From positions 1 to 36,983 of the IMG/VR virus record IMGVR_UViG_3300006919_000159: DNA of 36,983 nucleotides. One strand, given 5' to 3'. A program made the position numbers and the translations under genes. Of this stretch, positions 1 through 36,983 are shown in pieces. The DNA is from a virus. Position 1 is the stretch's first letter, and every line of letters begins with the position of its first letter. Below the pieces are notes generated by a model. The model was not told where the DNA came from, searched no databases, and was given only the letters and a program-made list of their open reading frames with translations.

Positions 1-739
1 AGATGATGTCGTATCGTACAATGGTTCGTCATACATTTGTATACAAGCAAGTACAGGAAACCTTCCAACTGATACAGCTTACTTTGAACAAATGTCTCAA
101 AAAGGTACTGATGCAGACTTATTATCAATCGCAAGTACAGCACAAGGTGACATCTACTATAACAATGGTGGTGCAATCGCTAGACTTGGTGCAGGAACAA
201 GTGGTCAAGCATTAATCACAAATGGTACTGGTGCAAATCCTTCGTGGGGAGATGTATCTGGTGGATTAGTACAAGTTAAATCAGCTACTAAAACTGATAC
301 TCAAAGTTTTAGTGGAGGAACACGTTTAGATATTACTGGATTAAGTGTAACTTTAACACCAAGCTCAACTTCAAATAAAATTTTAGTTAGATTTATGGTT
401 ACACATTGGGGAAACGATAGTCATTGTCAAATTGAAAGAAGTATTAATGGTGGTTCTTATTCTATAATTTCAGCACCAACTGTAACAGGAAATAGAACTC
501 CAACTCACTCTGGTGGTTCACATAGAGATATAAATGAACTCAATACTGCAACTATGGAGGTGCTTGATGCACCTAATACTACTTCAGCTATTATTTATAA
601 GATGACATTTAATAATGGGCCAGGTGGTGGAAATACTGGATATATAAATAGGTCGAGTGCAGATAATAATACAGATGCTAATGTCGAAAGAGCAATATCA
701 ACAATAACAGCTATGGAAATAGCAAGTGGAGCATTATAA
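1..739 (+). CDS. Tail fibre, C-terminal part (5' end lies at the other end of the window)
   Basis: The frame is open at base 1, whose first base completes the codon left unfinished at base 36983. Reading across the join gives one 612-aa fibre running from 35884 to the TAA at 737-739. This part opens with a segment of the type GDIYYNNGGAIARLGAGTSG, a motif common in phage tail fibres, then a Gly/Ser/Thr-rich, presumably beta-structured C-terminus that should contact the receptor. T7 gp17 is the functional counterpart, but only the N-terminal domain at the far end is clearly homologous. Receptor specificity cannot be read from the sequence. The next gene starts 2 bases after the stop. Confidence 0.85.
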   Translation, partial: DDVVSYNGSSYICIQASTGNLPTDTAYFEQMSQKGTDADLLSIASTAQGDIYYNNGGAIARLGAGTSGQALITNGTGANPSWGDVSGGLVQVKSATKTDTQSFSGGTRLDITGLSVTLTPSSTSNKILVRFMVTHWGNDSHCQIERSINGGSYSIISAPTVTGNRTPTHSGGSHRDINELNTATMEVLDAPNTTSAIIYKMTFNNGPGGGNTGYINRSSADNNTDANVERAISTITAMEIASGAL

Positions 740-741
740 TT

Positions 742-999
742 ATGAAACATGAAGCAATATATAATCTTTATTTAAATGTAAAAACTATTGATGAAACTAA
801 TGGAGTTCTTTATCCAAAAGATGAAAATGGAAATATAGTTTCTATTGATATGTCAGCAGTTAATACAAAAGCTACTGAACTTCAAGCTGAAGCAGATACA
901 CAAGCACAAGCTAAAATAGATTTAAAAGCAAGTGCTAAAGCAAAGTTAATTGCAGGAGAAGCATTAACTGAAGAAGAAGCTAATACAATAGTTTTATAA
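742..999 (+). CDS. Small protein after the tail fibre, unknown function
   Basis: This 85-aa protein starts 2 bases after the fibre stop without a Shine-Dalgarno site, so it is probably translated by coupling. Residues 40-85 are Ala/Lys/Glu-rich and predicted helical, ending in a GEALTEEEANTIVL segment. Its place directly behind the fibre suggests a fibre chaperone or accessory tail protein. That role is inferred from position only. I do not recognise a named family. Confidence 0.65.
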   Translation: MKHEAIYNLYLNVKTIDETNGVLYPKDENGNIVSIDMSAVNTKATELQAEADTQAQAKIDLKASAKAKLIAGEALTEEEANTIVL

Positions 1000-1005
1000 A
1001 CTTAA

Positions 1006-1029
1006 AGGCTAGGTAGAAATATCTAGCCT
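1006..1029 (+). terminator. Hairpin between the two tail-protein genes
   Basis: AGGCTAG (1006-1012) pairs perfectly with CTAGCCT (1023-1029) around a 10-nt loop. There is no U-run after it, so it may be an mRNA processing or stability hairpin rather than a true rho-independent terminator. Confidence 0.35.
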
Positions 1030-1066
1030 ACAAAATTCACAACAACAAATTATAGGAAATAAATAA

Positions 1067-2329
1067 ATGACAAAAGCTAGAGATTTATCAAATCTCATAT
1101 CAACAGGTGTACCTAATAGTTTAATTACTTTAGATGCTAATGAGATACCAAACATAGATGCAAGTAAGATTACTACTGGTCAATTTGCAGATGCAAGAAT
1201 AGCAGATTTAAACGCAAGTAAATTAACTGGCTCTATAGCAGACGCTAGAATACCTGCTAGTGCAGTATCACAACACGCAACTTCTTTTGATGATAATAAA
1301 ATTGTAAATGATATTTCTACACTTGCTTTAAGACAAGCATCTAACGAAAATAAAGGTGCTTACAATACTAACTCAATGTATGTTGATGTATTCCAAGATG
1401 CGACTGGAATTACAAATTTAACAAACTCTTTAAGAAATGCTAGTGAGTATATGACTTCTGAAAGTTTAGGAAATTCAGATAGTTCAGTATTTACAATATC
1501 AGACACGAATGTTTCTTCATATTTAACTGGTACGCAAGGCTCATACAAAGTAAGTAATTCTGCTTTTAATTATTACGATAATGATAACGACAGTAGTGGT
1601 CAGCATCCTTTAATTATTTTTGAAAATTCACAAACATTTGCACCTGCTACATCACATTTTTATCATGTTTTTAGATTAGATTTTGGTTCTGGTAAATCAT
1701 TTTCTTTAAGAAGTTTAAGTTTTACTCATAGAAGTGGATATGGCGGTTTGGTTTCTAATGGAATAAAGTTTTATGGATTTAATACACTTCCTGCAAATAA
1801 TACATCAACACCAAGCGACTTACAAGTTATTCAATCTTTTTATAATCAAACTAATCCAACTTCTCATTCTCATACAACTACCTCTGGAGTACAACAAGAT
1901 TTCTATAGATATATGGGAATTACTTATCAATATACTAGCAATAATGAACCACAAGTAAATGATGTAGAATTACAAGGAATTTACAGACAACAAGTACCTC
2001 AATTTAATGCTACTGGCTCATTTGAAAGCAACGCAATCACAGCTCCATCAAGTACATCTTCTATGGGTGCTATTATTACTTATCAAGACAACGCAGGTAC
2101 TAACGCATTAAACACAGATATAGTTTTACAATTATCAGCAGACAATGGTAGCAATTTTACTACTGCTACAATGACAGCAATGCCAGACTTTGCTTCTGGA
2201 ATTAAGATGGCTAAAGTAAATGACTTGTCTGTGACAGCAGGAACACAATTAAAATATAAAATATCTTTTGCTAATCAATCTAGTGGTTCTAAAGAAGCTA
2301 GAATTAGAGGCGTTTCACTTCAATACTAA
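1067..2329 (+). CDS. Second tail or receptor-binding protein
   Basis: This 420-aa protein begins MTKARDLSNLIS and continues with NIDASKITTGQFADARIADL, an N-terminal pattern frequent in tail-fibre-like proteins of marine podoviruses (segments of the type 'IDASKITTGTF.ADARI'). The middle, residues about 90-310, is Ser/Asn/Tyr-rich with little charge. The last 100 residues look like a beta-sandwich rich in Thr and Ser. It follows the main fibre and precedes the holin-like gene, the usual place for a second adhesin. A GGAA lies 9 bases before the ATG. The stop TAA overlaps the next ATG by one base. Adhesin function is inferred from composition, motif and position; the exact receptor is unknown. 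Confidence 0.7.
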   Translation: MTKARDLSNLISTGVPNSLITLDANEIPNIDASKITTGQFADARIADLNASKLTGSIADARIPASAVSQHATSFDDNKIVNDISTLALRQASNENKGAYNTNSMYVDVFQDATGITNLTNSLRNASEYMTSESLGNSDSSVFTISDTNVSSYLTGTQGSYKVSNSAFNYYDNDNDSSGQHPLIIFENSQTFAPATSHFYHVFRLDFGSGKSFSLRSLSFTHRSGYGGLVSNGIKFYGFNTLPANNTSTPSDLQVIQSFYNQTNPTSHSHTTTSGVQQDFYRYMGITYQYTSNNEPQVNDVELQGIYRQQVPQFNATGSFESNAITAPSSTSSMGAIITYQDNAGTNALNTDIVLQLSADNGSNFTTATMTAMPDFASGIKMAKVNDLSVTAGTQLKYKISFANQSSGSKEARIRGVSLQY

Positions 2330-2571
2330 TGGCTAGAAAAAAGATAACACCAAAAGAGTTTAGCGAAGTCGCTACTGGTGTTAGACTTTCATCACATGAG
2401 AAACTTTGTGCTGAACGAATGAAGGTATTAAACGAAAGTATAAATGAATTAAAAAAAGAAGTTAAATTATTAAGAACAGATGTATCAAAAGGTAAAGGCG
2501 CTATTAGCGTATTAGTATTTATAGGAACAATTATTGCAGGAATTGTAGGCTATTTCACATGGGATGGCTAA
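2329..2571 (+). CDS. Holin-like membrane protein (XhlA-type layout)
   Basis: This is an 80-aa protein. Residues 20-52 form a charged amphipathic or coiled-coil segment, and residues 56-76 are one strong transmembrane helix (around VLVFIGTIIAGIVGYF) followed by a very short tail. A cytoplasmic coiled coil with one C-terminal membrane helix is the layout of XhlA-like haemolysin/holin accessory proteins. The gene starts by one-base overlap (TAATG) with the tail protein and begins the small-gene string that leads to the terminase. A lysis role is inferred from topology and position. Confidence 0.5.
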   Translation: MARKKITPKEFSEVATGVRLSSHEKLCAERMKVLNESINELKKEVKLLRTDVSKGKGAISVLVFIGTIIAGIVGYFTWDG

Positions 2572-2707
2572 AAAGAAAAATTCTCTTCTAAATAAAGAAG
2601 AGCACGAAACAAGAAGTAGATTTAAAAAAACTTCAATCTCTACCAATAAATCAAAAATTAAATGGTCTTCAATGAACAAAAATAAAAGGAGACAACATAA
2701 AAAATGA
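2564..2707 (+). CDS. Small basic protein (47 aa), unknown function
   Basis: A 47-aa, very Lys/Arg-rich protein starts inside the end of the holin-like gene (8-base overlap) and ends in an ATGA overlap with the next gene. Its C-terminus contains SSMNKNKRRQHKK, resembling short basic proteins I associate with marine T7-like phages. It could bind nucleic acid. No function is known to me. The compact overlaps on both sides support it as a real gene despite its size. Confidence 0.55.
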   Translation: MAKKKNSLLNKEEHETRSRFKKTSISTNKSKIKWSSMNKNKRRQHKK

Positions 2708-2925
2708 AATATGTTTTATTCCTTTATATTTGCACATTAAATCCACAACCTTATTGCACACAAGACCAAGTTATTAATGAGAAGTTTGAAACTTATTATG
2801 ACTGCATAACTAAAGGTTATCTTTATTCATATAGGCATCTAACAGAAATGTATGACAAAGATGAAATAGAACAAGATAAGTTAGCCATTAAATTTCAATG
2901 CAGAGATATGAGTACAGCAACATGA
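2704..2925 (+). CDS. Small secreted-like Cys-containing protein
   Basis: This 73-aa protein has a hydrophobic N-terminus (MKYVLFLYICTL), then three further Cys residues (about positions 18, 34 and 66) and an acidic-basic middle. The layout suggests a periplasmic or membrane-associated protein with disulphides, which would fit a lysis or cell-envelope role in this cluster, but there is no recognised domain. It is coupled by ATGA at both ends. An AAAGGAG lies about 12 bases before the ATG. Confidence 0.55.
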   Translation: MKYVLFLYICTLNPQPYCTQDQVINEKFETYYDCITKGYLYSYRHLTEMYDKDEIEQDKLAIKFQCRDMSTAT

Positions 2926-3035
2926 TAGATAAATTTTTTTATAAATTTTTTAGTAGCATAGACAAACTGTTTATGAAGGTAGAAGAAATTTTAACATTTG
3001 ATTTTCCTAATTGTAAAAAGAAAAAGAAAAAATGA
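2922..3035 (+). CDS. Very small amphipathic/basic protein (37 aa)
   Basis: This 37-aa frame starts and ends in ATGA overlaps with its neighbours. It reads MIDKFFYKFFSSIDKLF, an aromatic amphipathic helix, then a Lys-only C-terminus (CKKKKKK). The pattern suggests a membrane-surface peptide. Its exact fit between two coupled genes is the main evidence that it is translated. Confidence 0.5.
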   Translation: MIDKFFYKFFSSIDKLFMKVEEILTFDFPNCKKKKKK

Positions 3036-3193
3036 GAGACATTAAGTTGTTGGAAAGTTTCAAAAAAAGAATTGAAAAAGAATTAAAAGAAAAAAACTTT
3101 TTTAAATATTTAAGAAAAGAAGTTGATATTGGTGCTAATGGAACTCAACGATATGTACTTAAAAAAGGTATTAACAAAGGTAAGGTATTATGA
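3032..3193 (+). CDS. Small protein (53 aa), unknown function
   Basis: A 53-aa Lys-rich protein linked by ATGA overlaps to the genes before and after it. The first 30 residues are a charged helix (LLESFKKRIEKELKEK); the rest, VDIGANGTQRYVLKKG, looks like a short beta-hairpin. No family is recognised. Support comes from tight packing within the coupled string. Confidence 0.5.
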   Translation: MRDIKLLESFKKRIEKELKEKNFFKYLRKEVDIGANGTQRYVLKKGINKGKVL

Positions 3194-3540
3194 AGATTTC
3201 AGATAACACTTCTATAGCTATGCCTATGAGAAATCTCATAAGTATTGTAGTAGCTGTAGCTGTTGGTGTTTGGGCTTATTTTGGAATTGTTGAAAGAATA
3301 AATACTTTAGAAACTTCTAAACAACTAATGGAAGCTGACCTTTTAAAGAAGGCAGAACAGACACCTAAAAATTTAGAAATGCTAATGTTGATTGAACTAA
3401 ACGCAAGTATTTTAGAAAAACATCAAACTCAATTAGACGACAATATTCATACAAAAGTTTTGCTTATGGAAGCACAAAAGAAAATAGAAAAACTACAAGA
3501 AGATGTAGAAAAATTAATTAGAAATGGGAGTACGCACTAA
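3190..3540 (+). CDS. Membrane protein with coiled coil, spanin- or holin-like
   Basis: This 116-aa protein has one N-terminal transmembrane helix at about residues 14-32 (LISIVVAVAVGVWAYFGIV), then a long charged coiled coil (residues 35-112). This N-in, C-out layout resembles inner-membrane spanins such as T7 gp18.5/Rz, which also lie beside the terminase genes. A holin role (T7 gp17.5) is the alternative. The gene is coupled by ATGA upstream and TAATG downstream. The lysis assignment is inferred from topology and position. Confidence 0.5.
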   Translation: MKISDNTSIAMPMRNLISIVVAVAVGVWAYFGIVERINTLETSKQLMEADLLKKAEQTPKNLEMLMLIELNASILEKHQTQLDDNIHTKVLLMEAQKKIEKLQEDVEKLIRNGSTH

Positions 3541-3740
3541 TGGTTGAGATAATGGCATTATTAATGTTTGTTGGTGCAGAACAAAAACTTACTGAAATGA
3601 TGTATATGCCATCGGTAAAAAAGTGTTTAGAAAAAAAGAGAATAGCTACTCGTAATAGTAATGCTCTATATATTTGTTCAAAAGTAAAAGCAGAATTAAG
3701 TGACGATATGAAAATTATTAGAATTGAAAGAAACCAATGA
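3540..3740 (+). CDS. Small protein before terminase, unknown function
   Basis: A 66-aa protein with a hydrophobic start (MVEIMALLMFVGAE) followed by a Cys-containing basic region (CLEKKRIATRN, then YICSKVKAEL). The two Cys, about 18 residues apart, could form a disulphide if the N-terminus is a signal sequence. No lipobox is visible, so it does not look like a classical outer-membrane spanin lipoprotein. It is coupled by TAATG upstream and ATGA downstream. Confidence 0.5.
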   Translation: MVEIMALLMFVGAEQKLTEMMYMPSVKKCLEKKRIATRNSNALYICSKVKAELSDDMKIIRIERNQ

Positions 3741-3967
3741 CAAAAACATTAAAACAATTACATGAAGTGTTAGCAACAGAATTGCTAAAGAGGGTAAAAG
3801 ACCCAGAAGCAAAATCTTCTGACTTAAATGTTGCTCGACAATTTTTAAAAGATAATGGTATTGAGGCTATTCCAACAGACAACTCACCACTTAAATCTTT
3901 AGTGGATGAACTTCCATTTAATAGTGAAGAGGAAATAGTTCTACATGGAAAATCAAATACCAACTAA
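3737..3967 (+). CDS. terS: Terminase small subunit (T7 gp18-like)
   Basis: A 76-aa, mostly helical protein whose end overlaps the large terminase start by 23 bases. The core LHEVLATELLKRVKDPEAKS followed by VARQFLKDNGI is typical of T7-like DNA maturase A. T7 gp18 is 89 aa. The small subunit recognises concatemeric phage DNA and regulates the large subunit during packaging. Position gives as much support as sequence, since these subunits are poorly conserved. Confidence 0.75.
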   Translation: MTKTLKQLHEVLATELLKRVKDPEAKSSDLNVARQFLKDNGIEAIPTDNSPLKSLVDELPFNSEEEIVLHGKSNTN

Positions 3968-5612
3968 ATTAAAAGATTTTAGAAACTTTTTATATTTAGT
4001 CTGGAAACATTTAGCATTACCAAGACCTACACAGGTTCAGTATGATATTGCTAATTTTATTCAGTCAAAAGAAAAACGAATTATAATTAATGCGTTTAGA
4101 GGAGTAGGTAAAAGTTGGATTACTTCAGCTTATGTATGTCACCAATTATTATTAAATCCTCAATTAAACATATTAGTAGTATCTGCATCCAAGAACAGAG
4201 CAGATGACTTTTCTACTTTTACATTAAGACTTATTAACGAAATTGAAGTTTTAGCTCACCTAAAGCCTAGGGATGACCAAAGGCAATCTAAAGTGAGCTT
4301 CGATGTAAAACCTGCAAGAGCATCACATGCTCCTAGCGTGAAGTCTCTGGGAATTACAGGGCAATTAACAGGTAGTCGAAGCGACCTTGTTATTGCAGAC
4401 GATGTGGAAAGTGCCAACAATTCTGCAACTATGGGTATGAGAGATAAACTTTCAGAACAAGTTAAAGAGTTTGAAAGTATTCTAAAACCCCAAGGTCGCA
4501 TAATATTCCTTGGTACAATGCAAAATGAAATGTCTTTATATAACCAATTACCTGCAAGAGGTTATAAACAAAGAATATGGACAGCCAGGTATCCTAACGA
4601 GAAACAAGTAAAAAACTTCGGAGACACATTAGCTCCATTAATTAGAAATACTTGGAGTATTGATGAACAAGGAAAACCTACAGACCCAGAAAGATTTGAT
4701 GATGAAGATTTAAAGAAGAGACAATTAAGTTATGGAACTTCTGGATTTAATCTTCAATTTATGTTGGATACATCCATTAGTGATAGCAACAAATATCCAT
4801 TGAGTTTATCTGATTTAGTGGTCATGTCTTTAAACCCAAAGACAGCTCCAGAAAAAGTTATATGGGCTTCTAGTCCAGAACTAAAACATGAGGAGCTTCC
4901 ATGTGTAGGTTTACATTCGGATGCGTTCTATAGGCCAATGCAAATACAAGGTGACTGGATGGATTATCAAGGTTCAGTATTAGCTATTGACCCTAGTGGG
5001 AGAGGAGATAACGAGACAAGTTATGTCTGTGCAAAGATGCTTAATGGTAATATTTTTATTACCGATGCAGGTGGTTTAGTTGGTGGATACACCGACAAGA
5101 CACTTCAATCTATTGCTACTATAGCGAAACAACAAGAGGTTAATCTTATCTTGGTCGAGGAAAACTATGGAGGTGGTATGTTTACCAAACTTCTACTTCC
5201 TTTTGTCACTAAAACTTATCCAGTCACTATAGAAGAAATTAGACATCAAGAAGCTAAAGAAAAAAGAATTATAGATACTTTAGAACCATTGATGCAACAG
5301 CATCGTTTAATTATAGATAGTAATGTAGTGCACAAAGACTACAATTCAGCAAACGAAATGTATACTTTAGAGAAAGCTTTAAGGTATCAATTGTTTTATC
5401 AGATGAGCCGAATAAGTAATATTAGAGGTTCATTAGCTATAGATGACCGATTAGATGTACTCTCAATGGCTTGTAGGTATTGGGTAGACCAACTGGCTAG
5501 AGACCAGCATACTGCTCAAGCACAGAGGCGTGAAGAGGCTTTAAAAGACGAATTAGACAGGTTCCTAGACACACAACAGTTCCACAAAAGAACATCCAAC
5601 AGATGGATGTGA
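3945..5612 (+). CDS. terL: Terminase large subunit (T7 gp19-like)
   Basis: This 555-aa protein (T7 gp19 has 586) matches T7 gp19 along its length. The ATPase shows Walker A GVGKS (53-57), a coupling region PSVKSLGITGQLTGSR, and Walker B IADD (D152, D153). The RNase H-like nuclease domain starts at AIDPSGRGD (D349), with LVEENYGGG and DDRLD (500-504) supplying further acidic residues. It drives DNA into the prohead and cuts the concatemer. It is the last gene of the late block; a phage promoter-like site begins 9 bases downstream, as expected near the right end of a T7-type genome. Confidence 0.95.
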   Translation: MENQIPTKLKDFRNFLYLVWKHLALPRPTQVQYDIANFIQSKEKRIIINAFRGVGKSWITSAYVCHQLLLNPQLNILVVSASKNRADDFSTFTLRLINEIEVLAHLKPRDDQRQSKVSFDVKPARASHAPSVKSLGITGQLTGSRSDLVIADDVESANNSATMGMRDKLSEQVKEFESILKPQGRIIFLGTMQNEMSLYNQLPARGYKQRIWTARYPNEKQVKNFGDTLAPLIRNTWSIDEQGKPTDPERFDDEDLKKRQLSYGTSGFNLQFMLDTSISDSNKYPLSLSDLVVMSLNPKTAPEKVIWASSPELKHEELPCVGLHSDAFYRPMQIQGDWMDYQGSVLAIDPSGRGDNETSYVCAKMLNGNIFITDAGGLVGGYTDKTLQSIATIAKQQEVNLILVEENYGGGMFTKLLLPFVTKTYPVTIEEIRHQEAKEKRIIDTLEPLMQQHRLIIDSNVVHKDYNSANEMYTLEKALRYQLFYQMSRISNIRGSLAIDDRLDVLSMACRYWVDQLARDQHTAQAQRREEALKDELDRFLDTQQFHKRTSNRWM

Positions 5613-5620
5613 TAACAGAT

Positions 5621-5636
5621 GGACACATTAGATAGA
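5621..5636 (+). promoter_or_regulatory. Phage RNA polymerase promoter candidate P1
   Basis: GGACACATTAGATAGA matches the motif shared by four sites here (GACACwwTAGAT), which resembles the SP6 promoter core GACACTATAGA. The start would be G5631. A transcript would begin with a potential hairpin: GATAG (5631-5635) with a downstream CTATC, and AACACT with AGTGTT. Located just after the terminase, it may be a counterpart of the T7 end or replication promoters. Confidence 0.5.
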
Positions 5637-5707
5637 GGGGTTAAACACTAGCTATACCCATAGGTTAACTACTAGAGAGTGTTAGCTATCCTAGCTTTAT
5701 TATCATT

Positions 5708-5935
5708 ATGAATATTAATAATATTATATACCTAGCTAAACTTATGGATGAAGATGTAGAGACTTCTTATCATAAGCCTATGGTACAAGAATATTTTAAG
5801 TTAAATAAACCTAAATTAGTCTTGGCTATAGACAATACAAAAAGAAAACCTGTGAGAAGAATTGGTTTTGACACTTATTTAGATAAGAACCTAAAGGATT
5901 TCTTTGGTTATTTATTTGATAAAGCAGATGTTTAA
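5708..5935 (+). CDS. Small protein after the terminase, unknown function
   Basis: A 75-aa soluble, Lys/Asp-rich protein with a KPKLVLAIDNTKRKPVRRIGFDTYLDKNL core. There is no Shine-Dalgarno site before the ATG; promoter P1 lies about 75 bases upstream. The slot corresponds to T7 gene 19.5, but I see no sequence match that justifies the name. Confidence 0.5.
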   Translation: MNINNIIYLAKLMDEDVETSYHKPMVQEYFKLNKPKLVLAIDNTKRKPVRRIGFDTYLDKNLKDFFGYLFDKADV

Positions 5936-6028
5936 ATAATTTGGTATAAATTTATGAAGGGGTCACGCATATACCCCTGGAAAATAAACCCCCTTTAGGC
6001 CAGAAAAAACAATAAAATAGACCAGGGG

Positions 6029-6042
6029 GTGCACTGGTGCAC
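6029..6042 (+). promoter_or_regulatory. GTGCAC dyad, copy 1
   Basis: GTGCACTGGTGCAC is two GTGCAC hexamers 2 bases apart, palindromic except at the centre. Related sites occur at 7397, 11308 and 11531, all in intergenic early regions. Confidence 0.4.
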
Positions 6043-6086
6043 AAAAAATATAATGTATATGGCCTAGAAGTATTGATAATCTTTAC

Positions 6087-6103
6087 TTTGTAGGTAGACT
6101 TTA
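6087..6103 (+). promoter_or_regulatory. TTTGTnGGTAGACTTwA motif, copy 1
   Basis: TTTGTAGGTAGACTTTA is shared with 11393-11409 (TTTGTCGGTAGACTTAA) and, with one extra base, 7449-7466. Each copy follows a GTGCAC dyad. Function unknown. Confidence 0.35.
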
Positions 6104-6202
6104 CATCCTTAACCACACAAAAAGCTTAATTTTTACACAAAACAACAGCAATTTTTTATTGCTCGCTTGTGTGCTCTTATCTGTTTTAAAGTTTTTAAAA
6201 AT

Positions 6203-6373
6203 ATGAAATGTAAACTTTGTAAGATTATAAAAGCTTCAATAACTTTTAATAATTATAATTATTGTTTATCTTGTTTTATGTCAGCAGACAGCAGGACACT
6301 ATTAGAAGAGAACCAACAGAAGACCAGAAGCAAACCCAGGATTAAACCAGAAACAACACCTACACCAGCGTAG
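6203..6373 (+). CDS. Small zinc-ribbon-like protein (56 aa)
   Basis: A 56-aa frame starting MKCKLCKIIKAS and containing YCLSC; the two CxxC pairs, about 15 residues apart, form a plausible zinc ribbon. The C-terminus is Lys/Pro/Thr-rich and probably disordered. There is no Shine-Dalgarno site. The stop TAG is the last three bases of an operator-like dyad. The Cys pattern is the only reason to believe in the gene; an in-frame extension back to 6167 is possible. Confidence 0.4.
   Translation: MKCKLCKIIKASITFNNYNYCLSCFMSADSRTLLEENQQKTRSKPRIKPETTPTPA
6360..6373 (+). promoter_or_regulatory. Operator-like dyad CTACnCnnGCGTAG, copy 1
   Basis: CTACACCAGCGTAG, identical to copies 2 and 3 at 6455 and 6483. 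It lies 95 bases upstream of copy 2, so it could act as a distal operator for looping. Confidence 0.5.
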
Positions 6374-6450
6374 CTACTTTATAATCATTCTAAACTAATA
6401 GATGTAATTACTATTAGTTTAAACCTATAAAAAATAATTTATTTAAGGTA

Positions 6451-6480
6451 TTGACTACACCAGCGTAGCTATAGTATAAC
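6451..6480 (+). promoter_or_regulatory. Sigma70-type early promoter candidate
   Basis: TTGACT (6451-6456), an 18-base spacer and TATAAC (6475-6480) form a good bacterial promoter ahead of the first early genes. The spacer contains one operator-like dyad and another begins 2 bases after the -10. This is the expected entry point for host RNA polymerase. Transcription would start at about 6486-6488. Confidence 0.65.
6455..6468 (+). promoter_or_regulatory. Operator-like dyad, copy 2 (inside the early promoter)
   Basis: CTACACCAGCGTAG overlaps the end of the -35 and fills most of the spacer of the 6451-6480 promoter. Binding here should block host RNA polymerase. Confidence 0.6.
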
Positions 6481-6482
6481 TA

Positions 6483-6496
6483 CTACACCAGCGTAG
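6483..6496 (+). promoter_or_regulatory. Operator-like dyad, copy 3 (at the start site)
   Basis: CTACACCAGCGTAG, 28 bases after copy 2, covers the expected transcription start. Two identical dyads straddling one promoter is classic repressor architecture. Confidence 0.6.
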
Positions 6497-6541
6497 CAAA
6501 AATATATATTAACCAATTACACTGGTAGAAAGAAGCACACT

Positions 6542-7009
6542 ATGAGTACAAGAAGTATATACAAACTTAACTTTGGTCAGACTAAAGTTATTATCTATAG
6601 ACACTGGGATGGCTATATAGCTGTTGGAGGTAAAGACTTCGCCAGCTTGCTTAACCATTACAAAAAAGGTGAAGACCTTATAAAGGGTATGTTGAACAGA
6701 CAGAGGGGTATCTATGTCACTGATGTAGACCAACCATTATATAGTCTGGAATATACTGACAACATCGGCCAAGACTATGAATATATTGTAAAGCTACCAA
6801 CATTTGAAGCTAATGACAAAATGGTGGTTGAAGTCAGAGAAAGAAGCCTAATTAAAGTGGGCGAAGAATACGCTGACAAGTGGAAGACAATATATAAAAA
6901 GTCTGGAGCTCGTGAAGATGTTGTAAAAGACTTTTTAAGCTATTGCACTGAAGAAGAGACAAAAGCAGACAACGCCTACAGGGCTAGATTGGTTGGTGCA
7001 AATGCTTAA
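6542..7009 (+). CDS. Early protein of the 'MSTRSxYxx...YRHWDGY' family, unknown function
   Basis: This 155-aa protein begins MSTRSIYKLNF and has YRHWDGYIAVGG at residues 20-31. This signature (MxTRSxY followed by Y+hWDGYP-like) marks a widespread conserved family in phages and prokaryotes with no established function that I know of. It is the first gene after the early promoter, so it is probably made at once on infection. The stop overlaps the start of the next gene. Confidence 0.65.
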   Translation: MSTRSIYKLNFGQTKVIIYRHWDGYIAVGGKDFASLLNHYKKGEDLIKGMLNRQRGIYVTDVDQPLYSLEYTDNIGQDYEYIVKLPTFEANDKMVVEVRERSLIKVGEEYADKWKTIYKKSGAREDVVKDFLSYCTEEETKADNAYRARLVGANA

Positions 7010-7346
7010 ACAATTAGAACTATTTCCAGACTTTATAAAAGAGCAACAAAAGCTGGCAAACGATAATTATGAAAAAAGAAGGGAAGAAGGAAGGCTCAAA
7101 AATGTTGAGAAGCACAGAGCCTCTGGACATCCTATTTATACGCTTGAGTTTGAAGACGAAGGCGAAGAAGGTGCAGAAGTTATAGAGTACGAGTGCACAC
7201 ACTACGCAGTTGTCCAAGCTTATGATGAAATGATAAGCGAGCAGGCGATATTGTGCGAGTTTGACGACTTCCTTGAAGATGTAAAAGGTGGGGAATATAT
7301 GAACCTAGATTTGAGGTGCTACGATATACCTTACGAATTACAATAA
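7002..7346 (+). CDS. Early acidic protein, unknown function
   Basis: A 114-aa protein from the ATG at 7002, which overlaps the previous gene by 8 bases. The first 45 residues are Lys/Arg-rich. The rest, from about residue 46, has roughly 21 Asp/Glu and only 2 Lys/Arg. Such acidity, in the first early operon where T7 places the DNA mimic Ocr (gene 0.3), makes an anti-restriction or other inhibitor role possible, but there is no sequence match. A strong terminator follows. Confidence 0.6.
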   Translation: MLKQLELFPDFIKEQQKLANDNYEKRREEGRLKNVEKHRASGHPIYTLEFEDEGEEGAEVIEYECTHYAVVQAYDEMISEQAILCEFDDFLEDVKGGEYMNLDLRCYDIPYELQ

Positions 7347-7356
7347 CTAAAATTCT

Positions 7357-7393
7357 AAAAGGCCTGGGGGTTTATCTCTTCCAGGCCTTTTTT
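7357..7393 (+). terminator. Strong rho-independent terminator
   Basis: AAAAGGCCTGG (7357-7367) pairs with CCAGGCCTTTT around a 13-base loop and runs into six Ts. It ends the first early operon (6542-7346). Confidence 0.85.
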
Positions 7394-7396
7394 AAT

Positions 7397-7421
7397 GTGC
7401 ATTTAAAGTGCACTAATGCAC
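7397..7421 (+). promoter_or_regulatory. GTGCAC/GTGCAT dyad cluster, copy 2
   Basis: GTGCAT, GTGCAC and ATGCAC half-sites follow one another. The block 7393-7414 is identical over 22 bases to 11304-11325 behind the integrase gene. It lies just after the terminator and before the next early gene. Confidence 0.45.
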
Positions 7422-7448
7422 AGAAAACTTTTAAAAAAATTGAATTAT

Positions 7449-7466
7449 TTTGTTGAGTAGACTTAA
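7449..7466 (+). promoter_or_regulatory. TTTGT-GTAGACTT motif, copy 2
   Basis: TTTGTTGAGTAGACTTAA carries one extra base compared with copies 1 and 3. It lies 63 bases before the next gene. Function unknown. Confidence 0.3.
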
Positions 7467-7528
7467 GTAGATTTTTTTATTTTAATCAGTCTCTTACATT
7501 TTAAATATTATATTGATATATCTCTTAC

Positions 7529-8524
7529 ATGGCACGCACACAGAAAACAAAAAAGATACCTAAAAAAGTTTCAAAATTCATAAATGATAAATTTTATGAT
7601 TTTAAAGATGAGAAGACAGGAAAAAAATACGAATTTAAAAAAGGTTTAACACCACAAGACGCTGGCTATTTAAAAAAGCAGGATGATATTGGTTCTCTTG
7701 AAGATTTTAAAAATGACTTCAGCGATATATTTGAAGATTTTTTTAAAGATTATAAACCAGTAAGAACTAAACCTCTTTCAAGTATATTTGAGGGTTTTTT
7801 TGAAAACGAACAAAAAGCATTAAAAACTATTAAGAATTGGAAGCCTGTTTCAAATTCAGCTCAAACAATAAAAAAGATTTCAGAGAATACTCAATCTCTT
7901 ACACACAAAGCACAAAGAGAACAGCATAACAAAGCCACAGATATGGGTGGTGGTAAGAGAAGAAAACAAATATTAAAACAAAGTAAATTAATACCTCTTG
8001 TTCCAAGATTTTCTGAAAGAACTAAAACAGGTGCAGATGGAAGCAAACATGCAATTGTAGGTGATGATAAATTTTTAAATTATATGTATGAAAATGAATT
8101 AAAAAGTCCATACGATATAATTAAAGCCCATGGTAAACAGAAGAAAAAATTTAATTTAGAAAAGGATGACTGGGAAACTCTTACAATCATATTAAGAAGT
8201 ATTAACATGACACCACAGGAAGCATTAGATTATTCTATTGGTTCAGTGCAAACTAAAAAAAGGTTCCTGGAGTTAAGATTATTTAGGGAGTACGAAAAAA
8301 ATTCTAAACTAGCTATTAATAACTTTATAAAATTATATAGAAAACATTTAAAAACAAAACAACCTCTTAAGGTTTTTGCTGTTTCAAAACCATTTAAAGA
8401 TTGGTGTATTGAAGAAGATTTATATTTTAATTCAGATGAAAACTTGAGACAAAATATAAAGTTAATGATTGTCTCTTGGAATAAAGATAATCCAAAAGAT
8501 AAAATTCCATTAAAAATAAAATAA
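7529..8524 (+). CDS. Large early protein, unknown function (331 aa)
   Basis: A 331-aa Lys-rich protein. Residues 1-110 are charged with acidic/aromatic stretches (DFKNDFSDIFEDFFKDY); residues 110-165 are basic and probably disordered; residues 180-331 look like a helical domain with basic patches (KKRFLELRLFREYEKNSK). The basic helical C-terminus would suit nucleic-acid binding. I recognise no family. There is no Shine-Dalgarno site at the ATG; the sequence TCTCTTACAT occurs both at the start codon and about 30 bases upstream. It could be a host-takeover protein by position. Confidence 0.65.
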   Translation: MARTQKTKKIPKKVSKFINDKFYDFKDEKTGKKYEFKKGLTPQDAGYLKKQDDIGSLEDFKNDFSDIFEDFFKDYKPVRTKPLSSIFEGFFENEQKALKTIKNWKPVSNSAQTIKKISENTQSLTHKAQREQHNKATDMGGGKRRKQILKQSKLIPLVPRFSERTKTGADGSKHAIVGDDKFLNYMYENELKSPYDIIKAHGKQKKKFNLEKDDWETLTIILRSINMTPQEALDYSIGSVQTKKRFLELRLFREYEKNSKLAINNFIKLYRKHLKTKQPLKVFAVSKPFKDWCIEEDLYFNSDENLRQNIKLMIVSWNKDNPKDKIPLKIK

Positions 8525-8529
8525 ATCTC

Positions 8530-8580
8530 TTCCACCACAGAGCAGTGGAACAAACAAGCTTCCACCACAAAGCTGTGGAA
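8530..8580 (+). repeat. Two tandem near-identical hairpins
   Basis: 8530-8550 and 8560-8580 are 21-base near-copies (18 of 21 identical) spaced 30 bases apart. Each is closed by TTCCAC/GTGGAA. They lie directly after the 7529 gene stop. Possible roles are a double terminator without U-run, RNA processing sites, or protein-binding sites. Confidence 0.5.
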
Positions 8581-8622
8581 TTACCACCATTTAAATTTTG
8601 TATTGAAGATGTTATCTCAATG

Positions 8623-8693
8623 ATGTTGGCTCTTGCTGGGTTTTTGGTTAGCCTTCCTGGTTAGTCATTTCTTTCTACCACTGGAGCCAACAT
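8623..8693 (+). ncRNA. Possible structured RNA closed by a perfect 10-bp stem
   Basis: ATGTTGGCTC (8623-8632) pairs perfectly with GAGCCAACAT (8684-8693), enclosing 51 bases with two TGGTTAG repeats and no open frame. It lies in a 199-base gene-free gap together with the tandem hairpins. It could be a small RNA or a 5'-leader element for the gene at 8724. No known RNA family is recognised. Confidence 0.3.
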
Positions 8694-8723
8694 TTATTAA
8701 CAAGTGAACAAAGTGAGGAATAT

Positions 8724-8951
8724 ATGGATGCAACACGATACAAAAGCGTAGCTATTAATAGTTTAAGCTACAGCCAACTGAAAGACCTATCAATTTATAA
8801 TAAAACACCAATTAGCAAATCAGCTATGTGTACTTATTTAATTGATAAAGAGTGGAGACAAATGTTTTCAAAGAAACCTAAAAAGGTTTTTGCGATTGCC
8901 TCTATTAAAAAGCTCTTTTCAAGGTCTTCAAGCGAGGTGTCAATCAAATGA
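8724..8951 (+). CDS. Small basic early protein, unknown function
   Basis: This 75-aa basic protein (SKKPKKVFAIASIKKLFSRSSS near the end) has a good GAGG site 6 bases before its ATG and is coupled by ATGA to the next gene. Residues 10-45 (LSYSQLKDLSIYNKTPISKSAMCTYLID) could form a small helix-turn-helix-like or ribbon-helix fold, but I cannot support a family call. Confidence 0.55.
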   Translation: MDATRYKSVAINSLSYSQLKDLSIYNKTPISKSAMCTYLIDKEWRQMFSKKPKKVFAIASIKKLFSRSSSEVSIK

Positions 8952-9157
8952 CAATTGATAAAAAAGTAGTCCTAGTGTCAGACAAAGGACTAAATAAAAG
9001 ACAACTATTCGTAGAGAGTAAGCCTGTAGTTGCAGGCCATATACGAAGCTATATCAATTCATTTAGAGAAATAAGAGACGCAGTTAAGGAGACTTATCCT
9101 TCTGCTAAATTTTATTTTAAAGAAATAGATGAATTGGAAAAACCAATCTTGGAATAA
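8948..9157 (+). CDS. Small early protein, unknown function
   Basis: A 69-aa soluble mixed-charge protein starting by ATGA overlap with the preceding gene. It has a predicted alpha/beta composition (KKVVLVSDKGLNKRQLFVES, then a helix IRSYINSFREIRDAVKETY). No family recognised. Co-translation with its neighbour suggests a shared function. Confidence 0.55.
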   Translation: MTIDKKVVLVSDKGLNKRQLFVESKPVVAGHIRSYINSFREIRDAVKETYPSAKFYFKEIDELEKPILE

Positions 9158-9435
9158 TAGCAGGTTGTAATGTTTGACTATTATAAAATTAATACTGTGG
9201 GATTACCGAAATGCACAAAGTCTACAATGTTATTCACACATTCAAACTATGAGTGTAATTATTTTTTAAAAACTATTAGTTTATGTTTGACAAGCACCAG
9301 GCAAATCGCTTATTTAGTAAGTAGTTCTATTCGGAACAATCACTCCATTAAATTTTTAATTTTAAGAATTTTTTTTTTTAAGTTCTATAGATGTTCTATT
9401 GGGAATTAAGATTAAAATGTTAAGGAGTAAATATT
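9158..9435 (+). other. Non-coding gap with a possible promoter
   Basis: About 278 bases with no convincing gene. The one long frame (9170-9409) has no ribosome site and improbable low-complexity content. The gap holds TTGACA at 9287 (see that entry), a T9 run near 9370, and repeated GTTCTAT words (near 9323, 9381 and 9391). Confidence 0.5.
9287..9315 (+). promoter_or_regulatory. Sigma70-like promoter candidate
   Basis: A perfect TTGACA (9287-9292), a 17-base spacer and TTATTT (9310-9315) precede the gene at 9436 and the regulator-integrase unit. The -10 is weak (4 of 6). Confidence 0.4.
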
Positions 9436-9708
9436 ATGAAATATAAAAATATAGATTTTACTATTGAAGATGTTTCAGTATTCGTTCCAGCTAAATCTCT
9501 TTATAAGCAGACTTTCAAGTCTCCTATAGAGTTTAATAAGTATAAAAATGACCATGAGAAGACCTACATGTTTAGGCTCTTCAAGTGGCGTTTAGTGGTC
9601 TCTATAAATAGGCTAATAGAATTAGCAGATGCAGGACTTTATGAGCTGGATACCCAATTGCAGGATACTGGTACAGAAGCAAATAAAATTACAACTTTGA
9701 AGAAGTAA
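9436..9708 (+). CDS. Small protein, unknown function (90 aa)
   Basis: A 90-aa protein with a strong AAGGAG site before its ATG. The sequence is mixed (DFTIEDVSVFVPAKSLY at the start, a helix RLVVSINRLIELADAGLYEL around residues 52-72). It lies between the early genes and the regulator-integrase pair and is followed after 17 bases by an operator-like dyad. No family recognised. Confidence 0.6.
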   Translation: MKYKNIDFTIEDVSVFVPAKSLYKQTFKSPIEFNKYKNDHEKTYMFRLFKWRLVVSINRLIELADAGLYELDTQLQDTGTEANKITTLKK

Positions 9709-9725
9709 TTACGCTACAAATAATA

Positions 9726-9739
9726 CTAGACTAGCGTAG
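9726..9739 (+). promoter_or_regulatory. Operator-like dyad, copy 4
   Basis: CTAGACTAGCGTAG is a variant of the CTACnCnnGCGTAG dyad, upstream of the MarR-like regulator and integrase. It lies about 33 bases before an extended -10-like TGATATGAT, so it could mediate autoregulation. Confidence 0.45.
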
Positions 9740-9771
9740 TTATTTTTGATAGAAATTAAGACAATTGCAAG

Positions 9772-9780
9772 TGATATGAT
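9772..9780 (+). promoter_or_regulatory. Extended -10 promoter candidate
   Basis: TGATATGAT fits an extended -10 element. No clear -35 is present. It would give the regulator-integrase operon its own start about 120 bases ahead of the 9908 ATG. Confidence 0.3.
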
Positions 9781-9907
9781 AAATGTAAGACATTACATTC
9801 TGAAACAAAACGCACACATAGGGGTGCCAGGAACTTTTGCAGAGAGTTTCATGATAAGAACAACTGCTATCCATAACATTTGCCTAACTAAAACAAAGGA
9901 GCAATCA

Positions 9908-10255
9908 ATGGCTAACTTCGGTGAAGTAATGTCAAAGTTTTATAAGTTGGGTAGAAACAAAGGGATGGATAATGGTTTGTACCTACACACTTTGATGTTA
10001 TTCCATTCGATGTGTCACCTTAAAGAAGGGGAAATGTCGGTGGAAAATGCAAACAAAAAGTTCGCAGATTTATATGGAACTTTTTTAAACTCTGCATCAA
10101 TGAGTAGAAATTGTGCAGTGTTAGTAAAACTAGGCTTAATAAAACTTTCAGAAAGTGTGCAAGACAGAAGACAAAAAGATGTCATGCTTACTACTGTAGG
10201 TCATAAGTATAAGAGCCTATTCAGCAACATACCTAAAGCAAAGGAGGCTATATAA
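9908..10255 (+). CDS. MarR-like winged-helix regulator candidate
   Basis: 115 aa from the ATG at 9908, chosen because AAAGGAG lies 6 bases upstream; the frame is open back to a TTG at 9746 with no ribosome site. Residues about 20-105 fit a MarR-type winged helix: helices LYLHTLMLFHSM and ANKKFADLYGTF, a recognition-like helix SASMSRNCAVLVKLGLI, then a basic wing SVQDRRQKDVMLTTVGHKY resembling the MarR 'D.RD.R...V.LT..G' pattern. MarR proteins bind short palindromes as dimers, and such dyads surround this gene. It lies 1 base before the integrase, so the two are probably one operon. It could set the lysis/lysogeny choice; that is inference. Confidence 0.55.
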   Translation: MANFGEVMSKFYKLGRNKGMDNGLYLHTLMLFHSMCHLKEGEMSVENANKKFADLYGTFLNSASMSRNCAVLVKLGLIKLSESVQDRRQKDVMLTTVGHKYKSLFSNIPKAKEAI

Positions 10256-10256
10256 T

Positions 10257-11297
10257 ATGGGTATAAGCAAGACGAGTAATGGCAAGTTCAGAGTATTCGT
10301 ATCAGTAAAAGGTAGAGGTAGAAAAACTGCTACTTGTGATACGCATGATGATGCTCTTGCAAAAGAAGAAACGCTTCGTAAAGCTTTAATTGATGGTAAG
10401 AATGTACCAGCAGGAAGAGCAACTACTGAAGCAACATTAGAGCAGGCTTGTGAAGCTTGTTATAATGACCCAGAGAGTGGGTGGAAAGATACTGAACATG
10501 GTAAAAGACAAAAATACTTCTTCAGTTATTTCTATTCCTTTTGGGGTAAAGATAAGCTGTTAAGAGAAATAGATAAAACTGAATGGTATAAGTTTATTGA
10601 GCAGTTCTCTGATACAGCTACAAATAATAGAAGGGCTTGTTGTATAAACAAAGTGTTTAGACATGCTTTTGAACAAGGTACTATAACAGGAGATAAATTG
10701 TTAAAGATACCTAGAAAAAAAGAAAAGCTAACAAGGCTTGCTATTTATACATACGAGCAAGAAGAAGCTATCTATCAACAGTGTAAAACTTTTGGTTTCC
10801 ACGACTTGGAGGACTTTGTAAAAGTTCTTATTGATACAGGTTGTCGAGCAGAAGAAGCTATTAAGTTTGCGCCAAAGGATTTGCAAAAGAATAAAGATGG
10901 TTGGACAGCTCATGTGTATAGACAAAAGACTGACACTCATACTTCGATTGGTCTAGCTACTAGAACAAAAGAAATATTGATGCGTAGGTCTAACATGAAA
11001 ACATTCTTTGAGACCAGCTACAGGCAAATGACTTACAAGTGGCAGATGGTAAGACAGCAACTTGGACAAGCTGATAACAAAGACTTTGTTTTCCATACCT
11101 GTAGACATACTTGTGCTTCAAGGCTAGCTGAAGCAGGAGCTACATTTATGGAAGTTTGTGACTGGATGGGATGGAGTTTTAATTCACCTGTTGCAAGAAG
11201 ATATGTTCATTTCTTTCCTAAAGGTAAGATAAGTATGGCAAAGAAACTGGATACATTAAGAGACGAGTTAAAAGTTGTCTCTGGTGGTAAAAGCTAG
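10257..11297 (+). CDS. int: Tyrosine-type phage integrase
   Basis: 346 aa. The N-terminal region (about 1-50) resembles an arm-binding domain, residues 55-160 a core-binding SAM-like domain, and 165-330 the catalytic domain. Catalytic residues visible are R197 (CRAEEA), H280 and R283 (HTCRH), a Trp in the usual third His/Trp position (WMGW), and the nucleophile Y316 (ARRYVHF). AAGGAGG lies 9 bases before the ATG. Integrases of this type insert phage DNA into host tRNA genes in known pelagiphages; the attachment site is not identifiable here with confidence. All expected residues are present, so the enzyme looks active and the phage potentially temperate. Confidence 0.93.
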   Translation: MGISKTSNGKFRVFVSVKGRGRKTATCDTHDDALAKEETLRKALIDGKNVPAGRATTEATLEQACEACYNDPESGWKDTEHGKRQKYFFSYFYSFWGKDKLLREIDKTEWYKFIEQFSDTATNNRRACCINKVFRHAFEQGTITGDKLLKIPRKKEKLTRLAIYTYEQEEAIYQQCKTFGFHDLEDFVKVLIDTGCRAEEAIKFAPKDLQKNKDGWTAHVYRQKTDTHTSIGLATRTKEILMRRSNMKTFFETSYRQMTYKWQMVRQQLGQADNKDFVFHTCRHTCASRLAEAGATFMEVCDWMGWSFNSPVARRYVHFFPKGKISMAKKLDTLRDELKVVSGGKS

Positions 11298-11307
11298 TAA
11301 TAATAAT

Positions 11308-11341
11308 GTGCATTTAAAGTGCACTCGTGTGCACTAAATGC
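11308..11341 (+). promoter_or_regulatory. GTGCAC dyad cluster, copy 3
   Basis: GTGCAT, GTGCAC, GTGCAC and a trailing AATGC half-site lie within 34 bases right after the integrase stop. The segment 11304-11325 is identical to 7393-7414. It could be a protein-binding array, part of an attachment site, or replication iterons. Confidence 0.45.
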
Positions 11342-11348
11342 AAAGCTT

Positions 11349-11435
11349 GAGGAGGCGTAAGTGAATAAGTTAAGTAAACCAACACAAAAAAATTTGTCGG
11401 TAGACTTAAAAACTACGAACACAATTTACGCCTCC
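11349..11435 (+). promoter_or_regulatory. Ribosome site that can be hidden by a downstream perfect inverted repeat
   Basis: GAGGAGG (11349-11355) is an excellent ribosome site for the GTG at 11361. GGAGGCGTAA (11351-11360) is perfectly complementary to TTACGCCTCC (11426-11435), which lies within the short frame it would translate. The RNA could therefore switch between an open and a sequestered start. Confidence 0.4.
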
Positions 11436-11456
11436 GAGTTATCTACTCTGGCGTAG
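11361..11456 (+). CDS. Possible 31-aa leader peptide
   Basis: The GTG at 11361 follows GAGGAGG by 5 bases and opens a 31-aa frame (starting MNKLSKPTQKNLSVDLKT) that stops at the TAG ending operator-like dyad copy 5. The strong ribosome site is the main support. The peptide has no known relative. It lies between integrase and RNA polymerase, so it may act as a leader controlling the downstream transcript, or the ribosome-site match may be chance. Confidence 0.4.
   Translation: MNKLSKPTQKNLSVDLKTTNTIYASELSTLA
11393..11409 (+). promoter_or_regulatory. TTTGTnGGTAGACTTwA motif, copy 3
   Basis: TTTGTCGGTAGACTTAA matches copy 1 at 15 of 17 positions. It falls inside the possible 31-aa frame. Confidence 0.35.
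11443..11456 (+). promoter_or_regulatory. Operator-like dyad, copy 5
   Basis: CTACTCTGGCGTAG, upstream of the RNA polymerase genes and 69 bases before copy 6. Confidence 0.5.
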
Positions 11457-11511
11457 TAGAATACCTTATAAATCAAGCGAACTAATCAGTTGCATAGTTA
11501 ATATGTGATTG

Positions 11512-11525
11512 CTACGCTGTCGTAG
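11512..11525 (+). promoter_or_regulatory. Operator-like dyad, copy 6
   Basis: CTACGCTGTCGTAG, 60 bases before the RNA polymerase start. A loose promoter (TTGCAT at 11490, 17-base spacer, TACGCT at 11513) would overlap it. Confidence 0.5.
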
Positions 11526-11530
11526 TAGAT

Positions 11531-11546
11531 GTGCACTTCAATGCAC
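11531..11546 (+). promoter_or_regulatory. GTGCAC dyad, copy 4
   Basis: GTGCACTTCAATGCAC lies 5 bases after operator-like copy 6 in the leader of the RNA polymerase genes. Confidence 0.4.
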
Positions 11547-11585
11547 ACAATCTACGAACAAACTGTAAACACTAATGAGGTTAAT

Positions 11586-12566
11586 ATGGAAATAGACGCT
11601 AAAATATTAGAGAAATTTAACATTCTTAAAAAAGACGAGAATGTGCCTTCAACTCTTCATGAAAAAATAGAGGCAGAAAAACAGTTAGAACTAGCAATGA
11701 TTAAGAGTGGAATAAAAAGGTTCCATAAAACAATCAATAAAGCTAGAGCCAAAGTCAAAGAAAAAGATGGCAAGCAAAGAGAGACCACTGAAAGTACAAC
11801 AGTATATGGTCAAGTCTTAATTCAAAGTGGCCTGGAGCCAATGAATAAAGCTATTAATAAATACTTCATAGAAGCATTTGATGGCCATGCTAAACGCTAT
11901 GCAACAGAAGCTACATTGTTAGCTAAATGTTTACCTATTAAGGAAGTCCAAAATGATAATGATGAAAGATGGGCTAGTTTAAGCTTCATATCTTTGAAGG
12001 CAGTATTAGATAGTATTACTGTCTCATCCACACAAACAAAAGCTGTGCTTAAAATAGCTGGAGCTGTAGAGGATGAAGCTAGATTATTATACTTTAGGGA
12101 AAGTGATAATAAGACTTACAGCCAGACTAAAGAATGGCTGAAAACCAAGAACAACTATAGGCATAAAAGGAAGGTATTCCAATATGCTATGAATAAACAC
12201 CAGCTTGAGTATGCAGGTTGGTCTAAAGAAGAGAGGGTAAAACTCGGTAAATTACTCCTTGAATTATTAGCCAGTACAACTGGGTTTGTTAAACTCACCA
12301 GAACATACACTCTCAAAAATAAATCAATTGTTTATGTCCAGGCCACCGACAAGACTATGGAATGGATAGAACAAAAGAAAATCCACGCAGAAATATTAAA
12401 ACCTTTTAGAGAACCTATGCTGGTACGACCTAAAACCTGGGATGAAAACCCATATTCTGGTGGCTATTACATCAAGGATTTAAGGCCAAAGGAATTAAGT
12501 GCCACTGTAGGAGAACTCCACAATCAAAATCAACAATCTAACAATGAGGTAAAAGATGCACTATAA
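11586..12566 (+). CDS. T7-type RNA polymerase, separate N-terminal subunit
   Basis: 326 aa from the ATG at 11586, chosen for the GAGG 5 bases upstream; an ATG at 11529 is in frame but has no ribosome site. It matches the T7 RNA polymerase N-terminal domain (promoter binding and melting): residues around AGAVEDEARLLYFRE resemble T7 IGRAIEDEAR; TTGFVKLTRTY resembles STGMVSLHR; and KTWDENPYSGGYYI resembles KPWTGITGGGYW. The protein then ends in about 22 polar residues (LHNQNQQSNNEVKDAL) with no T7 counterpart. The catalytic half is the next, overlapping gene in the +1 frame. The two presumably assemble into one enzyme. Confidence 0.85.
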   Translation: MEIDAKILEKFNILKKDENVPSTLHEKIEAEKQLELAMIKSGIKRFHKTINKARAKVKEKDGKQRETTESTTVYGQVLIQSGLEPMNKAINKYFIEAFDGHAKRYATEATLLAKCLPIKEVQNDNDERWASLSFISLKAVLDSITVSSTQTKAVLKIAGAVEDEARLLYFRESDNKTYSQTKEWLKTKNNYRHKRKVFQYAMNKHQLEYAGWSKEERVKLGKLLLELLASTTGFVKLTRTYTLKNKSIVYVQATDKTMEWIEQKKIHAEILKPFREPMLVRPKTWDENPYSGGYYIKDLRPKELSATVGELHNQNQQSNNEVKDAL

Positions 12567-14292
12567 TATGATTAAGAGAGGAACTAGGACTTACCTAGAA
12601 GAAATGGCTAACAAAGCCCATGAAATGCCAGAGGTTTATAAATGTATAAATACTCTGCAACAAACACCTTTTATAATTAACACTCCAGTATACCAGGTGA
12701 TGAAAACGATACAGGACAAAGGATTGTCTGTAGCTGGTTTACCACAAGGTAAACTTCCACTTCCACCTAAACCATTTGATATAGCAACAAATGAAGAAGC
12801 TAGGAAAGCCTACAGCAGGAAGGCACTAGCTGTTCATAATTATAATGCAACAATAGATAGTAAGGCTTTACTTACTGAAAAAATATTTACTGTTGCTGAT
12901 ACTTATGAAGCGTTTGCTGAATTTTATTTCCCACTTCAATATGATTGGAGAGGTAGAATTTATTGTGTACCAGAAGGACTTAACTATCAGCAGAATGATT
13001 TAGCTAAAGGATTATTATTATTTAGAAATGGTAAACCATTAGAAAATAAAAATAATGTTGAACGATTGATGGTACATGGCGCCAATATGTATGGTCATGA
13101 TAAAGATACATTGGTTAATAGAGTTAAGTGGGTTGAAGATAATGAAAAATTTATTTGTCAATCTGCTGAAGACCCACACAATCATTATGAATTTTGGGCT
13201 GAAGCTTCTGAACCAGTACAATTTTTATCATTCTGTTTTGAATGGAATAACTTTGTTAAAGCTGGAAAGAAATTATCATTTATAACTAATGTAATTTGTT
13301 ATTCTGATTGTACTAATTCTGGATTACAAATATTTTCTGCATTACTAAAAGATGAAGCTGGTGGTAAAGCAGTTAATCTAGTTCCATCTGCTAAAGTTCA
13401 AGATGTATATGCTGAAGTTGCTAAAGCAACATTGGAATTATTACATCAAGAACCAGATAGTCAGCTAAAAGATATATGGTTGAAGTATGGAATAGACAGG
13501 AAGACTACAAAGAAAGTCACAATGTGTATTGTATATGGACTAACTCAATTCTCTTGTAGAAGATATATTCAAGAACACCTGGAGGAAATGGATGAAGATG
13601 GTACAAAAGATAATCCATTTTCAACAGACAGAAATCCAATACCAGGACAACCTAATATGTTTAAAGGTTCTGCGTATTTATCTAAATTAGTTTGGAAAGC
13701 TTTAGATAGAGTTATTGTATCTGCTAAAGAAGCGATGAAGTGGTTGCAACAAACTTCTAAATTAGTTTCAGAGAATGGTTTACCAGTTGTGTGGACTACA
13801 CCTACAGGGTTTATAATTCAAATGGTATGTCCAATATTAGAAACTAAAAGAATAAATACTTATATGGGTGAAAAAATATTCAGACCAAAATCTGGAACCT
13901 ATACACCAGATATAAGAAAAACATCTATAGCAATTGAGACTAATAAAATTAACAAAAGCAAAGTAGCTAATAGTATAGCTCCTTGTTTTGTTCATGGATT
14001 AGATGGCGCTATCCTTCAAAGAGCAGTGTGTAAAGCTAATGATTATGGGGTGAATAACTTTGCCTGTGTTCATGATAGCTTTGGTGTTCTAGCAACAGAT
14101 GTGAACCTAATGAACCAAGCTGTAAGAGAAGCTTTTGTAAATATTTTTGATGGTAAAAATTTACTTGAGGAATTTAAACAAGAGATAATCCCACAAGTTC
14201 ACAAAGATAGTAGAGACAAAGTTAAGCAAGCTCCAGCACAAGGTTCGTTGGAGTTGAAGAATGTATTAGGTAGTTATTATTTTTGTTCTTAA
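12556..14292 (+). CDS. T7-type RNA polymerase, separate catalytic subunit
   Basis: 578 aa. It begins (IKRGTRTYLEEMANKAHEMPEVYKCIN) just where T7 reads RTHSKKALMRYEDVYMPEVYKAIN, and continues to the C-terminus. Palm and fingers residues are intact: D251 (T7 D537), R315 and K319 (T7 R627, K631), Y327 (T7 Y639), and D507 in VHDSFG (T7 D812). The promoter-specificity loop region and SIAPCFVHGLDG are present; the end YYFCS differs from T7 FAFA. GAGG (12546-12549) lies 6 bases before the ATG, so it has its own initiation site inside the upstream gene's last codons. The frame is closed by TAA at 12550, so an unsplit product would need a +1 shift within 12553-12566. Confidence 0.9.
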   Translation: MHYNMIKRGTRTYLEEMANKAHEMPEVYKCINTLQQTPFIINTPVYQVMKTIQDKGLSVAGLPQGKLPLPPKPFDIATNEEARKAYSRKALAVHNYNATIDSKALLTEKIFTVADTYEAFAEFYFPLQYDWRGRIYCVPEGLNYQQNDLAKGLLLFRNGKPLENKNNVERLMVHGANMYGHDKDTLVNRVKWVEDNEKFICQSAEDPHNHYEFWAEASEPVQFLSFCFEWNNFVKAGKKLSFITNVICYSDCTNSGLQIFSALLKDEAGGKAVNLVPSAKVQDVYAEVAKATLELLHQEPDSQLKDIWLKYGIDRKTTKKVTMCIVYGLTQFSCRRYIQEHLEEMDEDGTKDNPFSTDRNPIPGQPNMFKGSAYLSKLVWKALDRVIVSAKEAMKWLQQTSKLVSENGLPVVWTTPTGFIIQMVCPILETKRINTYMGEKIFRPKSGTYTPDIRKTSIAIETNKINKSKVANSIAPCFVHGLDGAILQRAVCKANDYGVNNFACVHDSFGVLATDVNLMNQAVREAFVNIFDGKNLLEEFKQEIIPQVHKDSRDKVKQAPAQGSLELKNVLGSYYFCS

Positions 14293-14296
14293 TTAA

Positions 14297-14310
14297 CTAC
14301 GCTAGCGTCT
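14297..14310 (+). promoter_or_regulatory. Operator-like dyad, copy 7
   Basis: CTACGCTAGCGTCT contains the perfect palindrome ACGCTAGCGT and ends 6 bases before phage promoter P2. Confidence 0.45.
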
Positions 14311-14316
14311 TTAACA

Positions 14317-14332
14317 AGACACTATAGATGAA
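14317..14332 (+). promoter_or_regulatory. Phage RNA polymerase promoter candidate P2
   Basis: AGACACTATAGATGAA contains GACACTATAGA, identical to the SP6 promoter core. The start would be G14327. The transcript would begin with a 5'-terminal stem-loop, AGATGAA (14326-14332) with TTCATCT (14340-14346). It precedes the replication block. Confidence 0.65.
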
Positions 14333-14347
14333 TAGAAACTTCATCTG

Positions 14348-14403
14348 ATTGGGTAGTCGAAAACAGTTATATGTTGTGTGCGAATTTTAACTGACTACCC
14401 AAT
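14348..14403 (+). terminator. Stem-loop in the SSB leader
   Basis: ATTGGGTAGTC (14348-14358) pairs perfectly with GACTACCCAAT (14393-14403); CAGTTA and TAACTG form an inner stem. No U-run follows. It could be an RNase III site or attenuator between RNA polymerase and SSB. Confidence 0.5.
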
Positions 14404-14438
14404 TATTAAATCAATCAAACATACCTAGGAGGGTATTT

Positions 14439-15044
14439 ATGCAAAAAGCAAAAACCTATACCTCTCCTTTTGGCAAAGCCATATATCCACATTTAACAAA
14501 ATGTGATGTAAGGTTTAAAGCTGAAGGTGAGTATAAAGTAGACCTTGAATTAAATGATGTAGATGCAAATGACATTCTAAAATTATTAAAAGAATATCAA
14601 CAAAAAGCTATTTCAGATGCCAAGGATAAAACTGGTAAGAAGCAAATAAAAGAAGCTTCATTACCTTACAAAGAAGAAGATGGTAAATACATCTTCAAAT
14701 TCAAAATGAAAGCCAGTGGTACAAATGGTAAAACTGGTGACACATTCAAACAAAGGCCAGCATTATTCGATAATGAATTAAAACCTATTAGCCCAGATAT
14801 AAATATTTGGGGAGGTTCAATTCTTCGAGTAAGCTTTCAACCATACCCATGGTACACGCCAGCGCTTGGTGCAGGAGTTTCATTAAGACTTAAATCAGTT
14901 CAAGTAAAAGATTTAGTCGAAGGTGGAGGTCAGTCTGCTGAAGCAAATGGTTTCGATAAAGTCCATGGCGACAGCTCAATCAAAAACACAGGGTCGGAAG
15001 ATAATGAAGTTTCGCAAGAAGTTTCCAGCGCAACCGACTTCTAA
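14439..15044 (+). CDS. Single-stranded DNA-binding protein (T7 gp2.5-like)
   Basis: 201 aa (T7 gp2.5 has 232). The OB-fold core shows YKVDLELND near residue 33, KYIFKFKMKASG around 85-96, and YPWYTPALGAGVSLRLKSVQV, which parallels T7 YKWNTAVGASVKLQLESVML. The C-terminal 30 residues are acidic and end in Phe, the hallmark tail through which gp2.5 contacts DNA polymerase and helicase. A strong AGGAGG precedes the ATG, 112 bases after the P2 start. It should coat replication-fork DNA and aid annealing. The endonuclease gene begins inside its last 41 bases. Confidence 0.9.
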   Translation: MQKAKTYTSPFGKAIYPHLTKCDVRFKAEGEYKVDLELNDVDANDILKLLKEYQQKAISDAKDKTGKKQIKEASLPYKEEDGKYIFKFKMKASGTNGKTGDTFKQRPALFDNELKPISPDINIWGGSILRVSFQPYPWYTPALGAGVSLRLKSVQVKDLVEGGGQSAEANGFDKVHGDSSIKNTGSEDNEVSQEVSSATDF

Positions 15045-15453
15045 ATTTAAGTCAAAGCTTGAGGAAGATTTTAATGATTATCTTATTCAGAAAAAAATTA
15101 AATTCGGATATGAGGATTATAAAGTATCTTACCTCAAGCCAGAAAAACCATCTAAATATACACCAGATTTTAACTGTCCAGCAGTAGATACATATAAAAT
15201 AATTTTTGAAACTAAAGGACAGTTCTTAACTTCCGACAGGAAGAAACATTTATTAATTAAACAACAACATCCAGATTTAGATATTAGATTTGTATTCTCA
15301 AATTCTAAAACAAAAATCGGAAAGAAATCTAAAACAACTTATGGCAAATGGTGTGAACTAAAAGGGTTCAAATACCATTGTGTCTATTCAACAAAGAAAC
15401 TTCTACCAGATGAATGGGTCAATGAAGTTTTAAATCAACAGGAAAAATTATGA
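15004..15453 (+). CDS. Endonuclease I, Holliday-junction resolvase (T7 gp3-like)
   Basis: 149 aa from the ATG at 15004, the same length as T7 gp3; longer readings back to 14923 lie inside SSB and are not needed. The catalytic set is visible: E20, D55 (YTPDF), E69 and K71 (FETKG; T7 E65, K67). DRKKHLLIKQQHPDLDIRFVFS is nearly the T7 sequence. It resolves branched replication intermediates and degrades host DNA to nucleotides. Only a close GGAAG precedes the start, so coupling to SSB is likely; the end overlaps the amidase by ATGA. Confidence 0.92.
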   Translation: MKFRKKFPAQPTSKFKSKLEEDFNDYLIQKKIKFGYEDYKVSYLKPEKPSKYTPDFNCPAVDTYKIIFETKGQFLTSDRKKHLLIKQQHPDLDIRFVFSNSKTKIGKKSKTTYGKWCELKGFKYHCVYSTKKLLPDEWVNEVLNQQEKL

Positions 15454-15929
15454 GTAGAAAAACAACAGACTATTTTATTATACATTGCACTGCCACTAAA
15501 CCTTCAATGGATATTGGCTTCGAAGAAATAAATAGATGGCACAGAGAAAGAGGATTTTTGTCGTGTGGTTATCATTTTATAATTAGAAGAAATGGTGTCA
15601 TTGAAGATGGAAGAACTACAGATGCAGTTGGTGCTCACTGTCGTGGTAAAAATCATAACAGTATAGGTATCGCTATGGTCGGTGGTGTCACACAAGATGA
15701 CCACACTGTTGCAGAAGATAACTTCGAACCAGCTCAATGGGAAAGTTTAAAAAAGTTATGTGATGAATTACACAACACATATCCTAAAGCAGAAGTAAAA
15801 GGTCACTATCATTTTTCAGATAAATTCTGTCCTTCATTCGATGTGGATGAATGGGCTAAAGCAGATTTACTCTGGGTAGAAGGAGACCTATTGCCTGGTG
15901 ATGAAGGTTATGAAGAGCCAGGAGAATAA
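15450..15929 (+). CDS. N-acetylmuramoyl-L-alanine amidase (T7 lysozyme, gp3.5-like)
   Basis: 159 aa, close to T7 lysozyme (151). Zinc ligands H12, H119 and C127 and catalytic Y41 and K125 all align with T7 H17, H122, C130, Y46 and K128. It should cut the amide bond of peptidoglycan for release. In T7 the same protein also binds and inhibits RNA polymerase, which may apply to the split enzyme here; that is inference. A short acidic extension (residues 145-159) is extra. No signal peptide is visible, as in T7. It overlaps the primase-helicase start. Confidence 0.92.
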   Translation: MSRKTTDYFIIHCTATKPSMDIGFEEINRWHRERGFLSCGYHFIIRRNGVIEDGRTTDAVGAHCRGKNHNSIGIAMVGGVTQDDHTVAEDNFEPAQWESLKKLCDELHNTYPKAEVKGHYHFSDKFCPSFDVDEWAKADLLWVEGDLLPGDEGYEEPGE

Positions 15930-17505
15930 TTCAGACTTTGTAAGACACGAACCTTGCCCACAATGCCAATCCAGAAATAACCTTGCCAGGTATTCAGATG
16001 GACATGGGTGGTGTTTTGGTTGTGGCTACAGAGAACCAGCAAATGGAGAAGTCAATAGTTTTACAGACACAAAACAAAATTCAGATATGATTACAGGACA
16101 AGTAGAGGCGTTATCAAAAAGACAAATAGATTTTGATACTTGTAAATTTTTTAATTACCAAGTTGGTGAATATAAAAATCAACCAGTACAGATAGCTCCT
16201 TATTATAATTCACAATACCAAGTAGTTGCTCAACACATTCGTTTTCCTAATAAAGATTTTATTTGGTTAGGCGATATGAATGAAGTTAATTTATTTGGTC
16301 AGCATAAATGGAAGCCTGGTGGTAAGATGATTACAATTACTGAAGGTGAAATTGATGCGATGTCAGTTTCAAAAGTACAAGGTAATAAATGGCCAGTTGT
16401 ATCAGTTCCATCTGGTGCAAAGTCTGCAAAGAAATATCTTAAAAAGAATTTAGAATATTTAGAAAGTTTCGAAAATGTTATTTTAATGTTCGATAATGAT
16501 GATGCAGGAAATCAAGCATCAATCGAATGTGCTCAATTGTTTACTCCAAAAAAAGCTCTTGTCTCCAAGTTGCCTATGAAGGATGCCAACGAAATGTTGG
16601 TGTCCAACAGAGGTAAAGATATTATTCATCACATTTGGAACGCAAGACCTTACACACCAGAAGGTATTATTGCTGGAGCAGATACTTGGGATTTAGTTAT
16701 TCAAGATGATAGTAAAGAATGTACTCCATATTTATGGCAAGGCTTAAATAAGAAAACTAAAGGAATTAGAAAAGGTGAAATAGTTTTATTTACAGCAGGA
16801 AGTGGTACAGGAAAATCACAAGTGTGTAGAGAGATTGCTTTTGATTTAATTAACAAAGGTAAGAATGTTGGCTACATAGCTTTAGAAGAAAGTGTAGCTA
16901 GAACTGTAAGAGGTTTAATGAGTATTGATTTAAACCAAAAGATACACGAAGAAGATATTAGAAAAGATATTGATGAAGAAACTCTAAAAACTTCTTGGAA
17001 TAAAATTCAAGGTAAAACATATTTTCACAAACACTTTGGCTCAACAGATAGTGAAAACTTAATGTCTAAAATTAGATATTTAGTTAGAGGATGTGATTGT
17101 GATTATATTGTATTAGACCATATCAACATGGTTGTCTCTGGTATTGAAGGAGACGAAAGAAAATTAATTGATTATACGATGACCAGGCTACGAAGTTTAG
17201 TTGAAGAATTAAACTTTGGATTAATATTGGTTTGTCACTTAAGAAGAATACAAGATAAGAATGGCCACGAAGAGGGAGCAATAACTTCTTTAAGTCATTT
17301 AAGAGGAAGCCATGGATTGGCACAGCTCACTGATATTTGTTGTGGACTAGAGAGGTCACAGCAGAATGAAGAGACTAAAGATATTCTTACAATAAGAGTT
17401 TTAAAAAATAGATACACAGGAGATACAGGTGTTGCTTGCTCGCTTCATTACAATAGACAAACTGGAAGATTATCTGAAGGTGATTTTACAGATGTCGAAG
17501 AATGA
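15901..17505 (+). CDS. Primase-helicase (T7 gp4-like)
   Basis: 534 aa from the ATG at 15901 (GTG 15898 and ATG 15910 are alternatives). A zinc-binding primase domain has C19, C22, C38 and C41. A Toprim domain has EGEIDAMS and FDNDDAGNQ. A RecA-like hexameric helicase has Walker A GSGTGKS (K305), Walker B YIVLDHI and motif H3 with LVCHLRR. Domain order and length match T7 gp4 (566 aa). It unwinds the fork and makes RNA primers. It overlaps the amidase end and the start of the small gene downstream. Confidence 0.95.
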   Translation: MKVMKSQENNSDFVRHEPCPQCQSRNNLARYSDGHGWCFGCGYREPANGEVNSFTDTKQNSDMITGQVEALSKRQIDFDTCKFFNYQVGEYKNQPVQIAPYYNSQYQVVAQHIRFPNKDFIWLGDMNEVNLFGQHKWKPGGKMITITEGEIDAMSVSKVQGNKWPVVSVPSGAKSAKKYLKKNLEYLESFENVILMFDNDDAGNQASIECAQLFTPKKALVSKLPMKDANEMLVSNRGKDIIHHIWNARPYTPEGIIAGADTWDLVIQDDSKECTPYLWQGLNKKTKGIRKGEIVLFTAGSGTGKSQVCREIAFDLINKGKNVGYIALEESVARTVRGLMSIDLNQKIHEEDIRKDIDEETLKTSWNKIQGKTYFHKHFGSTDSENLMSKIRYLVRGCDCDYIVLDHINMVVSGIEGDERKLIDYTMTRLRSLVEELNFGLILVCHLRRIQDKNGHEEGAITSLSHLRGSHGLAQLTDICCGLERSQQNEETKDILTIRVLKNRYTGDTGVACSLHYNRQTGRLSEGDFTDVEE

Positions 17506-17767
17506 AAAATATATTGACGATGTTCTTCGAGAGTACATAGAGCAAGATGAAGACTTCGAACATTTAGATGACGATGATAAAATCTATATGTATTCAACTT
17601 TAAAAAAGATTTTAAAACTAATGAATGTAGTTTTGAAATATCCGAATGTATGTCCAATACTTTTTGTTCATACACCAAAGACCAAACAAATTTTGGAAGA
17701 CGCATTTTTTCATGTGGCTCCCATTATTCCAACAATCCTAAATATAAAAATAATTGTGATGCACTAA
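17492..17767 (+). CDS. Small acidic protein with probable programmed -1 frameshift
   Basis: From the ATG at 17492 the zero-frame product is 91 aa: an acidic N-terminal half (EYIEQDEDFEHLDDDDK), then a hydrophobic tail. At codons 38-39 lies A AAA AAG (17602-17608), followed at once by a 12-bp stem-loop. A -1 shift there gives a 93-aa protein whose last 54 residues carry five Cys and end RRIFSCGSHYSNNPKYKNNCDALI split as a Cys/His-rich tail, stopping at 17772 in an ATGA overlap with DNA polymerase, the junction style of this genome. The Cys pattern may bind metal. Function is unknown. A sequencing indel in the A6 run is the alternative. Confidence 0.6.
   Translation: MSKNEKYIDDVLREYIEQDEDFEHLDDDDKIYMYSTLKKILKLMNVVLKYPNVCPILFVHTPKTKQILEDAFFHVAPIIPTILNIKIIVMH
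17602..17639 (+). promoter_or_regulatory. -1 ribosomal frameshift signal candidate
   Basis: The heptamer A AAA AAG is in the zero frame (codons TTA AAA AAG). ATTTTAAAACTA (17609-17620) pairs with TAGTTTTGAAAT (17628-17639) around a 7-nt loop, with one U-G wobble. The inner 7-bp stem begins 5 nt after the heptamer, a normal spacing. Confidence 0.55.
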
Positions 17768-17768
17768 T

Positions 17769-19532
17769 ATGAGATTAATATTTGATATAGAAACAAATGG
17801 TTTCTTATCAGAAGCAACTAAAATTCATTCAATTGTTATTAAGGACATAGATACCGAACAAATGTATTCCTATCATGGAGACAAAATCGGTAAAGGTTTA
17901 TATCTTTTAAGTGGTGCTAGCTTGTTAGTTGGCCACAACATTTTAAAATTCGATATACCTGTCATTAATAAATTATATCCAGAATATAAAATTGAAGGTG
18001 ATGTATTTGATACATTGTTAGTTAGCAGACTGATATGGACTAATAGAAAAGAACTAGACTTTCGAATGAAAGAACTGCCATTAAAATTAGCAGGAAGACA
18101 TTCATTAGAAGCCTGGGGTTATAGACTTGCTTTAAGAAAAGGTGAGTTTGCTAAAACAAATGACTTCGCAAATTGGTCTGAAGAAATGCAAAAGTATTGC
18201 GAACTAGATGTTGAAGTCACTTATGAATTTTGGAAATTAATACAAAAACAAAACTACTCGCAAGAGGCTATTAAGTTAGAACACGACTTTGCCAGATGTA
18301 TATATCTGCAAGAAGCACATGGATTTCATTTTGATGTGGCTTCTGCAAAGAAGCTGTATGCCTCACTTGCAAACAGAAGGTTGGAGTTAGAGAAATCTTT
18401 AACTTCAGCCTTCCCTAAATGGAACAAGTATATTGGTACCTTTATTCCTAAAAGAGATAATAGAACTTTAGGTTATAAAAAAGATGTACCAATTAAAAGG
18501 TATAAGGAAATAACTTTCAATCCTAACTCAAGAGACCATATCAGTGACAGATTAATGGACAAAGGTTGGAAGCCAAAAGAATTTACGCCAGATGGAAAAC
18601 CAAAAGTAGATGAAAGTATTTTATCTACATTAACTTTTCCAGAGGCAAAATTATTATCAGAACATTTTTTAATACAAAAACGAATAGGTCAATTAGCTGA
18701 AGGCAATAACGCCTGGCTAAAATTACAAAGGGATGGAATTATATATGGAAGCGTTATCACGAATGGTGCAAACACTGGGAGGTGTACTCACCAAAAACCT
18801 AATGTTGCACAAACACCTTCTGTTGGTGTTCCTTATGGTAAAGAATGTAGGTCTTTATTTATTGTTCCTGCTGGCTTTCGTCTTATTGGCTGTGATGCTA
18901 GTGGTCTTGAACTTCGTTGTCTTGCTCATTATCTCGGTGCTTTCGATGAAGGTAGTTTTGCGAAGCAATTACTCGATGGGGATATTCACACCTACAATCA
19001 AAAACAGATTGGCTTACCAACGAGAGATATGGCGAAGAGGGTTATATATGGTATCATCTATGGCATCGGAGATACGAGGCTTGGTGAAGTTGTTGGAAAG
19101 AGCTCCAAAGAAGGAAAAAGAATAAAAGCAAATTTATTTAAAGCTTTACCTGCGTTAAAACAATTAAGAGATAATGTTATTATCGCAACAAGAAATAAAA
19201 ATTATTTATTAGGTTTAGACAAAAGAAAATTAATTCCAAGGTCTGAACATTCAAGTTTAAATTTATTAATACAAAGTTGTGGCGCATTAATTATAAAAAT
19301 GGCCACAATAATTTTACACAAAAAATTAAAGGAAAAAAATTATGATAAAGATACCTGTGCTATGGTTGCTCATGTTCATGATGAGCTACAACTTCAGTGT
19401 AAGTCTGCTGTTGCAGATGAAGTAGGAACTTTAGCAGTTCAATCAATTAAAGAAGCAGGTACTCATTTTAATTTACGATGTGAATTAGATGCTAAATATA
19501 AGATAGGCAACAACTGGGCTGATACCCATTAG
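17769..19532 (+). CDS. DNA polymerase, family A (T7 gp5-like)
   Basis: 587 aa (T7 gp5 has 704). The 3'-5' exonuclease has D6 and E8 (DIETNG), GHNILKFD and YCELDVEVT. The polymerase has motif A CDASGLELR (D376), motif B R419-K423-Y427-Y431, and motif C HVHDE (D538, E539). Y427 matches T7 Tyr526, the tyrosine form. The loop between FPKW and FNPNSRDHI, where T7 holds its thioredoxin-binding segment, is about 38 residues shorter, so dependence on host thioredoxin is doubtful. A hairpin (19508-19539) and the opposite-strand tRNA follow the stop. Confidence 0.95.
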   Translation: MRLIFDIETNGFLSEATKIHSIVIKDIDTEQMYSYHGDKIGKGLYLLSGASLLVGHNILKFDIPVINKLYPEYKIEGDVFDTLLVSRLIWTNRKELDFRMKELPLKLAGRHSLEAWGYRLALRKGEFAKTNDFANWSEEMQKYCELDVEVTYEFWKLIQKQNYSQEAIKLEHDFARCIYLQEAHGFHFDVASAKKLYASLANRRLELEKSLTSAFPKWNKYIGTFIPKRDNRTLGYKKDVPIKRYKEITFNPNSRDHISDRLMDKGWKPKEFTPDGKPKVDESILSTLTFPEAKLLSEHFLIQKRIGQLAEGNNAWLKLQRDGIIYGSVITNGANTGRCTHQKPNVAQTPSVGVPYGKECRSLFIVPAGFRLIGCDASGLELRCLAHYLGAFDEGSFAKQLLDGDIHTYNQKQIGLPTRDMAKRVIYGIIYGIGDTRLGEVVGKSSKEGKRIKANLFKALPALKQLRDNVIIATRNKNYLLGLDKRKLIPRSEHSSLNLLIQSCGALIIKMATIILHKKLKEKNYDKDTCAMVAHVHDELQLQCKSAVADEVGTLAVQSIKEAGTHFNLRCELDAKYKIGNNWADTH

Positions 19533-19539
19533 GTTGTTG
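19508..19539. terminator. Bidirectional hairpin between DNA polymerase and tRNA-Leu
   Basis: CAACAAC (19508-19514) pairs perfectly with GTTGTTG (19533-19539), with TGGG/CCCA inside. It spans the polymerase stop and, on the minus strand, lies directly 3' of the tRNA, so it could end or process tRNA transcripts. Confidence 0.4.
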
Positions 19540-19816
19540 GTGCCCTCGGCCAGACTCGAACTGGCACTCCCAAAAGGGCAAGGATTTTCTTACCACTATA
19601 GCTTTCGCTACGCTTACGCTTTGTGGTCTGGACTATACCTTCTCCATTTTACAGGAGCCTGCTGTCTAGTCTCTACACCTTACATCACTCGAATGTCTTG
19701 GCTCGGTATTAGCAGTTAAGCTTTCACCGAATTTAACAAGTTCTACTTTTAAGCTTTCGCTTAAAGCACTCAAATTTAATTAAGTCCTTTGTGTCTACCA
19801 ATTTCACCACGAGGGC
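19538..19816 (-). tRNA. tRNA-Leu(UAA) split by a group I intron
   Basis: 5' exon 19816-19782 and 3' exon 19588-19541 plus encoded CCA (19540-19538). Spliced length is 83 nt plus CCA. The acceptor stem GCCCTCG/CGAGGGC is a perfect 7 bp. The D-arm is GTG...CAC; the anticodon stem AAGGA/TCCTT holds loop CTTAAAA with anticodon UAA; a long class II variable arm (CCC TTTT GGG) follows; the T-arm is GCCAG TTCGAGT CTGGC. Every element is intact, so it should be functional. UUA is the main leucine codon of this phage, which would explain keeping it. It is the only minus-strand gene seen. Whether the source is host, plastid-like or phage is unknown. Confidence 0.93.
19589..19781 (-). ncRNA. Group I self-splicing intron (193 nt) in tRNA-Leu
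   Basis: The intron sits between U34 and A35, begins AATTAAATTTGAG and ends in G, the exact position and start seen in cyanobacterial/plastid tRNA-Leu(UAA) introns (group IC3). P1: exon ACUU pairs with GAGU, leaving the splice-site U-G wobble. P2 and P9 both carry GAAA tetraloops (GCGAAAGC). Core elements: P AATTCGGTGAAA (19733-19722), Q AATACCGAGCC (19710-19700), R GTAGAGACTAGACA (in 19679-19657), S AAGGTATAGTCC (19641-19630). P4 is CGGU/ACCG and P7 GACUA/UAGUC. There is no reading frame, so no homing nuclease. At 193 nt it is about as small as natural group I introns get. Confidence 0.92.
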
Positions 19817-19841
19817 TTCAACAACAAAAGGTTTTTACAAA

Positions 19842-19850
19842 ATTATATCA
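19842..19850 (-). promoter_or_regulatory. Extended -10 promoter for the tRNA-Leu gene
   Basis: On the minus strand TGATATAAT is a perfect -10 with a TGn extension, about 26 bases upstream of the tRNA 5' end. No good -35 is seen. Host RNA polymerase could thus express the tRNA independently of phage transcription. It overlaps the start codon of the next + strand gene. Confidence 0.55.
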
Positions 19851-20290
19851 TGTTTAACAACACAAAAGATTTCGACTTTGATTTAGCTAGGGGAGTTCAT
19901 TCTGAAAAATCCATAGGTAAAATATTGGGATTAGATAGGGATAAATTTGAAGTTAAGTCTGAATTTGGTTTTTGGCAAAAGTCTGGAAATCTTTGTATTG
20001 AGCTTGCTTATAAAGGAAAACCCAGTGGTTTAAGAAGTACAAAAGCCAAGTGGTGGATACATAGATTTATGCTCACAAAAGAAGTGTGCATTGGCCAGTG
20101 GATTACTGAAGTTAAAGTTCTCAAACAAATAGTCAGAAAATTTATTAAAGAAAATAAAAATCGAAAATCACAAATCATTAGGATGTTAGGAGATAACTAC
20201 CAGTCAAGGTGTGTCTTAATTCCTATGTCAGAATTTGTAAACCTATGGAGACAAATTGAAATCAAAAATAAAAATACCACAGCTAACTAA
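19850..20290 (+). CDS. PD-(D/E)XK nuclease-like protein
   Basis: 146 aa. The segment KFEVKSEFGFWQKSGNLCIELAYKGKPSG, split as FEVKSE, SGNLCIEL and GKPSGL, matches the conserved pattern 'EVK...TGN..IE....GKPSG...T.A..W' of small phage proteins often placed in the restriction-endonuclease-like fold; E20s/K37 (EVK) and the later E are likely catalytic. It may act in recombination, host DNA breakdown or branch cleavage. There is no ribosome site near the ATG. It lies between polymerase and exonuclease, in the DNA-metabolism block. The family call is from motif memory, not from a search. Confidence 0.6.
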   Translation: MFNNTKDFDFDLARGVHSEKSIGKILGLDRDKFEVKSEFGFWQKSGNLCIELAYKGKPSGLRSTKAKWWIHRFMLTKEVCIGQWITEVKVLKQIVRKFIKENKNRKSQIIRMLGDNYQSRCVLIPMSEFVNLWRQIEIKNKNTTAN

Positions 20291-20549
20291 AAAAGAATTT
20301 CCATTTACTTTTTATTTAGCTCATTGGATTGATTGTAATTCTACTTGTTCCTGGGAAACTTTAAAAACAATAAAAAATTATAAACCAACAATTTGTATTT
20401 CTACAGGTTGGTTAGTCTCAACAAATAATAATTCACATACATTCGTTAGTGATGTGAATTTTAATGAAGATGGAACTTTAGGTGATTGTGGAAACACAAC
20501 AACTATTCCATCTGTAAACATAATCAAACTAACGAAGATTAGGATATAA
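20256..20549 (+). CDS. Conserved phage protein, unknown function
   Basis: 97 aa. No ATG is available; the TTG at 20256 has GGAG 6 bases upstream and overlaps the previous gene by 35 bases. The layout, an N-terminal WIDCNSTCSW, a PTICISTGWLV strand, then a closing IPSVNIIKL, resembles small beta-rich phage proteins of the kind 'W.D......W......P.....GWLV......I.....I..I'. Function unknown. The stop lies 2 bases before the exonuclease start. Confidence 0.6.
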   Translation: MKSKIKIPQLTKKEFPFTFYLAHWIDCNSTCSWETLKTIKNYKPTICISTGWLVSTNNNSHTFVSDVNFNEDGTLGDCGNTTTIPSVNIIKLTKIRI

Positions 20550-20551
20550 AA

Positions 20552-21316
20552 ATGATACAAAGAATAGATGCAAAAAAAAGAACTCTAGTAGTAGATGGTT
20601 CTTTATTTGTATATAGAATTGCTTCAGCATTAGAAGAAGCAACACAATGGGAAGATGACATCTGGACTTTACATGCAGATGCTAAACTAGGTAAAAAAGT
20701 TATTGATACTACTTTAGGTAATTATCAATCAAAATTAAATTGTAATAAAATTATTATAGCTGAAGACCATAAGAGTAATTTTAGACACGACATTTATCCT
20801 AAATATAAATCTCATAGAAAAAAAGTTAGAAAACCAATTATTGTAAAACCTCTTAAGGAATACTTAAAAGAAAACTATGAATGTATTTCATTACCAAATT
20901 TAGAAGGTGATGATGTTTGTGGAATATTAGCAACTAAACCAGAGAACAAAGATAAAGTTGTAGTTTTATCTGGTGACAAAGACATGAGAACTATTCCAGG
21001 TATTCACCATTTTCTACATGATGACAGCACAGAAGTTGTTGATGAGAAAACAGCTAATTATAATTTTATGTATCAAACTTTAGTAGGAGATTTAACCGAT
21101 GGTTTTGGTGGATGTCCAACTATAGGAGGTGTCAAAGCTTCAAGAGTTTTAGCAAATAAAAAAGACTTACCAGAAATGTGGGAAGCAGTTGTTGCTGAAT
21201 ATAAAAAACAAAAACTAGATTTAGATTATGCACTTACTCAAGCAAGATTAGCTAGAATATTAAGAGCATCTGATTGGGATAACAAAAAGGAGAAACCAAT
21301 ATTATGGAACATTTAG
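20552..21316 (+). CDS. 5'-3' exonuclease (T7 gp6-like)
   Basis: 254 aa (T7 gp6 has 300). FEN/5'-nuclease motifs: VVDGSLFVYR (first metal Asp), FRHDIYPKYKSHRKK (helical arch, basic), LEGDDVCGIL, VVLSGDKDMRTI and GDLTDGFGGCPTIGGVKAS (helix-2-turn-helix). It removes RNA primers and degrades host DNA, working with gp5, gp4 and gp2.5 homologues. The next gene starts within its last 13 bases. Confidence 0.92.
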   Translation: MIQRIDAKKRTLVVDGSLFVYRIASALEEATQWEDDIWTLHADAKLGKKVIDTTLGNYQSKLNCNKIIIAEDHKSNFRHDIYPKYKSHRKKVRKPIIVKPLKEYLKENYECISLPNLEGDDVCGILATKPENKDKVVVLSGDKDMRTIPGIHHFLHDDSTEVVDEKTANYNFMYQTLVGDLTDGFGGCPTIGGVKASRVLANKKDLPEMWEAVVAEYKKQKLDLDYALTQARLARILRASDWDNKKEKPILWNI

Positions 21317-21444
21317 TTAGAGATATAGCTTTAATTATTACAGGAGGATTAGTGACTGTGATGATTTACTTATTCAATGAATTAAGAAAATCCAATGAAC
21401 AAAGAAGATGGGAACAATGGTATCGAGACCGAAACAAAAGATGA
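21304..21444 (+). CDS. Small single-pass membrane protein (46 aa)
   Basis: A 46-aa frame starting inside the exonuclease end and finishing with ATGA on the next gene. Residues 8-24 (ALIITGGLVTVMIYLF) form a transmembrane helix; the last 20 residues are strongly charged and aromatic (RRWEQWYRDRNKR). Placement and overlaps on both sides support translation. Role unknown. Confidence 0.5.
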   Translation: MEHLVRDIALIITGGLVTVMIYLFNELRKSNEQRRWEQWYRDRNKR

Positions 21445-21665
21445 CAAACAAAGATTTATTTGAAACTTTAAAGTACCAAGAAGGTGGCAATCATTATTCT
21501 AAAATGAAGGTGCAACCAGCTTACTTTATAAACGAAAACAAACTTCCATTCGCAGAAGGAAACGCAATTAAATACATTTGCAGACATCCATACAAAGGCA
21601 AAGAAGAAGACATTAAGAAAGCAATTCATTACTTAAAAATGATTTTAGATAGAGATTATTCATAA
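21441..21665 (+). CDS. DUF3310-type protein (T7 gp1.7-related domain)
   Basis: 74 aa from the ATG at 21441, coupled by ATGA. The pattern GGNHYSKMKVQPAYFI, EGNAIKYICRHPYKG and DIKKAIHYLKMIL is the DUF3310 signature. The domain occurs in T7 gp1.7, which has been described as a nucleotide kinase, but this short version alone cannot be assigned that activity. It closes the DNA-metabolism block. Confidence 0.85.
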   Translation: MTNKDLFETLKYQEGGNHYSKMKVQPAYFINENKLPFAEGNAIKYICRHPYKGKEEDIKKAIHYLKMILDRDYS

Positions 21666-21675
21666 CCAACAAAAG

Positions 21676-21691
21676 GACACTTTAGATATAT
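21676..21691 (+). promoter_or_regulatory. Phage RNA polymerase promoter candidate P3
   Basis: GACACTTTAGATATAT lies in a 24-base block (21674-21697) that recurs at 35861-35884 with one mismatch. The start would be G21685, only 5 bases before the ATG at 21690. It precedes the structural genes. Confidence 0.65.
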
Positions 21692-21893
21692 GAACGAAAA
21701 AGACTTAAATATTGCCTTACCAGTCTTAACAGATGACTTGTTAAAGGCATTAAACCAATATTTTCCAGAAAGAACTCCAGACATAAACATGGAGCCGAAG
21801 GAAATGTACTACAGAATTGGGCAACGAAGTGTTGTGCGATTTTTAATTCAAAAACAAAAAGAGCAATCTGAAAATATAATGGAGAAAAAATAA
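21690..21893 (+). CDS. Small protein at the head of the structural operon
   Basis: 67 aa, helical and charged (LTDDLLKALNQYFPERTPDIN, then MYYRIGQRSVVRFLIQKQKEQ). The ATG sits inside the P3 promoter block, 5 bases from the expected start, so its mRNA from P3 would be nearly leaderless; no ribosome site is present. The stop overlaps the next start by one base. It resembles small proteins found just ahead of portal genes in marine podoviruses. Function unknown. Confidence 0.6.
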   Translation: MNEKDLNIALPVLTDDLLKALNQYFPERTPDINMEPKEMYYRIGQRSVVRFLIQKQKEQSENIMEKK

Positions 21894-22102
21894 TGTGTGT
21901 TAGTGTAAAAGCTCCCAGTCCTCCACCAATGCCAGACCCAGCTCCAACAGCTCCACCACCAGTGTCACAAAAAACACAAGGTAGTGCAAGACCTGCTGGA
22001 TTTGCCGAGGCAGAAGGTAGAAGCTTGAATAAAGCATCTTCTTACGACAGGAAGAGAACTGGTTCATCGAATTTACGAATACCTATTGTTGGTGGACTAT
22101 AA
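21893..22102 (+). CDS. Small proline-rich virion or assembly protein
   Basis: 69 aa: a Pro/Ala-rich, disordered N-terminal half (SPPPMPDPAPTAPPP) and a conserved-looking end, SYDRKRTGSSNLRIPIVGGL. The end recalls the basic Gly/Ser C-terminus of T7 gp7.3, a tail assembly protein encoded just before the portal gene; position agrees. GGAG lies 10 bases before the ATG. The gp7.3 relation is tentative. Confidence 0.5.
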   Translation: MCVSVKAPSPPPMPDPAPTAPPPVSQKTQGSARPAGFAEAEGRSLNKASSYDRKRTGSSNLRIPIVGGL

Positions 22103-22105
22103 TCA

Positions 22106-23695
22106 ATGGCTAAACTTTATGATGGTTCTATGAACCAAGGTGAGACTTTAGAAAGTAGATATAATTCAAAAGCTCAAGAACGAGAAATGTATCTTGAGAG
22201 AGCAAGAGATTGTTCTGAATTAACTATTCCTACTCTGATACCAGAAAGTGGCTCTACATCTTCAGAAGAATTTCAAACTACCTATCAAGGTATTGGAGCA
22301 AGAGGAGTAAATAATCTCGCATCTAAATTATTATTATCATTATTACCTCCTAATGCTCCATTCTTCAGATTAAACATAGATAATTTTAAAGTAAGAGAAT
22401 TAGAAGAAGACGAAAATTTAAGAACTCAAATTGATAGTGGATTAGTTCAAATAGAGAAAGCTGTCATGGATGACATAGAAATGTCTAATGATAGAGTTGC
22501 TGTATTTGAAGCACTTAAACATTTAATTGTTGGTGGTAATACATTATTATTTGTAGGCAAAGAAGGTTTAAGAGTTTTCCCATTATCACAATACATTATT
22601 CAAAGAGACCCAATGGGTAATGTTTTAGAAATTATTACAAAAGAAAGTATTCATTATTCAGCATTACCAGACAACATTACAGAACTGTTAAACCAACAAA
22701 CTAAAGATTATAAAACAGATGGCACTTGTGATTTATATACTTGTGTTAAAAGAGATAAGACAAAATTTCATGTCCACCAAGAAGTAAAAGGAATTAAAAT
22801 TCCAGAAAGTTATGGTGAATATAAATTAGACAATTCACCTTATATTCCTTTAAGAATGATACGAGTAGACAGCGAAAGCTATGGTCGTAGTTATGTTGAG
22901 GAACATCTTGGCGACCTCATATCTTTAGAAGGATTAACTAAAGCAATTGTAGAAGGTTCATCTGCATCTGCAAAAACATTATTTATGGTAGCTCCTAATG
23001 GAACTACTAGAGCAAAAGCAATAGCTGAAAGTGAAAATGGTGCAATCATAGAAGGAAATGCTAATGATGTATCAGTATTACAAGTAGGTAAGTTTCCAGA
23101 TTTTAGAGTAGCTCAAGAAACAATGATGAAGATTGAGCAACGATTATCTTATGTATTTTTATTAAATGCTTCAGTTGTTAGAGATAGTGAAAGAACTACA
23201 GCAGAAGAAGTAAGAATGACTGCGCAGGAACTACAAGATAGCCTGGGTGGTATTTATGGAATTTTATCTCAAGAGTTTCAATTACCTTTTGTAAATAGAA
23301 AATTATCAGTATTAAACAAAACTAAAAAATTACCTCAACTTCCTAAAGGAATTGTATTTCCAAAAGTTATAACTGGAATTGAAGCTTTAGGAAGAAGTAC
23401 AGATAGAAATAGACTTATTCAATTTCTTCAAACACTCGCAGGTACACTTGGAGCTGAAGCAATTGCAAAATATGTCAATGTCACTGAAGCTATTAAAAGA
23501 TTAGCTACAGCAGATGGTATTGAAACAAAAGGTCTAATTAGAACTGAAGAAGACTTACAAGCTGAACAACAAGCTCAACAACAAGCGATGATGGATGAGC
23601 AACAACAATCAGCGATGATGAGAGCAGGTGAGAAAATTGCAGGGAACATACCTCCTAAATCTTTAGGAGAAACAATCGCAAATCAAAACCAATAG
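22106..23695 (+). CDS. Portal (head-tail connector) protein, T7 gp8-like
   Basis: 529 aa, matching T7 gp8 (536). Typical stretches: RARDCSELTIPTLIP near the N-terminus, GARGVNNLASKLLLSLLPPN, GGNTLLFV, SYGRSYVEEHLGDLISLE and the Gln-rich C-terminal helix (EEDLQAEQQAQQQA). Twelve copies should form the ring through which DNA is packaged and ejected. It starts 3 bases after the small protein. Confidence 0.95.
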   Translation: MAKLYDGSMNQGETLESRYNSKAQEREMYLERARDCSELTIPTLIPESGSTSSEEFQTTYQGIGARGVNNLASKLLLSLLPPNAPFFRLNIDNFKVRELEEDENLRTQIDSGLVQIEKAVMDDIEMSNDRVAVFEALKHLIVGGNTLLFVGKEGLRVFPLSQYIIQRDPMGNVLEIITKESIHYSALPDNITELLNQQTKDYKTDGTCDLYTCVKRDKTKFHVHQEVKGIKIPESYGEYKLDNSPYIPLRMIRVDSESYGRSYVEEHLGDLISLEGLTKAIVEGSSASAKTLFMVAPNGTTRAKAIAESENGAIIEGNANDVSVLQVGKFPDFRVAQETMMKIEQRLSYVFLLNASVVRDSERTTAEEVRMTAQELQDSLGGIYGILSQEFQLPFVNRKLSVLNKTKKLPQLPKGIVFPKVITGIEALGRSTDRNRLIQFLQTLAGTLGAEAIAKYVNVTEAIKRLATADGIETKGLIRTEEDLQAEQQAQQQAMMDEQQQSAMMRAGEKIAGNIPPKSLGETIANQNQ

Positions 23696-23706
23696 GAGAA
23701 TTATAA

Positions 23707-24468
23707 ATGGTTGATAAAGTACAAATTGTTCAAGAGGACAACAATCCTTCTTTAGAAGAACAATCAAAACAACAAGACGAAGTAAGCACACAAGAAGCTC
23801 AAACTACAGAGACTTCTAATGAAAGACCTTCATGGCTTCCAGAAAAATTTTCTAATGCAGAAGAATTAGCTAAAGCTTATGGTGCACTAGAGAATAAACT
23901 TTCTGGCAAAGCAGAAGATACTTCTAATCAAGATGAAAAAACTGAAACTAAAATCCAGGAACCTAAAGAGGTTGATAATAAAGCTGGTCAATTAGATAAG
24001 TTTTATCAAGAATATGCAGATAAAGGTGAGTTATCAAATACAAGTTATGATGAGTTAGCAAACATCGGATTAAATAAAGAAGTAGTTGATGCTTATATTT
24101 CTGGACAACAAGCTATGGCTGAACAAAAAGCTAATTCAATTATGTCTACTGTTGGAGGTAAAGAACAGTATACAGAAATGGTTAATTGGGCTTCAAAGAA
24201 TTTAGCTCCAGAAGAAATAAAAGCTTTTAATAACACAATAGATAATGGTTCTTTAGAACAAGCACAATTAGCTATTGCTGGTGTTCAAGCTAAATATTCT
24301 CAAAATAATAATGAGCCAAATTTATTCAGTGGAAATAAAGCTGAAGCAAATATTGGATACAGGTCTGTTGGTGAAATGTTAGCTGACATTAATGACCCAA
24401 GATATACGACAGATAGTGCTTTTAGAGCAGATGTCGAAAACAAAGTTAAACATTCAAACACAATATAA
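23707..24468 (+). CDS. Scaffolding protein (T7 gp9-like)
   Basis: 253 aa, acidic, Gln/Glu/Lys-rich and largely helical. WLPEKFSNAEELAKAYGALENKL near residue 40 is the typical start of podovirus scaffold proteins; the last 40 residues (SVGEMLADINDPRYTTDSAFRADVENKV) match the C-terminal capsid-binding region type. It templates prohead assembly and leaves before packaging. AGGAG precedes the ATG. Confidence 0.9.
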   Translation: MVDKVQIVQEDNNPSLEEQSKQQDEVSTQEAQTTETSNERPSWLPEKFSNAEELAKAYGALENKLSGKAEDTSNQDEKTETKIQEPKEVDNKAGQLDKFYQEYADKGELSNTSYDELANIGLNKEVVDAYISGQQAMAEQKANSIMSTVGGKEQYTEMVNWASKNLAPEEIKAFNNTIDNGSLEQAQLAIAGVQAKYSQNNNEPNLFSGNKAEANIGYRSVGEMLADINDPRYTTDSAFRADVENKVKHSNTI

Positions 24469-24472
24469 ATAA

Positions 24473-24486
24473 CACCTATTTAGGTG
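24473..24486 (+). other. Small palindrome before the 24499 gene
   Basis: CACCTATTTAGGTG is a 6-bp inverted repeat 3 bases ahead of the ribosome site; it may tune translation of the next gene. Confidence 0.25.
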
Positions 24487-24498
24487 GGAAGGAGAAAT

Positions 24499-24627
24499 AT
24501 GTCATTATATAGAAATATTAATGCAAGAAAAAAAGCTGGTACATCAAGACCAAAATCTAAAAGTACCATATCGGCAAAATCTTATTCAAATATGAAAAAA
24601 GGTTTTCCTAAAAAGAAAAAGAAATAA
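24499..24627 (+). CDS. Small Lys-rich protein (42 aa)
   Basis: A 42-aa, highly basic protein (MSLYRNINARKKAGTSRP at the start; ends FPKKKKK) with an excellent GGAAGGAG site 5 bases before its ATG. It lies between scaffold and the holin-like gene. Similar short basic proteins occur in marine T7-like phages near the capsid gene. It may bind DNA or be a minor virion part. Confidence 0.65.
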   Translation: MSLYRNINARKKAGTSRPKSKSTISAKSYSNMKKGFPKKKKK

Positions 24628-24629
24628 AT

Positions 24630-24995
24630 ATGTTAAATTTCATTTTGCCTTTAATGAAAAATCCACTCACTCGGATTATCGCTGATAAAACTGTTTCAGC
24701 AATAAACCATTCGATTGAAAAGAAAAAAGTCATTAGGGCAAAAGAAATTGAAGCAGAGGCCAATGTAAGTATAGAACAAATTAAAAGTTCTAAAGGTTCT
24801 ATTAAAGATGAGATTTTAACTATAAAAATTACAATAATCTTTCTTGCAATATTCTGGCCAACTACACAGCCTTGGATGGAAAAAGGTTTTGAAATATTAA
24901 AAAATGCTCCACAAGAATTTTGGTGGGCTGTTTTAATTGTTTACTCTGGAAGTTTTGGATTATCTACTGTTAATAAAATCAGAGGTAAGAAGTGA
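24630..24995 (+). CDS. Holin-like membrane protein (3TM / GTA-holin type)
   Basis: 121 aa. An amphipathic N-terminus (MLNFILPLMKNPLTRIIADKT) and a charged helix (residues 30-60) are followed by two membrane segments, TIKITIIFLAIFWPTT and FWWAVLIVYSGSFGLSTV. The pattern '+DE.LTI.......FWP......GFE.L...P.....W....V..SFG' fits the 3TM holin family known from gene transfer agents. It is placed before the capsid gene and overlaps the next start. A pore-forming lysis role is likely but not proven; it is one of several holin candidates here. Confidence 0.55.
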   Translation: MLNFILPLMKNPLTRIIADKTVSAINHSIEKKKVIRAKEIEAEANVSIEQIKSSKGSIKDEILTIKITIIFLAIFWPTTQPWMEKGFEILKNAPQEFWWAVLIVYSGSFGLSTVNKIRGKK

Positions 24996-25264
24996 GCAAA
25001 ACAGATAAACCTTTAAATAAAATTATATCTGAAGTTAAAGGTAGTAAAAAATATAAAGTATTTGTTAAAGATAAATCTACTGGAAATATTAAAACTATTA
25101 GATTTGGCGATAGCTCAATGCGTAATAATAGAGACAAGAAATCAAACAGAAAAAGTTTTATGGCAAGACATAAAGCTATTTTGTCAGATGTAAAAGGTCA
25201 AAAGAATTTAAGTCCAGCTTATTGGGCTGTTAAATCTTGGCAGTTAGGTACTAAAATATCATAG
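24992..25264 (+). CDS. Conserved phage protein (KYKVFVKD...GD..M family), unknown function
   Basis: 90 aa, GTG start at 24992 overlapping the previous TGA. It contains KKYKVFVKDKSTGNIKTIRFGDSSM split around a conserved core, then RKSFMARHKAI and a closing YWAVKSWQLG. The pattern 'KV.VK...G..K...FGD..M......RRKSF.ARH......YW..K.W' marks a widespread phage family that I associate with DUF5872 and capsid-side genes; function is not established. The Cys residues of longer relatives are missing here. Confidence 0.7.
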   Translation: MSKTDKPLNKIISEVKGSKKYKVFVKDKSTGNIKTIRFGDSSMRNNRDKKSNRKSFMARHKAILSDVKGQKNLSPAYWAVKSWQLGTKIS

Positions 25265-25266
25265 CA

Positions 25267-25344
25267 CTCACACACTCTTCTTTAAGAGGAGTGAGCCTTC
25301 ACAAATATAGAATTGCCTCAAAAGATTTACTTGCGAGTAAGTCT
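25267..25344 (+). terminator. Two hairpins ahead of the capsid gene
   Basis: Hairpin one: CTCAC/GTGAG with CTCTT/AAGAG inside (25267-25295). Hairpin two: AGATTTACT/AGTAAGTCT (25323-25344, one G-U) with loop TGCG. Neither has a U-run. RNase III-type processing upstream of the capsid message is plausible, as in T7 late mRNA. Confidence 0.4.
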
Positions 25345-25414
25345 TAAGAGATAACTTTTTGAAGTATGTGCAAGGAACTAAAACAACAAATCATAATTTA
25401 AAAGGAGAATAATT

Positions 25415-26365
25415 ATGGCAAACGCAACAGTGTCCAGACTTGGACAGGTTAATGCTTCAGGTGATGCCAATGCTCTTTTCTTAAAAGTATGGTCTGGAGA
25501 AGTTTTAGCTACTTTCCAAAGAGAAAACAAAATGTTAGGAATGACTAATGTTAGAACAATCTCTTCTGGTAAGTCAGCGCAGTTCCCTGTAATCGGAACA
25601 ACTTCTGCTAGTTATCATACTCCAGGAAACGAGATAGTTGGTACATCTGTAAAGCATGCAGAAAAGACAATAAACATTGATGACCTTTTGGTTTCATCTG
25701 CGTTTATTGCAAACATAGACGAAGCTAAAAACCATTATGATGTAAGAAGTACATATACATCTGAAATGGGTAGAGCATTAGCTAATACAGTAGACAAAAA
25801 CCTACTTCAATTAGCTGTGTTATCTGCACAAGCTTCAGCTACTATCACTGGTGGTAGTGGTGGAACACAAATCACAGATGCAGATGCGAACACAAACGCT
25901 ACTTCATTAATCGCTTCTATTTTCGAATGTGCTCAAGCACTTGACGAAAAAGACGTACCTAGTGAAGATAGATTTTGCGTGGTCAAGCCCGATGTTTATT
26001 ATCAAATCGTACAAAACGATAAGATTTTAAATAGAGACTTTGGTGCAAATGGCAATGGTGTTTACTCTGATGGTACAGTAATTAAAGTTGCTGGTATCAA
26101 CATTGTTAAATCAAACACTGCTGTCACTGCTTTCGCAGATAACTCATCTGCTGTTTCTGGAACTAACAATACTTATAATGTAGATGCTCAATATGTAGTA
26201 GCTACAGTATTTCATAAGAGTGCCATCGGTACTGTTAAGCTTATGGATTTAGGTATGGAAAGTGAATATGATTTAAGACGTCAAGGCTCCCTAATGGTAG
26301 CTAAAATGGCTTTAGGTCATGGTATCTTAAGACCAGAAAGTGCAAGTCTTATTAAAACACAATAA
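25415..26365 (+). CDS. Major capsid protein (T7 gp10-like)
   Basis: 316 aa, HK97-type coat protein of the T7 family. Typical segments: WSGEVLATFQRENKMLGMTNVRTI, SGKSAQFPVIGTTSASYHTPGNE, INIDDLLVSSAFIANIDEAKNHYDVRS and the C-terminal YDLRRQGSLMVAKMALGHGILRPE, each resembling T7 gp10A. AAAGGAG precedes the ATG by 8 bases. A long 150-base leader and a hairpin after the gene set it apart for high expression. I see no evident gp10B-style frameshift extension. Confidence 0.97.
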   Translation: MANATVSRLGQVNASGDANALFLKVWSGEVLATFQRENKMLGMTNVRTISSGKSAQFPVIGTTSASYHTPGNEIVGTSVKHAEKTINIDDLLVSSAFIANIDEAKNHYDVRSTYTSEMGRALANTVDKNLLQLAVLSAQASATITGGSGGTQITDADANTNATSLIASIFECAQALDEKDVPSEDRFCVVKPDVYYQIVQNDKILNRDFGANGNGVYSDGTVIKVAGINIVKSNTAVTAFADNSSAVSGTNNTYNVDAQYVVATVFHKSAIGTVKLMDLGMESEYDLRRQGSLMVAKMALGHGILRPESASLIKTQ

Positions 26366-26383
26366 TAAGAAAACAGAATACAT

Positions 26384-26416
26384 AGGCGTAGAGATTAACA
26401 CAGACAATCTACGCCT
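26384..26416 (+). terminator. Hairpin after the capsid gene (T-phi position)
   Basis: AGGCGTAGA (26384-26392) pairs perfectly with TCTACGCCT (26408-26416). It stands where T7 has its late terminator T-phi. No U-run follows, so termination would be partial. Confidence 0.55.
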
Positions 26417-26431
26417 GTGTCCTAAAAAATA

Positions 26432-27049
26432 ATGTCCACAATAACAACAAGAACTTCTCACTTGGAAGCAATTAATACAATGCTCTCAACTATAGGAGAA
26501 GCTCCAGTGAACTCATTAACTGGAAGTTTACCTACAGATGCTTCAATGGCTAAAAATATTTTAGATGAAGTAAATAGAGAAGTACAATCAAGTGGGTGGA
26601 AATTTAACACATCATACAAAGCAACACTTTCAAGAAATACAGATAACAAAATTCCAGTTGCTAATGATACGATGTTAATAGAATTTAATCCTTTATTAGA
26701 AAGTAAAGCATCTTATGACCCAATCATAAGAGGAAACTTTTTATTTAATTTAGCTACAGAAAGTTTTGTCTTTGATAAAAATTTTGACAATGTGACTATT
26801 GTATCTTTATTAGATTTCGAAAATATTCCAGAACAAGCTCGAAGATATGTGACTATAAGAGCATCAAGAATATTTCATGACAGAACATTAGGTGCCAATG
26901 CTTTACATAGATTTAGTCAGCAAGATGAATTAGTTGCTTTATCTATTCTTAAACAAGCAGAAGCTTCAGTAGCAGACCATAATATATTTAATAGTCACGA
27001 CCAACTTACAACAGTTGCAAGAAGCAGGTCATATAAATTAATTGATTAA
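26432..27049 (+). CDS. Tail tubular protein A (T7 gp11-like)
   Basis: 205 aa (T7 gp11 has 196). The start SHLEAINTMLSTIGEAPVNSL and VNREVQSSGWKFNT are near-standard for the gp11 adaptor family, which joins portal to tail nozzle; RRYVTIRASRIFHDR follows. It lies between capsid and tail tube B as in T7. The ribosome site is weak. Confidence 0.95.
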   Translation: MSTITTRTSHLEAINTMLSTIGEAPVNSLTGSLPTDASMAKNILDEVNREVQSSGWKFNTSYKATLSRNTDNKIPVANDTMLIEFNPLLESKASYDPIIRGNFLFNLATESFVFDKNFDNVTIVSLLDFENIPEQARRYVTIRASRIFHDRTLGANALHRFSQQDELVALSILKQAEASVADHNIFNSHDQLTTVARSRSYKLID

Positions 27050-27061
27050 GGAGGACACAAC

Positions 27062-27160
27062 ATGGATTTAATTAAAAGAAAAATGATGCACTATTGGTCA
27101 GACCATAAAGTTGCAGTCATAGTAGTTGCTATAGCTTTAGCAGTTGCAATTATAGTGTAA
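27062..27160 (+). CDS. Very small membrane protein (32 aa)
   Basis: A 32-aa frame with AAGGAGG just before its ATG: a basic start (MDLIKRKMMHYWSDH) and one membrane helix (VAVIVVAIALAVAIIV). The strong ribosome site and tight fit between tail genes make it credible. It may be a pinholin-like or membrane-targeting peptide; function unknown. Confidence 0.6.
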   Translation: MDLIKRKMMHYWSDHKVAVIVVAIALAVAIIV

Positions 27161-27165
27161 TACAA

Positions 27166-29553
27166 ATGCCTTTAATAACTAGAAGTATACCCAATTTGAT
27201 TGGGGGTGTGTCACAACAACCAGAAATATTAAGATTAGAAAATCAAGCGACAGCTCAAGTAAATGGTTTCTCTGGTGTTGTAGAAGGTCTTAAAAAAAGA
27301 CCATCAACTAAACACATAGCTAAAATTTCTAGTTCAACATTATCAAACGCTTTTATTCATACAATCAATAGGGATGCCTCTGAACGATATATTGTGGTTA
27401 TTACTAATGGTAGTGTTGTTGTTTATGATGTTTTGGGAAATTCTAAAACAGTTGTAAATCAATCAAATGCTACAAACTATTTAAACTCTAGTAATCCAAG
27501 AGCCGAATTTAAAGCTTTAACAGTTAATGATTACACCTACATTTTAAATACTAATAAAACTGTTGCTATGGACAGTTCAACAACAAGTCCAGCAAAAGTA
27601 GAGCAAGCTGTTTATTCAGTGACACAAGGTATTGGAAGTTCAACAACTTCTTCTCCATATTCAATAACAATTGATGGAAGCACATATACTTATAATTCAG
27701 CTACCACAGATACTAAAACTATTAGAGATGGAGTAAAAAGTGCAGTTGGAAGTCCAGCTAATATTACCTTAACAAATATTGGAGACAGTAGTTTTTCAAT
27801 AGTTAAATCTTCTGGAACACTTTCTGTTTCAGCTTCGGATGGTTATGGTAATCAAGCTTCTCAAGCTATCAAAGACACAGTACAAAATTTTTCTGATTTA
27901 CCAGCAGTAGCTCCAAACAATATGGTTGTAGAAGTACAAGGCGATGCTTCAAATAGTTTTGATAATTATTATGTAATTTATAAAACATCTACAAATGTTT
28001 GGGAAGAAACAGTTGCGCCTGGTTTAGAAATTAAATTAGACCCAGATACAATGCCTCATGTTCTTATCAGAACAGCAGATGGCCAATTTAGATTTTCACA
28101 AGTAGATGGTTCTTCTTATACAATATCTTCTACTTCTTATGATGTACCTTCATGGGGAAATAGAATTGTAGGTGATATAGATAGTTCACCAAATCCAAGT
28201 TTCGTAGGTACAAAGATTAATGATATTTATTTTCATAGAAACAGATTAGGTTTTCTTGCAGATGAAAATGTAATTTTATCTAGGTCTGGAGAAGTATTCG
28301 AATTTTTTAATGAGACTGTCACAGATAGTCTTGATACAGACCCAATTGATATAAATGTTGCTCACACAAAAGTCTCAATACTAAAACACGCTGTGGCTTT
28401 TGATGAGAAGCTTTTATTATTTAGTGACCAAACACAATTTATTTTAACTGGTGGTGCAAGTTTAACTCCAGGAAATGTTTCTGTTAATGTCACAACTGAA
28501 TATGAAACACTAGATAGTGTTCAACCTAAAGGTTCTGGTAATAATGTATTCTTTGCATTTAACAAAGGTCAGTTTACTGGTGTTAGAGAAATGTATGTTG
28601 AAAGCGATGGTGAAACAAACCAGGGTGAAGACATTACAGCTAACATACCTAAATATATTCCTTCAGATGTTTTTAAATTTGCAATTGCTTCTAATGAAAA
28701 CATATTAGTTTCATTAAGTAGTAAGTCTGGAGAAGTAAATAGCTTGTATGTTTATCAATGGTTTTTTTCTCAAGGAAGAAGATTACAAAGTTCTTGGCAC
28801 AAATGGACTGTTGGAGCTTTAGCTAGTACAACAATATTAAATATAGATTTTATAGGAACGACTTTATATTGTGTAATTCAAAGGTCAGATGGTGTTTACA
28901 TTGAAACACTAGATTGTTCACCAGCTTCTACAGATGTAGGTGAAACCTATCTAACTCATTTAGACAGAAAGCTTGATAATACACAAATAACTGAAAGTTA
29001 TAATGCAGGCACAAATGTCACTACAATAACTCTGCCATACGCAATTGATGCCACTATGAAGCTAGTAGGTAAAAGTGGAGCATCAAATAAAGCAGGAAGA
29101 GATATAACTTTAGCTTCTCAAACAGGAACAACACTTACTGTTTCTGGAGATATTACAGGATTTAATTATTTTATTGGTGAGCAGTATGAATTTTCTTATA
29201 CATTCTCACAACAATACTTGGCTTTAGGTACAAACACTCAAGGCTCAAGAACAAGAATTAGAGAAGGTAGACTACAAATAAGAAACTGGACTGTATCATT
29301 TAATGACACAGGATTTTTTCAATCAGAAGTCACTCCAGTTGGAAGGTCTACATCAAGTTCTACATTTACAGGTACAATTGTAGGAACAGGACTTGCAGGT
29401 ACAGTTAATCTTGAGGATGGAGATTTTACTTTCGCAGTACAAAGTAGAAATGAAAATTTAACTATTGAATTAAAAAACAATAGTCATTTACCATGCAACT
29501 TTGTAAATGCAGAGTGGGAAGGATATTATGTTTCTCAAGCATCCAACTCATAA
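27166..29553 (+). CDS. Tail tubular protein B (T7 gp12-like)
   Basis: 795 aa, practically the length of T7 gp12 (794). N-terminal SIPNLIGGVSQQPEILRLENQATAQVNGFSGV, split as GGVSQQP and QVN, is the family signature; later HRNRLGFLADENVILSRSGEVFEFF and SVQPKGSGNNVFFAFNKGQF are typical beta-propeller segments of the nozzle. It forms the distal tail tube that carries the fibres. The following gene overlaps its end by 26 bases. Confidence 0.95.
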   Translation: MPLITRSIPNLIGGVSQQPEILRLENQATAQVNGFSGVVEGLKKRPSTKHIAKISSSTLSNAFIHTINRDASERYIVVITNGSVVVYDVLGNSKTVVNQSNATNYLNSSNPRAEFKALTVNDYTYILNTNKTVAMDSSTTSPAKVEQAVYSVTQGIGSSTTSSPYSITIDGSTYTYNSATTDTKTIRDGVKSAVGSPANITLTNIGDSSFSIVKSSGTLSVSASDGYGNQASQAIKDTVQNFSDLPAVAPNNMVVEVQGDASNSFDNYYVIYKTSTNVWEETVAPGLEIKLDPDTMPHVLIRTADGQFRFSQVDGSSYTISSTSYDVPSWGNRIVGDIDSSPNPSFVGTKINDIYFHRNRLGFLADENVILSRSGEVFEFFNETVTDSLDTDPIDINVAHTKVSILKHAVAFDEKLLLFSDQTQFILTGGASLTPGNVSVNVTTEYETLDSVQPKGSGNNVFFAFNKGQFTGVREMYVESDGETNQGEDITANIPKYIPSDVFKFAIASNENILVSLSSKSGEVNSLYVYQWFFSQGRRLQSSWHKWTVGALASTTILNIDFIGTTLYCVIQRSDGVYIETLDCSPASTDVGETYLTHLDRKLDNTQITESYNAGTNVTTITLPYAIDATMKLVGKSGASNKAGRDITLASQTGTTLTVSGDITGFNYFIGEQYEFSYTFSQQYLALGTNTQGSRTRIREGRLQIRNWTVSFNDTGFFQSEVTPVGRSTSSSTFTGTIVGTGLAGTVNLEDGDFTFAVQSRNENLTIELKNNSHLPCNFVNAEWEGYYVSQASNS

Positions 29554-29998
29554 ACCTCATTTAAGATTAGCAAGTGAAAATGATTGTATATATTTATCTG
29601 AAAATTTAAGAGAAGAAGATAAACAAGAAATAAAAGCAGTCACAGGTTTACCACCATTACTTTCATTATTGTGTGGACTTAAATTAAGTGCAGTACCTTT
29701 AGTGATATGTAATGCTGATAGTAAACCAGTTGCTATGTTAGGTGTCGTACCAAATGGATTAATAGGATTTATTTGGATGGTCGGTACCGATGATTTAAAA
29801 AAAATTAGTTTATCATTTTTAAGAAACTCAAAAGATGTTTGTGATGTTCTTAAAGGTAAACATCAAATTCTACATAACTATGTAGATAAAAGGAATAAGC
29901 TCCATATTAATTGGTTGAAGTGGATGGGTTTTACCATCTTAAAAGAAACCACTTATGGAATTGAAAATAGAAAATTTTATGAATTTGTTAAAATATAA
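29528..29998 (+). CDS. Internal virion protein A (T7 gp13-like, GNAT-type fold)
   Basis: 156 aa from the ATG at 29528, preferred over 29507 because GGAAGG lies 5 bases upstream. The pattern of a hydrophobic GVVPNGLIGFIWMVGT strand, SLSFLRNSKDVCDVLKG helix and RNKLHINWLKWMGFTILKE end follows gp13-type proteins of podoviruses, often annotated as acetyltransferase-like. A structural or assembly role is more likely than enzymatic activity. The stop overlaps the next start by one base. Confidence 0.75.
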   Translation: MFLKHPTHKPHLRLASENDCIYLSENLREEDKQEIKAVTGLPPLLSLLCGLKLSAVPLVICNADSKPVAMLGVVPNGLIGFIWMVGTDDLKKISLSFLRNSKDVCDVLKGKHQILHNYVDKRNKLHINWLKWMGFTILKETTYGIENRKFYEFVKI

Positions 29999-30582
29999 TG
30001 TGTAATCCAACTTTAATAGTCGCTGGCGCATCTGCTGTGTTGCAGTACCAAGTACAAACTGCACAACAGAAGGCCATTAAACAACAGCAAAAACGACAAA
30101 ACGAAATAGCGTTAAGAAATAGAGACGCTAAAATTACATCTTCTCAAAGACAGTTAATAGAAAAAACAAAAGCAAGACTAACTAAAATTGGTGATGCAGA
30201 AAAGATTTCAAGAAAGAAAAGGTCTATATTTAAAACTAATAGAGAAAACTTTACAGGTAATACATACGATAGTTTATTAGCAAACTACTATGATACTGAA
30301 GGTACATACAGAAATAGAATTTTAGGTAATATTGAAAGAAGTAAATTTAATTATTTACAAGGAACATTACCAGCAATTGATAATCAATATGATGCTCAAA
30401 GTACAATGGTTTCACCAGTGACTAGAGGCTACAATGCTATGTCATCTGGATTATCATTCGCTTCTACATATTACGATTACAAAGCAAAACAGAATAGATA
30501 TGGAACTAATGAAGAGCTTTATGGTTATGAAGACTATACTTCAGATACAGACATATATTCAGACAGTGGATACCAATACTAA
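29998..30582 (+). CDS. Internal virion protein B (T7 gp14-like)
   Basis: 194 aa (T7 gp14 has 196). The N-terminus MCNPTLIVAGASAVLQY plus a Gln/Lys-rich helix (QTAQQKAIKQQQKRQNEIALRN) is typical of gp14, which is ejected and forms the outer-membrane end of the DNA channel. The Tyr/Asp-rich C-terminus is variable. It is coupled by TAATG to the genes on both sides. Confidence 0.85.
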   Translation: MCNPTLIVAGASAVLQYQVQTAQQKAIKQQQKRQNEIALRNRDAKITSSQRQLIEKTKARLTKIGDAEKISRKKRSIFKTNRENFTGNTYDSLLANYYDTEGTYRNRILGNIERSKFNYLQGTLPAIDNQYDAQSTMVSPVTRGYNAMSSGLSFASTYYDYKAKQNRYGTNEELYGYEDYTSDTDIYSDSGYQY

Positions 30583-32222
30583 TGGCTAAAAGAGACCCAA
30601 GCGCAGAGTTTAATCAAATGCCAGAAATGACTATTGAAACTGTTGATTACAATATGTTTTATAAGCCAGAGAAAGCATCTGTAAGTGATGGTTTAGTGTC
30701 ATTATCTAAATCATTATCTAGTATAGTTCCTTCACTTACTAACTATGCAATCACTGAAGAAATTAAACTTTCTGAAAAAGAAAAAAATAAAGCAATAGCA
30801 GATTATAATTCTAATAAACAAGCTTTTGCACAATTAGTTAAAGGTGGAAAAATTCCAGAAGGTGCTAATCCACATTATTTTAATAAAATGATGGAATTAG
30901 ATTTAACTAATAAAGCTAGAAAATTTAAAAATGAATTTGATAATTTTGCTTCAGAAAACAGAATTGAAGAAAATTTAACACCAGATGCCTGGAATGAACT
31001 TTACGAAACTAGATTAAAAGAATTTTTTGAAAGAGAAAAAATTGGTAATTATGACCAAGTAGCTCAAGCTAAAGCTTTCTTTAATGAAACTTCTTCTTTT
31101 AGAAATGAGAGAGAACAACAGCACATGGCTTCAAGAATGGCTTTCATTAAAAAGAATACACAAAATAATGCTATAAGAAATTACTCTGGAATATTTATAG
31201 AAGCTCAAAGTGATGGGCTAGATATGAAAAGTTTATTTTCAAAAATACAAACTGAAACAAAATCATTTATGGATTTAGGCACGAGTGGAGAAAGAGCCAA
31301 TGATTTATTTCTTGCAGGCTTTAATAAATATTTAGAAGTTATTAATGACCAAGATGGATTTGATTATGCAAGACAAGTATTAAATGGTTTTTCAGATTTA
31401 AAATTAGGTACAGGTTTCTTTGCTGGTGAAAAAGGTGGAAGAAGAAATGAAACTATTAGAGCAGAATTAATAACTTCACTTAATGCAAAAGAATTAGAAT
31501 TTTTAGAAGGAAATAAAAAATCATTTAATGTTAAAGAAGATATTAGAAAACAAAATTTAGGAGTAGAGTTTTTTAATTCATTTAATAAAGATGATTTTGA
31601 CTTAAGCACTTTCTTAAATCAAAAAGTTGAAGATGATAATGGTGAAGTAAATTACAAATATTCTAATAAAGATAAATTTTATATTAGAGGTCTTAACGAA
31701 GCTTTAAATAAATCTGTAGTAGTCACATCAAGTGACAGAGGTGGCCTAGAAGAATTAATGATTTTAGAAGACAACGACCCTTATTTAGTAAAACAAAAAG
31801 CTTTAGAGTTGGCTAGGGATGGAAAATTAACTAATGCAGATTTTAAATTTTATTTTAATTCTACAAATAGAAAACAAATATCAACTAGAAATAAATTTTT
31901 TGTTTTAAGTACGCCTTATCAAGAATATACAAAATTATTTAAAAATAAAGATATAGCTAGTGTTCCAGGCTTTGCTATGGAGCTTCCATTACTTCGAGGT
32001 AAATTTGAAGAAGACATGGTGGCTTGGCACAGAGAAAATTCAACAGACCCAAAATTTGAAAACAAACCTTACGAATATCAAAAAGCATTTAATGGACAGG
32101 TTAAATTATTAATGGGAGATATATTAGCAGACAGTCAATTTATTCAGTCTGTTTATGACACCTTCGGTAAAGAATTATCCAAGAAGTTTGGAATATTAAT
32201 AGAAGATAGGAGACCAGAATAA
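30582..32222 (+). CDS. Internal virion protein C (T7 gp15-like)
   Basis: 546 aa (T7 gp15 has 747). Helical, charged protein with long amphipathic segments; position between gp14-like and gp16-like genes and one-base TAATG couplings give the identity, as sequence conservation in this family is low. It should be part of the ejectosome core in the capsid and cross the periplasm during infection. It is about 200 residues shorter than T7. Confidence 0.8.
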   Translation: MAKRDPSAEFNQMPEMTIETVDYNMFYKPEKASVSDGLVSLSKSLSSIVPSLTNYAITEEIKLSEKEKNKAIADYNSNKQAFAQLVKGGKIPEGANPHYFNKMMELDLTNKARKFKNEFDNFASENRIEENLTPDAWNELYETRLKEFFEREKIGNYDQVAQAKAFFNETSSFRNEREQQHMASRMAFIKKNTQNNAIRNYSGIFIEAQSDGLDMKSLFSKIQTETKSFMDLGTSGERANDLFLAGFNKYLEVINDQDGFDYARQVLNGFSDLKLGTGFFAGEKGGRRNETIRAELITSLNAKELEFLEGNKKSFNVKEDIRKQNLGVEFFNSFNKDDFDLSTFLNQKVEDDNGEVNYKYSNKDKFYIRGLNEALNKSVVVTSSDRGGLEELMILEDNDPYLVKQKALELARDGKLTNADFKFYFNSTNRKQISTRNKFFVLSTPYQEYTKLFKNKDIASVPGFAMELPLLRGKFEEDMVAWHRENSTDPKFENKPYEYQKAFNGQVKLLMGDILADSQFIQSVYDTFGKELSKKFGILIEDRRPE

Positions 32223-35200
32223 TGGCACAAGTAGTAAATGGAATGACATTTCCAGACGATTATACTCAAGAACAGATAGACGATTACTTTAAAAAACTAG
32301 AAGGTAATGAACTTCCAGCAGAAGAAAGAAAGGAAGAAGATAATGAGAGAGGAATACTTACAGATGTTCCTGTTCAAGCTGTTGGTGGTGTAGCCGATGC
32401 TGGTAAATCTGCATTAAGATTAATTGAAGGTGTAGGCCAAGACGCTAAAAGAAAATTTAATGTTGGTGGCTTTACATTTGGAGACAATGCTGAAAATGGT
32501 TTTGTTCAATACCATACTTATGATGATGTAATTAATAATAATATTAAATTACCTGTATCTGGAGACCCAACTGTTGTTGGTGATAGTGCATTTGAAAAAG
32601 CAATTCCAGACATAGATGATGCTGATACAGCAACAGGTGCAGTCACAAGAAGTATTTCACAATTCTTATCTGGCTGGTATTTAACTAAACCTGCTAAAGG
32701 CTTACAAATGGTAAGTGGTGGAAGTAAAGCTGTAAACTTTGCTAAAGCAACTACAAGAGGAGCAGTAGCAGACTTTGTAGCTTTTGATGAAGAAACTGGA
32801 AGATTTATGGATATGGTTAATACACAGTTTCCATCATTACAAAATCCATTATTTGAATATTTATCTTCAGAAGGTAAAGACGAAAGTTTTTATGAAGCAA
32901 GATTAAAGAACGCTATTGAAGGTGCTTTACTTGGTGGAGTTATGGAAGGTACTATTAGAGGTACAGCTCCATTTCTTAAAAAACAATTACAAGGTTTTTC
33001 TACCTGGATTAAATTAAAAAGAAAATCTTTAGGTGGTAAGAATGTAGATAATGCTAAATTAGCAAAAATAGAAAAAGAATTAGCTCAACAAGCAGAAGAA
33101 AATTTTACAGCCAGTGGTAAGAAGAGTACACAAAAATTAATAAGTAGTATTATTGATGAAGCAAGCACTTCAGAAAAAATAGCTGGTGTAGTTCAAGATA
33201 TTAAGAAGACAGCTACAGATGATGAATTAAGTAAAAGAATTGTAGATAATTTCTCTGGTTATATGGAGAGAGTACAAAAAGGTGGTAAGACTAATTGGAG
33301 AACTATAGATGAAAGTTTAGATTTAGGTTTATCTCCAAGAGCATACGCAGATACTAACTTTGGAATTATAGCTTTGAACGCTATGAGGAAAGTTATTAAT
33401 GCAGAGAAAAAGTTTGATGTAATGTCTACAGAAATTATTGAGAGACAAGCAACTAAACAAGGTTATGACATAATACAAACTACAAAAATGTTAGGCCAAC
33501 TTGGTAATAAAATGGAAGAAGGTCTTAAGTTTATGTATGCTTCTCAAGCTATTCAGCAAAATATTGCAGATGCTTTATATAAAATGTCTGTTGGTTTAGC
33601 TAAAGGAACTAAAGAATATACAGAGAATGAAGCTAAAATAACTACAGCTTTATTAATGAGACTTATGAGATTTGATGACAAGGTAGCATCTAATCTTGGT
33701 AGAGGTCTTAACTTAAGAGGAATATTAAAAGACAGAAATGTTGATTTAGGTAATGACCAAATCCTTAATTTAGTAAGAAATATGGATAGTTGGAATGGTG
33801 ATTTTAAAGCCTTCTATCAAGGTGTTGCTCAAGTAAGAGATAAAAACATGCTTACTAGAATTGTTGATTTTGTATTTAGAAATAGATTTTGGAATAGAGC
33901 AAACGAAGTATGGATGTCTTTTGCATTATCAAATCCTAAAACTCAAATAATAAATGTCGTATCAACAGCAAACAATTTATTTTTAAGACCTGCACAATCT
34001 TATGTTGGAAGTAAATTAACTTGGGGTCTGGATGATTTTACTAAAGCACAAATGAAAGAACATGGAGAAGATATAGCTCATACTGTTGCTGGATATAGAA
34101 GTTATTTATCAGATGCTTTAGTATTTACAAAAAAAGCATTTAATGATGAAGATAGTATTTTATTTGCTGGTAGTACAAAATTTGACACAAACACAAAAGC
34201 ATTAGGAAATAGTAAGATTGCAAAAGGTATAAGAATACCTTTAAGAGGTCTTACTGCTATGGATGAATTTTTTAAACAAATATCATACAGAGCAAGATTA
34301 AGTTCTATATCAACAAGAGAAGCAATTGAAAAAGGAGCCTCTCAAGATAAAATTGTAATGCAATTAAAAGATGGAACTAAAATTTCAGAGTTCGATGAAA
34401 TGGTTGCAAAAAGATTTAGAGCAGGATTTGATGAAAGTGGAGTTATCGCATTAGATAAAGAAGCTTCAAGATTTGCAAAAGAAGTGACATTCACAAAAGA
34501 ATTAGATGGTGTACTTGGTTATATTCAAAGAATTACAAATGAAGTTCCTATTATAAAACAGATTTTACCTTTTGTTAAAACACCTGCTAACCTTGCAATT
34601 CAAGCACTTGAAATGACACCTTTAGGTCTTGTTGGTAAAAATTGGAAACATGCTACAGGTACATCAAGAGACGCTGTTAGAATAGCAGAAGTAAGAGGAA
34701 GAGTAGCTGTAGGAACTACAATACTTGGAACAATCTCATTATTAAATTTAACAGGAATTATTACTGGTGGTTATCATCCAGATAAAGAAATTAGAAGACA
34801 ACAACAATCAGTTGGCTTTCAACCTTATTCAATAAAGATAGGAGATACTTATATTGAGTATGGAAGATTAGACCCAATAGGTATGTTAATTGGTTTAGTT
34901 GCAGACTATGGAAATATTTATAGTGACTTAAATGATAGAGACAGAGAAAAAGTAGAAAATAATTTATTATCATTTTTAGTTAATCAACAAACTGGTGCAG
35001 AAGAAGATTTAGAAATGGGTAATAAAATATCTAATATGGCTATTGCTACATATAAATCTGGATTTAAAAATATTGCATCTAAAACTTATCTTAAAGGTTT
35101 AGTTGATTTTGTGACTTCATTTGATGGTAATGCTGTAGATAAAAAAGGTTTCTGGTGGTTAGAAAATAAAGCAGGTTCTTATGTTCCAAACATATTAGGT

Positions 35201-35851
35201 AAAATATTAAATGACCCATTCTTAAGAGAAACTGAAGGGTTTATGCAAGCATTTCAAAAAAGATTAGGTGGAGTAGGTTTACCTAAAACTTACAATGTAT
35301 TAGGTGAAAGTATTGTGGATAGCACTAATGCTCCAGGTAGATTATTTAATAATTTATTTAATCCTTTTACTGTTAAGAAACAAAAAGATGATGAAGTATT
35401 AAAAGCTTTTATTAAGCATGAAGTAAATATTCCAGCATTACAGCCAGTTATCAAAGGTATTGATTTAACTCAATTTGTAAATCCAAAGACAGGTAAAACA
35501 GCTTTTGAAGAATATAATGAATTAATAGGTAAATCTGGATTAAGAAAAGATTTAGAGAGAACTATAAAGAGTAGAAGATTTATAGATGCTCCAGACCAAA
35601 TAACATTAGATGAAAATAATAAGTTTGGTGGTAAGAAAGCGATTGTCTACGATAGAGTAAAATTTTACAGAGATTTAGAATTTAATAAAATTCAGTTCTC
35701 TCAAAAGTATGTTTCAAAAATAAATCCAAAAATAACACTTGGCGAAGCCTATATTAATAAAGATATTATTAAGAGAATAGGTAAAGCCACAAATAAATTT
35801 CCTACTGGTATGAAGAGTGGTGTCTATGATTTTATAGACCAGACCAAGTAA
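32222..35851 (+). CDS. Internal virion protein D, DNA ejection protein (T7 gp16-like)
   Basis: 1209 aa (T7 gp16 has 1318). The start VNGMTFPDDYTQEQIDDYFKKLEG is a short motif common at the N-terminus of large ejection proteins. The T7 lytic transglycosylase domain is not visible, so peptidoglycan opening must rely on another activity. Residues about 540-720 (NRFWNRANEVWMSFALSNPKTQIINVVST, split) and the hydrophobic stretch near 830-850 (VGTTILGTISLLNLTGIITGG) resemble the conserved C-terminal region of gp16-type proteins that spans the inner membrane. It is coupled by TAATG upstream. Confidence 0.85.
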   Translation: MAQVVNGMTFPDDYTQEQIDDYFKKLEGNELPAEERKEEDNERGILTDVPVQAVGGVADAGKSALRLIEGVGQDAKRKFNVGGFTFGDNAENGFVQYHTYDDVINNNIKLPVSGDPTVVGDSAFEKAIPDIDDADTATGAVTRSISQFLSGWYLTKPAKGLQMVSGGSKAVNFAKATTRGAVADFVAFDEETGRFMDMVNTQFPSLQNPLFEYLSSEGKDESFYEARLKNAIEGALLGGVMEGTIRGTAPFLKKQLQGFSTWIKLKRKSLGGKNVDNAKLAKIEKELAQQAEENFTASGKKSTQKLISSIIDEASTSEKIAGVVQDIKKTATDDELSKRIVDNFSGYMERVQKGGKTNWRTIDESLDLGLSPRAYADTNFGIIALNAMRKVINAEKKFDVMSTEIIERQATKQGYDIIQTTKMLGQLGNKMEEGLKFMYASQAIQQNIADALYKMSVGLAKGTKEYTENEAKITTALLMRLMRFDDKVASNLGRGLNLRGILKDRNVDLGNDQILNLVRNMDSWNGDFKAFYQGVAQVRDKNMLTRIVDFVFRNRFWNRANEVWMSFALSNPKTQIINVVSTANNLFLRPAQSYVGSKLTWGLDDFTKAQMKEHGEDIAHTVAGYRSYLSDALVFTKKAFNDEDSILFAGSTKFDTNTKALGNSKIAKGIRIPLRGLTAMDEFFKQISYRARLSSISTREAIEKGASQDKIVMQLKDGTKISEFDEMVAKRFRAGFDESGVIALDKEASRFAKEVTFTKELDGVLGYIQRITNEVPIIKQILPFVKTPANLAIQALEMTPLGLVGKNWKHATGTSRDAVRIAEVRGRVAVGTTILGTISLLNLTGIITGGYHPDKEIRRQQQSVGFQPYSIKIGDTYIEYGRLDPIGMLIGLVADYGNIYSDLNDRDREKVENNLLSFLVNQQTGAEEDLEMGNKISNMAIATYKSGFKNIASKTYLKGLVDFVTSFDGNAVDKKGFWWLENKAGSYVPNILGKILNDPFLRETEGFMQAFQKRLGGVGLPKTYNVLGESIVDSTNAPGRLFNNLFNPFTVKKQKDDEVLKAFIKHEVNIPALQPVIKGIDLTQFVNPKTGKTAFEEYNELIGKSGLRKDLERTIKSRRFIDAPDQITLDENNKFGGKKAIVYDRVKFYRDLEFNKIQFSQKYVSKINPKITLGEAYINKDIIKRIGKATNKFPTGMKSGVYDFIDQTK

Positions 35852-35861
35852 TATCATAAGA

Positions 35862-35877
35862 GGACACTTTAGATATA
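35862..35877 (+). promoter_or_regulatory. Phage RNA polymerase promoter candidate P4
   Basis: GGACACTTTAGATATA (within the 24-base block shared with P3). The start would be G35872, 12 bases before the tail-fibre ATG, giving a very short leader with no ribosome site. Confidence 0.65.
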
Positions 35878-35883
35878 TAAACG

Positions 35884-36983
35884 ATGTCATTTTTAGCAAG
35901 GGTGTCGTATACTGCCAATGGTAGTACAAACACCTTCTCATTTTCGTTTCCATATATCCTAACGAGCCATGTAAAGGCTTATGTAGATGGGGTAGAGGAC
36001 ACTAGCATTACATTCCCTACAGCATCTTCAGTTCAATTGTCATCTACGCCAGCTAATGGAGCTGTAGTTCTTCTTCAAAGAATTACTCCTTCAGATGCTA
36101 GGCTAGTAGATTTCCAAGATGGAAGTGTATTAACTTCATCTGATTTAGACCAATCAGCAGACCAGAATTTTTATTTAGCTCAAGAGACTACAGACAATGT
36201 TGCATCGAAATTAGGACTAGATACTTCAGATAGATTTGATGCTTTAAACAAAAGAATTATAAATGTAGCTAATCCAGTAGACACACAAGATGCTGTCACT
36301 AAAAATTATTTAGAAAACACTTGGTTATCTTCAGCAGACAAAACAGCTTTAACTAATGTAAATAATAATATTGCAAATATTAATGCAGTAAATTCTAACT
36401 CATCTAATATTAATTCAGCAGTTTCAAACGCTACAAATATCAATACAGTTGCAACCAACATTGGTTCAGTAAATACAGTAGCTACAGATATTGCAAAAGT
36501 AATTGCAGTAGCAAATGATTTAGCAGAAGCAGTTAGTGAAGTAGAAACTGTTGCAGATGATTTAAATGAAGCAACTTCAGAGATTGATACAGTCGCAACT
36601 AATATTGCAAATGTAAATACAGTTGGAACTAATATTGCAAATGTAAATACAATAGCACCAATATCAGCTAACATCACAACAGTTGCAGGTATTTCTAGTG
36701 ATGTGACTTCGGTTGCAAACAATGAAACAAATATTAATACTGTAAATTCTAATTCAGCAAATATCAATACAGTAGCAGGTGCAAACTCAAATATAACTTC
36801 AGTTGCAGGTGCTATTACTAATATTAATACAGTTGCTACGAATGTAGCAGGAGTAAACAGTTTCGCTGAAAGATACAGAGTTCAATCTGGTACACCAACT
36901 ACAAGTTTAGATGTAGGAGATTTGGCGTTTGATACAGCTTCAAATACCATGAAAGTCTACTCAAGTGGTGGTTGGATTAATGC
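35884..36983 (+). CDS. Tail fibre, N-terminal part (runs off the window end)
   Basis: The first ~140 residues match the T7 gp17 N-terminal anchoring domain: RVSYTANGSTNTFSFSFPYI, VVLLQRITPSDARLVDFQDGSVL, LDQSADQNFYLAQE, DALNKRIINVANPVDTQDAVTKNYL. Residues about 158-325 are roughly 15 decapeptide repeats of the form TVAxNIxxVN, probably a trimeric shaft. The frame is open at 36983 and continues in phase at base 1 to the stop at 739, giving 612 aa in total. The fibre attaches the virion to its host. There is no ribosome site; P4 lies just upstream. Confidence 0.92.
   Translation, partial: MSFLARVSYTANGSTNTFSFSFPYILTSHVKAYVDGVEDTSITFPTASSVQLSSTPANGAVVLLQRITPSDARLVDFQDGSVLTSSDLDQSADQNFYLAQETTDNVASKLGLDTSDRFDALNKRIINVANPVDTQDAVTKNYLENTWLSSADKTALTNVNNNIANINAVNSNSSNINSAVSNATNINTVATNIGSVNTVATDIAKVIAVANDLAEAVSEVETVADDLNEATSEIDTVATNIANVNTVGTNIANVNTIAPISANITTVAGISSDVTSVANNETNINTVNSNSANINTVAGANSNITSVAGAITNINTVATNVAGVNSFAERYRVQSGTPTTSLDVGDLAFDTASNTMKVYSSGGWIN
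36355..36860 (+). repeat. Decapeptide (30-bp) imperfect tandem repeats in the fibre gene
   Basis: About 15 imperfect 30-base units encode TVAxNIxxVN. The clearest pair is AATATTGCAAATGTAAATAC at 36601-36620 and 36631-36650, identical over 20 bases. Such repeats can change shaft length by recombination and can be mis-assembled. Confidence 0.8.

Follow-up and report, generated by a model that had tools for sequence, protein, structure and literature searches.

The window analysed here, by which we mean the whole stretch of 36,983 bases, is the record of a T7-like podovirus that carries a divided tRNA-Leu(UAA) gene on its minus strand. The split gene as a whole runs from 19816 to 19538, with an intron between U34 and A35. 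The features at this locus are as follows.

17769-19532, plus strand: DNA polymerase of family A, which converges on the tRNA gene and served for the phage tree
19538-19588, minus strand: tRNA-Leu(UAA) 3' exon, 51 nt, with the CCA encoded
19589-19781, minus strand: group I intron, 193 nt, its first base following U34 and omega-G its last, lying inside an attB-like core (Rfam RF00028, covariation, model R1)
19782-19816, minus strand: tRNA-Leu(UAA) 5' exon, 35 nt, ending in U34, of the same sequence as the SAR11 host tRNA
19842-19850, minus strand: candidate promoter of the extended -10 type, TGATATAAT, lying 26 nt upstream of the tRNA, picked out by eye and missed by the promoter scan

When the exons are joined, ARAGORN calls an 86-nt tRNA-Leu(taa), and it calls no tRNA in the unspliced gene. 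The exon junction is confirmed by an intron-free sister allele, the uninterrupted tRNA-Leu(taa) that Chosvirus KM23C739 carries at the same gene position. Both exons are identical to the SAR11 tRNA-Leu(UAA), and the 3' exon is perfectly matched in more than 100 of 397 Pelagibacterales genomes. The promoter scan around the tRNA gave nothing above chance level.

KM23C739 is also the closest described genome (integrase 44%, DNA polymerase 66%). The terminase large subunit (TerL) is 60% identical to that of Pelagibacter phage HTVC011P, and a tail-fibre region shows about 85% identity at the DNA level; the T7-like gene order together with these close marker genes places the virus among the pelagiphages (Autographiviridae, Chosvirus-like). 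The T7-type RNA polymerase occupies two ORFs of 345 and 578 aa (11529-14292), as it does in KM23C739 and HTVC025P. The two ends of the window, 1-739 and 35884-36983, both fall within tail-fibre-like ORFs, so the record probably represents an entire genome opened inside this gene.

The intron fold and its relatives

An alignment of 33 non-redundant related introns shows a complete group I fold, with P1, P2, P3, P4-P6, P7, P8 and P9 and the P3/P7 pseudoknot. P1 is ACUU/GAGU with the U-G pair at the 5' splice site and omega-G stands at the 3' end, such that all the elements by which a group I intron is recognised (P1 U-G, P3/P7 core, P4-P6, P8 and omega-G) are present. The 54 pairs of the fold are formed in 98.7% of the cells of this alignment, and two-sided changes involve 27 pairs and 292 cells, compared with 80 +/- 9 in shuffles and 25-54 in slid controls. 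A covariance model built from the alignment, R1, scores the window intron at 228 bits and recovers both the held-out intron of Agrobacterium phage Atu_ph07 (185.6 bits) and an intron in SAR11 genome G156 (220.9 bits). Its second match in the window, at 35566-35641 with 17 bits, was judged to be chance. The Rfam model RF00028 (Intron_gpI), which an earlier note on this DNA had proposed as a check, matches the window with 52.5 bits (E 7e-12), above its gathering cut-off of 50 bits. Sequence, coordinates, Rfam score and covariation thus agree with that note in placing a 193-nt group I intron between U34 and A35, and we regard it as virtually certain that this tRNA-Leu(UAA) gene is interrupted by such an intron. 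No significant ORF was found within the 193 nt, and active homing of an intron without one was dropped as an explanation.

At least some 20 SAR11-phage contigs have this intron at the identical insertion point in tRNA-Leu(UAA), and it also occurs in that gene in SAR11 genome G156. The family extends to large freshwater phages, to Atu_ph07 and to one 735-kb uncultured phage, again with this position in the gene. Cyanobacterial tRNA-Leu(UAA) introns score 95-129 bits with R1 and share the identical insertion (ACTT/...G/AAAATC), as the earlier note had said of their site; judged from its sequence, the window intron is a short member of this known family and homologous to the cyanobacterial intron. 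The note's further statement that other bacterial group I introns sit in other tRNAs needs some qualification, since tRNA-Leu introns occur in Thiomargarita and Beggiatoa, outside the cyanobacteria (PMC4853749), and in Noviherbaspirillum.

Two further groups of relatives came to light. In large freshwater phage contigs (L051, L061, L090, L092, L122 and similar ones) the intron sits in tRNAs with a UAA anticodon, several of which combine a Gln-like D arm with a short variable loop. Many Omnitrophota, and a small number of other bacteria, have a related intron in genes that resemble initiator tRNAs (L178, L181-L184, L187-L189, L191-L197).

Integration into the host tRNA gene

Some 8 kb away from the tRNA, the window holds an integrase gene and a putative attachment site.

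9746-10255, plus strand: ORF adjoining the integrase, with a weak MarR-like match under the Pfam cut-off
10257-11297, plus strand: tyrosine recombinase (integrase), 346 aa (Pfam PF00589, E 1.3e-12; PHROG integrase, E 5.8e-38)
11351-11435, plus strand: attP region, with a 10-bp inverted repeat GGAGGCGTAA/TTACGCCTCC at 11351-11360 and 11426-11435
11400-11403 and 11413-11416: inverted repeat GTAG/CTAC around the attP core
11403-11411, plus strand: attP common core GACTTAAAA, 9 bp, equal to the tRNA-Leu(UAA) anticodon loop and present as the sole copy in the genome
11529-12566, plus strand: N-terminal ORF of the T7-type RNA polymerase

The stretch GGTAGACTTAAAAACTACG downstream of the integrase gene includes the core, which corresponds to positions 31-39 of the 86-nt tRNA gene. 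An extended attP with a tRNA half, as in HTVC105P, is absent from the window, which has the 9-bp core only; the 10-bp inverted repeat possibly represents arm-type sites. All relatives with this integrase have a CTTAAAA core upstream of the RNA polymerase ORF, at a distance of 121-134 nt (125 in most).

An attL arrangement, in which a flank and a tRNA 5' half are followed by CTTAAAA and then by phage sequence, is seen in L012, L015 and L048, the last of which also has the intron-bearing tRNA. The attL contig 3300046167_000308 (L012, L203) and the attP contig 3300046170_000172 are 99.1-99.95% identical over 18 kb. Their identity starts at the first base of GACTTAAAA. Upstream of this base, 3300046167_000308 carries the tRNA 5' half and a host flank similar to the corresponding one of single cell AG-895-K10 (SAR11). 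The fact that so close a pair parts at the core indicates that a single phage species occurs in both a free and an integrated state and that it crosses over in the anticodon loop. That the junctions are assembly chimaeras was dropped as an explanation, as the junctions recur in independent contigs and in a single-cell genome. In AT-rich DNA of 37 kb a 9-mer could arise by chance, yet the break of a 99%-identical pair precisely at the core, the two other attL junctions and the presence of both attL and attR in AG-895-K10 leave next to no probability that the core is a coincidence and the tRNA-intron unit an isolated horizontal acquisition.

The exact attR pattern GTAGACTTAAAATCC had 29 matches in viral contigs, none of which continued into a tRNA 3' half, and the evidence for attR comes instead from AG-895-K10 and, less clearly, from G034. 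The host gene of AG-895-K10 survives as two pieces, a 5' half at 64491-64455 and a 3' half at 63156-63106, each of which contains the core. Between them lie a tRNA-Leu(UAA) with the intron and a single small ORF that has no Pfam match, and the whole remnant fits within 1.4 kb. A search of this genome found no intact intronless tRNA-Leu(UAA), such that the intron-bearing gene is the sole complete copy found. We read this as a decayed prophage whose tRNA has been retained since it is needed. In G034 (L312, C1:261688-262154) an intact tRNA-Leu(UAA) is followed about 320 bp on by a 3' half beginning exactly at GACTTAAAA, perhaps another decayed attR.

A comparable arrangement is found in Noviherbaspirillum autotrophicum (L278, C17:4114813-4115393), where a tRNA-Leu 5' half is broken at the anticodon loop, an intron-bearing tRNA-Leu(UAA) lies 270 bp from it, and no intact copy matching the search pattern was found. 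A frame beside the break resembles, by eye, an integrase C-terminus. In G001, G002, G006 and G156 the only tRNA-Leu(UAA) copy found was split or intron-bearing. G262 and L359 were considered as further split genes and rejected, being conventional elements that rebuild the tRNA. The SAR11 tRNA-Leu(UAA) is a hot spot for integration in general, and one genome may hold several 5' halves and islands (L316/G162, C1:86429, 96110 and 98574; L317/G262).

The phage shows a tyrosine integrase with attP nearby, a short core in common with a host tRNA and a host gene rebuilt at neither junction, which are marks of tRNA-dependent lysogeny. The fact that the host gene is split and not rebuilt points to the phage tRNA as its replacement, and we hold with high confidence that the phage integrates into the host tRNA-Leu(UAA) and brings its own tRNA to stand in for it. 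The integrase would recombine the attP core GACTTAAAA with the host anticodon loop, the host gene would be left split after integration, and the phage tRNA-Leu(UAA), which we infer to be expressed in the lysogen, would then supply the cell. The earlier note had seen here a tRNA-intron unit that had moved horizontally; the presence of the intron in many unrelated phages agrees with this, but the picture is incomplete, as the unit is a replacement tRNA with its intron in the crossover core of the integrase.

It could be argued that the tRNA chiefly aids lytic translation, or replaces host tRNA cut by nucleases, and that its link to integration is incidental. UUA is indeed the main leucine codon of the phage (448 of 694 Leu codons), and phage tRNAs can counter host defences that target tRNAs (PMC10264068). 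However, the host already has a tRNA of identical sequence, the isotype is exactly that of the gene the phage destroys, the tRNA gene is opposed in direction to its flanking genes, and little besides the tRNA is left in the decayed insertion, all of which makes this explanation very improbable.

Possible roles of the intron in the spare tRNA

Group I introns are commonly regarded as neutral parasites. In this phage, attP is on the plus strand and the tRNA on the minus strand, and the intron interrupts the 9-bp core between U34 and A35. As the phage exons equal the host gene letter for letter, an uninterrupted copy would be a perfect attB. Given their opposite orientation, recombination between attP and such an intronless spare would flip about 8.2 kb, from the RNA polymerase to the DNA polymerase, and break the spare tRNA. 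The intron would separate the half-sites of the integrase in the DNA and yet leave the RNA by splicing, which we infer to take place in vivo, such that the spare gene would be invisible to the integrase while a normal tRNA product would still be made. We consider it rather probable, from the arrangement of these sequences, that the intron is retained because it shields the spare tRNA, as an attB, from the phage's own integrase.

Relatives without the intron bear on this proposal. Within the phage clade (DNA polymerase at 64% or above), a tRNA-Leu(UAA) occupies the position in every contig that covers it. The anticodon stem is of the host type, AAGGA/TCCTT, in 21 of 21 distinct intron-bearing tRNAs, whereas it is altered in all seven intronless ones (TTGGA/TCCAA, ATGGA/TCCAT, TCGGA/TCCGT, AAGGA/TTCTT). 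An additional intronless phage, L323, has the stem ATGGA/TCCAT and host-like attP arms, AAGG/CCTT. The SAR11 hosts themselves are near-invariant at position 28, with a base other than A in 2 of 297 genomes and T in neither. The association of intron and stem is strong by count (Fisher 8e-7) but comes down to three points on the tree at which intron state changed independently; all three are concordant and a sign test gives p 0.25, so that the association is not phylogenetically significant by itself.

An intact host-type tRNA of the form AAGGACTTAAAATCCTT in phages that have this integrase and this attP would speak against shielding. The intact arm AAAGGACTTAAAATCCTTGCC occurred once in 2.9 million viral contigs, in a tRNA rebuilt (attR) at the edge of a provirus, and the intact 18-nt arm is present in 113 of 147 SAR11 genomes; the outcome of this search is the one shielding predicts. 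In intronless relatives, among them KM23C739 and L011, the tRNA has 7-11 bp of core in common with the attP of the same phage, and for the intronless tRNA-Leu(UAG) of isolate HTVC011P the figure is 12 bp, which suggests that the integrase may discriminate by other means and that partial matches are tolerated in some phages.

The intron could instead, or in addition, guard the spare tRNA against the integrases of other phages or islands, a form of superinfection exclusion. Other integrases do use the SAR11 tRNA-Leu(UAA) (HTVC105P-type, L004, L010, L359), several 5' halves are found in G162 and G262, and there is an archaeal precedent in which introns were proposed to block further invasion (PMC3293823). 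Self-recombination is nevertheless the more immediate hazard, with attP and tRNA in one genome, and although the two ideas are compatible, we give this one rather less than an even chance.

A third possibility is that tRNA-dependent lysogeny is real and the intron a neutral passenger that arrived in a conserved site of the tRNA, spliced harmlessly and without effect on integration. The same family occupies the same tRNA site in cyanobacteria and in phages without sign of this integration, the intron is tolerated at the native loci of G156 and AG-464-G03, and independent changes of intron state are few. A passenger, however, predicts neither altered stems in intronless tRNAs against host stems in intron-bearing ones nor the lack of an intact host-type tRNA in viral contigs, and we think it unlikely.

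Shielding is not the origin of the intron, given that jumbo and freshwater phages carry the same intron without sign of this integration. The intron itself is of greater age and wider occurrence, and was likely co-opted for shielding. At native-looking loci beside NAD kinase and CinA, the intron interrupts the tRNA-Leu(UAA) of G156 (L311, C1:71190-70913) and AG-464-G03 (L279, C7:34843-34571), and no split tRNA halves were found in either. Hosts of this kind should resist integration at tRNA-Leu(UAA).

On balance, we lean slightly towards a general view in which a self-splicing intron acts as camouflage at the level of DNA with the tRNA product unchanged, relatives use compensatory changes of the anticodon stem, and hosts with the intron allele may resist integration. 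If true, this would give a group I intron a function and tie RNA catalysis to phage lysogeny, add SAR11 viruses, whose hosts are the most abundant bacteria of the sea, to the actinobacteriophages in which tRNA-dependent lysogeny is known, and possibly explain the intron-bearing tRNA-Leu(UAA) of some SAR11 genomes. It also raises the general problem of how a replacement tRNA is kept from its own integrase, to which there appear to be two solutions, both testable.

Comparison with known systems

The phage intron shares its insertion point with the homologous intron of cyanobacterial tRNA-Leu(UAA), which, however, measures 225-312 nt and lies in chromosomal genes, compared with 193 nt in the phage. 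We know of no link between the cyanobacterial intron and integration. The phage introns known by 2014 were, according to a review, all in protein-coding genes (PMC3984707); unlike those group I introns, the window intron is in a tRNA and ORF-less.

Archaeal tRNA introns that are brought by integrating elements and proposed to block further invasion are likewise introns acquired where a tRNA gene serves as attachment site, but they are spliced by protein, involve no ribozyme and lie in the integrated host copy rather than in a phage spare (PMC3293823).

HTVC011P/HTVC025P and uv-Fonsiphage-EPL, which integrate in the SAR11 tRNA-Leu(UAG), are related podoviruses with an attP core in the anticodon loop and an own tRNA-Leu that replaces the disrupted one (PMC6811365). 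They differ from the present phage in that the tRNA is tRNA-Leu(UAG), adjoins the integrase and is intronless.

A further close parallel is tRNA-dependent lysogeny as practised by mycobacteriophages (Fionnbharth, cluster L; Guerrero-Bustamante and Hatfull 2024, PMC10865867). As set out in the parts of that report drawn on here, these phages also have a tyrosine integrase, a common core of about 10 bp in a host tRNA that is not rebuilt, and a phage tRNA of the same isotype transcribed against its neighbouring genes. Their tRNA differs from the host gene, being 88% identical to its nearest relatives, whereas the exons of the SAR11 phage equal the host gene, and those parts describe no intron in the phage tRNA, whereas in the SAR11 phage a group I intron splits the core. 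The mycobacteriophage system has been shown by experiment (PMC10865867), whereas the SAR11 phage is known from its sequence alone.
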